Source: Gymnogyps californianus
Lineage: Eukaryota; Chordata; Aves; Accipitriformes; Cathartidae
DNA: 64,000 nucleotides
NCBI RefSeq assembly: GCF_018139145.2
Contig: NC_059478.1
Span: 27,931,001 to 27,995,000 of the forward strand
Direction of reading: 5' to 3'
The position numbers and the translations under genes were made by a program. Positions 1 through 64,000 of the stretch are shown one piece after another. The notes under the pieces were generated by a model that worked only from the letters and a program-made list of their open reading frames with translations, had not been told where the DNA came from and made no database searches. Numbering within the stretch: the first letter of the stretch is position 1; every line of letters begins with the position of its first letter.

Positions 1-1183
1 CCCCATGAAGGATCTGAGCAAGCCCACCACCAACATGGGAAGACCTCAGCAGCTGAATTTAAATCTGCACAGAGCAAAGTATGTACCCTGCTCAACCCAG
101 CACCCTGCAGGTCACATAGGGACTTCTGCAAGCATAGGATGGAGCCTCCCTCCCAGCAGACTCATATCTTATCACCGACCAAAGCAGGCAACCAAGACGG
201 TATAACCTTCATCCAAAATCCCTCCTGCAGCCAGGCCTTCCTGAGGGCTCCCCCATGTGAGTTTTCTCTTGTCTAAGAACAGCTAAGCCCATGCTGCCAT
301 TTTCAATATGGGCAGAGGAGACTGTCATAGAATTGCCTCATCAACTATCTTCCACAAAGATTTTAGAAACTCATCTTTGAGACTACCATTTCTCTGTCAG
401 ATTTGGTTAGCTGATAGCAATCAGTGGCTCCAGAACTTATGATGACATGCTACAGAGGGGAGGAATAAAAACAAATCATGGGAACAAAGTCTTAAGGACT
501 CAGAGTTGAGTACTTAGGTTGAGGACTTGACAGGTGCTGCCCACACAAGTACAATTTGTATAACTGCTATCCAGTGGAGTAAGCACTATATGTCTCAGCT
601 GGCAGCTGGAAGTAGGGATGTAAGTCACAGAAAAGACTTGTTTCTGAGCCAGCCATCACATAAAAGTAACTCTTTGCGGAGTTTTTCACATGCATTGTTA
701 AAGTTGAATTGTTGCTTGAAGGTACAAAGCAGAAAACCAACAAAATCAAAACAGACTTTCAGAAGGGCAAGGAAATATGCCAACAAATACACTACACAGG
801 GCTTCACCTTGTCAAGACTTTGGCATGCACAGACTTGAAGAAACAAAAAAAAAAATCACCTTTTGCCACTTGCTTTAAGAAATTTCACAATCCTCTGAAA
901 ACGTACAATGAAGTAGCTTGTAACGTCAAAGCTGATAAGCAGCTCCTGGATGGAAGACAAGGCAGCTCTCTGTTTTGCACTGCAATATTTTGTCATGAAA
1001 CCAATCAACAATATTAATGGCAAGTAAACTCATTCATTAAGGGAAAGACTTTTCTGCTCACGTTCTTTGCACTGGTCTCCCATAGATTGCATACTTCAAG
1101 TCAAGTCTAGCCCCAGAGGAAGGAATTGGGGGGAACATGTTTCCTTTGACATAAATAGGCATAGTTTGATTTAACCTTAAGGG

Positions 1184-1208
1184 AAAAAAAAAAAAAAAAA
1201 AAAAAAAA
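1184..1208 (+). repeat. Poly-A tract (25 A)
   Basis: Uninterrupted run of 25 A. No SINE or LINE body and no target duplication is recognisable upstream, so it is called a simple repeat and not a retroposon tail. Confidence 0.85.
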
Positions 1209-4200
1209 GTAGATTACCTAACTAGCCCAATTGTAAGAACACACGGAAACTACACTGACATTTGGACTTAACTTTTTTTATATTTTCAAAAAATAGAATT
1301 GACTTTCTAACTGTCATTCTGCCTCTGCCAGAGGTCTTCCAACTAGATCCAAAATACTGGTTTGTATTCCAGTTCCAGTATTCCATTCCAATACTGAAGC
1401 TTGGAGAGAAAAAAAAGATACTGTAATGAACAGAGATCCCAGAACATTCCTGAATATCCAAAGCACAGTTTATTCCTCCCAATACCCCTAACAACTTCCC
1501 ATGCACACAGCAGGGCATTCAAGCCAAAACCGACTCAGCAAGAAGAAAGCAAAATTTTCTTTCTTAATAGAATATTAATTTGTCTCTCTGTTCAGGCTAA
1601 GAGGGCTGAGAGACAGAGAAGACTAAGAAGCTGTAGGAATGCTTATTGTCCTAATTTTGACAAAAAGTTTTCATGCACTTTTTAATTCCCTAGCTGTATT
1701 TTGGTAAGGGCTCTTCTGGACAGGAATCAGTGGAATTCCTAATCAAAACCATGACAAGCAAAAAAAAAAAAAAAGTACCACTTTTGCTTCCCAACATGAA
1801 ATATTTAGTGTAAAATCCCATGAGCTGCAGTATAATGACATCACACTAATGGAAGAAGAGAAAACCTTCTAACAATTAAAAAGAGCCTTGCTGAGAAAAC
1901 ACACAGGAAATTGTCAAGCTGTCATTTATATCTCAACCACAGCACATTGGACAGTATTGCAGGCTACTGTAAACCCATTTGTCTCTTTAACGGGCTGCAT
2001 CAGGAAACAATAAAGACTATAAACTGACGGAGGTATTTCTTTGTTTGCTTTTAAGCAGAAGGGTAACATCAGTTAAAAGATGCTGTGGTACCACCCATTG
2101 CTGCCTTCAAAGCCTGTTCAAGTCTGCCGTCCTGCTCTCCCCTCTACAGCACCTGCGCAATCTTGGAGCAGCTCTGAAAACATCAGTTAGCCCATTGCAA
2201 AAGAGAAAGAAGTTTGGCTTAATGCGTGTTTAGTTTTCTGATAAAAACAAAATTTGCGTAGACCAGCAAGCAAATTTTTTTCCACCTCCTGCATCTCAAG
2301 CAAATTGCCAGCGAAGGGCTGGTTCCAGAGCCACGACTGCTGACACGGTAACGCGCACGGCAGGAAGAACACAGCTTGAGTTTTAGATGCCAGGCTGAGC
2401 ATTCAGCACTGGCAGGTACAGAAACCTTGTTTTGACTTTAAACCTGAGCAAATCTGATCTGGGAGTTCACTGATGGAGAATAAATATGGAAGAAACTGAT
2501 TTCAAATTGTGTCTTTTGAAAGGATGAGTTGACAGGACAAAAATAGCAAATGCAATAGGTACCTGACTACCATTGTTACATTTGTTTAAGCAGAGATTGC
2601 TGCAACGTTCAGGAGCCACATAAAAGACTCTGCAATACGCAATCAAGTCACAGGTCTGAAAACACACCAAGAAACATCCAGTAACTTTCACAAATGATAA
2701 GAGCTGGGCAGATAAAAGAAGTAATTATATCTTCTTTGAAACTCTATTTCTCTATTTTTAGTGCTTTAATCAAGGGCCCAATTCTTCCACCTTTCTTCAC
2801 ACCAAATAATCCTTTAATTATTTTCACTAGTATGGCTACGGGCAAATTAAGTTACTATGAAGCCAGAGTTAAGGGAATCAGAACCTGGCCCAAAACATTT
2901 TGGATCAGAAACAGAGACTCTGACCAAACAGCATCATCAGTGGCTAAAAAAAGCATCCCTTTCCCTCTTGGCGTGATGGACCCAGCCCAGAGCTAGAGGC
3001 TAAGGTTTACTCACTGTGATATTTAGCCAGTGGCCTCTCTAGGGCTGTGCTAATCAGACCAACTGAGCTGGATCGCAGTCTGACACAGAGAAATACAGAT
3101 GGCTATTAAGGATTGGACTGTGACCAACTCATTCACAAATGCTATCAGGCTATCAGACACCAGCCATTTCTGGGCAAATCCCAGAAGAGGGGGGTAAAAG
3201 GGAAAATATTTCTTAAACAGTAGGTTTTTAGTATGAACCTCCACATCAAAGCCTGCCACGAGTGCCAGACTTGGGAGCGGCTCTGTACGTTGTTCATACG
3301 GTGCTCTGCACTGGTTCAGTGGTCTGAATCGGGGTACAAAGATCCAGAGCCAGTGCAAGAATCCTTTTGATTGCTGTGTTGTGTCTAAACCAGTACAAAG
3401 TCCAGCCCTGGAGAGAAAGGTGTATGAGCAATACCCAGACAACCGTACCTAAGGAGCATGCAAGTCAGAGCTATTTGAGTTTTCTCTGCTTTGGAGATTT
3501 GTAAGAGATCTGTCAGTCAGCACAGCACCTGGTTGTGGTCATCAGTGCTTTAAGCAAGTATCAGCATTTGTCAGGTTTTGTATTTCACCAGAACTTGTCA
3601 AGTTTGGGTTATATTTCAGCTTCAGGACTTCATTCCTGTTCCTAACTCTTCACATTCAGATACTCTCACTCAGCACAGTGCTCTCAGCCTTGCTCAGTCA
3701 AGTAGGAAGCACTGATTGCCTCTTTCTGTCTCCTCTCTAGCCCCCACCGAGTTCACTCTGTGCTGCATGTTGGGGAAAAAAAAAAACCAAAACAACAAAA
3801 ACAATACAAAAAGGAACCAAAGTGAGGATTAGCGTCCCACACTGATATTTGTTAACGCATGTTTCCATGAAAGAAGCCAAGTTTCTCTCTTTCTTGTCAA
3901 GCCTTTTTCTGGAAGGGAGGACATTAAAACAAAAAGAAAAAGCCCAAACATCCTTGAGTACATGACTGTTTTAAAACAATCTTAAATGGCAAAATAAAAA
4001 AGAAAAACAAACTAGCTGTAAATAAATGATTTTCTGAACATGGTAGGGCATTGAACACAAAGTCTGCTCCCCCAGGAAGCATGCAGAGCCTAAGCACGGT
4101 TGGGAAAGCCGTGTCTCCAGGCACCATGCTGCTGTGCCGATAGCAACCCTTTGCTCCCAAGGGTGCCACTTAAAAGACCGTGGGGAGGAGAGAGGAGCAG

Positions 4201-7200
4201 CGAGGGAGAGACCCTTTTCCCCTTTGTCAGACTTGCTATATTTAAGCAGCAGAATCTTTTCCAAAGTTGAGAAAAACTCCCAGGGAGGTCCTTACCCTCC
4301 ACTTTCCAACTTCCATCTAACAATAAAGTGCCTGGAAGTCCCTCCCTCACTGCAGCCTGATCCATCTCCTCTTCAACAGCCCTCCCTGGTCCCGTCCTCT
4401 GACAGTCACTGAAAGATTTCCCATCTCTCCAACTTGAGTTAGAATATGGGCTGTACGTGCCCGAAATGCACCTTTTGTGCACAATTTCAGGCCCTGTCTT
4501 TTGACTTTGGTGAAACCCTGCAGTACCGGTGAGTCCGGTCCAGGTAAGTCAAACACGAAGTGCTTCAACAGAATAGTGAAGTCCACATAAAAGACTAAAA
4601 TACAGGTATTCCTGCAATTCATGACTACTTATCACAATTAAAAAGGAGAGAGTCACCTTGATCTTAGTGCCAGCATCAGGATAGAAAAGTGGCATCACAT
4701 TAAGGTGCCTGTGGGGCAATCGAGGGTACCCTTACACAAGGAAAGGTGAACCAGATATGATGCAATATAGCATGGGATTGCGGCTGGCAGGCTGCCACAA
4801 ATGAGGTAATCAGGAAGGATCCTGAACAACTCTTACATCATACAAAACACTGGCAAAGTGAAGTTACTTTGTTCCAGGGAGGATTTCCTGCCGTAGCCTA
4901 AGACATCAACAGCATGAACAGGGTGCAAGGTGCAGCGATGTGAATTAACCATACTAACAGCCCTGGTATACACTGACCTAAGTCAATTGACTAAGTGGGA
5001 TATTATTCCAGGGCTCATTTCCAGAAGAAGCCATCTGACAGCTGTTACCTCGCAAATTGCTCTGTAGAAACAGGTGCAAAATGAGCAGAAAGAGCTCCGT
5101 TTTTCTTCCTTACTGAACTGAAGCACCCAGAAAAGATGTTTACTAAGAACTGTGTCTTCAGAGAGCTGGAAGGCCATGAAGACCCTTCAGTCTTTACCAC
5201 AAAGGGATGCTACCAGCAGCCATCTCATGTGGTGAGCAAGGCAGCCCTGCAGAAAACCAGACCTCGAGTGATGTATAGCTTAATTACAATTTGTGAGGTC
5301 TTCAAAGATCCTTAGCTGGAAAGGCGCTGGAAATGCAAAGTGTATTACTTAAAAATAATACTAAATATATCTTTCTTGACTTCAGAAAAGCACTATGAAT
5401 CCAAAGAAAAGAAAAAGCCAAATCCTCCATTTGAAGGAATGAAGCATAAAACACTCAATTCAGAACATAATCACTAAACAAGACAATATTTCCAAACCAG
5501 CCTTTTGAAATTATGCACAGCAAGGGCAGATACATCTAGATTCTCGCAAGAAAAGAGCACCTCACCCACTCATCGTTTTGGGATTCTAAGAGGATCAAAA
5601 AGGCCATTTTAATGCTCCAAATCCCCCACAAAAATCTCTCTCAAATACATTTCAAGCAGGCTAGATGGAAGAGAAAAAAAAATGTGATCAGACACATCAT
5701 GATTCAGGGAGATCTGAGTGCAGAAACTTGTGAGCATTTCTATTGAATGCAAAGCAGTAATTAAATGCTTCCCATAGAAAAGAAAGGTTGTCCCTTGGAC
5801 ACTTCTGTCAATCTGCATTTAACAGACGCAGCAGCCTTCTCAGTTCAAGCACACGAGCGCTCCAGTTCTTCGCTGAAGTGACCTTAGCTGTCAGCCCAGC
5901 CTGTCCTGTTCAATATCTGTAACTCTGCTTGGTACATTTTGTGAACATGTGTGGGGATGAGAAGACGCAAAAAGGAAAAGCACAATGAACAGGCAAACCA
6001 TTGGCCCCAATTAAAAAATTAAACAGGTGTCCCGAGACTGTCATCCTGAAGATGGAGCATCTACATTTAATTAAAGGGATAAGTTTAGCAGAAAATGCCA
6101 CTCCAGCTACTGTCAGAATGCACGATTAATTTGTGATAAAATACCCAGTACTGTCTAACAGAAGCAGACGGCTGGGGGACACATATTTACACAATCGCTT
6201 GTTACTTCCTCAAGATATTACCAGTGACCCTAGGCTTAGTGTCAGTGCATTAAAATGAAATTCTCACATCTGGTCTTTTGAAGTCTCAGACTTGCTGGAG
6301 GCTTTTTGAAGTAGCCCCATGCGACGGCATGCAGAAGCCTGGGAACGAGAAAGCAAGCCACCCAGCGGAGGCTGCTGCCTTTCCACCATCGATGGCGGTC
6401 ACCTGCCTCCTCTTTTAGTCTCAGTTCACCGGTCCATCTCCTGCAGTGACACAAGGGCATGGCTCTTCCTTAAGCTCATTAGCAATGCCAGTCCTTTCCA
6501 AGTGATTCCTTAACAACTAGTTTCCCTGCAATGACAGCGGGTGCTGCACCCGCTGCTAATCAACTGCTGTTTCAAGTAGTGGTTAGGGTAGGGTTTTTTT
6601 TCCACATGATCGATATACTCTGCTATTGAGATGTTAAAGAGCACAATTATTTCTCCTCAATCATAGAGACTGTTTTGTAAACCATTTGGGTCAGATAACA
6701 TGCACAACCATACCTTGAAGTTTAACTTTTCCTGCCCATCTGACCATGTTTGAAATAACAATTGCAAGGTCCTCGTTGGCTTTGAGCTAAGTAGAGGAGC
6801 TGGTTTTACTTCCAGCCCCTGAGACTGCAGATGAGCCTTCCAGGATCACAGCGTTTTCTCCCCCACCTTCTGCCCTGCAGGGAAGATTCCCTTTTGCTGA
6901 CTTGGGTTACCTGAGCCCCACACCTGGGGATACAGTTATCTTTTTATTTCATGTGGGTTAGCCGGAACAGTTTTAAACTAACAAGGCTCTGAGGACACAT
7001 CTGTGGAACTTCTGCTGAGTAGCTTCCCTGGGTCGATGCTCTGAAATACCGCACTAGATACAAAAAAATCTCCACTCAGGGCTCTCACCATTTCACACAA
7101 CAGGTAGTTTCAGAAAGCTAATAACCATCTCTCTTCATATTAGTGACCGAACACATGGGACCCATACTGAATGGGCCAAACCCTTCCAGAAAAGAGATTA

Positions 7201-10200
7201 TTATTTCCCAAAGCACACCACAGTACAACCGGCATTGAACAGGACATTATTTGATGCAGCTGACCTCTGAATTTTAGTTCTTAATTTTATTCCTGAGAAA
7301 GCCCAGAAAAAAAGGCAGGAATCATCAGCTATACCTTCAGCTCCACTTGATGTCAACCATTTCCTTCTACCCCTATCCATGGCCATATTCCTAGCATGAG
7401 ACTTCTCTTCAGGTTAGTCTTTTGACTTCAGAGACATGGTGGAGATTAAGACTTCACTGAGATAACTTCAACTATTCCATAGATACAGACACTTAAACAG
7501 CCACAGGCTAAAGCCAGGCAGTCACACAAAGGTATAAGATGTATTGTTGTTTGGACGTATACCTAGCTAAGCTTTTGACTGTCTTGGAATTTCCCTTAAC
7601 TGTTGATGGAGGAATTTCTTATAACAACTTCAAGCAATGTAAATAACAATTTTATTTAAAGTAGCCAACAGCTACTGATCAACTACCATCAGCAAGGGCC
7701 TAAATTAATGATAACCCGGAATACTACTACTTCTGCTTTCATAGATAAACAGAAGAGAGTGAGATAGTGCTGTGGAAAAAAAATATTACATAAGTCTACA
7801 ACTGGATATGGGCATAGCTATTTATGATTTATATAGTCATATGGTTAAGCTACTCTTCACTGCCTCTGAAGCACTGAATCAGATCTGAGGAAACAGGACT
7901 TGGACAACATAACTGCCTGTTACTTGATACTATTGCCTCCAGATCTCAGCTGCAGCATGAGTTGCCGCCTTAGACCTTCATTCCCAGAAGTGTTAACTAT
8001 TGAAGGAATGGCACAGAACAGCACTTCAAACATGCATGGCACAAAGAACCCATATCATCAGCATTTCACTTCTCCACTTGGATGCTTGATTGAATTCATA
8101 GTTATTATGTTTTATATTAAAACTTTCTATAGAACAATCCTTTGGTTTCCAAGAGGTTTCCCACCTCACACAACATAACTTCCCTGATTTCCTGTGATAG
8201 CCACAATTAATAGCACTATGGAGTTCTTATGCTCATGAAATTAACTCCTCTGTACACATGGCTCTTTGTGACCACACTTTCTCTGGACCCTTCTAACTGG
8301 AAGGATGGGACACAACACACCTCCATGCACACACAGCTTCAGAACTGAGGGCATCATCCAGATGCTAGGGAAAAGCACTAAAAGGAAACAAAGATGCAGT
8401 AGAAATACTTATTCTAGATGGCATCCTATAACCCCTTGGAGAGAGCTGGTATATTTTACATGTTAGTATTACGTAAGGATGAAATGGACTAATTATGGGG
8501 CTCTTTGTCCCCTTTTCTAGCTGCTAGACTACCTCATTGCTTCCTTTTGCTCCCAAAGATGGATTTTTGCAGGCTTTCTGCAGTTCTAGCATTTTCAGTA
8601 ATTAAACTTATCTCTGAGGCAATCACATTTAGGATTACTAGGTTTCCTATATTCAGGCTAATAGGGTCAAAATGCTTAGCTGCCCTCTGCCTGCCAGTTT
8701 ATAGCATTTTGCTAATGGATCATTTCCTTCCATGGGGATAACACATTGGCTATTAGGTGTTCTCTTGTTGCACTGCAATTTTAGGTGGTCAGGCAGTAAT
8801 AATAAGCGTTCTTGTTATACGGGAAACTTTATTGCCAGATTAAATAGACTAACAAAGCAATAAGAATAAATTTTTGCTCACGATTTTGCTGGCAAGGATT
8901 TCAGTCAAAGACAAGGCAGGCTTCTGTAACTTGCTCAATGGTTCTCCAGCTTCCACCTCGCTTATGCTCAGTCTCTCATTTTTACTGCACTTGTACTCCC
9001 AAACTGCACTACTGCTTAGTTGACTATACTTAAATGTTCATGTGTTGGAAGAATCCAAGTCCAACGGGTTTCTGTCTATTTTAACTCCTTTCCTGAGAAG
9101 CTCTGCACCTGCAGTGCCTTGTTTCTTGTTTTTCCTCAGCATTATTCCTGCCCTTATTTTGTGTCTCACCCTTACTTGCCTACAGAAGCCCACTGCAGCA
9201 GTCACAGGTCTGACCAAATTGGCATCTCTGTGTATTGAAAAGTGGGGGGAGTAAGAAAAAGAAAATGCAGTATGCAAACTATTCATTTATACAAAATGGA
9301 GTCTCTATGCAAAATGGCATCACTTAGGCCATGTTCAGACCCACAGAAATTGCGATTTCCTTCCACTCTTGTCATTCCAAAGCAAGTTTTATGCCTTTGT
9401 GGCAAACTAGAGCTGCAGTCTTATCTAATACATCCTAGTCTTAATGCAAAATGGGATGATAGTGGCTTAGCCTCAAAATGTTGATTTTCTGGTAGGAGCA
9501 TTTAATGTTACTCATTAGACCCTACCAAGTGAATGAGTTAAAGTGATAGGGTTTTTTTTCTATGGTACTTCAAGGTCATTACATTGCACAGAAAGTAATA
9601 ATCACTTGTCAGGCTCTCCACTTTGCACATAGAGCCTTATTTCCATAGAGGTGAAAATTTAATAGTTCACTCGAATGCTCTTATTTTAAAGAATTTGGTG
9701 CAATCAGTGTGAACCTCACATTTTTGCCTTTTTTTAAAAAGGACTTAAGACAACCAATCTGGCAGGGTTTCCATTCTCAAGAGCTCAAGACAAGATGAAT
9801 TAAAGTTAATTGGGGGTAAAATGAAGCACTTTAAAGTGTGTCTCTCGAGCTCACAAAACTGGAATAAGCACAGAGAAGATCTATTCAATTATCTGTGGTT
9901 GTGATATTTGTTTTGTGGAAACCGTAATACTCAATCCACTTGTTCCTCTCACTGTCTCTGCTTGTGATCCCACCAGACCTCACAGGCTAAGCCATCTGGT
10001 TGGATCAGTACTACAACTGGAGACTGTCAACCAAACTCGAGCTTGAACTCCATGAAAAATGGTGCTGCTGGTTCTCAGAGAGCAAGAGCTTCTCCCCAAA
10101 CCAGAGAGTCACTTCACCAGCATCACTTTACAACCCACTCTGCTGATTAGATTGGAGGTGAAAGGAGAGAGAAGAAAGAATAGGATTTTAGAGAAGACTC

Positions 10201-13200
10201 GAGACTGAAGCCTTGGTCAGTTATTTCCAGAATGGTTTCTGCAAGAGGAAGAACTTAACTCCAGAGAGTAACTGCTATCTGAGCAATTCTGATTTTCTTT
10301 GCTAATCTCTACCAAATGCAAATTTATATGCCACTAATCCTAAGCAGTTTGGTTGAAAAACTAACCTGTACATTTCACCCCAGAGATGGCTGCATTTCAG
10401 CGTTGGTTGGAACAACTGCCCCGTAGATAGCTGTACCCCAGCATCACAAATACAGATTCAACTTGCATGCACGCACCTAGCATAGGTCTAAGCCTGGGTG
10501 TACCTAGAGCTCTGCATAGGCTACCCAGCCCCAGCTGCGCAGGGGGAAGGGCAGTAGCCTGCACTGGGCTCATGGATTAGCTCAAGCACAGTGCAAAGTG
10601 GAAGCTTGACAAATTATTATTTTTTATGCCACCTAATGGTACTGTGATACAAATGAAACATGCCTCAGACTGGTCCAGGCATGCCTTTGACTGCAGAATA
10701 TATTTATCATACTGCGTACAATCTACGATTTGCTCTGGGATCTCTCCGAGTGAAAGACAAGTCATTAACGTCCTCTAAACATCCTCGAGGAGTGGTAAGA
10801 CAAAGAATAATCATGCACAGACTTAGTTTTGAATAGGATCCTGATTTAAGCATCTTGTTTCTTATCTTCCATCTTGTAGCTTTCAGCAGGTGAGCTGATT
10901 TGCTTTCTCAGAGAGATCTGCGCTCCTGGCTGAACTGGCCAGCAAATTTTAAGTTTTATTTATTTTTTGAGTGGGTGGCTAACAAAAACAACATGGCAAG
11001 GTACCTGGGGAAGGAGGGGTTGTTTTCTTGTCCGAGGTGGGTACACTGGGCTCGCTCTGCCTCCTGGACAAGGCTGCTCTGTAAGTTACTCACTGAACTC
11101 CCACTCACATTGCGGAGGCATCAGGTGCAGGGATGCCTGGAATATGAAATCAGGTCTGCCACAGAGAGGGAGGGAGAGCAGGAGGAAGAGCTGTGCCCTG
11201 CCTTTTTCGCACCTTCTGATTCAACCAGAGCTACAGGCATCGCCTGCTTCTTTGCAGCTGCCTCCCACAGAAGGCCAGGCCATGCCCTAAACTTCAAGGC
11301 TGAATTTGCAGTTATGAAGAGTCTGGATGTCAAGTGGCCCCTCCAGGCCTCACATTCATCTAAGGCTGGAAAGTCCAGCGCAGGGAGTGTTTGCAGTCCA
11401 ATTACAGGCATGACTAAAGTGGCAAACAGGCCGTGCAATAAGGAGCCCTTTCTGTTTGAAACACTTATATGCTTGGGCTAGTCTGAACCAGGATATTTTA
11501 TCAGATTATACTATGGGTAGATAAGGACTGGCACTGCTTGAGTTTTAAATATGGTGGTCACAATCTACAAGAATGCAAAGCCATTGTCCTCTATCATTAC
11601 CAATGACAATTTCTCAGGGCAAATTCTTTGGTACACAGAATCCTGTAACTCTAAATTGCAAGCCTACATGCGATAGTGAATCATGCTCTGGTTAAAGGAA
11701 ATCAGCTTGCAAAAACATATTAAGATGACCCCAAGCTCATGAAGTATTGATGGAAGGTCTTCATTTAAGTTCTTTTTTGCTCAAAAACTACTAAATATTC
11801 TTTTTTCCTGCTTCCTTTATGTTGTTTCCCTTTGATGAGTAATAAATAAAAAAGCAGTTGAAAACAGAATGCAAGTGCAAAGCCCCAGATCTGAAAGGGA
11901 CAAAGACTCCATCTGTCACAGAGAAATCCGAAAATCCAAGTACCAGCACAGAGCCCACCTGCCAAAAAGGTTTTATGTTTATGTTAAGTGTGGCTTTAAG
12001 GAACAGAAATGTTCTCGCAGATAAAGGCAGCCACAAGAATGACTAACTGAGATGCACAGACAGTAATTCCCTCCTTTGATTTCCTCTGCTGTCACCACTA
12101 TCAGTTAGACATCTGAATGAAAAATCAGCTTAGAAACTTTGATCCCTTTAAAAACAGAAAAACAAACTCTGTAATCCGGAAATCCTTAGAGGAATACAGA
12201 ACTTTAGCATCCTCCTATGCAGCACCTTTGCTGCAATGTTGCAACCATGGCGAGAAATGCATCAGGCCCCCGCGCCCTTCCTTTGCAGTGCTGTGCCTTA
12301 CACCCAGCAGCCCCGGGTCCAGCACAGGCAGGTGGTGAAATGCAGGCGTCTTCTGCTCCCTTCTTGGTCCTATGTGAGAGAAAGGACTTTGCTCTTCAGT
12401 CCCGCTCATAGAGCATAGCAATCCTCATGGCTTGCTTGCCGCTTTGCATATTTAAAAGAAGGGGAATTTAGGATTGATATTTCTCTGCCAGAAATGGAGA
12501 GGATTGAGTGGTCAGCTCTACCAAACAAGAGGTCCCCTAAATAGTTCAAGTTCTTCTACACAGGTTTGTTTTTCTCCTCACTCCGTTTTGCTCCTAGTAC
12601 ACAGAGACTCTGAAATACTCATCTGCTTCCCCAGAGCCCAGCCCTTCACCTCAAACACAGGAGGTGCTACTATGCCTATGCCTTTACCTTTATGTTGAAT
12701 TAGAATAATTTTGTTTGTTTGTTTGGCCAAAGGCCGGGACACAAGTGCTGGAGAATGAAAACAAATGGGCAGTACCCAAGAGCAGAAAGCACAGACATGA
12801 GAAAGGAGCAGCTCTGTAGTAACGTAATTACGTGTCCTGAGATAGTACTTTAAAGGACTTTGTTAAAGATCTCAGCACTAACCCTTCTTGGATACTGGCA
12901 CCACAGAACTAACACTAACACTGGATATAAGAAGCTCTAAATCGCAGAAACGTCACCTACTTCAGCACAAAAGATCAAAATGTGCTATGAATCCAGAGTG
13001 CAACCTGCTCACTTGATTACATAGGCACACAAATGCAATTGAGTTATGGAGACTTACCAAGTTATCCCCTTGTTGCTTGGCTATGTGCTGGGTCCTACCC
13101 TTCCCCAGCTGGGAGCTGAACTGGATTAGCTGACCCTCTTCAGTGGGCTTCTGTTGGGACCGGGGCAGCAGTGCAGCTGCAGGAGAGAGAGCCAAGCTCC

Positions 13201-14358
13201 CTTCTGTATCACAGGGACAGAAGACAGACACACAGGTCCAATTCCCAGCTACATCCTCCATGCTGGTGCAAGATAATTTCTTTTAATGGAGTGAGCCCTG
13301 ACTTGCTCTAGGCAGCTCCCCTGCAGGGCAGACGATCGGCATCTGTGTTACCTTTGCCCATTTCCTCTTTCCAGTGACCTTCTGGGCTGTATGCCTGCTT
13401 GCTCCATTAACCCGTCTTGGCGGGCACATGAAATACCTGAACTTTCCAAAAAAGCCTATCATATCCATGGCCACTGCAGGCAACATTTTCCTCCTAGAGT
13501 CTCTCTGTGCCCTTCACATAGAGGGAGGCAAAAGCAGCCAGGTGTTAGACACTCAAGTCTGAAGCAAACCTCATTTTTTTTTTCTCCTTTCCTAACACAG
13601 CAGTCCCTACTGATGGCTTTTTTCCAACAGAACCAAAAGAAATGCTATTGCCTTTCTACAGGCCTTGGTGAAAAGCTTAGCTGCTACAAACTAGCCCTGC
13701 TCTCTGCTGCATGTTAGGTGCCTCTCCCCCCTCAGCAGGACAGCTTTCAGGTGTAATGTGCACCCCAGATGATGCCCTTCAGCGGGGTTATTGGGAACAG
13801 CCCCCTCCTCCAGTTCCCATGCCCTGCAAACGAGCACTGGCCCCAGCATGCCAGAGATCGAAGAGTGGATCTGAAAAACAACAGCCTTTAACACCCCTGC
13901 ACCCTGACCATTAACTATAATTGTATTCTACATCAATCACATGAGTTTTCCCCTTAAAGGTTATTAAGTATAATTTCTACTATGCAAATAGTTCCAGCTT
14001 CATTAATGGATTTTTGGTTTCTAGTAGAAGTTATTCTTTGATGAATGTCTCCAGATGTCAGTATCTGAAAAACGTATTGGGAGGAAGAAAATTCTCTCTG
14101 ATGCAATGAAAAAGGTCCATTGGAGAGAGGGGGTTGGGAAAGATAGAAATATAATTAAAACAATTAAAATTCCTATCTCATGACCATTTACAGATGCTCC
14201 AAAGTGGCTCTAAATTAAAGGGAAATGTCACAGAACATGGATGCTTCTGCCAAAAAGCAGCATTAAAAATGACAAATTCCAAACAGCCTGAAGACTCTCG
14301 TTAAATCCAAGGAGCGGGGCTTTAACAGCTCAACCAAGGCAAGCAGAGTGGGTAGACC

Positions 14359-14374
14359 AAAAAAAAAAAAAAAA
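14359..14374 (+). repeat. Poly-A tract (16 A)
   Basis: Run of 16 A with no recognisable mobile-element body beside it. Confidence 0.8.
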
Positions 14375-17300
14375 GAAAATCAGGTCCAACAGTCAGCTGC
14401 AGAAATGAAGGAGAGGTGACCAGGGAAAAGCTATCCAGCAGAATAACCAGCCAACATGAGACCTATGGATTTTTAGATTTATTCCCACCAGATCAGGTAT
14501 CTTTTCAATCATCTCATCTTTAATGGATTCAGACCATCTGTTACTGTGGCCTCAGTTATTGCCTTCTCCTAACCACAAATTTATTTTTTTTAAAGTGTCT
14601 AAAAGCTCTGATGATGAAAGGCTTCATCTAATATCGATTTGCTGGATGAAGGTTCCCCCACACAAGCACACCCCAAGTCCCAAATCAACGCAGAGAGGTG
14701 GCTGTGGGAGCTGCATTTCCTCCACTTTTTCTATTGTTGGTTTCTTCCCCTTATCTGTGCTGCTGGGAGAAATATCTTTTGGAATATTTTCACATTTCTA
14801 TTGTGAGAAACCTCTGCTGGTGTGCTTGGGTGGGGGATCTTGTTTTATTTTTGTTTGTTTGCTTTCTTTAAAAAAAGGCCATCTGCCTAAACTTCTCCTT
14901 ACACTCTCTTCCACTTAGATTTACACTGGAGAAACTCAATTATAAGAAATACAATAAATATTTATTGAACTGGTGAAAGCAATAGCATATGCTGAACACG
15001 CTCTGTTTTCCTGGATATTTTTTTTCCCTCTGCATCAACCCCTTGTTCTGTCAGAATTGTTTTCATGTTAGTATTAGTCAGTCACTCCCCATGTGTCAGT
15101 AAATGCAAAACATGCCTGCTGTGAGACAGAGAGCGCGGGTGCCACTTTGCAGTTCCTCGGGATGCGAGCTGGCACAAAGACAAAGCACACACAAAGGATG
15201 ACAGGCACCACAGCCTGCTTTTCCAAACAGACTGTGGAAATTATAATACCTTGGGAACAGGGTTGGGGTCGGGGGGAGCAAGCACATAGACTTCAAGAAG
15301 CTGAAATTCAGCCGGAGTAGGGAAGGGTTCCTTGGCAGAAAGCAGACCTGCGCAGCACAGCTGCGCAAGGAAAGCAACATCTGCGCGTGGGGTCAGATAT
15401 TACAACCTGGTAGCAGAGCCTATTAAGTGGCCATCTGTAGATGGTTTGCTTATTTACAGGCATTTCAATAGTACAGCTCATCATTACCTAATAAATATTA
15501 ACAAACTTGGCCATATTATGCTGCTGTAAAGGAGGTGGGTTTTCATTCCCTTTCCAGCCTATAAAAAGCATTAACTCTGGATGCCTCCACTTTTAGGAGC
15601 TAGGCACTGGTTTGACTGGAAGTATCCCTCTCTGGCTAAGGACTAGCCTAGACCTAGAGGGGGATTTGGCTCAGGCCACCTTCTGTGTGGTACTGGCCAA
15701 ATCACACAGGATCCAACCTCCAGAGCACTCGGGCATTGCTCAGCACTGCTGAGCTGGCTGCTGGCGAGCAGAGCTTCAAGCCCTCTGCTAAGCCTAAGGA
15801 CCAGGTCCAGCCCCATGCACAGTCAGTGCAAGCACTGGAAGAACAATCAGCTCAAAATCATCTCAGGGGAATCAAGCCAGGCATCCAAAATGAGGAGCAT
15901 GGACCTATATGATATGATCTCACATCATACAGAAAGACCGTGGTACAGTCCAGAAATTAGCTCAGCCTTTCAGCTTGCAGTATAGTGCCACAGCCAGAAG
16001 AAATTATAGGACAGGAAATTATTGTTGACTGGATCCATCATTATTCTTTTACCATCTGTTACCTTCAGGTTAGTGTTTTTCATAGCTTATACTGGTTTTC
16101 AGCATTGCATCCAATTTTTACTGACCAGAAGCTGAAAAAAAAAAAAAATAAGCTCAGATCTTGATCAGGAGTTCACCTTCAATTCCCAGGGAAGATTTCT
16201 GTCATGAAAAATGCTACAGAATCATTAATGAGCAGTTGTAGTGGAGACCTCTGTTTAATCTCCCATCCATCAGATTGCACCTTTGGCACTGCAATGACCC
16301 AGGCTTCCCACAACACCTGGCACTTACACAGTGCTTCACCTTCTCTAAGTATTTAATTGGCATAATAGATTAGCGTTTATAGATTAGCTGACTCAGAAGG
16401 AGACCACCACATTCCAGGTTTCTGGTGTCCCCTTCTTTCAGCACATAGCCTTTAGTTGGTGGATAGGAAGCAGCTAATTAACCTCTTGGTGTCCAGAATT
16501 TTACAGGTTGCTGTGATAGGTCATAGGCAGTGGGCTAGGAATACTCCCACAGATGTGCATAATGGTTAAGACAGTCAGCATCTCCTAACCCTCCTTTATA
16601 TCATCACTAGATATGAAATTGCATCACCTTCCACTTGCCATGGGCAAAGAGCACACACCTGGGCTGATACTGAGGTTCGGGTGGTGTGTAATACCTGATC
16701 ACAGCCTTCAGCAGGCATCTCTAGTAGACTGAACTCTACATGACACTGTGATCATCAGTGGCATTATCATGGTCATTTGGTGGGGTTTCAGAATAAATAT
16801 ATACTCAACCACTGAGCCTTCTAATGTATTTGTCGACATTCATGCACACCCATCCACCCACTATGCAGCACATACGTTCACACAGATACTGCCCTTTATA
16901 GAATCAGAACCAATTCACAGGTTTACTTTGTACGCAAGATTGGGTATCTTCCCAGCAGAAACACCTTAGCCCAGGCTAAAGTTATGACTCATTTGGTGGT
17001 GTAGGGAATTAGGAGCCACCAAGTGACATTCACAGGGGTGCTGGAAAGGAGACTCACAACAGTCTCTTCCAACTGTTAAATAAATAACCTCAACAGTAAC
17101 CATCCTCCATTTCTACAAATAATATCAAAGAAACAGTGTCTAGCTGCTTATTTAAACTTGTATTACTCAACATTTTCTTTCTACCAGACACCCCGTTCCT
17201 CTGGGAGCACTGCTTCCCCCCACCCCCTGAGCCTGGCTCAGGCCCCCAGACTTGAACACATCAAGAGACTTGGGTGCTTGAAGGGAGACATGCTAAGATC

Positions 17301-20300
17301 TTGGAGTCAGGTCCTTACTCCCTCCCATTTATTAAACAAACTCCCCCAGTAAACAATTATGGAAGTTTTCCAAAGCCCCAAACCACTGAAATCGATGTGT
17401 CCCATGCCACTAGGCAGTCTGGCACTTGGAACATGACCCCCGTTAAAGGCAGATGTGTACAGGTACTTGTGCGTAGGCACCACCAGGAAGCAAAGAAAAG
17501 CTATTTTAAATGTCTGGGCTTCCCTCTTCTCAAAGCATACCAGTGCCCTCACTTCAGTCAATGAACACTGTTCTTAAAGGATAACCACCAGCTTAAGAGA
17601 AGGCTTAGCAAGCACAAATGCTGCCTGTAACAAAACACTTCTGGACAGAAATAATATTCTTCGACACCTTCTTTGGCTAGGATTTAATAAGTGTGAAATC
17701 AATGTTATAATCAAATGTAATACTCATTTCCTACAATAATCCTCTGACACAGCACTTGCTATTTCAGCTGATTAGAAGCATTGCTCAAATAATAGAAATT
17801 CCCGATCCCAGGAGTCCAAGGCAAGTTTTTTTATTTTACCCTAAGGCAGTTAATTCCCTTCATCCTAAATGTTTACAAGTGGAAAAACACTTGTAGGAAT
17901 TCTTCTGTTGCCATCAACTTAAACATTCTGTTCTCCCAGCGGTGGATAAATAGTGAATGATTAAACTTTTGATGCCTAAACACCGATGTGTTTGGGATTA
18001 ACAGCCAAACCTGTGCTCTTAAGGTCTCTTTTTTATTTTATTTTTCATATTTCAATAGGCAGGAGCAGAGAGGGAATCTCAGAATGCAAGACTCAGCGAG
18101 GGAATGCAGGAAAGACCTCAGGCAAGAGTGATGGGATGCTGCCAGTCCTAGGTGAGTTCTACAGGTGGGAAACGTCTGTCTTCAAAAGACTCACTGTCAG
18201 ACAAGATAGTTTTCAATAACAAGATGAAACTGATGGGAGGTTTTCTGTCTGCATTTCTGCCTGCTTTTGGCAGAGTAGACCTGTGTGTGCATGAAGGAGT
18301 TATGACTTGACAGCAAGTTGTAAAGCTTTCCCTTCTTATCAAGGCAGAGCAGCTGAGACAGCCTCTTCTATAGTTGGCTTTTTAATTGAAAGATTAGAAG
18401 TTCTCTTATGCAGTTTGCATGAGACATAGCATTTCAGAAAAGTCCCCCAGAGTCCAGGTGTTTTGATACTCTGATAACCCCAGGGATGGAACTGGTGGGG
18501 GTCAGTAACACGGGGAGAGGACAAGCTGGGGTCTCTCACCACCAGGTCAACATGTGCCAATAAAGAGTTTGATCAAGCACCCCCATTACAATTAGGTGCA
18601 CTTCAAGCTTGGTGGTAGGAGGCTACACAAATACCTCAATAATAGAAAGTTCTTCCAGAGACACATCCTCATCTTCATTTCCCAGGTGGCTCATGCTTTC
18701 TGGTGCCAATGCAGCGGGACCAGCTCGCAAGTGTGCAGAGCAAGAGCACAGATGAAAGCAGCCAAGCCCTGGGGAGAAGTTTTAAGGAGGCAGCCAGCTG
18801 CATCTACTGGTGAGAACTGAAGTTACTGCCTGGAGAAGGGGATTGACTTGACCCAGGAGAGAGTGGAGAGGACAAGTTGCCAGCAGCATTAGAGGGACTT
18901 TGATCATGCAGTTCGAGCTCCTATTTAGGCCATCAAATTTCATTCATTTAACCTATCTTTGACTCATGTAATCCCCCAGGGAAACAGAGAACACTCCAGC
19001 ACTGCTGCCCAGTGGAAAAGAGCCAGGAGACAGTTTTAACATCTCCCAGCAGAACAACAGAGGCAGAGGAGCTTCATCCAGCTGCATCCCCCTCTCAGCT
19101 CAACTGTTCCTGGCATACCACGGCTGCCCCATGTCCTGGCAGGGAGCAGCTGGGAAACTCAGCTGGTAGCGGGATGCAGGGACATGCACTCAGCCCCACA
19201 TAGGTACAACATGTCTTTTTAGTCATTTCAATGTCACAGAAAATACCCAGCCCTTCACAGGCTGATTTGCCAGGAATAATTTTCAATCACTTCAAAAATG
19301 GGGAATGCAAAAATCCAGGCCATAAAATCCTGACTTCTACACTACATAGCAGAGAACAGAGGCGACTGCCAACACACTGGAAAACAGGAACCAACAATAA
19401 ACACCTTCACAAGAGATGGTCCCTGTCAAAATAAACGGATGCACATTTCCACTTATTATTGCACTGCCATACACAGCCCAAGACTTATTTCCAGACTCAA
19501 ATGGTTCATTATTAAGGAGAAGAAAGAAAGAAAATGAAGATAGTGTCACTAAGGGAGAGCACCTTGTGTGAACATCCTCTGCTTCATGTTTTAACACTTG
19601 GGGGAATAACACAAACCCAGCCCCCTGGGGCAGCTCAGCGATCCCTGGTACTGCTGCACGTGGAGACACAATTACTTTAAATAAGGCAAACTTTGTTTTA
19701 TTCAACCTAGCTGAAATGAAACTCCATTTAAATGGGAGGATGTGGATTTTTTCAGCTGATAATCTAGTTCTGTTTTGTTTGAATCAGGCTTTAAAAAAAA
19801 CAAAAAACAGACAAAGAAAAGGAAATTCTCCTCCCTTTAAGCCTTGCAAAACTCATCCATCACCCATCTGTCCACCTTGCACCTCATTATTTATTATTCA
19901 AGACTCAACAAGCTAGCATGCCAGTTAAGATTTTCCCTGAAGATAGCTGGCATCTAGACAGACAGCAACTGCTATCAAAATGTTTCTTTTTGATTTCTCT
20001 GCCCTCCCTCACTCCATCCCTTGTGGTGGGAATAAATACAAAACCTTTAAAGTAAATAAAACACTTTTTAATGAACCAGCAAAAGCAAGAGAAAAACAAA
20101 ACAAAACAGAAGTCTGTTTTCTTTAGTTAGACTTTCAGTGCTCTGTTAAATCACCCTCCTCATGGTCCCTTTCATCCACCTGAGTTCTCACCCATAAGAG
20201 AAAATCTGGTCTCAGACACATGCAGGCTTCTGGATACAAGACGCATCTGTTGTTCAAACCACAGGTCCAAAGCATAACTACAGCCATGATGCATCTTTTC

Positions 20301-23300
20301 CAGGCATCCCTCTAATGAGATGATTTACTTTAGTGGATGCTGGAAAAGCAGCTACCATAACTCAGAAACCTCCTCTCAGCTGTTTGTTGTAGCAGCAGGG
20401 AAGCCGAAGCCACCAGCAGCACTGCCAGGGCTGGGTCCGTCCCAGCCACACACAGACACCACGCTCCTGCGGGCACAGCGAAAGCCTGAAGGTCAGTGTG
20501 AATGCAGCCTACGTGCACCGGGAACTACCTGCAGGTCTCCTTAACCCTCAGAGGATATTCCCCAAAGTGGTATTGCTTTATGGCTAGAATATGCTGGCAG
20601 CCTCCAGTCAGTTTGCCTCTGCAAATAGGTACTCCAGCAAGAATTCCCCTGGTTTGCATTACACTGCATGCAACAGCGTTGCCCAGAGGCATCTGTCCCA
20701 GTCGGGTCTCCAACGGGCCACGGGCCAGCCGTGCTGCTCCTCCTTTGCTCAGGTGTCACTGCGCACGGGCTGCCCGCACAGACGATGCTTGGCTTTCAGG
20801 TCAACTGACTCTGCCATGCATTTGAACCATATTCAACAGTATCTAGCCCTGGATTTGAATTCTCACCGCCCAATGCACTAAAAGATAAACACACAGCTGC
20901 AGCTTACACCTCCTCCTCTATTTCAGGATTTGCAGAATAATTTAGCAGCGAGCACCACTCCCGGCCTGAGGGTTACGAGCCCCACAGGGCAGCCCAACAT
21001 GGAGCCACGCACTGGCCCACGTTAAAACATATGCCTTAAAGAAGAAAATACAGCCCCAGATACCTTTGAAAATAAGGCCTTTCCCCCCACTCTCACAGAC
21101 CATGAACAACCTTGTGGCAAAGATGGAACAGGGTAAATGAAGTGCCTTCCCCTCCACAATAACACCTTCCTATTTTTGTATCTTGCATCAAATAACATCC
21201 TCCTTTATAACACTCACAGCCAGAATATTTATCAGGAAAAACATAAGACAGAAAAGGTGAGATTTTTTTTTCCTCTCTTATCTCAAAGTTTCCTGCCTGT
21301 CAGAGTTTCACACATTGGCTGATGTGTCTTTCATGTAATACATAAATATAATTTATGGAGGAATGTACCTGCGAGTGCGTGTGTTAGGGGGCTCTATCTT
21401 GTGCACGCATACAGGCACCTCTGGGGGCAAACAGCTTACACAGAGGCTATGTGAATAGTTAGATTTGATGAGTATGAGGGAAAGCTCGGTTAGTTTTCTC
21501 AGACTGGTACTTTCCCAGAGCCGGGCTCACAGTGCTCAGGCAGAGAGCAGACAATTTGGGAAGGAACCACACAACTGTGTGACATGAATTGGGCTTTGGT
21601 ACACAGGCTTATGCAAGTGATGCATGGCGTTTGCCACCCTCAGCTACAGCTGAGAAGCTTCAAGCACAACATAGTCCTGGCATCTCCAGGTCAGTCACAT
21701 GTATCTCCAGTGCCAAAAGGGATACAGAACCATGGCAAAAATCTGTAAATGCAAATACATTTATCATCCATTCACCAGAAGGACTCTGTCACTAGTGTGG
21801 GTGTCACAGCATCCACCAAAAAAAAAATAATCAGAGACTCTGCTAATGTTTTAGAAAAGACTGCATTGGAGTTTTGGGGGGTTGGGGTTTTTTTGTTTTT
21901 TAAAATATCCATTCCTCCACCTCCAAAATGTCTCATTTTTTGTATTGCAGTAACTTACATTAGTAGTCTAATGTCTTTCATTCCCCAAATTCATTATGAT
22001 CATTAAGGTTTAAAGCCCACTCAGCAGTAAACCAAGACAAGGAGTAAATGATTTCTCTCTGGTTGTGCTGCAAGGGGGAGAAGCCCTGGACACCCAACAG
22101 GGGCATCACACCCACTGGTGCACACACAGCTGTATCAGACCTTGGTAACGGAGAGCTGCATCTTCTTCAGCCTCCCTGGCTGAAGCATCATGTCACCTAT
22201 CATATCAAGTTACTGAAAATGCTAAAAAAGATGTCATACAAACAGTGCTTAGCTTCACCCACACAACCCAAAGCACAGTGTTCTGGTAGGGAAATGGTCT
22301 TTTCAAATATCTTGTCTCTAGAAACAGCAGCATAGTCTAAAATGTCAGTTATTTCATAAATATAAAGTAGCAAGACTTGCAGTTCTCCCTGGGTTTTTTT
22401 AGGAATCTGCTTTACTCCTTTAGCTGCTTACTCATTTGCACTTACCTTTTAGTCTGATCATGTAAAAGGTTTTGGAACAAGTACAGAGGAAGAATAAAAA
22501 CATAATGGTTTCTCGCTGCTCGAGGGCATAACTCTAATTAAAAAGAACATTTTTACTTTTAGCACCCAGACTTCTCTCTGCAAAATCTGAACTTTGACAT
22601 TTTCAAACTGAGATTTAAAACAAGAAAATAATTCTCAGTGCCATGATGAAGGACTGCCTGCCTTGTACAATGGAAAAGGGGAGGGGTGAGGGAGAAAGAG
22701 GTTCAAGGCTAATAGACTTATCAGGGAATTTGAGTTAGGAAAATGCAGATTTGTTCACCAGCAAGACCCCAGCTCGCATTCACACATCAGCACTGCGGTA
22801 GCAGTTCTGAGCAATGCCGGAGTCCCTGCAAATATCTGTATGATGCGCTGCTCTGCTTAAATGAGTATGTGCACTAATACACATGCACTGAGCAGAGTAT
22901 ATGCACATATACATTGATCTGATGCGAACTGCCATGCACCAGCACACATTATGCCCTGGTTGAGTCCATACTGCTGCATGGGAGTGAAGGGGCTTGTGGT
23001 CAAACGCACTCTCTGGCGGTGGCATCAGACACCCATCCCTCTGCCATGTGCCATGCCGCTCAATCTGGTTTCACTGCCATGCAGTGCATTAAGTTATACA
23101 TGTGAACTCCTCTACAGGCAACGTAGACATCTCTGATCCCATCCCACATGGCCACACACTACAGTTATCAGGCACAAAGTGATCGGTGCTACACATGAAC
23201 CCTCTGATCGTGGACACACCTCTACATGCTCCTACTTTCAAACACAAGTAACACCCCAAGTAAGTTTTACCTGCCAATGTACCCTGCAGCATTAACACTG

Positions 23301-24043
23301 GTCAGTGTCTGTACACCCAGAGATTTCTCCTGGCTCACTTCAGAAAGCCCCCTCTGAGTAAGAGCAGATGGAGACCTGACAGGTAAATCCCCAGGGATAT
23401 ACTCATGGCCAGGCCAGTCTTTATGAAGTGCCTTGTCCTTGCTCCATCTCCAGAGGCAGCTGCTCATCCCAGACTCAAACCAACAGCTACAGATCATGCT
23501 CCCTCTAACACATAAACTTACATAAGCAGATCAGGCATATAGATACACAAATATATATACATACATATACAGCAATCTCCCAGAACTTCAGGGCAGGCTT
23601 GCCCAGTGCTACTCTGGGCACTAGCTATTTCGTAGTGCCTCCTTCCCCAATACAGTAAAACTTCCCAAAATAATTCCATTAGGCTTAGCTACTCCTCCCA
23701 ACTCCAACACAAGCAACTGTAGGCCAGAGCTGCTCTCTTAAAAGCTCTCCTAGGTGCCCTTAGCTATATAAAGCAACAGAGCACCTTTGCAGAGAAAAAT
23801 CAGGAAGTTTGTAGCCAAGGCTGCCTTCCTCCACGCATGCTGGAGGATGACCCTTATTGCTGTGGAAAGAGATTACTTTAGAAATTAGATGTGAACATTA
23901 CTTAGCAAGAGTCCTACACCACTGTTCCACAAGTCACTTTTGACAAACCACATTCACACATACCTGCAGAGTCAAGCACGTTTAAACCACCATTTCTACA
24001 ACCAGAAGATTTTGCAGAAACCCCAGGGCCCATATCAAACCAC

Positions 24044-24048
24044 TGGGG
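24044..24048 (+). repeat. Target-site duplication, left copy (TGGGG)
   Basis: The 5 bases before the solo LTR match the 5 bases after it (24605-24609). This fixes the ends of the insertion and shows integrase-mediated insertion with a 5-bp stagger. Confidence 0.85.
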
Positions 24049-24297
24049 TGTCCTGGTTTCAGCTGGGATAGAGTTAACTCTCTTCTCCGTAGCTGGTACA
24101 GTGCTGGGTTTTGGATTTAGTGTGAAAATACTGTTGATAACACTCCAATGTTTTAGTTGTTGCTAAGTAGTGCTTACCTTAAACCAAGGACTTTTGAGTT
24201 TCCCATACTCTGCCAGCAAGCAGGTATGCAAGAAGCTGGGAGGGAGCAGAGCCGGGGCAGCTGATCTTAACTAGCCAACATGGAACGTCATGCCCAG

Positions 24298-24304
24298 TAT
24301 ATAA
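24298..24304 (+). promoter_or_regulatory. TATA box of the solo LTR
   Basis: TATATAA at the same place, within a conserved block, as the TATA boxes of the provirus LTRs. It predicts a plus-strand transcription start about 25-30 bases downstream, reading toward higher coordinates. Activity is an inference. Confidence 0.6.
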
Positions 24305-24477
24305 GCAGGGGGGAGTTGGCCAGGAGGGGTGGATCTTGGCTCTTGCATTGGTCAGTGGGTGGTGAGCAATTGCATTGTGCATCACTTGTCTTTTCTTTTT
24401 TTGTTGTTGTTGTTGTTGTATTCTTTTTCATTACAATTATTATTAGTTAGCGGTGTATTTTTATTTTTACTTTAGTT

Positions 24478-24483
24478 ATTAAA
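24478..24483 (+). terminator. Polyadenylation signal ATTAAA in the solo LTR
   Basis: ATTAAA lies at the position matching the ATTAAA signal in the provirus LTRs. It is the expected 3' processing signal at the R/U5 border of this LTR family. Confidence 0.55.
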
Positions 24484-24604
24484 CTGTTCTTATCTCAACC
24501 CATGAGTTTTACTTTTTTCCTTTCCTCCTCCCCACCCCACTGGGAGGGAGGAGGGGGAAGCAGCTGTGTGCTGCTCAGTTGCTGGCTGGGGTTAAACCAT
24601 GACA

Positions 24605-24609
24605 TGGGG
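24605..24609 (+). repeat. Target-site duplication, right copy (TGGGG)
   Basis: Exact copy of the 5 bases at 24044-24048, directly after the terminal CA of the solo LTR. Confidence 0.85.
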
Positions 24610-27600
24610 TCAGAGTTCCTTGCTGGCAGAGGGGTTACAGAGATGTCTCTGGTTACAGGGCAATGTCCCACATTAGCAGCTGCTAACCAACAAATAGTCA
24701 AATTTTCTTCTTAAGAAACTGTACAACTTAACAGTTAGAAAGACCATGCAGATGACACTGTATTTCAGCTGCAAAGACATCCCCCACCAGATAACCTCTT
24801 TTTCCTGTTTTGACCTTACTTGAGGGACACAGCCTTCAGCTACCCCTTTAAGTCATTGAGTAAATTGGCAGAGCAAAATGAAAATCAGCAACACATGCTG
24901 CTAAGGAGTCACAGGTGTGGCAAACTAACACCTTATTTCCTGCATATTTTTTGCTTAGAGCCCCCTTTACTCTTGTGATATATCAACTATACAATTTTTA
25001 AAAATTTTAAAAATGTGTATTTTATAATCCGCTTCTTATAATCAGCTAAAAAGCATTCACTCTTGGATTAGGAGTGGGAAAAATAAGGAAAAGTATAGAA
25101 CCACAACCTCAGAAGACAAAAATCAATAGACACAAGATCAAGAGATAAACAAATGAAAATTTTTGGGTCTGGAATCAACAGTCATTGAAAACAGCAATTT
25201 GGAAAGGTGCATTACAATTAGAAAATTGGTAGCAATATAAAATTAACACATACTACTCTATTTTAACTTCAACAGATTACACACCATAGTTGGTTTCTTC
25301 TTGTAACAGGAGTAATTCAATTGTTATCACCTCCAACCAATATTAGTATTAATTTTATTTTAAACATCAATATAGAGGAAACATTTACTAACAGCAAATC
25401 AAAAATCACATATGTATGGATTTCCATGTTGAAAATCAGTTCATCAGCTAATGTGAAGAAATGACTAAATTATTTCAGTAGTTCCTATCCAGCACATATT
25501 CCTTTACAATGCACTTGTAGCTGTGCCTAATGTGACAGAGATGGAGTATTTTACAAGCGAAAAATATGCACACCAATGGGACAGGCTACCCACCACACTG
25601 CCCCTGTAGGAAAGGAGATTCTCCATAACTCAGCATTAACCTGACTGGCAGAAGCACCGAGCTTGCAATGCAGAGAGCTAATGAGTAGCTATCAGAACAG
25701 CACGTGTTGCCCATAGAAACATTTGTACAAGGAGCATCCTTGTGATAGGACATGCTGGAGAACTCAGAAGCAGCTGGAGGATGATTTCTTTTTGATTTGG
25801 AGTCCTCATCCTGTATAACAACTTTAACTAGCTTCTGGATGATTGACCAGCTTCATCCATCAGATGCTTCAAAGAAAAATAAAGCCACTCTGGAATTGTC
25901 ACTATAGGCAGATTTTTTTCCCCTTTGCTTATTTGCCTACAGGAGAGGAAATACTTTTCTTCAGTCTTCATTTGTAACGGCAAAAATGCATGCACACATG
26001 GATGTTTGCAAAGGAAAGGTCAGCAGGCAAAAAAAAAAAAGCAAGACTTGGCCAGCTTAGAAACCTTGAAAAGAACTGGACATGGACAAAAGACAGCTGC
26101 CCTACAGAACTACAGGCCCCAGACTTTCACACAGTAGCGAAGGGAGAGAGGATACATGGACCATCCTCTCCATCAGTGATGGGGTGGTTCAGCTGGTTTG
26201 AGAATTTCTGTCAAAACCAGAATTTTGCAATCATTGTCCCCAAGGAAAGTGAAAGGGAAACAACCTTCTTTTCTGCTGGGGTTTAGTTTAGTTGGGGTTT
26301 TAATTCTCTCTAGCAGTTATGTCTGAATGCGAACAGAGGCTGTGAAACTCACCCACCATGCTAGCACACACAGAGGCTTTTTTCAAATCATTTAAGAGTG
26401 ATTCAGAGACTTGAAAAAAGCCCCAAACCTCAAGTAATTGTTTGCAACTAAGATATGGTCCAGTTTCAGTTATTCCACTGATTGGTCTTTAAGTGATAGA
26501 TTTTCAAAAGAACCTAATAAAGAAAAGTGTCCGGTTCCCATTAAAATGTAATGGGATTGATACCTAATCTGTTTAGGCTCCCCTGAAAAATCCAGTTTAA
26601 ATTAATCTGTGGAGAAGCTTCGCACTTTCGAGACTACGAGTTAGCAGAATTGACTCTTACGCTGTATAAATCTGATGAGTGCTAAATAAGATGCTCCTAA
26701 AGCATCTGTCCATATGTCTCTGTCCTGGACAACACCATCCGTTCTAATCCAGTCCTGGACCTGGGCAACAGAAATACCCTAATTTCCACTAACCATATGT
26801 TAGCTTTGCCATATGGAAAAAATGTGCAGTAATGAGAGTGGTCACAGAGCCAGATTCCTTTCCACATGTGATCTAGAGTAAGACAGAATTAAACCCAGGT
26901 CTCTCCAGAGGAGAAAGCCGGGTACAGCCCATGTATGTCCCTGCAGGGAGAGCCCAAGTTGCCTAGCAAACACATTGTAAAAAACTCTCACACATCTTCT
27001 TCAATAGGATGAATTCTCTGCATAATTGTTTTATAGTATTGTACCCCGATACGAAAGCCTGGTTGTCTGCCATGGGTACTAAGACTTCAAACTGTGAGTG
27101 AAAACCTGAATTATTTGGTATTACTGAGAATGCCATTCTTACAGAAATTCAGCAGTGTCTTGATGGGATTTTATCAGCATTTCAGCAAAAAGGATGTATC
27201 ATTTATGCAAAAAAATAAATCATGGTTATGAATTTATGTCCTTTCAATGTTAAGATGCTGCTAATAGGCATGCTGCAATCTGAAAGAAGTGATGCAGGTG
27301 ACACAGCTGGGGAAACAGTGAATATTTGCCCATCTTTGCCCAACAGAACATGGGTTTAAGTCACAGGCAAGAATCTAGCGATTGCAATGTACTCCCTCAC
27401 CTACTTATTTCCCTGCAGACTGAAAGCTCTGCAATCAAGGGAAAAAAATAGAAATCTGGGGAAAAGACTTGGTAGGTCCCCAGTTATTCAGCTCAACTAT
27501 CCATCCCCACTGTTTCACCTCATCGGTCTGTGGAAATGATTATTCCAGGTCAAGAACAAGTCCAGAGGACACCTCCTTTGACCTGAAAACAGCTTTTTAC

Positions 27601-30600
27601 CTGTGCAACAATGGAAACCCACACTGGGGGTGCAGATGCCTGCCCAGCTCTGGGTCTCTGCCCCCCAGCCAGCATGAGCAGCGGTGCAGAGCATGGCAGA
27701 GGAGGGACAAAGCCGGGACGTTAAGCACCCGGAGTGAAGCACGGAGATGCGCAGCTGGGGCTGACTTGGGTCCCGATGATCCTGACCTTGTGTTAGCTAA
27801 GGCAGACCTCTACCGCCGCACATGAGGGCAGCTCTCAGAGAAATGACTTTGCTTGAGCCAAGGACTGGATAAGAGGGGCATAAATTATCTCCGCTCCTGT
27901 GCTAGGCTAATACCTTCTCTCTGCAAGGAAATCCATGTCTCCGAATGAAACAAAGCTTCCTCCTTCCTACTATGGGTGCCTCCAAGCAGATGGTCATATG
28001 TTCCCTATTCTAAGTGCTGATACAGCCCAGAAAGGTTATCTAATTACAGAAACAATACTTATTGGATGCACTAATGCTTCTGCAATTTTAATAGCAATAT
28101 GATAGCTAGGATTTATATTATTTTCCCTTTCTGATTAATTATTTACACAGAGACAAGCCTAGATTATTAAGTACGTGTGTGCCGTGCCAGGCTGCAAAGA
28201 GATTTTTAAAAAGAAAAGGGAAGAAACAGGCTCTAAAGTTTTTGAAAACAATCATCCAAGTGTTTCCATATCCTGTGACCCAGCACTTTGCATCAAGGCT
28301 ACTGGTACATCGCCTCAGAGCGCAGACTTGATCCAGGACATTACAGGTAACGTTATAACTTCCTAGTTTGGTAGTAAGCTACAGGAGGGAAAGGAAACTC
28401 TAATGTCAACACGTCAATCAAGGAAAGCTGTGTTTAGCTATAAGCCTAACAAAATGCCACACAGGAGTACATGACAGCTGGGAAACATCATCTAATGCAG
28501 GCAGTTTTGCAGTGGCTGTTCACCTACTCTCCATGCAACACGTCCCCGAGGTGCTAACTGGAATCAGGGGGAAACTTAGGAATAGCCAAGACTTCAGAGA
28601 GGTATTTGTCAAATACCCAACCCATTTCAAAGCACAGCCATGAGTTCTTCAAGTATACTGTACTCTGGGGGAAGCACACATTTCCCCCCTTTTTATTAAA
28701 AAAACCCCAACAACACCTGTCTAAAATTTATCTTTTCCTAAGATCAAGCAATTCTTGGAGATTTGCCCCAATACACTTTAACAGACAAGTCAGATGATAC
28801 TTATTGCTAAATGGCAACATGGAGCCTGGCCAGCTATTCAGGTGGGATGATCTCATTTTGAATATTTCATTAAAAAAAAATCAAATGAGCCTAAGACACT
28901 CTTAAGGCTATGGATAAAATTCTGCCAGTTTATAGAAATCTGAAAACTGTAGCCACTGTATAACCATTCAGTCTGAAACACAAATCTCTGTTTTACATCT
29001 GTGCAAATTCCTCTGCATTTTTTTATCATTCTGCATACCAAAAATCACTTTGCTAACTTTCTACAAGTCCAGATGTTTATAGGAAATGGTGCTGTTATCC
29101 TCCTTTGCTGCAGTGGTAAAATTAAACGAGGAAATTCCTAAGGAGAAAAAAGACAAATCTTTATGCTTATGTCATTAAATTCATTCAGCCTGGAAAGAAA
29201 TTAATCCTATCAAGTTTTAATCAGGTGGCAACTTTGCTTTGATTTGTGAATAACAGTTTTAATAAAAGATATTTCACAGAACAGAAGAATCTCTAGTGCA
29301 AAATGCCCCAAAGCCTCCTCCTCTGACTGGGAGTTTCTGGTCATTAAAAAAAAACCCAAAAGCAGAACCATCACTACCCACCTCATCTGCAGCAATGAAA
29401 ACATGAGTGAGAGGTCAGAGGAGAGGACAAAAAAGCAAGTCCTTAGAAAAAGGGACTGGGAAAAAAAATATCTAATTGGAGTGACTCTAAAATCTCACCA
29501 TACCCTCACAGGTTAGGGGGAGAAAAAAGCAGGAGTCTATGAGGCTTAGCAGGGCATGCGGTTTCTTCTCACATCTGCTTTCGTGGCATCACAGATGGAT
29601 TAAGTAAACCACTCCAGGCATAAATTTACAATAATAGATGGAGGGCATGTCTCCTCCCTCACTAGGATCAGGCAACCACGGCTACACAGGCTGATCCACC
29701 AGCCTGCTGGATCACGGATCATGCTGTGGCAGTGGAGGGAAGGATCCCTGCCTGTCCTTGTGCGATACCCTCCAAGCAGGTGGAGGACAAAGTGACACAA
29801 GAGACCCCTCCTAATCCCTAGCACTGGAATACAGATGAGCCACCATTTCAGCGCCCAGAGAGGAACCGCATGGGGTGATAGCCCATGTCTGCGCAAACAC
29901 ACTCCCAGAAGAGGAAGAGATTTAGGAACAGAAACATGCATGCATCACACAACTAGTAAAGGTCATGGTTTAGCTGTGGAGTGATACCACAGCTGCAGAA
30001 AAAGCCTTGATCCACACCAAAGGCTGCAGAAACATGGACCAAGGATGAATCTCAGCTTCTTCAAGACCTAGAGGGAAATGAGCTGCTCTGGGAAAGGAGC
30101 AAGAAAGGGGCAGATTCATTTAACTGGGAACTGCAAGTAACAGTCCTGGTAGCTTCATAGCCTTGGGTGGTGGGGAAGACGACACACACCAAGGTAAAAG
30201 GGAAAGCAGAAATACTCTTGGATGGGTCCAAGTGCCTGTGGTGTTTGCAGTCACGCTGCAGCGTTGTGAGCATTGCAGCAGCATCTTCCTTGTGCAAGTC
30301 ACCCCTGTTCCCTCCGCTCCAAAATGCACTCCTGGAGCAGGATGGGGTAGGAGCAGGCACCACTCTGCCTGTGAGGAGAAAAGGCAGATCTAGCAAGTAT
30401 TCCCGCCCCCACTATTTTCTGGTGAGAACTTCACAATAGAGTAAATCTCAGGTAGCGGTGAGGCCTGCTGTGTAGGGAAAAGCCAAGTATGAATAAGAAA
30501 CCCTTCCATCACACTGTCACAGAAAGCAAGTTCCCTGGGGCTTGAAGGAAGGCTGTGCCTTAAACGATTTGCTCTTTAATGGGCTTTTTCTTTGCAATCA

Positions 30601-30890
30601 GCATGTGAACTTTGAAAAACCACCAGTTTGGTTTCTACAGTGTGTAGTCCTGGGCCCACCGAACCCACACAGCTCCCCACTCCCAGTGCATGAGCTGCCT
30701 GATTGGCAACCCTGCCATCAAGAGCCTCCGTGCAATTTCTACATTATGTATTGTATTAAAAATAATATGCTTCTGATTTTAAAAAGAGTTTTTAAAAAGG
30801 ACGCTATTGGCATGTCACCTTCCTAAAAGCTAAAAAGATTCATTTTTAGAAACAGAAATATAAGCAAAAAAGTCTGCAACAGGGCAGTAT
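24610..30890. other. Non-coding unique DNA, no gene supported
   Basis: AT-rich, especially 24,950-25,500. Open frames are short and carry no recognisable motif. A stretch near 28,040-28,170 is AT-rich, non-repetitive and has the look of a conserved non-coding element, but this is only an impression. An A tract lies near 26,030. No RNA gene or further mobile element was recognised. Confidence 0.55.
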
Positions 30891-30895
30891 GGCAC
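30891..30895 (+). repeat. Target-site duplication, left copy (GGCAC)
   Basis: The same 5 bases occur right after the LTR at 32045-32049, which sets the insertion limits. Confidence 0.85.
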
Positions 30896-31204
30896 TGTAT
30901 TGGGTTTGTGTGGCAAGGTTATGATAGCGGGGGGGCTACAGGGGTGGCTTCTGTGAGAAGCTGCTAGAAGCTTCCCCTATGTCCGATAAAGCCAATGCCA
31001 GCCGGCTCCAAGACGGACCCGCCGCTGGCCAAGGCCGAGCCCATCAGCGACGGTGGTAGCGCTTCTGTGATAGCATATTGAAGAAGGGGAAAAAGTTACT
31101 GCACAGCAGCAATTGCAGCTGGAGAGAGGAGTGAGAAGATGTGAGAGAAACAACTCTGCAGACACCAAGGTCAGGGAAGAAGGAGGGGGACGAGGTGCTC
31201 CAAG

Positions 31205-31640
31205 GTGCTGGAGCAGAGATTCCCCTGCAGCCCGTGGTGAAGACCATGGTGAGGCAGGCTGTCCCCCTGCAGCCCATGGAGGTCCACGGTGGAGCAGATA
31301 TCCACCTGCAGCCCATGGAGGACCCTACGCCAGAGCAGGTGGATGCCCAAAGGAGGCTGTGACCCCATGGGAAGCCCGTGCTGGAGCAGGCTCCTGGCAG
31401 GACCTGTGGACCTGTGGAGAGAGGAGCCCACGCTGAAGCAGGTTTGCTGGCAGGACTTGTGACCCCATGGGGGGCCCACGCTGGAGCAGTCTGTTCCTGA
31501 AGGACTGCACCCCATGGAAGGGACCCACGCTGGAGCAGTTCGTGAAGAACTGTAGCCCATGGGAAGGACTCACGTTGGAGAAGTTCGTGAAGGACTGTCT
31601 CCTGTGGGAGGGACCCCACGCTGGAGCAGGGGAAGAGCGT
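31205..31640 (+). repeat. Degenerate about 45-bp tandem repeats inside the solo LTR
   Basis: From about 31,510 the units read as roughly 45-base copies, each with a CACGCTGGAGCAG-type block, a TTCGTGAAG block and a CCCATGGGA block. More diverged and shorter units extend upstream to about 31,205. The array accounts for much of the extra length of this LTR compared with the 556-584 bp family. Confidence 0.7.
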
Positions 31641-31851
31641 GAGGAGTACTCTCCCTGAGGAGGAAGAAGCGGCAGAGACAACGTGTGATGAACTGACCGC
31701 AACCCCCATTCCCTGTTCCCCCGCGCCGCTGTGGGGGAGGAGGTAAAGAAAATCAGGAGTGAGGCTGAGCCTGGGAAGAAGGGAGGGGTGGGGGGGTAAG
31801 TGTTTTAAGATTTGGTTTTATTTCTCATTATCCTACTCTGATTTGATTGGT

Positions 31852-31857
31852 AATAAA
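31852..31857 (+). terminator. Polyadenylation signal AATAAA in the long solo LTR
   Basis: AATAAA in the 3' fifth of the LTR, followed by a T-rich stretch. Its position fits the R-region signal of a retroviral LTR read on the plus strand. Confidence 0.5.
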
Positions 31858-32044
31858 TTAAATTAATTTTTTCCCCAAGTCGAGTCTGTTTTGCCCGTGA
31901 CGGTAATTGCTGAGTGATGTCCCTGTCCTTACCTCAACCCACGAGCCTTTCGTTATATTTTCTCTCCCCTGTCCAGCTGAGGAGGGGGAGTGATAGAGCA
32001 GCTTTGGTGGGCACCTGGCATCCAGCCAGGGTCAACCCACCACA

Positions 32045-32049
32045 GGCAC
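32045..32049 (+). repeat. Target-site duplication, right copy (GGCAC)
   Basis: Matches 30891-30895 exactly and directly follows the terminal CACA of the LTR. Confidence 0.85.
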
Positions 32050-33302
32050 ACCTGCGCATATGCACCCCAGCGTCAGATGAACCCCTCTGAAACCAGCGGG
32101 GCTCAGGGTGGGAGTGGAGGATCCATCAGGGGAAGTGGAAGTGGAGGATCAGGCCCAGCCTCTGCTCTTACCCCTCTGCAGAGAGAGGACTGGAGGGAAG
32201 GATGTTCCTGAGGGAGACCTTGCACAGCTGGTTGCAGGGAGGCGGCTGCGTCCTCTAATGCAATGAACATACTGCAACAGAAACTGGTAGGCTCTGCAAG
32301 ACCCAGCTTCATCTGGAGAAAAGGTCTGGAGTTCGGTGCTATCTGCATGGAAAAGACTTCTCACTGCCCGTGTCACCCCTCCAAGGGTCCCTCAAAGCCT
32401 GATCTCCATGAACAGTCATGATTCAGCCTCCGGCACACCCCTAGGACAGCTGTTGTCCCCTAGGTTACACGTGGAGCCTCCGGTGGACCAGAGAACTGAA
32501 CCAAGTCCCCAGCTGTCACCTTTACAGCTAGACCAACCCTATTCTAGCTTGTGTCCTGCAATCTCCCACATTGCTTGCTTCCTGGTCTCTTTTTCCGAGG
32601 GCCCAATTGCCATCAACGTTTCTCATCCTGTAGGAAAGCTATAGAGGACTAATGCTGAGCAGCAGCTTCTAACCCCTTCTCATGAAACTAGCTTAGTCTT
32701 TGTTGCACTGTATTTACTTCTGTTTTCCAATACTAAGGAAAAGCAAACAATGTAGAAAACCTTTAATTTCACATTTTTTCCCAGCTGGTAAAAATGATAG
32801 CTAGATATGCACACATCAGTATAATCATCTCCTAAACAAATGGCACAATGACAAACCGAGAGGGCGGGGAGAGGGGGAGCAGAGCACAAGCTGGTGTTTT
32901 CAATTTAGAAAGTATGCATTATTTACACTGCCATTATTCCACTCAATTTGAGTTCACGCTTTAGTCCTAATTTCAGTATAATCAAAGTCAATGAATATTT
33001 AATCAGCATTGCTTCCAGAAATTGAGTAATGCCATTAACATAATGTCCCCAGGACTTCAATGCCTATTTTCCTCAAAAGCATGGGACTTCCACTCTTTCT
33101 GCCCTTCCCCCCTTTAACCGGTTGATGCTCTGATCTCCACCTTTACTGGGTTTAACAAGGTGGAACCTGTCCAAAATGCAGGGAATGGGAAAACTGCTTC
33201 TCAAATGTGGAGATGTATCACCACCCATATTGATCCAGCCCCAGGACAGTTAATAAAAGTAGAGCATTTCACTTCGATATGGCTCAGTATGGAAAAGCAT
33301 CG

Positions 33303-33570
33303 TAATAACAATAATCCATTTGCACTTCTGGAGCACCTTTCAACACAGGGACTCGAGTCATTCTGCAAACATTAATTAATCCCTTCCACTCCCCTGCAAG
33401 AAAGACACTTATTTATGCGATAGCTAATCTACAGATAGGAAAATCGGAGCATGATGAGGTTAAGTGCCTAGTTTACAGCCACCCGGGAATCCAGCGGCAT
33501 TTGGGCAGAAGTTTGGAGCTCTGACTGGCTCCAAGTTTCCTTTTCTAACCAACAGACTGTGCTGCTTCAC
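33303..33570 (+). repeat. Ancient MIR/L3-like amniote repeat fossil
   Basis: Landmarks occur in the right order for the conserved 3' segment shared by old CR1-L3/MIR-type amniote repeats: an AATAATCCATTTGCACTTCT-like start, GAGCACCTTTCA, CAAACATTAATTAA, a CCCCTGCAAGAAAG stretch, an ACAGATAGGAAA segment, GAGGTTAAGTGCC, and a closing CTGTGCTGC. It is heavily diverged, as expected for an insertion shared by many amniotes. Family name is from memory of the consensus and should be read as approximate. Confidence 0.5.
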
Positions 33571-36500
33571 TAAAATAAGATCAAGAAAAGCAGCAGTACC
33601 TATGAATATTTATGAACAATACAAAATTACAGCATAAAAAATTGTACAGACATTTCAGAGCTGCTAAGTGATGGCTCCAAAGCTGTATCTCTATGTGCAC
33701 AGAGCATTCAGTAGTCTGTGCACACATGCCCCCTCCAGTGGGGCTGCATCTAATCTATCATCTTTTCTAACATGACTATCACTGTAATATCTCAGCAATG
33801 CCTTCAGCTGAAGACCTATCACAGCTTTCCATCTATCTGGGCTAGCTTATAAAGCTTTTCTCCATGGTACTGGAAAATCTGTGGGGTTTTTAAATACTGG
33901 ATAAATTCCCCACTTTCCCTTCCATAAATCTAGATAGAGTCTTAATGCAATCTTTATCAGTAATGAACAATCTCTTGTTCTCCCATAAAATTAGAATTAA
34001 TCCTTTTTTATATTAATAAGGAAGGAACAAACTTCAATTTTGTCCACACTCACAACACATGCGATTGGGAAGTCTGAGGTTACATATAGAAAGTACTTTG
34101 AAAGTTATTCTAACCTGATTTTTAGAGGTTTTGGTAGTTTGGGATCATCACACTTTCATAAACTCTTCCATGAACAATTTCTTGCTTCATGTCAGCTTAC
34201 TACAGCTTCCCCAAAGGTCATCTGTTTGCAAATCTAACTGTTGCTCTGATGAGGCTCCAGCATGGCACAGGCACATGGCAGTGCAGGTGCTCTTTTCAGT
34301 AATGACATTAAGGATCATTTTAGAACTGCTGAAGATTTCTGGGTTGTATGTGTGCACGTGGTATATAGAAAACTTCAGTTCCTACCTCTAAAAGTGGCCT
34401 TCATAAATATTTTCTCTAAAAGTTTTGCAAAATTGTTCAAGCTCAAAACCAGCATCACTAATATTTGATGATTTTGCTGAATTACATCATGGTTGTGGCC
34501 AGCTCAAGTGTAATCCTGCTGGCAAGGCCATGCATTTGGGCCGAGGTTAGTGAGAATGAAGTAGCATCTAACAAATTTACACTCTAGCTTTATGTAGTTA
34601 TCCTGATGTGGGTAAACATGAAGATCTAGTTTGCAATCATTTACAAAGCCTTATTCTTGACTCAGCTGAAGAGTTTGCTCTTGTAGATGGAATGGAGGAA
34701 ATAAGTGATGCAGCTGGATCAGGGATGGAGGAATAAAACAACCACCTGCAGAGGGAACGAGGAACTATTTTCCTTGAGCAGGAGTGGAGAGGTATTTGTT
34801 ATAGTCTGAAAGGTAGGAAGACTTGGTCAGCTCAGAAGCTCAGGTCAGCAGCAAGGAATAGCTTGTACATGTCACTCTGGCATTAACCATCACACAATGA
34901 AAGCCCCCCTATTATCTTGGGGGAAGCACTTCTAAAGGCCAGGTAGCATTTTTCTAACCTATCTTGCTCTTAATAACAAGTATTTTGAAGTCAGAAGCTC
35001 AATGGTTCTGTGTAAGTGACATATTCTCCTGTCTCTTGAATGAGGTTATCTCAGCCATGCTCCACCAACACCGTCTGACACCTCCCCGTTTCTCATAATG
35101 GCTTTAAACGTTAGCCTTAGAAAACACCATTACCATCCTGGCTGAGAGTAAGTAGACACAGCACCAGCTGTCTTTCAGCAGTAGCAGGAATGAAAAATGG
35201 TGGTTCTGCCCTGGAAAATCCCACCTTCACTTACTCCAAATGAAAACCAGTTACTCTGACAACATCTAGAGATACTTACCTTTAAAGAAGAACAAAGCAG
35301 TCATCATACATGTCCAGACTGCAGCTCACCAACATCGACTAGAAGGGCAATCAGCTTTTGCAGCACTGTTGGGAAGGCGTTTCACAGTGCAGTTCCTGAC
35401 AGGCAGAGTAAGAGTTAAGCCAGAGGGTGGGGGATAAGCTAGAGGATTGCCGTAACATATCATCAGTGGGACTATTAATAGGGTACAGGTTATAACTTAT
35501 TCATGAACTTCTGCACTTTTCACTCCTACAGTATGGCAGGGTAACACGGGAACACTTATGAACGACACTACTAATGCACCAAAGAGAAAGGAAACACAGT
35601 TCTGGTGCTGTTGCACATTAAACCTATATATTGCTCTTCCAGACTATAGCAGATCAGTCAAGCAGACATGGATACTACTGTTAAAAGATCAGCCCTCAGT
35701 GCATCACTGCCCCTGCTGGGTCCTACATGCCTTTGGCAGATACAGAGAACATTAAATCTTTTAATCCTGGGTATACTTGCAAAACTTGTTGTATGATTCC
35801 TGTTTCAGCAAATACTTACGAGCATTGTCAGATTCAACATGCAGCACTCGTCTCTCCAGGGCCCACGGCCGTGGTGGCCCAGTGCCAGCACAGAGCCATT
35901 TCCCTTGCTCTTTGCAAGCCCAACGCAGTTCGGAGCTATGGCCTTCCTTAAGCGTGCCACAGTACCATCCACATTAAACTAATGCTAATTAATTGGCCCA
36001 AAGCAAACAATCCAAAAAGCTTCACACCCTGGAAAATCAGTTCCATGGTTTCTGAAGTTCACATCCAAAAAGGGGTTTTGAATGCCCTTGAAGGCTGGTG
36101 AGAATAACCACTTGCACCAGGAGGTTACAGCTGACCAGTCAGCACCTACAAAATCAAAATGGAGCTCACAAGAAACGTGAAGGCCCAAATTCCCATTGCT
36201 ATTTCAGTTCCTGAAGGACACTAATACTATGGCGCAAATAATTTAGGACCTAATAGATATGGCAAAGGCGATGGGCTGAGTCAGTAGCAAGGCTGAGGAA
36301 AGAACCTAGATATCCCTAGGGACCAAGTTTATTCCTCTCACCTACTCTCCTGGCAAGAAATTTAGCGCTTGTCACTGGTCACTGTTTTATCTCCACTGTC
36401 TTAATTGTCTTCCTGCTAGTTAGGGCTCATTGTATGTTATATTGATTGTTTTTCCCCACTAATTGACTGTGTGGTTGTTGGCTTCTTTAATTGCCATCCT

Positions 36501-38428
36501 GAAAGGCACTGTAAATTGTCCTACATCAACATTAGTGATGGTAAAAAAACAAAGTGGTGCCAAGGAGTCTCAGTGTTAATACAGTGGGGAAACATCTCAA
36601 AGCAGGCAGTTTTTGTACTCAGCCCAGGTATACAGTCTAAGTATTTTCCAGCAAACTTTTGATACATACACAGATGAAGATAGGAAGTGTGTTCTACAAT
36701 CCCAACAAGAAGTTCCCTAGATATCTCCATTATGGTCAAGGGAGAGACCAACCCCTTGCAAAGGAAATGCTCCACCTTCTGAAAACATGGCTGCCACCTA
36801 ACCTACAAGGTTTTGGAGAGCACTCAGCCCATTTAATCCCCTCTCTCAGCCAGTTCATCCTAACATTTTACACTGAAAATGAAGATTTTCATATTCATAT
36901 TCTGGTTTCAAGTTCCAGTTTTGAACTATATTCTGGTTCGATATTCATTGACCCAGATGATGGATGTACACAGCCTACAGCATGTCCTTTCCACACACAT
37001 GTGCATCCCCTGGCTCCTCCTCCAGTTATTTGAAGTCTGATCCAAGCCACAGAAGTTAATAGGTATTTGCTTTAGATTTCCACAGACTTTTTGGTTCAGA
37101 TCTTAAAACATTTAATGCTTCTCACAGACCTAAGGATGCAGACAGGGTCCAAGGGAGATTTTCCAAGTCATCTAATTCCTACTAATTGACTCAGCCTTGT
37201 TAAAGCCTTTGAAAGTTTGAGAAAGCACTCACAGACATTTTGAGACAGTGAAGTTGCTTTACCTGGATCAGTCCTTCAGCCCCCGTATCTGCAAGCATTG
37301 TCTGCATATGCAAATCCAAACTCTTAAACTAGCTACACTGAACAGGAAGAGTCATTCATACAAAATATTTAAATGTTGTGGAGATGACAGAAGAGTACAA
37401 GAAGAAAGATTAATTAAAAACCTAGACAAGAAAAAAAAGCATTTTTTTAAAACATTTAGCTTGGAGCTTGGAATAAATTTGCCCTCATACATCTCATTAA
37501 ACATTAAATTAATCATATGCACATTTATCTTCCATGATTTACCCCAAAAGTGGCTAAGACCTGTATCTAAATGTTTGTTCTGCAACTAAAGGGTAGCATG
37601 GCAAAGTTTATCAACTGCCCTCCTTCCTTCAATCACCCCGACTGGACAAATAATTTAATTTCCTTTTCTGATTGGAATGAAAATCTAATTGCTTCATAAC
37701 TTCCTAAACTCCCTACAGCAATCCATACAAATGGCAGCACCACAACTGACTTAAATAAATAAGAAGAAAAAAGCTACCAGTCCTTTCAACTAGGCTGTGG
37801 TTAATCTAGTCCCAACTCTTATTGGAAGAAACTCCAGTAAAAACCACCATCCAGCACCGAGTCGCTGCCCCTGTGTTTGGTGAGATGGGGTCCACAGCCT
37901 GCAGCACCTGACCGACCCCCTGGTACACCAACTGTTTCACCTGCATGTTGAAAATGCAAGACTCTTCCACCTTAGCAAGCAGTAATGCACCGGGCAGTGA
38001 AAGGCACTGGTCAGTATTTGAGGCTTACTGAATACATGCTGACTCTCTCTTTTCTGGAATAGCATCAATACTGCAATTGATTCCAGGCCTTTTCTTAGAA
38101 GAATCCCAGCTCTAATTTAATCCTATTGAGCAGCAGTCAGAAGGCCACCAAGGGAGGAATTTCACTCGTTTTAGCAAATCATCCAAACAGTGGTGGGTTT
38201 GACAAAACCAAAAGACGGGATGCCTTTTGCCTATTTTTGAAGGATAACTATGACTGCAACAGTCCCTGTTGCTGCCACCGCCTACTCCCAAGAATGCAAC
38301 ATCCAGGACCTTGCTTGTTTCCCTATTAAGGCAACAAAAACGCTTGGTTTAGTTTTGTGTAAAAATGAAAATAATTTTTTTAAAAGATGCTAAACTGTCC
38401 TATTGGTGTCTGATGCTTCCCAGAACTT

Positions 38429-38470
38429 CCCCCCCCCCCCCTTTTTTTTTCTTTCTTTTTCTTTTTTCTC
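38429..38470 (+). repeat. Pyrimidine tract, C13 followed by T/C
   Basis: 13 C (38429-38441) followed directly by T-rich sequence with scattered C. On the minus strand it is a polypurine tract. Such tracts can form triplex or G-rich structures and are prone to assembly error. Confidence 0.85.
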
Positions 38471-41400
38471 CTAGGTAAGCAAAATTCCCTCCCTACTTGT
38501 GCAAATGTGCATGAGAGGACAGTTAAAGGTCCTTTTTCACAAGGTCCTTTTTCATCTGAGTATAGCCATCCTGCTAGCCTATCCAATATGTAGTCCCATT
38601 TCTCAGCACCTTCACATGGCTTTTCAACCAGTCAATACAGGAGTTTGTATTTCAGCTGATGAGAATATGCTATGAAAACTCGTGTTTGCTATTCCTACAT
38701 TTACTGACCTCTCTGCTATTCCTTCTCACCCCTCCTAGAAGTAACAAAAGCAAGAGGAGAAGAGGAATCCCCCCTCAACACTTGAAATCTATCCCCCAGC
38801 CTTCTCCAAATCATTTGAGTAGTTCTTACTGTAAGTGAGGAGCCAAGGGAGAGTATGTGTTATCCTGCCACATTTACAGACCTTTCTTTAATTTCAGGAC
38901 ACTGTTCCTGAACTTTAATGGAACGATTAGTAATGTGCAGCAGTAGCAGAAAGAGGAGGAATGCAACTGAAGCAAGGAAAACCTAGGGATGCAATCCCAT
39001 CCATCTTTAGATGCCACATCCTCAACAATATCTGCTGTGACCACCAATTCATTAGACTGATGCAATCTATTAAGTAATAGCCACCAGCCTATCCCCCCAC
39101 TGCCTCTACAAAGCAGCCTGTTAAATACTTAGAAAGTAGCAAGTCAATACAGAGCCATTTTTCTCAGGCTTCATTGTTTCCCAGCATTAACCTTATTAAC
39201 CTTTAAGCATAGCAAAAGAGTTGTTTATTTCCTTAAACATCTGCATTGGATTGAAGTGATAAGCATGTGGTAGGAGCTGGTGGCAAAGGGAGAAACATCT
39301 TTCAGCCGTGCTGGCCTGGCCATTCCCAGGCTGTTGGCAGGGCATATGCCCATCAGCCCTGTGAGTACATTCGACGTGGACTCTGTCTCCTGACGTGAGG
39401 AAGTGCGAGGTTTAGTTTGGCTTCTTTCGGAGAGGAGGGATGGAGGAGTTTCCACTTTCTTTGGGTCCTATTGCCCTGTGCAGATGTTCTGTTTGGCTTC
39501 ACTTTGCTCTTTTATCCACTAAAAGATGAACTCACTAAGCATCTCCCTCTCCTTTCAGAGTTCTGCATTTGCATGGACTCAGGGTTAACACTGTATCCAA
39601 ACTCAGCCCATAGCTTTAATTTCTCCTAAAACTCAGACAAACACACAGTTCCTTTGGTCGTCTTTCTGCCACCTTTTATGAAGCTGTCCCTCTTGTTCTC
39701 ACACTAACTTGGATCAACTTGTCTCTAAAATTGTATTCACACTCTGCAGCTTGAAAAAGAATAATACACGTGCCCGCACACACAAACTAACCTAATATGC
39801 ATCTAATTCTAGGGCATTGATGGCTACTGGAGGAACAGTTCACTTTATAAATGGGAATAGATGAACTACCCTACTGAGCAGAGATAGGGCTACTCAATAT
39901 TTTTGCAGCCCTGTCCAATGCTCAGGTATTCTGAAATATTTCTATCTTCTGCCAGTTTAAGCAAGATCATTTTCTCTGTCTGAATGCCTTTAACTCTCAC
40001 CTTCCTCCCAAAAGTGAGGTCTATCATTCCCACGTCTTCTAGTCCAGTCTCCTCACCTATTGGAAATTCCATAGGGAACAACAAGAAATAAGTGTTCTCC
40101 TTTAGCTATACGTAGTTTTCATGTCACGTCCTATATGTTACACTTGTCAACATTATTTAACTGCAAACTTCTTGCTGGAACCAGATATGATTTCCTAGCT
40201 ATATGTCTTATTGTAGGAGCACAATAAGGGTGGCAGAGAACAGAGAGGGTGGCAGAGGCTCTTAAAATAAGAAAGGGAACAGAGATAATCTCCAAGAGTT
40301 TTATATCTGCGTTTTGAGGTACCTGGCAAAAGTTTGCAAGCATATTTTGCCTGTGAACAGCACACTACCCACCAATATTTGCTATGTCTGAAGGTGCCAA
40401 AAAAGCAAGCCTGAAACACACACAGGGGAAGGGCTGAGTTGAAAAAAAGCCAATTTAGTATCTATCTGCTCACAACAACCATCAAGCACATAAATGAGTC
40501 TTGCACTCTTCTTTCCTCATCTTCACTCTGTGGCCACTCTCCGAAGAGAAGGCAGTGTGATGAGCCAGAGGAAAGCAAAGCAAAACGTCCCTGTTTCAAG
40601 ATCTCATTAACTGGGAAGTTAATAAGTGCACCGAAGCTTTCATTCTTCAAGCTGAAACAGGAAAATTTAAAAGGAGAAAAAAATACTTTTACAGTGTCAG
40701 AATTTTTACTTCTCATCTTTAATGGTGCCTCTGTACATTTTTAATAGCTGCTCCTCCACATGAAACCCAGAGGAGCAAGGTTTAGGGAGCCAGAACTTAA
40801 TGGGGTGCTTACATCCACATTTCAAAAACCAAAGCCTTTCCACAGAAAATAAGATACTGATTGAAAAACTGCAAGAATTCTCTCCTCCCTATACTCTAGA
40901 AGCTTATTAGCTACTTTTTGACTCTTGAGCCATTAAGGTTCACTGGTTTCATGCCTTCAATCTCATCTCCTAACGTCTTCCTCGGGGCCAAAAATCTTCC
41001 TTAGTCTTTCTGCAGCCATCTACTGTTTAAATAGCGGCTTAAAGCTTCAGAAATGAACAGTAAAACGTAACAAGAACTAGTAGATTAAAATTAGCAGAGA
41101 TTAACATACCTCGGCAAATGCACTAGTAATTTCTTTTTGAGCTTTTTCTAGGGCACACTGAAGCACCAGGACTCCTATTTTGCCACCAGGACCATGGTGA
41201 ATAGATACAGAGGGCAGAAGTGGAGGTATTCAGTGGCTGGGGTGGGGGCAGAGCCAGTCCAGCAGGACAGGAGACAGCTTAGAGATGCAGATCCCACCAG
41301 GCCCCGACCTCCTCAGAACTTCACCCTTCATCTCTGCAGCAGAGAGGAGGAAGGAAAGGAGACAAGGAGCTCTTCTATCCAGCAGCTAGAGGGGGTCAGA

Positions 41401-42094
41401 GATTTAAATTTACCCAGATGACAGATGATACAAACCTCCCCCCCCAGAAAAAACAAGCGAGGTTCAAGGCAATACCAGTTGTCTTTGTTTCAAGAACAAG
41501 GGCTAAGTCAAATACCTCTGATCATGACAATAGGATCCTTCCACCTTCAGAAAAAAAAGCACCTGAACCCGCTGATAAAGTTTTACACAAAAGTGTAAAA
41601 GTTATAGTGAGCAAAAGGATCAGGCTTTTGTTTACACACAAGGAAAAGTAATCCAAAGGAAACTGGAAGTCCGCTTAATTTTTTAAGTCATCCACTATTA
41701 AAAACGTAGAGGGCAGACTCAATGGATTCCACCGAAATTCAGCAAAACTTCCTCAGCATTTTGGAACATCTCTTTTAATTTCCATTGGGGGTGAATTTTT
41801 TCTCTTTCAAACTAAAATTTTTCTTTTGGAAGAATCAATAATCAAAGACCATAAGTCTTCACTTGCTACATGTTTATTTGCTTCCAACTTCTTAAGATCA
41901 ACGTACGTATGCCGAAAAATGATCACAAGTGCTCCTAAAATTACAAATAAATTCTAAGCAGACTAGCAAAGCAATACTCATAAGCAATACTCAATGTTCA
42001 TACGCAATCCTATGACAACAGATGTGACAAAGAATTAAATATTGCTCGTACTGTCTTAGGACTTCAGATCGCTACACAGAGTTGACCCAAATCA

Positions 42095-42220
42095 TCTGTA
42101 CAATACCCTTATAAGATAGGTGTAATATTATTTCCAAGTTATTGGGGATATGGATGATCGTAGTTTCAGAAAGTCTCTCCACTCCAGTTACTGTGTTAGC
42201 ACTTAGCCAAAGTTAAAAAA
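42095..42220 (+). repeat. Possible ancient MIR/L3-like fragment
   Basis: The phrase AATACCCTTATAAGATAGGT followed by a TATTATTTCC block resembles the central part of the same old repeat class as at 33.3 kb. The match is short and diverged, so chance similarity is possible. Confidence 0.25.
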
Positions 42221-45200
42221 AACTTTTCATTTGCCTAAACGGGAGCCTAAGAGTTTTTGTTGATTTTTTTTCTCCTAAAAGCACCTTTGTTACTTAGAAA
42301 TCAGTCATTTAACTTGAACCTCAGACTAACACCCATTAGTTTCAGAGAGAGAGAAGCGCTGGAGTACCCTTCAAACCGTGCTCTAGATATACCAGGCTAG
42401 CTTTTTTTTTCAATTAGTGTTTAAACATTTTTAAAGAAACATGGAAAGGGGAATTTTTAAGATGCTTGAATTCCTTTCCTTTTCTTGAGGGAAACTAAAG
42501 ACACCCAAACACACCCATGAATTTGGGGTCTGGTTACCTTCCTTTAGTCAACTTTAGAAACCTGTTTGCCATAAACATGCTGATTACGTGACAGGGCAGT
42601 GTCAGAAAAGAAATCTAAATTCAGGGATGCCCAGCTCCTGATCTCTTAAAAATTGCTGCAAAGCAGCGAGAAAAATGGATAGTTCCAGATCCTTGCTCAG
42701 TATGCCAGGAGCACACTTGCAATTGCTATTACTGCTGCCCATGGAATTGCCCAGACAAAATCAGGGCAATGTCACCGTCGTGGAAACCCAGTGTTTTTGT
42801 CACAAGGTACCGAAACTTGATGCCTGGGAAGCAACAGCGAGAGCCCGAGTTCCCGTTCCAAATGCAACAGGGGTACATCTGGCTTGGCTCCCTCCCCTCG
42901 AGAGCCTCCAACGCTCAGTCCAATGGCCACAAAGGTCACTGCTGGAGGGGGAGTTTCAGTATGTTCCCATTAAGCCAGACTGGTTTCCAAAGCTTAAGAA
43001 AAGTTTTGCTTTCTCTTGTGCCCTTTATAATTTTCACTTTGGGTCACCTCCCTTTCAGCAGCAGAAGAGGCGAGAGGATTCACCCCGGCTGTTGGAGTCA
43101 GTTGCTGACAATACATTACACTTAAAATTCCTTTTAATATTCTGCTTAGACACACTGTAAAGGAAGAATGGATATCCAGAATAATTAAAATATGTTTAAT
43201 TTGCATGGAGCTCAGGGCATTGTTCTGACATCAAACATCACTGTCAACCATATGTGGAATTTCAACTGCCAAGTGCTTCATTTATGTGAAAATTAGCTTA
43301 AGTGTACAAAGAATGAAAAATTTATGATTATTTCACATTTTAATAAATGCAGTGCTATGCATTAATTTAGACTTCTAAAACAATTTTGACAGTGACAAGG
43401 GAATCCTTCGCAGACTAAGTGCTGTAGTGTGCTGTGTTTCACATGTCCTGTGGAATTATGTGGTAGAGTGTTAAGGCAGTTAGATTTTTATGTTTTTAAA
43501 CAAAGTCATTATATAACTATATCACTTAAAATACTGCTTCAGTTCACTCTTTCCCCTGTTCTCCCATGAGGAAGCATAGAACCTATCAATAGCTTTCAGA
43601 CAGATCGGCATCTTGCATTACACAAAAATGTTTGCAGTGAGAAAAAAAGAGTGCATATATTACGTTGTTCAATATAACAGGCGTTGGCAACTTTCCCCAG
43701 ACTTTTGTTGTACAGGAAAATCACTTGGATGGTGACAGGATCTTCCCCAAGGTGCTAAGATCTGACACCAGTGCATTATTTTTCATGAGTATCTTCTGTT
43801 CTGCATAATAAAACACGATGCTTCACCATCTCTCACACTGTATGGGCCATCTGGGCTCTCTCCAGACCTAGATGGCAATCCCACAATGTGTCTGTGTCTA
43901 GGGCACCCCAGACTAAGAAAGGAAACATTGGCAACACCTTAAGAACTGCTGCTTCTTTTGGTCCAGCCCTTCAAATGGCACCTTTCATATAAGGATCACC
44001 TTTGCATTTTGCATGACAAAATTAATAAAGCACTTCTGTAAACATCTGAAATACTGTACAAAAACCCTGACTCAAAATATGACACAAAGAAAGAAGAGGA
44101 TTTCAGCTGTTCTCAGCCCACACAAGTCTGACTTTTGCACTCTATAAGATGTATTTTACAGACGTGTAAAGCACAGCGCACTCCCCTTTCTCCATGTATT
44201 GCACACTCAAAATCTACATTAAAAGAAGGTTATTAACACCATCCTGCAAGAGTTCAGAAAAGAGACCAAAACCAACTTCATTCTGCCATTTCCTAAGGTG
44301 GGGCTTTGTGAACAAAGCTCTTTGGTGTATTTCCATTTCTTCTTTTTTTTTTAAAGCAAACTTATAAAAATGGAAATTCTATCACATAGCCTCACCTTGA
44401 GCACAGATGAATTATAAACAGAGTTTGATCCTTCAGATCCACCTAGAGCTCTCAGCATGTGAGCTTATCTAGTAACCAAAAGCAGCAAAAAGCCTTCATC
44501 CTATCTGAGAATCAGCTCTGAAAGGAGATGAGATCAGACGTATACTTTGCTATTGGCTTTCATGGCTGTTTCCTGACAGCAAAATAGTACTAAGAATAAA
44601 GAACCTTAAGACCCGTTCCAGCCGCTTTAAAAGAGTATGATCTGGCAGGCGCAGCTCCTCCTGTAAACTCTGAATCGTGAGTCAAAACCCCCACTTCATG
44701 GTTAGGTTAGTTATAGCATTTGTCATCAGAAAGCAGATCTTACTCCTCGTTGCACCTAACAGCAAGAGCAAGACTAACCTTTACTGGGATAGGAGCAAAC
44801 TTTTGTTATGTGTCGTCGGCACAAGAAAGCCTGATCTGGTAGGGGAATCCAGTCACTTAGAGAATCTGCTCACCGGGTACTGAAGAAGTAGGCGTTGTAT
44901 GTGTCTATATTGTATTTTGCAGGTCCATCACTGGCACGTTGCCTTTTGGGTTAATGTGTGAATGGCCACTCTCTATAGATGGAAACAGAGCCGAAGACAC
45001 TGCTGGAGTCCCTCCTACGTCACAGCTAGGCGGCTTGGATGCCACCAGCCAAGCACAGACTGTCTTCAGGTATTTCTGGACTGGGTGGGCAGGCTCAGGC
45101 TGATGTGGAAATCTGCCGTGCTCCCAGCTGCTCTCTCAGAGGGGTCTAGACAGAGGCACTCTTTCTATTGGGAGAAGTAAATCGAGGGAGGAAGGAGGTT

Positions 45201-45713
45201 GCTGTTATCCTTGGCTTTGCAGAGGGAGTGGGAAAGCACTGGAGAAGACCCCTTTCCAGGGAAAAATTCATGGGACCTAGAGGGTCACGAATTGAATTAA
45301 CAAGAGGACCAGCAGCTCTGATGGCTCTACATAAGGAGCTTGCAGCCACAGTCAGTAAGAAGGATGCCTTTCTATAAACGCTTTTGGTCTGACACTGAAG
45401 TGAGTCCCTCACTCCCACTCTGCAGCTTGTCCTGAGAACATTGTAAAAAGGCGATGGAGGCAGAGCTGGCCACTTGCATCGCTCTCCTCGAGCGCTCCCC
45501 ACGAGTCTGGCACTGCACATACACAACGCATGCCATCAGCCTCAGTTGGTCCCTCCTTGCGCTTGCAGTAATGCCTCTACAACCTTAAAGCTAAGAGTTT
45601 GCACTTGTCCAGTTAGTGTCTGTGAAGAGAAAATGCAAATATAAACAAGAAAATCAATGTCTGGGTTTTTTTTAACATGCTATTTTATTGACCTTTATGC
45701 TGGAAGTGCAATC

Positions 45714-45718
45714 TGATG
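45714..45718 (+). repeat. Target-site duplication of the provirus, left copy (TGATG)
   Basis: Identical to the 5 bases after the other LTR (52863-52867). A 5-bp duplication is usual for ERV-L-type integrases, while betaretroviruses usually make 6 bp and gammaretroviruses 4 bp. Confidence 0.9.
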
Positions 45719-46301
45719 TGTCGTGGTTTAACCCCAGCCGGCAGCTAAGCACCACGCAGCCGCTTGCTCACTGCCCCCCCACCCCTGGGATGGGGGAGAG
45801 AATCAGGAAAAAAACTCGTGAGTTGAGATAAAGACAGTTTAATAGGACAGAAAGGAATGAAAAACAATGATAATGATAATAATAATAATATGACAATAGC
45901 AATACTAAAAGAATTAAACTATACAAAGTAAGTGGTGCACAATGCAATTGCTCACCACTCGTTGACCGATGCCCAGTTAGTTCCCGAGCCGCGATCCCCC
46001 CTCCCAGTTAACTCCCCCCAGTTTATATACTGGGCATGATGTCATATGGTATGGAATAGCTCTTTGGCCAATTTGGGTCAGCTGTCCTGATGGTGTCCCC
46101 TCCCAGCTTCTTGTGCCCCTCCAGCCTTCTTGCTGCCTGGGGACGAGAAGCTGAAAAATCCTTGACTTAGTATAAACACTACTTAGCAACAACTAAAAAC
46201 ATCGGTGTGTTATCAACATTCTTTTCCTACTAAATCCAAAACACAGCACTATACCAGCTACTAGGAAGAAAATTAACTCTGTCCTAGCCGAAACCAGGAC
46301 A
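45719..46301 (-). repeat. 3' LTR of the provirus (583 bp)
   Basis: Read on the minus strand it begins TGTCCTGG and ends CCACGACA. It matches the 5' LTR base for base except for one A fewer in an A-run (46,154-46,158 region). It carries the same TATA box (46,022-46,029) and ATTAAA signal. An ATA/AAT trinucleotide microsatellite lies at about 45,868-45,890. Confidence 0.96.
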
Positions 46302-46305
46302 GTAT

Positions 46306-46318
46306 CCACCCCTTATTC
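46306..46318 (-). other. Polypurine tract next to the 3' LTR
   Basis: The minus strand reads GAATAAGGGGTGG just before the 3' LTR (with GATAC between), a purine-rich stretch where plus-strand DNA synthesis would be primed. It is short and interrupted by T, so the exact limits are uncertain. Confidence 0.5.
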
Positions 46319-46815
46319 TATACCATCTACATCATGTCCAGGTCCCACACTTCCCAATACATTTTCAATTAATCACCACCACTTTTGCTGCCTTTTAATA
46401 CATATACACACAGATATCATTCCCTTAATGTATAAGCCTTTACAATGTCCATTTAAAATGTTCGTTGAGTTAATTCAGTCCATGACTTTGGACTCCATCT
46501 ATCATAACAGTCTGTCTGGGCAGGAGGGATGGTGTGAAGTCCGCTCAGTCGGCAGAGCAGGATCCGGCTTTGGTGCAGTGCAGCGGGCAGATGACATTGG
46601 GCGCAGCAGGAGGATGGTGTGTAGTGTTGGATTGTTGCATGCTGCAGTCAGTCCTGGTTCCATCACTACTGCACTTCGCTCGGTTTTATCAAAGTTCATT
46701 CTTTATTAATCTAGATAATTCATACTGTAATACTGTTGATATAGCATATAACAACTATAGTAATGATGACATACAATGGCAGGGTTATATAGCAATTAAC
46801 ATAATACAATTTAAT
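46319..46815 (-). other. Non-coding stretch between integrase and the polypurine tract
   Basis: About 500 bases with no substantial open frame on the sense strand. This is where env would lie in a full retrovirus, but nothing resembling a surface or transmembrane protein is present. It holds an AATAAA word (minus strand, 46,702-46,707) and otherwise nothing recognised. It may carry cis-acting RNA signals or be the degraded remainder of lost sequence. Confidence 0.55.
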
Positions 46816-48444
46816 TCACTGGCTATTCTCACCTAAAATCAAATCCCCTTGAGGCACACATCGGACTTCCCCGTCCTTCCGCATCACCCACCAAGTGCAC
46901 CCAGGTCCTTGAGCAAAAGCAATCCCACGAATGGGTTTTCCTTTGCCTGAGGCAGGAGTAACCCAGACTGTCTTCCCTAGCATATTTTTTATGTGCACTA
47001 CAGGGACCTTATCCCCTTCTACAGTACGTAAAAGTTCTGATTGGGCAGGGCCAGCCCGATTGGCAGATCCTCTAGTGTTGACTAACCAGGTGGCCTTTGC
47101 TAAATGTGTATCCCAATGTTTAAAGGTCCCACCACCCATTGCTTTCAATGTAGTCTTTAACAATCCATTGTATCGCTCGATTTTCCCGGAGGCTGGTGCA
47201 TGATAGGGGATGTGATACACCCACTCAATGCCGTGCTCTTTGGCCCAGGTGTCTATGAGATTGTTTCTGAAATGTGTCCCGTTGTCTGACTCAATTCTTT
47301 CTGGGGTACCATGTCGCCATAAGATTTGCTTCTCAAGGCCCAGGATAGTGTTCCGGGCGGTGGCATGGGGCACGGGATATGTTTCCAGCCAGCCGGTGGT
47401 TGCTTCTACCATTGTAAGCACATAGCGCTTGCCTTGGCGGGTTTGTGGGAGTGTGATGTAGTCAATCTGCCAGGCCTCTCCATATTTATATTTCAGCCAT
47501 CGTCCCCCATACCAAAGAGGCTTTAACCGCTTGGCTTGCTTAATTGCAGCGCATGTTTCACATTCATGGATGACCTGTGCGATAGTGTCCATGGTCAAAT
47601 CCACCCCTCGATCACGAGCCCATCTATATGTTGCATCTCTTCCCTGATGACCTGAAGTGTCATGGGCCCACCGAGCTAAAAATAATTCACCCTTATGTTG
47701 CCAATCCAAATCCACCTGAGCTACTTCAATCCTAGCAGCCTTGTCTACCTGTTGATTGTTTTGATGTTCTTCAGTGGCCCGGCTCTTGGGTACGTGGGCA
47801 TCTACATGACGTACTTTCACAACCAAGTTCTCTAGCCGGGCAGCAATATCTTGCCACAATGGGGCAGCCCAGATGGGTTTACCTCTGCGTTGCCAGTTAC
47901 TCCGCTTCCATTGCTGCAACCACCCCCACAGAGCATTTGCCACCATCCATGAATCGGTATAGAGATAAAGTATTGGCCATTTTTCTCGTTCAGCCATGTC
48001 TAAAGCCAGCTGGATGGCTTTCACCTCTGCAAACTGACTCGATTCACCTTCTCCTTCTGCAGTTTCTGCAACTTGTCGTATAGGACTCCATACAGCCGCC
48101 TTCCACCTCCGATGCTTTCCTACAATGCGACAGGACCCATCAGTGAACAGGGCATATTGCCTCTCATTTTCTGGCAGTTTATTATACAGTGGGGCCTCTT
48201 CAGCACGCGTTACCTCCTCCTCTGGTGATATTCCAAAATCTTTGCCTTCTGGCCAGTCTGTGATCACTTCCAGAATTCCTGGGCGACTAAGGTTTCCTAT
48301 TCGACTTCGTTGTGTGATCAGTGCAACCCACTTACTCCACGTAGCATCAGTTGCATGATGTGTAGAAGGGACCTTCCCTTTGAACATCCAGCCTAACACT
48401 GGCAGTCGGGGTGCCAACAGGAGCTGTGTTTCAGTACCAACCAC
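46816..48444 (-). CDS. pol: pol, 3' part: RNase H and integrase
   Basis: The 542-codon frame given here begins at a GTG that is not a true start; the same frame is open upstream to about 48,58x. It must be reached from the RT part across a frame change. RNase H (about residues 95-240) shows D102 in TDGS, E140, D164 in YTDS and D234, the usual acidic set. Integrase follows: zinc domain H261-x4-H266 and C295-x2-C298, then the catalytic core D328 (WQIDY), D387 (ESDNG) and E423 (GKIERYNG) with 35 residues between the last two, a DD35E arrangement. A C-terminal DNA-binding region with WVTP and CTWWV follows and ends at a normal stop. No dUTPase domain is seen. All catalytic residues are present, so this part appears undamaged. 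Role by family: RNA removal during reverse transcription and integration into chromatin. Confidence 0.95.
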   Translation of the reverse strand: MVGTETQLLLAPRLPVLGWMFKGKVPSTHHATDATWSKWVALITQRSRIGNLSRPGILEVITDWPEGKDFGISPEEEVTRAEEAPLYNKLPENERQYALFTDGSCRIVGKHRRWKAAVWSPIRQVAETAEGEGESSQFAEVKAIQLALDMAEREKWPILYLYTDSWMVANALWGWLQQWKRSNWQRRGKPIWAAPLWQDIAARLENLVVKVRHVDAHVPKSRATEEHQNNQQVDKAARIEVAQVDLDWQHKGELFLARWAHDTSGHQGRDATYRWARDRGVDLTMDTIAQVIHECETCAAIKQAKRLKPLWYGGRWLKYKYGEAWQIDYITLPQTRQGKRYVLTMVEATTGWLETYPVPHATARNTILGLEKQILWRHGTPERIESDNGTHFRNNLIDTWAKEHGIEWVYHIPYHAPASGKIERYNGLLKTTLKAMGGGTFKHWDTHLAKATWLVNTRGSANRAGPAQSELLRTVEGDKVPVVHIKNMLGKTVWVTPASGKGKPIRGIAFAQGPGCTWWVMRKDGEVRCVPQGDLILGENSQ

Positions 48445-48542
48445 TTCTGAAGCAGCTCGAACTCCTTCATATGCTGCTAATATCTCCTTTTCAGTTGGAG
48501 TATAGCGGGCCTCAGATCCTCGATATCCCCGACTCCAAAACC

Positions 48543-50000
48543 CTAGAGGTCGACCTCGGGTCTCCCAGGTGCTTTCTGCCAGAGGCTCCAGGTAGGGCCA
48601 TTCTCCCCGGCTGCGGTGTAGAGCACATTTTTAATATCTGGTCCTGCCCGGACTGGCCCAAGGGCTACTGCATGAACTATCTCCCGTTTAATCTGTTCAA
48701 AGGCTTGTTGTTGTTCAGGGCCCCATTTAAAATCGTTCTTCTTCCGGGTCACTTGATAGAGAGGGCTTACAATCAGACTATAATTTGGAATGTGCATTCT
48801 CCAAAAACCTACAACACCTAAGAAAGCTTGTGTTTCCTGTTTACTAGTCGGTGGGGACATAGCTGCTATTTTGTTGATCACATCCATTGGGATATGACGA
48901 CGTCCGTCTTGCCATTTTATTCCTAAAAACTGAATCTCCTGTGCGGGTCCCTTCACCTTACTTTGTTTTATGGCAAAACCGGCTTTCAGAAGAATTTGGA
49001 TTATTTTCTCCCCTTTCTCAAAAACTTCTTCTGCTGTGTTGCCCCATACGATGATATCATCAATGTACTGCAGGTGTTCTGGAGCTCCACCTTTTTCTAG
49101 TGCATTTTGGATCAGTCCATGGCAAATGGTGGGGCTGTGTTTCCACCCCTGGGGCAGTCGATTCCAGGTGTACTGGACGCCCCTCCAAGTGAAAGCAAAC
49201 TGTGGCCGGCATTCTGCTGCCAAAGGGATTGAGAAAAATGCATTGGCAATATCAATTGTGGCGTACCACTTGGCTGCCTTTGACTCCAGTTCATATTGAA
49301 GTTCTAGCATGTCTGGTACAGCAGCACTCAGCGGTGGCGTGACTTCATTCAGGCCACGATAGTCTACTGTTAGTCTCCATTCTCCATTAGACTTTCGCAC
49401 TGGCCATATGGGGCTGTTAAAGGGTGAGCGAGTCCTGCTGATTACTCCTTGGCTCTCCAGTCGATGAATCAGGTTATGGATGGGAATCAGGGAGTCTCGG
49501 TTGGTGCGATATTGCCGCCGGTGCACCGTTGTGGTAGCGATCGGCACCTGTTGTTCTTCAACCCTCAGCAACCCCACAACCGAAGGGTCCTCAGAGAGAC
49601 CAGGTAAGGTGGACAACTGTTCAATTCCCTCTGTCTCCAAGGCAGCTATACCAAAAGCCCACCGATACCCCTTTGGGTCTTTAAAATACCCTCTCCTGAG
49701 ATAGTCTATGCCAAGGATGCATGGGGCCTCTGGGCCAGTCACAATGGGGTGTTTCTGCCACTCATTCCCAGTTAGGCTTATTTCAGCCTCCAATACAGTT
49801 AGCTGTTGAGATCCCCCTGTCACACCAGAGATACAGATGGGTTCTGCCCCTTTATAACTTGATGGCATTAGAGTACACTGTGCACCGGTATCCACTAGAG
49901 CCTTATACTCCTGTGGGTGTGATGTGCCAGGCCATCGAATCCACACAGTCCAATAAACCCGGTTGTCCCTTTCCTCCACCTGGCTGGAGGCAGGGCCCCT
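48543..50000 (-). CDS. pol: pro-pol, 5' part: protease and reverse transcriptase
   Basis: This frame directly continues gag after the amber codon at 50,001-50,003; the first 7 codons after the stop have no ATG, so readthrough is the likely route of expression. Residues below are counted from a GTG codon at 49,979. Aspartic protease: D30 in LVDTGAQ, with a CILGIDYL segment near 87-94 typical of the second half of retropepsins. Reverse transcriptase: about 165-400, with SPIWPVRK, first catalytic D243 (ATIDIANAF), LPQG at 275-278, YIDD at 305-308 holding the other two aspartates, and an LGVVGFWR thumb/connection motif at 387-394. The frame then stops at a TAG (48,543-48,545) just before RNase H because of a 1-base frame change around 48,555-48,575, next to a short G run. 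The RT would therefore be made without RNase H and integrase from this copy. Confidence 0.94.
   Translation of the reverse strand, partial: RGPASSQVEERDNRVYWTVWIRWPGTSHPQEYKALVDTGAQCTLMPSSYKGAEPICISGVTGGSQQLTVLEAEISLTGNEWQKHPIVTGPEAPCILGIDYLRRGYFKDPKGYRWAFGIAALETEGIEQLSTLPGLSEDPSVVGLLRVEEQQVPIATTTVHRRQYRTNRDSLIPIHNLIHRLESQGVISRTRSPFNSPIWPVRKSNGEWRLTVDYRGLNEVTPPLSAAVPDMLELQYELESKAAKWYATIDIANAFFSIPLAAECRPQFAFTWRGVQYTWNRLPQGWKHSPTICHGLIQNALEKGGAPEHLQYIDDIIVWGNTAEEVFEKGEKIIQILLKAGFAIKQSKVKGPAQEIQFLGIKWQDGRRHIPMDVINKIAAMSPPTSKQETQAFLGVVGFWRMHIPNYSLIVSPLYQVTRKKNDFKWGPEQQQAFEQIKREIVHAVALGPVRAGPDIKNVLYTAAGENGPTWSLWQKAPGRPEVDL
48555..48580 (-). other. Frame change that splits pol
   Basis: The RT frame closes at 48,543, while the frame carrying RNase H and integrase is open from about 48,585 downward. 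The two overlap, and ERV-L-like residues switch from one frame to the other within this short stretch, which holds a run of three G on the minus strand (48,564-48,566). The simplest reading is the loss of one base. An assembly or sequencing error in a homopolymer is the main alternative; a programmed frameshift is less likely at this domain border. Confidence 0.75.
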
Positions 50001-50003
50001 CTA
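50001..50003 (-). promoter_or_regulatory. In-frame amber codon between gag and pro-pol
   Basis: TAG followed by AGG GGC CCT, with gag and protease in the same frame and no other stop between them. This is the layout used by gammaretroviruses, in which a few per cent of ribosomes read through the stop to make Gag-Pol. Readthrough here is inferred from layout; no downstream pseudoknot was worked out. Confidence 0.7.
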
Positions 50004-52157
50004 ATCCTGGTCAGAGTATTTGTTACTCACTTCTTGTAAAAATGACTTAGAGGTCCCTTCAAGAGGGTCAGAAGCCCTTCTACTTTGTCTGGCAACCGGA
50101 GCGGCATCTTTCCTGGAAGAATCCCCTTTTCTGGTTGTTTTTCCTTTCAATTCACGTACCCGTGCATCTAGGACTGAGGTAGGTTTTCTATCCCACTTCC
50201 TCATGTCCTCTCCGTGGTCACGCAAGTAAAACCACAGGGTACCCCGTGGTGTATACCTCCTATATTCTCTCTCTTGATCAGAGGAATGCTCACTCCTAAT
50301 AGCTGAGATATTGGTCTGTACAGGTGGGGAGTAGGACTTTTCGATCAGTTCAATCAGTTTTTCGGACTTCTCGGACAATTTTTCCACAGCTGAGACACAG
50401 GCTCGTAGGGATGAAGAGAGATTTTCTTCATATTGCCGGAGTTGGCGAGCCATTTCATCCACTGTCGGTGCCTCTTCGTCTTTCCAAGTTAGTACTGCCA
50501 ATGGGTTGGCATATGATGATGGTGCGCTCCGTACAAACTTCCGCCACATGGGTCGTGTGCATTGAACTTCATCTGGATCTTTGGGTAATTGTAAACTGTC
50601 CGGGTCATAATAAATCATCTCTAGCACGGCTAATTCCCTCAGGTACTGAATACCTCTTTCCATGGTACTCCACTTGCCTGGTTGACATATAACATCTTCC
50701 TTGAAGGGATACCTTTCCTTCACACTTGACAGGAGTCGCCTCCAGAGGCTGAGGGCTTGTGTCCCTTTTCCAATCGCCTTATCAATGCCACCTTCCCTAG
50801 CAAGTGATCCTAGCTGCTTGGCTTCCTTACCCTCTAATTCCAGGCTACTAGCCCCATTGTCCCAGCATCGGAGCAGCCAGGTGATAATGTGCTCACCTGG
50901 ACGACGGCTGAAATCTTTTCGCATATCCCGCAGCTCACTCAGGGATAGAGATCGGGTGATTACTTCTGGTTCTGCCTCTTCCTCCTGTTCTCGTGATGGC
51001 CCTGGTTCGTCTTCATCCTTCGCTAAACGAGCTGATTTTTTTGTATATTTCTTCTTCTGTATAGGGGCGACTGATACTGGCACAGATTGGTTCTCTGGTT
51101 CAGCCGCAGCGCCTGTCGCAGGGGTCGGAGTAGCCGCAGCGCCTGTCACAGGGGTCAGAGTAGCCGCAGCGCCTGTCGCAGGGGTCGGAGTAGCCGCAGC
51201 GCCTGTCGCAGGGGTCGGAGTAGCCGCAGCGCCTGTCGCAGGGGTCGGAGTAGCCGCAGCGCCTGTCGCAGGGGTCGGAGTAGCCGCAGCGCCTGTCGCA
51301 GGGGTCGGAGTAGCCGCAGTGTCTGTTGTCGGGGCTGGAGTAGCCGCCTTGCCTGTCGCTAGGGTTGCAGTAGCTGCAGTGTCTGTTGCAGGGGTTGGAG
51401 TAGCCGCAGTATCTGTCGGTCTGTTTTCCCTCCCTTCCCCCTGAGGGTGCTGCATAGTATTGAGCAGTGTTTGGTAGATACTAGCCAGGGCCCAGCACAG
51501 TGCGATAGGTTGTGCCTCTTTGGAATAGCCACAGCATTTTCCTTTCAGATAATCTATCATTTTATCAGGGTCCTGTAGTTGTTCAGGAGTGAAGTTCCAA
51601 ACCATTGGAGGTGAGAAGTTCTCTAGATACCTGCCCATTTTCTCCCACATGCCATGCCACCCATGGTTATTAAGCCTCGGGGCAGATTTCCGAAAGGTAT
51701 TCTTAAACAGTTGTTTAACCTTAAACAAGGCCTGGAACACATTCAGGAGACATAACAATAGGAACATGCTAGTTTGAACATCCCAAGGATATTCAAAATT
51801 CTCAAGAGCCACTGTAATTTGCCTGGAGGAGAAGGGGAAGGTGAAGAAATGTGTCTCCCCTGTGGCTTGGCTCTCCGATGAGAAAAGGTACAAGGTGTAA
51901 TTATTAATAGTTTCTGATAGACGGCTCCCGAAGTACGGAGGTGATGGCAATGCTGAGTACAAATACCAGATTAATTCCACAACCAGCAATTCTATCATAT
52001 CATAAGCCAGTGTTACAAAGTACAACAACATGATAACTCTGGCCCAGTTCCCACGGGTGATAAACAGCACAACAGGGAGCATATACTGCAAGTAAGGTAT
52101 TACATAACGCACCTTTAAGAACAAGTGCACCAACTTTGAGAGCAAATACATCAACAT
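50001..52157 (-). CDS. gag: gag, 718 residues with hydrophobic N-terminus and tandem repeat
   Basis: Start chosen at the first ATG (52,155-52,157), which has A at -3; four upstream codons are also open but begin with TTG. Residues about 3-35 and 40-68 are strongly hydrophobic, and a third hydrophobic segment lies at about 131-146, suggesting membrane targeting. A WHGMWEKMGRYLENF region follows, then about 247-351 is a low-complexity array of ten-residue units of the PTPATGAAAT type, then a basic/acidic linker. The C-terminal half (about 390-700) holds a helical region with LSLSELRDMRKDF, LAREGGIDKAIGKG and a probable coiled coil at about 565-605 (YEENLSSSLRACVSAVEKL). No CCHC zinc knuckle is present, as in ERV-L and spumavirus Gag. 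It ends at TAG, in frame with protease. Role by family: particle assembly and RNA packaging. No internal stops or frameshifts are visible. Confidence 0.9.
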   Translation of the reverse strand: MLMYLLSKLVHLFLKVRYVIPYLQYMLPVVLFITRGNWARVIMLLYFVTLAYDMIELLVVELIWYLYSALPSPPYFGSRLSETINNYTLYLFSSESQATGETHFFTFPFSSRQITVALENFEYPWDVQTSMFLLLCLLNVFQALFKVKQLFKNTFRKSAPRLNNHGWHGMWEKMGRYLENFSPPMVWNFTPEQLQDPDKMIDYLKGKCCGYSKEAQPIALCWALASIYQTLLNTMQHPQGEGRENRPTDTAATPTPATDTAATATLATGKAATPAPTTDTAATPTPATGAAATPTPATGAAATPTPATGAAATPTPATGAAATPTPATGAAATLTPVTGAAATPTPATGAAAEPENQSVPVSVAPIQKKKYTKKSARLAKDEDEPGPSREQEEEAEPEVITRSLSLSELRDMRKDFSRRPGEHIITWLLRCWDNGASSLELEGKEAKQLGSLAREGGIDKAIGKGTQALSLWRRLLSSVKERYPFKEDVICQPGKWSTMERGIQYLRELAVLEMIYYDPDSLQLPKDPDEVQCTRPMWRKFVRSAPSSYANPLAVLTWKDEEAPTVDEMARQLRQYEENLSSSLRACVSAVEKLSEKSEKLIELIEKSYSPPVQTNISAIRSEHSSDQEREYRRYTPRGTLWFYLRDHGEDMRKWDRKPTSVLDARVRELKGKTTRKGDSSRKDAAPVARQSRRASDPLEGTSKSFLQEVSNKYSDQD
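51103..51418 (-). repeat. 30-bp coding tandem array inside gag
   Basis: About ten and a half copies of a 30-bp unit that keep the reading frame and encode ten-residue units rich in A, T, P and G. The copies at 51,163-51,312 are nearly identical, while those from about 51,313 upward have several substitutions. Near-identity suggests recent expansion by slippage or unequal exchange, so copy number may vary between alleles and between copies of the element. Confidence 0.9.
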
Positions 52158-52252
52158 TGTGACCAGCAACTATTGAACTAATATAATGTATGTTTATAAC
52201 AAATTTGTTCTAACACATTTCAGTCAGATTTGTCGTTATCTCAACCCGTTGT
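52158..52252 (-). other. Short 5' leader of the provirus
   Basis: Only 95 bases separate the primer binding site from the gag ATG. It begins GCACAACGGG-like after the binding site and is otherwise AT-rich. Any packaging signal must lie here or within gag. No splice donor was identified, consistent with an element that has no env to splice. Confidence 0.6.
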
Positions 52253-52270
52253 GCCCCACGTTGGGCGCCA
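52253..52270 (-). other. Primer binding site, tRNA-Lys(1,2) type
   Basis: The minus strand reads TGGCGCCCAACGTGGGGC, which is the 18-base complement of the 3' end of vertebrate tRNA-Lys(1,2), the primer used for instance by Mason-Pfizer monkey virus. It lies 8 bases inside the 5' LTR. The match looks perfect, so minus-strand DNA priming should be intact. Confidence 0.93.
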
Positions 52271-52397
52271 AAAAGGACTGTCGTGGTTTAACCCCAGCCG
52301 GCAGCTAAGCACCACGCAGCCGCTTGCTCACTGCCCCCCCACCCCTGGGATGGGGGAGAGAATCAGGAAAAAAACTCGTGAGTTGAGATAAAGACAG

Positions 52398-52403
52398 TTT
52401 AAT
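52398..52403 (-). terminator. Polyadenylation signal ATTAAA in the LTR
   Basis: ATTAAA on the minus strand within TATTAAACTG, about 185 bases after the TATA box and conserved in the solo LTR. The equivalent copy in the 3' LTR would direct the end of the viral transcript. Confidence 0.6.
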
Positions 52404-52581
52404 AGGACAGAAAGGAATGAAAAACAATGATAATGATAATAATAATAATATGACAATAGCAATACTAAAAGAATTAAACTATACAAAGTAAGTGGTGCAC
52501 AATGCAATTGCTCACCACTCGTTGACCGATGCCCAGTTAGTTCCCGAGCCGCGATCCCCCCTCCCAGTTAACTCCCCCCAG

Positions 52582-52589
52582 TTTATATA
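52582..52589 (-). promoter_or_regulatory. TATA box of the 5' LTR
   Basis: TATATAAA on the minus strand, about 275 bases into the LTR, in the block CCCAGTATATAAACTGGG that is conserved in the solo LTR at 24 kb. It would start the genomic RNA toward lower coordinates. Confidence 0.7.
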
Positions 52590-52862
52590 CTGGGCATGAT
52601 GTCATATGGTATGGAATAGCTCTTTGGCCAATTTGGGTCAGCTGTCCTGATGGTGTCCCCTCCCAGCTTCTTGTGCCCCTCCAGCCTTCTTGCTGCCTGG
52701 GGACGAGAAGCTGAAAAAATCCTTGACTTAGTATAAACACTACTTAGCAACAACTAAAAACATCGGTGTGTTATCAACATTCTTTTCCTACTAAATCCAA
52801 AACACAGCACTATACCAGCTACTAGGAAGAAAATTAACTCTGTCCTAGCCGAAACCAGGACA

Positions 52863-52867
52863 TGATG
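52863..52867 (+). repeat. Target-site duplication of the provirus, right copy (TGATG)
   Basis: Exact match to 45714-45718, directly after the terminal CA on the plus strand. It shows that the two LTRs belong to one insertion and that no rearrangement has joined different copies. Confidence 0.9.
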
Positions 52868-55800
52868 TTTGATACCACTGCTCTACCTGGGCAGGGGAAA
52901 TACTGGTTCAAAAAGAAACCCCCTGGTATTAAAACGTCTTCATGGGCTTTGCGCTGGATGGTAGATATCTCATAACTTATATAATCACTCCAAGTGGGAT
53001 TTCAAAAGTATTCTGCTCTAGTCTTATTGCATTTCCACCACAAATTAAAGCTAATTTTAAGCACTGATTTGAATAGAAACATTTACGAGCCTTAATATTT
53101 CTCTGACATTTTTTACTAAGCTTTTGTGCAGTCAGTAAGTTAGATGAGAACAGTATTTGCATATTTGTAAAATAGCACGTGGATCATTTTCATTTGAAGA
53201 ATACAACTGAAAACTGGCATCAGAAAATTAAAGGGAAATCTAGAAGATGTATGCATTGAAAAGCAAATGAGGGGTTGGCATCCGGTCCTTTATTCAGCTA
53301 TTGATTTGTGTAGGATACAACTTTCTGAATTTATTGGGGGAAAAGTTTAATGCAATTTAAGGACTACAGTGGGATGTTTTCAGCCAGATGAAATTGAGAT
53401 CAGTCCTGTGTTAAATATTTGCTGGAGGAGGTTAGGCCTTCAACCTAATACCAACAGTCTGCCCCAAGGAATTGTTCCTAACTGCAGAATACTTTGTCAA
53501 AAGCACTATCATCACATGGGTTTTTCAAACCAGTAACGCTAAACCAGAAGACTGCAGATGTGGGAGAAGGAGAAGGCAGCACAGGGAGCTTGCAGTAGCC
53601 AGGAGGGTGAGGCAGCAGCAAAGAGGGTGACCTTTTGTTTATATCAGTGGTGATCAAACCTGAACTTTCTCTACCCCTTTTGCAGCACCAATGCAAGCCA
53701 GTCACTAATAATCTTGCTTTCATGGTTTGACAGGCTTGAAGCACGCTGCGCTGAGTTATCAGTAATAAAACGCCCTCTAAGGGGGCGTGCGGATGCTTCA
53801 GCAACAACAGGATATTTTCAGAGACGAGATGAGTGTAGTCAAGGACATTCATCACCTCTAACTCAAGCATCAGCTCCGAGGTGAACAGGAGGCTGGGCTG
53901 GGTCCAGGGATGCGCTCTCGCACCAGTTGCCCAGGGCCTCTGTGACACACTGATTCAAATTACCCACTACGCAGAAGGAAAGAGAGAAAGAGCCCTACGT
54001 ATCAGCTTCCACTCACAGCCTCCATAATTCGCCTTCGCTCTGCAGAGAAGAACTGCTGCCTTTGCTCAATTTTCAAACACTAGATTCACGTTCCCCATTT
54101 TAATCCAAAAGCTGTATTTGGAAACATGCCAGGAGAGGCAAAGATCATCGTCAAGCTGAGATTTCAGCCATGGGATTCTTTAGTGAGAAAAAGAAAGAGG
54201 CAGAAAATGAAGATTAATTGAGAGAGCTGCAGATACGGCAATGGAGCTGAAGACAGCAATGGTCTGAGGAAGCAAAAGGGGAAAAACAGGATCAGGACAG
54301 ACTGGAACTTTGCAAGTGAGACTCTTAGTGTGAATGAAAATGAACCAAGATCTTGTCAGTCACCTGTCAGATACCGAAACAGGAATTGTCTCTTCACTAT
54401 ATGACGCCATGCACTGCTGCAGAGCAGTAAAAATCTTAGAAGCTCTGTGCAAACGAGGCTGCTGGATGAAGACGCTCATATTGTGGGTCAGGGTTTCTGC
54501 ACTAGTCCAAGGCCAAAGTCCAAGCAGAATTAAGAACACAAAAATCATTAGGTGTAAATTCCTCAGAAGCAAGTCAGAAAGCAGCCACCACTCAGGTTAA
54601 TGCCTTCGGTCACCTCCTTTTTAATGAGCATACATATGCCCAAACTCTCTTGTCTAACGATATATCTACAGCTACAAATATACCACAGGCATAATGCACA
54701 GAGGCACCCAGGGTGATTTTAGAACTGGGTGAAACAGAAAAATTCAACCAAGCCCTACATGAACTGAGGCTCTGCCCAAGTGAGGTTGTCTGTACAACTG
54801 TCTACAAGCCAATCTCCGTAACAGAGACAAGCAGAGATACACACAGCACAGCTAATACATATTGACTACCTGGCATACTAATTAGCTAATACCTATTTAA
54901 GTTTCCACCCAGGGTACGTCCCACCCACAGCATGTACCCTTCCTCTGTGTGCAAATAGTGACACATCTACGTCGGGGGAATTCCGGGTGGGACGATACCT
55001 CTGAGGTCCCGCATCTCTGACACAGCTCTGCAGTTGCGGCAAAGCTCGCCTTGTGCCCCTAATCCTCCAAACAGGAGGCAGAGGATGAACTCAGTCACTG
55101 GAAAACGGATGCTGAACACATCCTTCCTACACCTCCTGCCAGCTGCTTGCAGCAGGGTTGGCATGAGATTTACAGCCAGCTGCTAACCTTAGCGGGAGGT
55201 ACAATGCCACAAGAGCAGGTAGATGAAACAGGGAGAATCTGTCAAGAATTTAAGAGAAACAAAAAGAAAAAAAAATGAAGAATTAAATAGAAAAAGGGGT
55301 TGGGGGATAATTACAAAACAGGTATTTTTAATGGTTGCTGGCAGAAGCCCCAACCCTTGTATTTAAATGGCTTTTTTAATTAAAAAACAGCAGGCAATGA
55401 ATGCTAATCTTTCTGAGCAGAACGCTCCTGATGGTTTGCCTGTTTCCAAAAGACTAAATCAATCAGCAAGAAGGCTAACCCCATCTCGGGAACATACATT
55501 TCAGAAGGACCTCAACTTTCAAAGTCTATGCGTGCTGCACTCCTGTATACACAGGGCGATGTATACTAGCACCAGAACTATAACATTCACAAAAATGTCC
55601 AATAGTGGTTTAACTTCTTTTTTTTTTTTTTTTCTAGATCTGATCTGTCTTTCCTTGTTACTTCAAAATGTTTTTTTTTTCTAGCTAAAAATATCAGTGG
55701 AGGCCTGCCAGGCTAAAATGTGCAGTTTGAGTCCCTAAGTGTTTGGGTAGGGAATATTCCAATTGCTCCACATTTTTGCCTATGTAAACTATTTAACTTG

Positions 55801-55900
55801 CAAATCAGAAAGCAATGTTGTATGACACACTTGGGTTTTTCTTGGAATCTCAGCAGACATGCAGTGAAAAAAACAGCATATAACCAGCAGAGAGAGTGAG

Positions 55901-55919
55901 AAAAGAGAGAGAGAGAGAG
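55901..55919 (+). repeat. GA microsatellite
   Basis: A short AG/GA dinucleotide run, interrupted upstream by GTGAGAAAA. It is a possible polymorphic marker. Confidence 0.8.
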
Positions 55920-58229
55920 TGATGTCAACCATGTAGTACAAAAATAAATTGTTAGCAATTTTTTATGAACTGAGGTTTCCCAAATGTAAAGCAATTTAAC
56001 AATTTTGTGCCATTGCAATTCACAGTATCTGTGGGTAGAGGGATTTTAAATGAAAATCCAGCCTTATTCTATTCTGTGTCAAGAATTATGTGTCATTTTG
56101 TTTCTTGCCCGCATTTTATATTTGTATAAAGCGTTAGAGAAAGAAAGTCTCATCGGGGAAGGCCACCACCAGGAAACAGCATGAGAAAATCCCAACACTG
56201 CAGAGCAGTGGAAGGCTTTATAACCTGGCACCGACATGACCAAAATTAACTAGATTTGGAGCCTCCTTTTTCAAGCCAGCAAGTTTTGGTGCCCATTTCC
56301 AAGCTGGGCCTGTCCATCCTGCTGCGACTGGGGAAGCCATAATGGTCTCCTAAAGGCTTGGCTTGTGCATTGGTGCACTGTGGTACTTGGGGCTGTAGAC
56401 ACAGGGACAAAGTTCGTGCCCTGAGGCTGTGGCTCAGCCCAGCTCTGTCTCTCTTGGGCACAGGGTTTACATGCCTCTCCACGCTGCCTCTCAGTCACAG
56501 CATCAGTAACTGGATGTCCACATGCGGTCGCTGGAGGCAGAATTATCAGTGAGACCAGAGTCAAGGAGCAGCAGCACGGCAGGGCTGCGTTTCCACAGAT
56601 GCTTGGTACACACTCAAAAACCATCTCGATAAGACACAACTTTAAGCTCTGCCTGCAGGGGCACTCCTCCTTCTCCCTTTTGCCACGCTCTTTTCCCTTG
56701 CTTAGCCCGTGCTCCCAGCAGTCGCCTCTTCACCCAGGGATGGATCTGCTGTTGGCTCCCCTGCAGAGCTGCTTTCCCAGCGTGTGGGGGAAAGCTTTTC
56801 TCCCAGGAGAAAAGCTGGGAGACTCCCTGCCCTGCCGAGGAGTGCTCGGGCTGTGTCCTGTCCACCCTCCCTCCACCGCCCTTTCCATCCTCCAGTCTCA
56901 GGGCAGCTTCTGAGCCACCAGCGCTGGGCTGCGAGCCGGACAGCAAGGAGCAATTCGCAGCCTTCTCTGAAAGCACAAAATCTCCCCCTGACACACACAC
57001 AAATGCTTTCCTCTCATCTCCAAACACCTGGTCTTTTTCAGCATCATCACGCAGCAGAGCAGGTGCTGTGAAAGTCTCCTGGCCTCCGCTTTCTCTCTCC
57101 ACACCGCTATGTCATTTCTTCCTCCTCTATCATTGTGTCAGCTCCTGCTGATAGAGCTGACCTCCCTGCTCCTCCAGACGTTGCATCCGAGCCCTCCAGC
57201 ACACACATCCATCTCCAAGCACACCACGCCGTTAAGGAAAATACATTCAAAATTAGAAGATGATTACACAGTTTGTACTGGAGCTGGGGAGTATATAAAC
57301 CCAGTAGGCTACTTGCACTGCCTGTGCCTTTCTGAACTGAGCATGCCTTGTTCAGGCAAACCACGTGTGGGAAAAATCCATATCAGGCAGAGATTCACAA
57401 GAGAAGTACCACAGTATGTAAAAAAAAGAAAAATTCGAGTATCATATATCTGCACACAAGTAAACCCAGTCTGCTGGTCTCATGAAGCACAGAAATGGTC
57501 AAGAAACGTTTTGTGCCAAGCTGTTACAGAGAAAGAGGAGATAAATAAGACCATCACTGATGTACACATCTTTCCTAGCATCTGGCTGCTTCAGGAGCCA
57601 TGGTTTCTGTATGGTTCCTTCAAAGGCAGGGAGGGTTTACTACCCACTGAGACTGTCACTGAGACAAGATCATTCAAGAAGTCTCAGAGATACCACCACC
57701 CAGCCTGCACAACCACACTTGGTGTGCCTGGATGCTTTGTACAGCTCATGTCATTACTTTGAGACACCCTGTAAGACTCAAAGATGAAAGAAGATTTGCA
57801 GAGGTGCTCTTCAAATTACTGCCTGGGTGCCCTTTTCTTAAATCAGGCTAAGCTTTCACTAGGATCAAGGTAGGGACCAGCTCCGAGGAATTTCTCCACA
57901 AATTCATTTTGCAGGATGCTGATTTCTCATTATGAGAGAACACAAATCCATTTGATAAGAAATGTTCTCTTTCCTTTCTCATTTTGTTTCACAACCTATG
58001 GCCTAAACCTCAGGTGAATTTTCAAATAAGCCAGCGCTCGTAGTTGCAAAGGAATCTCTATAGGAAACAAAAGCATAGAGCACATTGGCATCTTATGTTT
58101 TATTTCATAGTGCAGCAAGAAAGCATAGGAACACATTGACAAAAGCTGTGTATCTCCCTCGTACTGCATGCAAGAAATTAAAAAGATTCTGCAGACTTCC
58201 ATGAATCGTGCCCACAACTCTGCCAAATT

Positions 58230-58365
58230 ATTCTTTTTCCCCCTTTTTCAGATGGGGGAACCTCAGGGAGAGATGGGATAGGAGGCCTAAGTAAACTCCT
58301 AAAGTGATCTGGGAGCTAGATCAAATGAAATCTCCTGTACTTCAGGAACTAGACCACTTTGTGCT
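58230..58365 (+). repeat. Possible ancient MIR/L3-like repeat fragment
   Basis: CCCCTTTTTCAGATGGGGGA followed by an ACCTCAGGGAGAGA block and, further on, a GAACTAGACCAC ending follow the order of the conserved tail of old MIR/L3-type repeats (the acagatgggga, actgaggcacagagagg and accactagaccac words). The sequence is diverged but the order of words fits. Confidence 0.4.
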
Positions 58366-60482
58366 CCAAAACCAATAAAGCAATGCTTCGTGCAGTGATG
58401 GCCTCAGTTATACATTTTGCATTCAAGTGTCACACTGACACTTGCCATTCTTGGTACCGAGGAGCTAAATTTATCTTTGTCTTCTTTAATATGCCCTAAG
58501 AAAGACAAAATTAGAGATCTCCTCCTGTCTGAATTGCAGGCAGCTTCCCGTTGTTTATCTAGCCACTGAACAGGCAGCGCTATAGCCGTACCAGAAAGCC
58601 TTTCCAGTTTGATTTGCTCTATCCATTGAACAACAGCGTGTGGATCAAACGAGGCTGAGCAACTTGCCATCCACCTGCTTCTCAAGTGCAACGAAGCAGA
58701 AGAAAACTACTCTGACAATTTGAAAGGGGACTACAACCAATTTAGAAGGAAATGATTGCGCACAGTCCAACCTGATGCCTTGAACAGCATCACGGAGCAA
58801 TCCTCCATCACTTAGTGTTCGGGGCCTGTCACTCTTCTGATTTAAAATTAGTTTAGGTAAACTAGTTGCACAACCATGATTCACTCTAAAACACTTCCAC
58901 TCAAGAGTCTTACTCTGCCTCGCTGGCACCTTTATACTTTCAAAGATTATTTCTACTATGCTTTTTATTTCTTGAAACAGACTTGTATAGATAAAATATG
59001 GCAAATACATTCCTTTTGATAACCAAGAATCTTTGTTTCCTCTTGAGAAACAGGACGAGTTCTGGGTATGGATGTAAACACAAATTTGGTTATCATACCT
59101 AGACCTAGTTCTCCACCTATAACAGATCTGTGAGGTTGTGATCAGTGCTAGCTAGGTATTGAGTAAACATCATTGGGAACTATATTTAGCTAAGACTGAT
59201 CCTTAAACCTCTGGATTTTCGTACGAGAGAGACTCACATTTTTGTCTGGTTGAACATTGTTGACCTTAACATCATTTTCTGTCATGGAACTGCATTAACT
59301 ATTCATTGACTTTAAGGCCCAAACTACAGTTCAGCGTTTTCTTAGATACTTCAGAAAGAAGCTTGGTTGTGGCATTTCATCCTGAAGTCCCTAATGCCTT
59401 TTACAATGAATTTCTTTGCCAAGAATCAATGCAGTCCATGCCCCTTTGTGCTCCAGGAGACTGCAGGGACTGTCAGAACAAACCTCACGGGACATCGCTA
59501 GAGATGTCCCAGGGAAGTCAGTGGAAAGCCAAGGTGAGCTCTATTACTTTTGGGACAGCATAAACACTACAGTGGAAGAAGCAGCCCCAACAACAACAAA
59601 AAAAATCAACTCAAACCCAAACAAAAAAACCCACACAAGCAAACAAAAAAACATGAGCATATGCTTCCAGGGAAGCAGCAGAGGGAGGGAAAAAGCCTGC
59701 TGTCTGTGGGTGCTTTAGGTTATATGAATAGTCAAATAACGTGACCTAGAAGAGATCAACAGGAAGGGTAGAGAGTTTTGTGAGCATCCCACAGGCCAGT
59801 GCCCACAAGCCTGAACAGCATCACTGTGTTAGCTCAATTGAGTACACGATGTACCTGCACAGGAGATGTGGAGCTGGAGCCTCTGCTGCTGTTAGTCTTG
59901 CCACATGCAGCAGCTCAGGGCAAAGCATTGCACAGCCCGCAGCTCCCTGCCCCACCGCAGCTCCCACACACAGAGTGGGAGCTCCCATCCACCGCTGGCA
60001 GAGTAAATCCTAAAGGACCAGACAAAAACTGGGTGCAGCCCCACTCTGCCTTCCCCTACACACTGAGCATCAGTACAGGGAGTATTAGACTTAAGGAAAT
60101 GAGGTACATTTCCCACCTTTTTATGCCCAGCAGTACATCTTCATTTTATTTACTGCAGCATCATGACCTCCCACACAGCAAAGAAGTTTGTGGCTTTTCA
60201 TACAAAACCTAAGCAAGCTTTGACCCAATTGCACAACTGTTCCTTTCTTTAACAGCTGTAGACACAAGCTATATAGCTACAAGTTACATGGCTAGAAACT
60301 TCAAACACGTCTTCAAGAAAACATCACAGATAAAGCACATTCACAGACTATCCTCCACTTTCCATATACCATAAAGTGAATTTTCTTTGAAACTAAACTG
60401 ATGAACTGCCTTTTTTCCAGGTATTTGCCCCTTCTTAAGGAAAAAGTGCCAGAAAGCTGCAGAAATAATGACTAATAGAGGC

Positions 60483-60493
60483 GGGGGGGGGGG
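60483..60493 (+). repeat. Poly-G run (11 G)
   Basis: 11 consecutive G, prone to sequencing and assembly length error. Confidence 0.8.
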
Positions 60494-60504
60494 TTCCACG
60501 GAAT

Positions 60505-60600
60505 TTAAAACCAGAAGGAACCATTAGACTACCTCATCCAGCTTGTAACAAAGGCCCTTCATCCCATTAAGCTGCTGCACACATTTTAGCTTCTCAATGC
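60505..60600 (+). repeat. Possible old interspersed repeat fragment
   Basis: The words AAAACCAGAAGGAACCATTA, GACTACCTCATCCAG and CTTGTAACAAAGGCC resemble a common amniote repeat that I remember as beginning with a ccagaagggaccatt-type phrase. The family name is uncertain and the match is partial. Confidence 0.35.
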
Positions 60601-63600
60601 TTCTCACGGTATTAGGCTAATTATCGATACGTTACGCCCCTAAGTCTTACTTATTAGGTGGAGAATAAAGTCTAACTCTGTTATGGTTCAGCCTCGCTTC
60701 CTTATAAAGTCCAGCAAGGTAGGGAATGGGAATATCTTAAATGTTTTCATGTGAGAATGGTTTCCAGAGTGAACCAAGTTATATTTATTCCCTTTCAGTG
60801 TGGCTTCTGAAATTTTAAATAATAGAAGGCCATGTTTACCTAACTTGTATCTGAAAATTTGGCAGCTGTAATAAAGCAATATTGCACATTTTGCCCCTGG
60901 TTCTGGTATTATTCAGGCTGGGGTAAGAGGAGAGAAGAGCCAGTCTGCAGGGCCGAGATGAAGGGCTGCCAGCTGGATATGATGAGGGGGAAGCAGCCCA
61001 GCCCCAGTACTCCCAGGAGCATTCCCAGCCAAGGGCTAACCAGGTCCTGTCCTGCCTAGTCTTCCAGATCAGACATATTCCAGACACTATGATGTGTTTT
61101 TTGGCCCACGCCTTATTTGGCTGAAAAGCATTCATTCAGTACGTCTCTTTGCTAGTCCTGATCCACCAGGAGTGGGAAATCAGGCGATTCAAACACTGCA
61201 AGGCAAACCGTGGCACAGGGCCACCACGTTGGAGCCGGTGTGAAAACGCTCTGCTCTGGGGAATTATGGAGGGAAGCACGAGCAAAGCAACATCATCATC
61301 CTTTGGACACATCTGGCTGTCATGGTACGACATGTTCCTGTCAATGAGGCATCTGCTCCATGAACTCCCGTGGAAGAACAAGGAACCGTATTCGTTCTCC
61401 TCCCCACCACGGTCCCACATGGGAAGGAAGCCATTCCTCCCCTTCCTGGACTCCACTGCGCAGTGACAGGCCATGCATTTCACCTCACTGAAACCATATG
61501 TGCTTCGTGGTCTCCCAGTCATTCCCTTTTTAATGGGGACATGAACTGGCAGTTCCCCTTAGGTGCCTTTCGAAAGCTCTGGCTGCAGCTGGAGAACCCG
61601 CTCTATACTTTGCTATGCTTCAAACTGGGCTTTCAATGACATAATTACAGGCCTCTATTAAAATGTTATATTTAAATGATCTTATTCTTCATCAGCAAAG
61701 GATATTCCTAACCAAAACAAATTCTTCTATATCATTTATTGTATTTAAGATAATTTAATGGGTTTCTATTCATGCTGGAAGGCAGCAAATGAATAAATTC
61801 CATAGCACTTTATTTAAATATTTTAGAACAAATCTTGAAAGATGTTTTCATTTAGCTGAAAGCAGCTTAATAGCAGTTTTTTTCTCTACCACAATAAAAA
61901 AGTATGGGTTTCTTTTTATTGCGCTTGTTAAAATAAATGGCATTTTTAATAAAGACTGTCCCCATAACAACATATATGATTTGATCACATTATGAAATAA
62001 ATGTCATGTGAGATTATACATTTCAAAGCAGACAGTTTATGTTCTTTTAGTTATTAAATTCAATCAGTTTTACTTCTTTTTTTTTTCCTGAAGGCAGGTA
62101 TGGTTTTGATTAAAATGTGACCCCAAAAGCAGAATAATTCAAGTGAGACTGTATTTTCATTTTTTGAAGGTTTATCTACCTTCCCATAGGAACTTAAAAG
62201 AAAAAAAAGTGTGGCTTTCAGTGGCAGAATTAAAATTTGTTTTCCTTTGACTGACATTTTTATTCCCAAGAAGAAAATGTTACAACACAGTGCTGTGTGG
62301 AAAACTTAAAGCTAACTAACTAGATATTATGTTTTTAGTCCATAAAATGGGTTTGATGATACAAATAGTCTGTAGAGTCTCCTAGTACCCATCTCCCTTG
62401 TACAGAAACCCAGAGCCAACCCAGAGCAGCAGTCTACGCCATAAGACCAGGCTATCGTAGAAGACCGTCTTCGACAGTGAAGCACACCGGTGGCTGCCCA
62501 TAGGGGACGGGACCTGCAGGGCATTTTGATCTCCTCCAGGAACTAGCCAAACAACTATCAGATATGAAGACAGGAATGAAGGGAACTGACCAGTGGCCCA
62601 AGTGACTCTGAGGACTGCATCCATGGCTCGTTACAGGCTGTCATTTACTCCACAGGCATTGGATTGCGCTGTAACAGATGGTGATCCTCTCTTACCATTT
62701 CTGATTCTCCATCTCCTGCCCATCAGCCTCCTACCAGGTATCCCTGTTTGCTGAGGGACACGGTTTAAGCACGCCAAAGCTCCCAAGGTTTGGTCACAGT
62801 CCTTCCTCAGGAAGCCCACAAGTCAGAAGCTGGTCCAAATCTTAGACTGAAGTTAGATACTTCAGTGATCTGGCCTTGACTCAGTGCAATAAGCTGCCTA
62901 TAGTACCTATTTCAAATGATGCATCCACGGTCAGTACAGTGAAATACCTGGGTGAAAAACAGTATAGAAAAATAGCCTACTTTTAGTCTGTCTAGAATTC
63001 CCGTTGGGAATTGCTGGATCCCTATCCCTGTTTAGGAATGCAAAAATCAGAGACCTTTGGAAAGGACGGCTTTATTATGTCCCTGAGGTCTCACAACACT
63101 GAAGACACGGAAGCTGGATCTCCCAGCCCCAGGATGTGACTATCGCTACCTCCTCTTCAGTACACTGAATTTCTCTTAGGTGTCTTTCTAAAGCCCTCCG
63201 TCCATTTCAGACACTTCAACCACACAACTGTCTTGTTTCAACAAATGAAGCTCCTGTTAAAAATCACTGACAACATGGGCGTTGGCTTAATAAAGAAATT
63301 ACTTTTAATCTAAACATCACCATCTGTCAGGCCCTGAAAACAAAAAACAAGAAAAAATGTGCAGTGATGCACAGCCATGGAGTAACATTTCAAAGCACAT
63401 CCCAGCTCTCACCAAGCATGAATGCTGAATATTAAACAAACACCTGAAGCTACATGTGCCACCACCTAAAACTATCACTTCATTTTTTGTTACGTGCTGT
63501 GACTTAAGGAAAACATTGCAGGCATCGCCATCTGTGTCGCTTTTAATTATCAATAGGAAGCGCACACACGATATTTCACAACTCATTCAGAAAACAGAAA

Positions 63601-64000
63601 GCTGCAACCAGGGCAGCGCATATGTCTGAGGAGCTCCCGTGCCAGGGGTAAGGGCCACGCGTGGTCACCAGAAAGCACGGCGGTAGGTGACAGGCTGCAT
63701 CCCAGGGACAGGCACAGGCTCTCATTTGACAGCGAAAAGCTGAGGCTTCGTGCTTGAAATCTGCACCTGCCCCTGGGATCCACTGACTGGTGAGGGTGAA
63801 GATTATTAACACCCTAGATTAGGTGTTGGCTTATTCTCAGCTGCAGAAAGCAGAGCTATCACTGTGCACTTAGTAAGGATAAAAAGGGGAGGCTGCGTAT
63901 CAGGATGCAGAGCCAAAGTCTCTTTATCAGTGAACACAAAGCATGGAGGAAGAGGAGCTTTACGCAATACTGTCATGAATTATACTGAAGTAAAGTTTCT

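What the first reader, a model, noticed from the sequence alone, without database searches (positions are those of the whole stretch)
45719..52862. Very young, almost intact env-less provirus
The two LTRs are identical over 583 positions apart from one A in a homopolymer, the target duplications are perfect, and gag and integrase are fully open. LTRs are identical at insertion, so this copy is recent and may be polymorphic in the species. Its only visible defect is one frame change in pol.
Basis: partly seen in the sequence, partly recalled or inferred. Interest (0 to 1): 0.8.

Follow-up and report, generated by a model that had tools for sequence, protein, structure and literature searches.

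The report
Young bird endogenous retrovirus without envelope
This is a recently inserted, nearly complete copy of an envelope-less retrovirus-like element common in birds, one of a dozen or more similarly young copies found in the same genome, and its shell protein oddly begins with what looks like a membrane anchor.

Summary
A complete minus-strand provirus has LTRs of 583 and 584 bases without a substitution, 5-base duplications, open gag, protease-RT and RNaseH-integrase frames, and no envelope. The host is a bird, judged by relatives. It is ERVL-like: integrase is clearly nearest to foamy virus, RT ties with a gammaretroviral one. The copy is young (below about 0.8-1.35 My with recalled rates) but not special: of 13 other copies with matching flanks, 11 have LTR pairs with at most 2 substitutions. 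Lack of env is the family's habit, not damage here. The pol frame change is private: none of 63 aligned pieces (52 places) shares it. Gag and pol lie in one frame behind a UAG kept in 20 of 20 copies. The least expected feature is a hydrophobic gag N-terminus with an N-glycosylation sequon kept in 15 of 17 rows, as if gag were anchored in the ER. Whether the insertion is polymorphic could not be tested.

The parts
45714..45718 (.). target site duplication TGATG (3' side of the element)
52863..52867 (.). target site duplication TGATG (5' side of the element)
45719..46301 (-). 3' LTR, 583 bases, TG...CA
52279..52862 (-). 5' LTR, 584 bases, TG...CA; TATATAA was located at position 273 of the 3' LTR
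52253..52270 (-). primer binding site, tRNA-Lys type by recall, 8 bases after the LTR
   Evidence: sequence; tRNA assignment recalled, tRNA search did not complete
50001..52157 (-). gag from Met5 of the open frame to the UAG stop
   Evidence: relatives P0124, P0125 begin at this Met
51696..52157 (-). hydrophobic gag N-terminus (aa 5-158) with sequon at aa 90-92 (51894-51902)
51102..51409 (-). 30-base tandem repeat in frame in gag (A/P/T-rich), length varies between proviruses
50004..51017 (-). gag C-terminal part, weakly capsid-like fold
50001..50003 (-). UAG stop between gag and pol, same frame on both sides
48543..50000 (-). pol, first part: protease (Pfam matches below cut-off, DTG motif) and reverse transcriptase
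48543..48630 (-). zone in which the pol frame changes in this copy
46816..48630 (-). pol, second part: RNase H and integrase
46305..46314 (-). short purine-rich run before the 3' LTR, possible polypurine tract
   Evidence: sequence; inference

Best explanation
A recently integrated class III (ERVL-type) endogenous retrovirus of a bird, from a family that lives as an intracellular retrotransposon without envelope. Shown: LTRs, 5-base duplications, frames, other near-identical copies and solo LTRs, a private pol frame change. Inferred: LTR-driven RNA is primed by a lysine tRNA; gag is made alone and, by reading through the UAG, as gag-pol (the first Met of the pol frame lies behind the protease DTG motif, so a start there would lose it); particles form inside the cell, gag being held at the ER membrane by its hydrophobic N-terminus; the cDNA is integrated with 5-base duplications; many copies end as solo LTRs. 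This copy was made by such enzymes, either its own before the frame change or another copy's.
For: LTR pair without substitution and with duplications; integrase best matched by PFV integrase, 59 bits against 34 for the next kind; RT best matched by Pr125Pol, foamy by recall; Pfam RT, RNase H and integrase above cut-off; unbroken 1017-residue pol in a relative, Grus japonensis P0008, 92% identical; 38 other full-length LTR places at 99-100%, these being the best 40 of 3287 candidates less the own two; 13 of 18 other two-LTR copies with matching 5-base flanks, median 1 substitution; 5 of 6 non-self LTR loci opened are solo LTRs with duplications; UAG in 20 of 20 copies, self included; frame continuous in 31 of 34 and 28 of 29 other copies; the same layout for TguERVL2_I_Ucy (PMC6523648, section 3.4 read).
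Confidence: 0.9

Rival explanations
1. Older provirus whose LTRs were made alike by gene conversion.
For: Near-identical LTRs abound in this genome, so donors exist.
Against: Perfect duplications, single-copy left flank, open gag, RT and integrase frames, and near-zero LTR distance in 11 of 13 other flank-matched copies; conversion would have had to strike nearly all of them.
Confidence: 0.05
2. Assembly collapse or polishing made the LTRs alike, and the frame change is a sequencing error.
For: The frame change is in no other copy aligned and the LTR difference is a homopolymer length; both fit read errors. No reads were available.
Against: One left flank in the genome, a 37 Mb contig, no N in the window. 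It explains the frame change better than the LTR identity; the odds given are mainly for the frame change.
Confidence: 0.25
3. Non-autonomous copy of a defective sub-lineage that is spread by others together with its frame change.
For: A frame change in an otherwise intact copy.
Against: None of 63 aligned pieces, by my count of coordinates 52 places, shares it; the 41-mer across the junction was found only in the own locus among L029-L115. Unscored copies were not looked at.
Confidence: 0.03

Closest known systems
TguERVL2_I / TguERVL2_I_Ucy of songbirds (PMC6523648, section 3.4 read, other passages)
   Same: ERVL superfamily, two long frames in the same reading frame, RT-RH-IN domains, no intact env, recent activity, mostly solo LTRs, an unusual stretch in gag
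   Different: 6.4 kb against 7.1 kb here; its consensus was not held, so sequence identity was not measured; its gag stretch was read as like herpesvirus glycoprotein C, here gag matches no Pfam family at E<=1 and holds a varying 30-base tandem repeat
ERV proteins of other birds in the protein database
   Same: pol of Grus japonensis P0008 about 92% identical; gag C-terminal part of Grus P0126 78%, of Anas P0167 62%
   Different: copies of other species; P0124, from an unnamed source, is 99% identical in the gag C-terminal part
MuERV-L / HERV-L
   Same: MuERV-L is env-deficient (PMC5930517, abstract in listing); gag without zinc finger in both (passage of PMC2717909)
   Different: no dUTPase found here, one is named for MuERV-L (same passage); primer site lysine rather than leucine type (recalled)
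Mouse IAP
   Same: env-less; gain of an ER targeting signal is described for IAP (passage of PMC4643047; that it sits on gag is recalled)
   Different: a class II (betaretrovirus-type) element; here the membrane part is longer and only predicted
OVEX1 of chicken
   Same: gag and pol in one frame with stop suppression proposed, no zinc finger, no dUTPase (passages of PMC2717909)
   Different: has a third, env-like frame (ORF3)

Membership tests
ERVL superfamily (class III) as used for birds | 5-base target duplication (used for ERV3/ERVL in PMC6523648, passage) | tested here: met
   window copy; 13 of 18 other two-LTR copies; 5 solo LTRs
ERVL superfamily (class III) as used for birds | pol related to spumaviruses | tested here: met
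   integrase clearly nearest PFV; RT nearest Pr125Pol by a small margin over a gammaretroviral-type RT; no tree with reference retroviruses was made
ERVL superfamily (class III) as used for birds | gag without zinc finger | tested here: met
   no Pfam hit at E<=1, none seen in the translation
ERVL superfamily (class III) as used for birds | no env | tested here: met
   for this copy
HERV-L/MuERV-L proper | dUTPase in pol | tested here: not met
   no dUTPase family at E<=1 in either pol part or in the frames tested behind it
HERV-L/MuERV-L proper | leucine tRNA primer site (recalled) | tested here: inconclusive
   the site reads as lysine type by recall; the tRNA gene search did not complete
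TguERVL2 | sequence match to the TguERVL2 consensus | not testable with these tools
   consensus not held; layout agrees
IAP-like intracellular retrotransposon | gag with an ER targeting signal | tested here: inconclusive
   hydrophobic N-terminus and conserved sequon; no localisation data

The most novel reading that the evidence does not exclude
In this avian ERVL family gag itself begins with a conserved multi-pass membrane domain (about 155 residues, with a glycosylated loop facing the ER lumen) in place of a myristate or an envelope partner, so that particles are built on the ER. Gag of this family has also been joined, in predicted isoforms, to the host genes USP4 (hawks and barn owl) and AMFR (owls and parrots) with open frames, which may be co-opted gags in the manner of Fv1.
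Probability: 0.4. Interest if true: 0.65.

Novelty: new member of a known kind. Interest (0 to 1): 0.33.

Why it matters
As a single insertion it is ordinary. It shows that a foamy-related, envelope-less element was moving in this bird very recently, with two promoter (U3) types on one body, so insertion polymorphism within the species is likely and can be genotyped. The membrane-anchored gag, if confirmed, would be a second, independent case beside IAP of how a retrovirus without envelope settles inside the cell.

Full report
What is there. On the minus strand lies a provirus bounded by TGATG duplications at 45714-45718 and 52863-52867. Its LTRs (52279-52862 and 45719-46301) align over 583 columns with no substitution and one homopolymer length difference. 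Eight bases after the 5' LTR comes a primer site that by recall fits tRNA-Lys. Then follow gag (open frame 50001-52169), a UAG, protease-RT in the same frame (48543-50000), and RNaseH-integrase in another frame (46816-48630). In the 514 bases up to the 3' LTR the frames tested have no Pfam match. RT, RNase H and integrase core pass Pfam's cut-offs; the protease families and the integrase zinc-binding domain do not quite; gag matches none at E<=1.

Host and family. The window lies in an assembly of 1.24 Gb. The named proteins among the 120 listed pol hits are from birds, for example Grus japonensis P0008 at 92%, so the host is a bird; the species is unknown. Against solved structures integrase is clearly nearest to PFV integrase (59 bits, next kind 34). 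RT is nearest to Pr125Pol, foamy by recall, at 157.5 bits, with a p80 RT, gammaretroviral by recall, at 153.4. With 5-base duplications, no zinc finger and no env this fits class III, ERVL. The published TguERVL2_I_Ucy (PMC6523648, section 3.4 read) has the same layout, is recently active and mostly present as solo LTRs.

Age. No substitution in 583 sites gives a 95% upper bound of 0.0051 per site, that is 1.35 to 0.76 My for rates of 1.9e-9 to 3.4e-9 per site and year (rates recalled). The copy is not exceptional. Of 3287 LTR candidates the best 40 were scored; all 38 full-length places besides the two own LTRs are 99-100% identical (high by selection; two short rows at one of these places are left out). 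Nineteen other proviruses, the best non-self gag matches (40 of 1196 candidates scored there), were followed to both ends: 18 had two LTRs, and 13 of these have matching 5-base flanks, with 0 to 19 substitutions, median 1, three with none, 11 with at most 2 (gaps, up to 7 in one pair, not counted). The five without matching flanks have 0, 2, 7, 37 and 55. Of the eight best LTR loci opened, two are the window's own, one belongs to another provirus and five are solo LTRs with duplications.

The frame change. Relatives' pol runs through the RT-RNase H border without a break, and the two window frames abut there exactly. Pieces of the same zone were taken from 38 places (39 asked, one beyond a contig end); 34 matched, 31 of them in one frame, four of these with a stop in the piece. 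The later probe search (40 of 1321 candidates scored) gave 29 non-self loci, 28 in one frame, four with a stop. In the 63 pieces that aligned (4 of 67 did not) the window's own change is missing. Eleven places occur in both sets by their coordinates, so these are 52 places. Three of the 34 and one of the 29 have frame changes of their own. So the defect is private as far as seen, real or an assembly error; copies with a continuous frame here exist.

Gag-pol. The UAG is in 20 of 20 copies, self included. The first Met of the pol frame lies behind the protease DTG, so read-through, as proposed for OVEX1 (passages of PMC2717909), is the likely way; the 80 bases behind the stop show no unusual fold.

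Two promoter types. Nine of 18 other copies have LTRs of about 88% identity. In the four profiled the difference sits in the first 300 bases, U3 with the TATA motif at 273 (64-94% per 50 bases), while the rest of the LTR is 94-100% and the body of the two compared is 94-100% up to the LTR. Both types include LTR pairs without substitution.

Verdict. A true, young, nearly intact copy of a known kind, one among others as young; the gag N-terminus is the part worth a specialist's time.

Noticed in passing
window 24049-24604: Solo LTR of a related family in the opposite orientation, 71% identical, with duplication TGGGG.
   Followed up: partly
proteins P0140, P0172, P0154: Predicted USP4 isoforms of Buteo, Accipiter and Tyto end in gag of this family behind the same bridging residues; the three gags form one supported clade: perhaps one old insertion with a kept open frame. 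The own-genome check did not complete.
   Followed up: partly
proteins P0197, P0198, P0217, P0224, P0226, P0228: Predicted AMFR isoforms of two parrots and three owl genera end in gag behind the same AMFR residue; whether one or two insertions is unresolved. In this genome no gag was found in about 20 kb behind that exon.
   Followed up: partly
protein P0223: A protein named as of Klebsiella pneumoniae is 67% identical to this bird gag over 71%: probably host contamination in a bacterial assembly.
   Followed up: no
LTR positions about 1-300, loci L071, L075, L082, L085: Second U3 type on a nearly identical body, which suggests a modular promoter exchange.
   Followed up: partly
window 31209-31629: Arrays of tandem repeats with units of 39-49 bases; the longest open frame across them has no Pfam match.
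   Followed up: no
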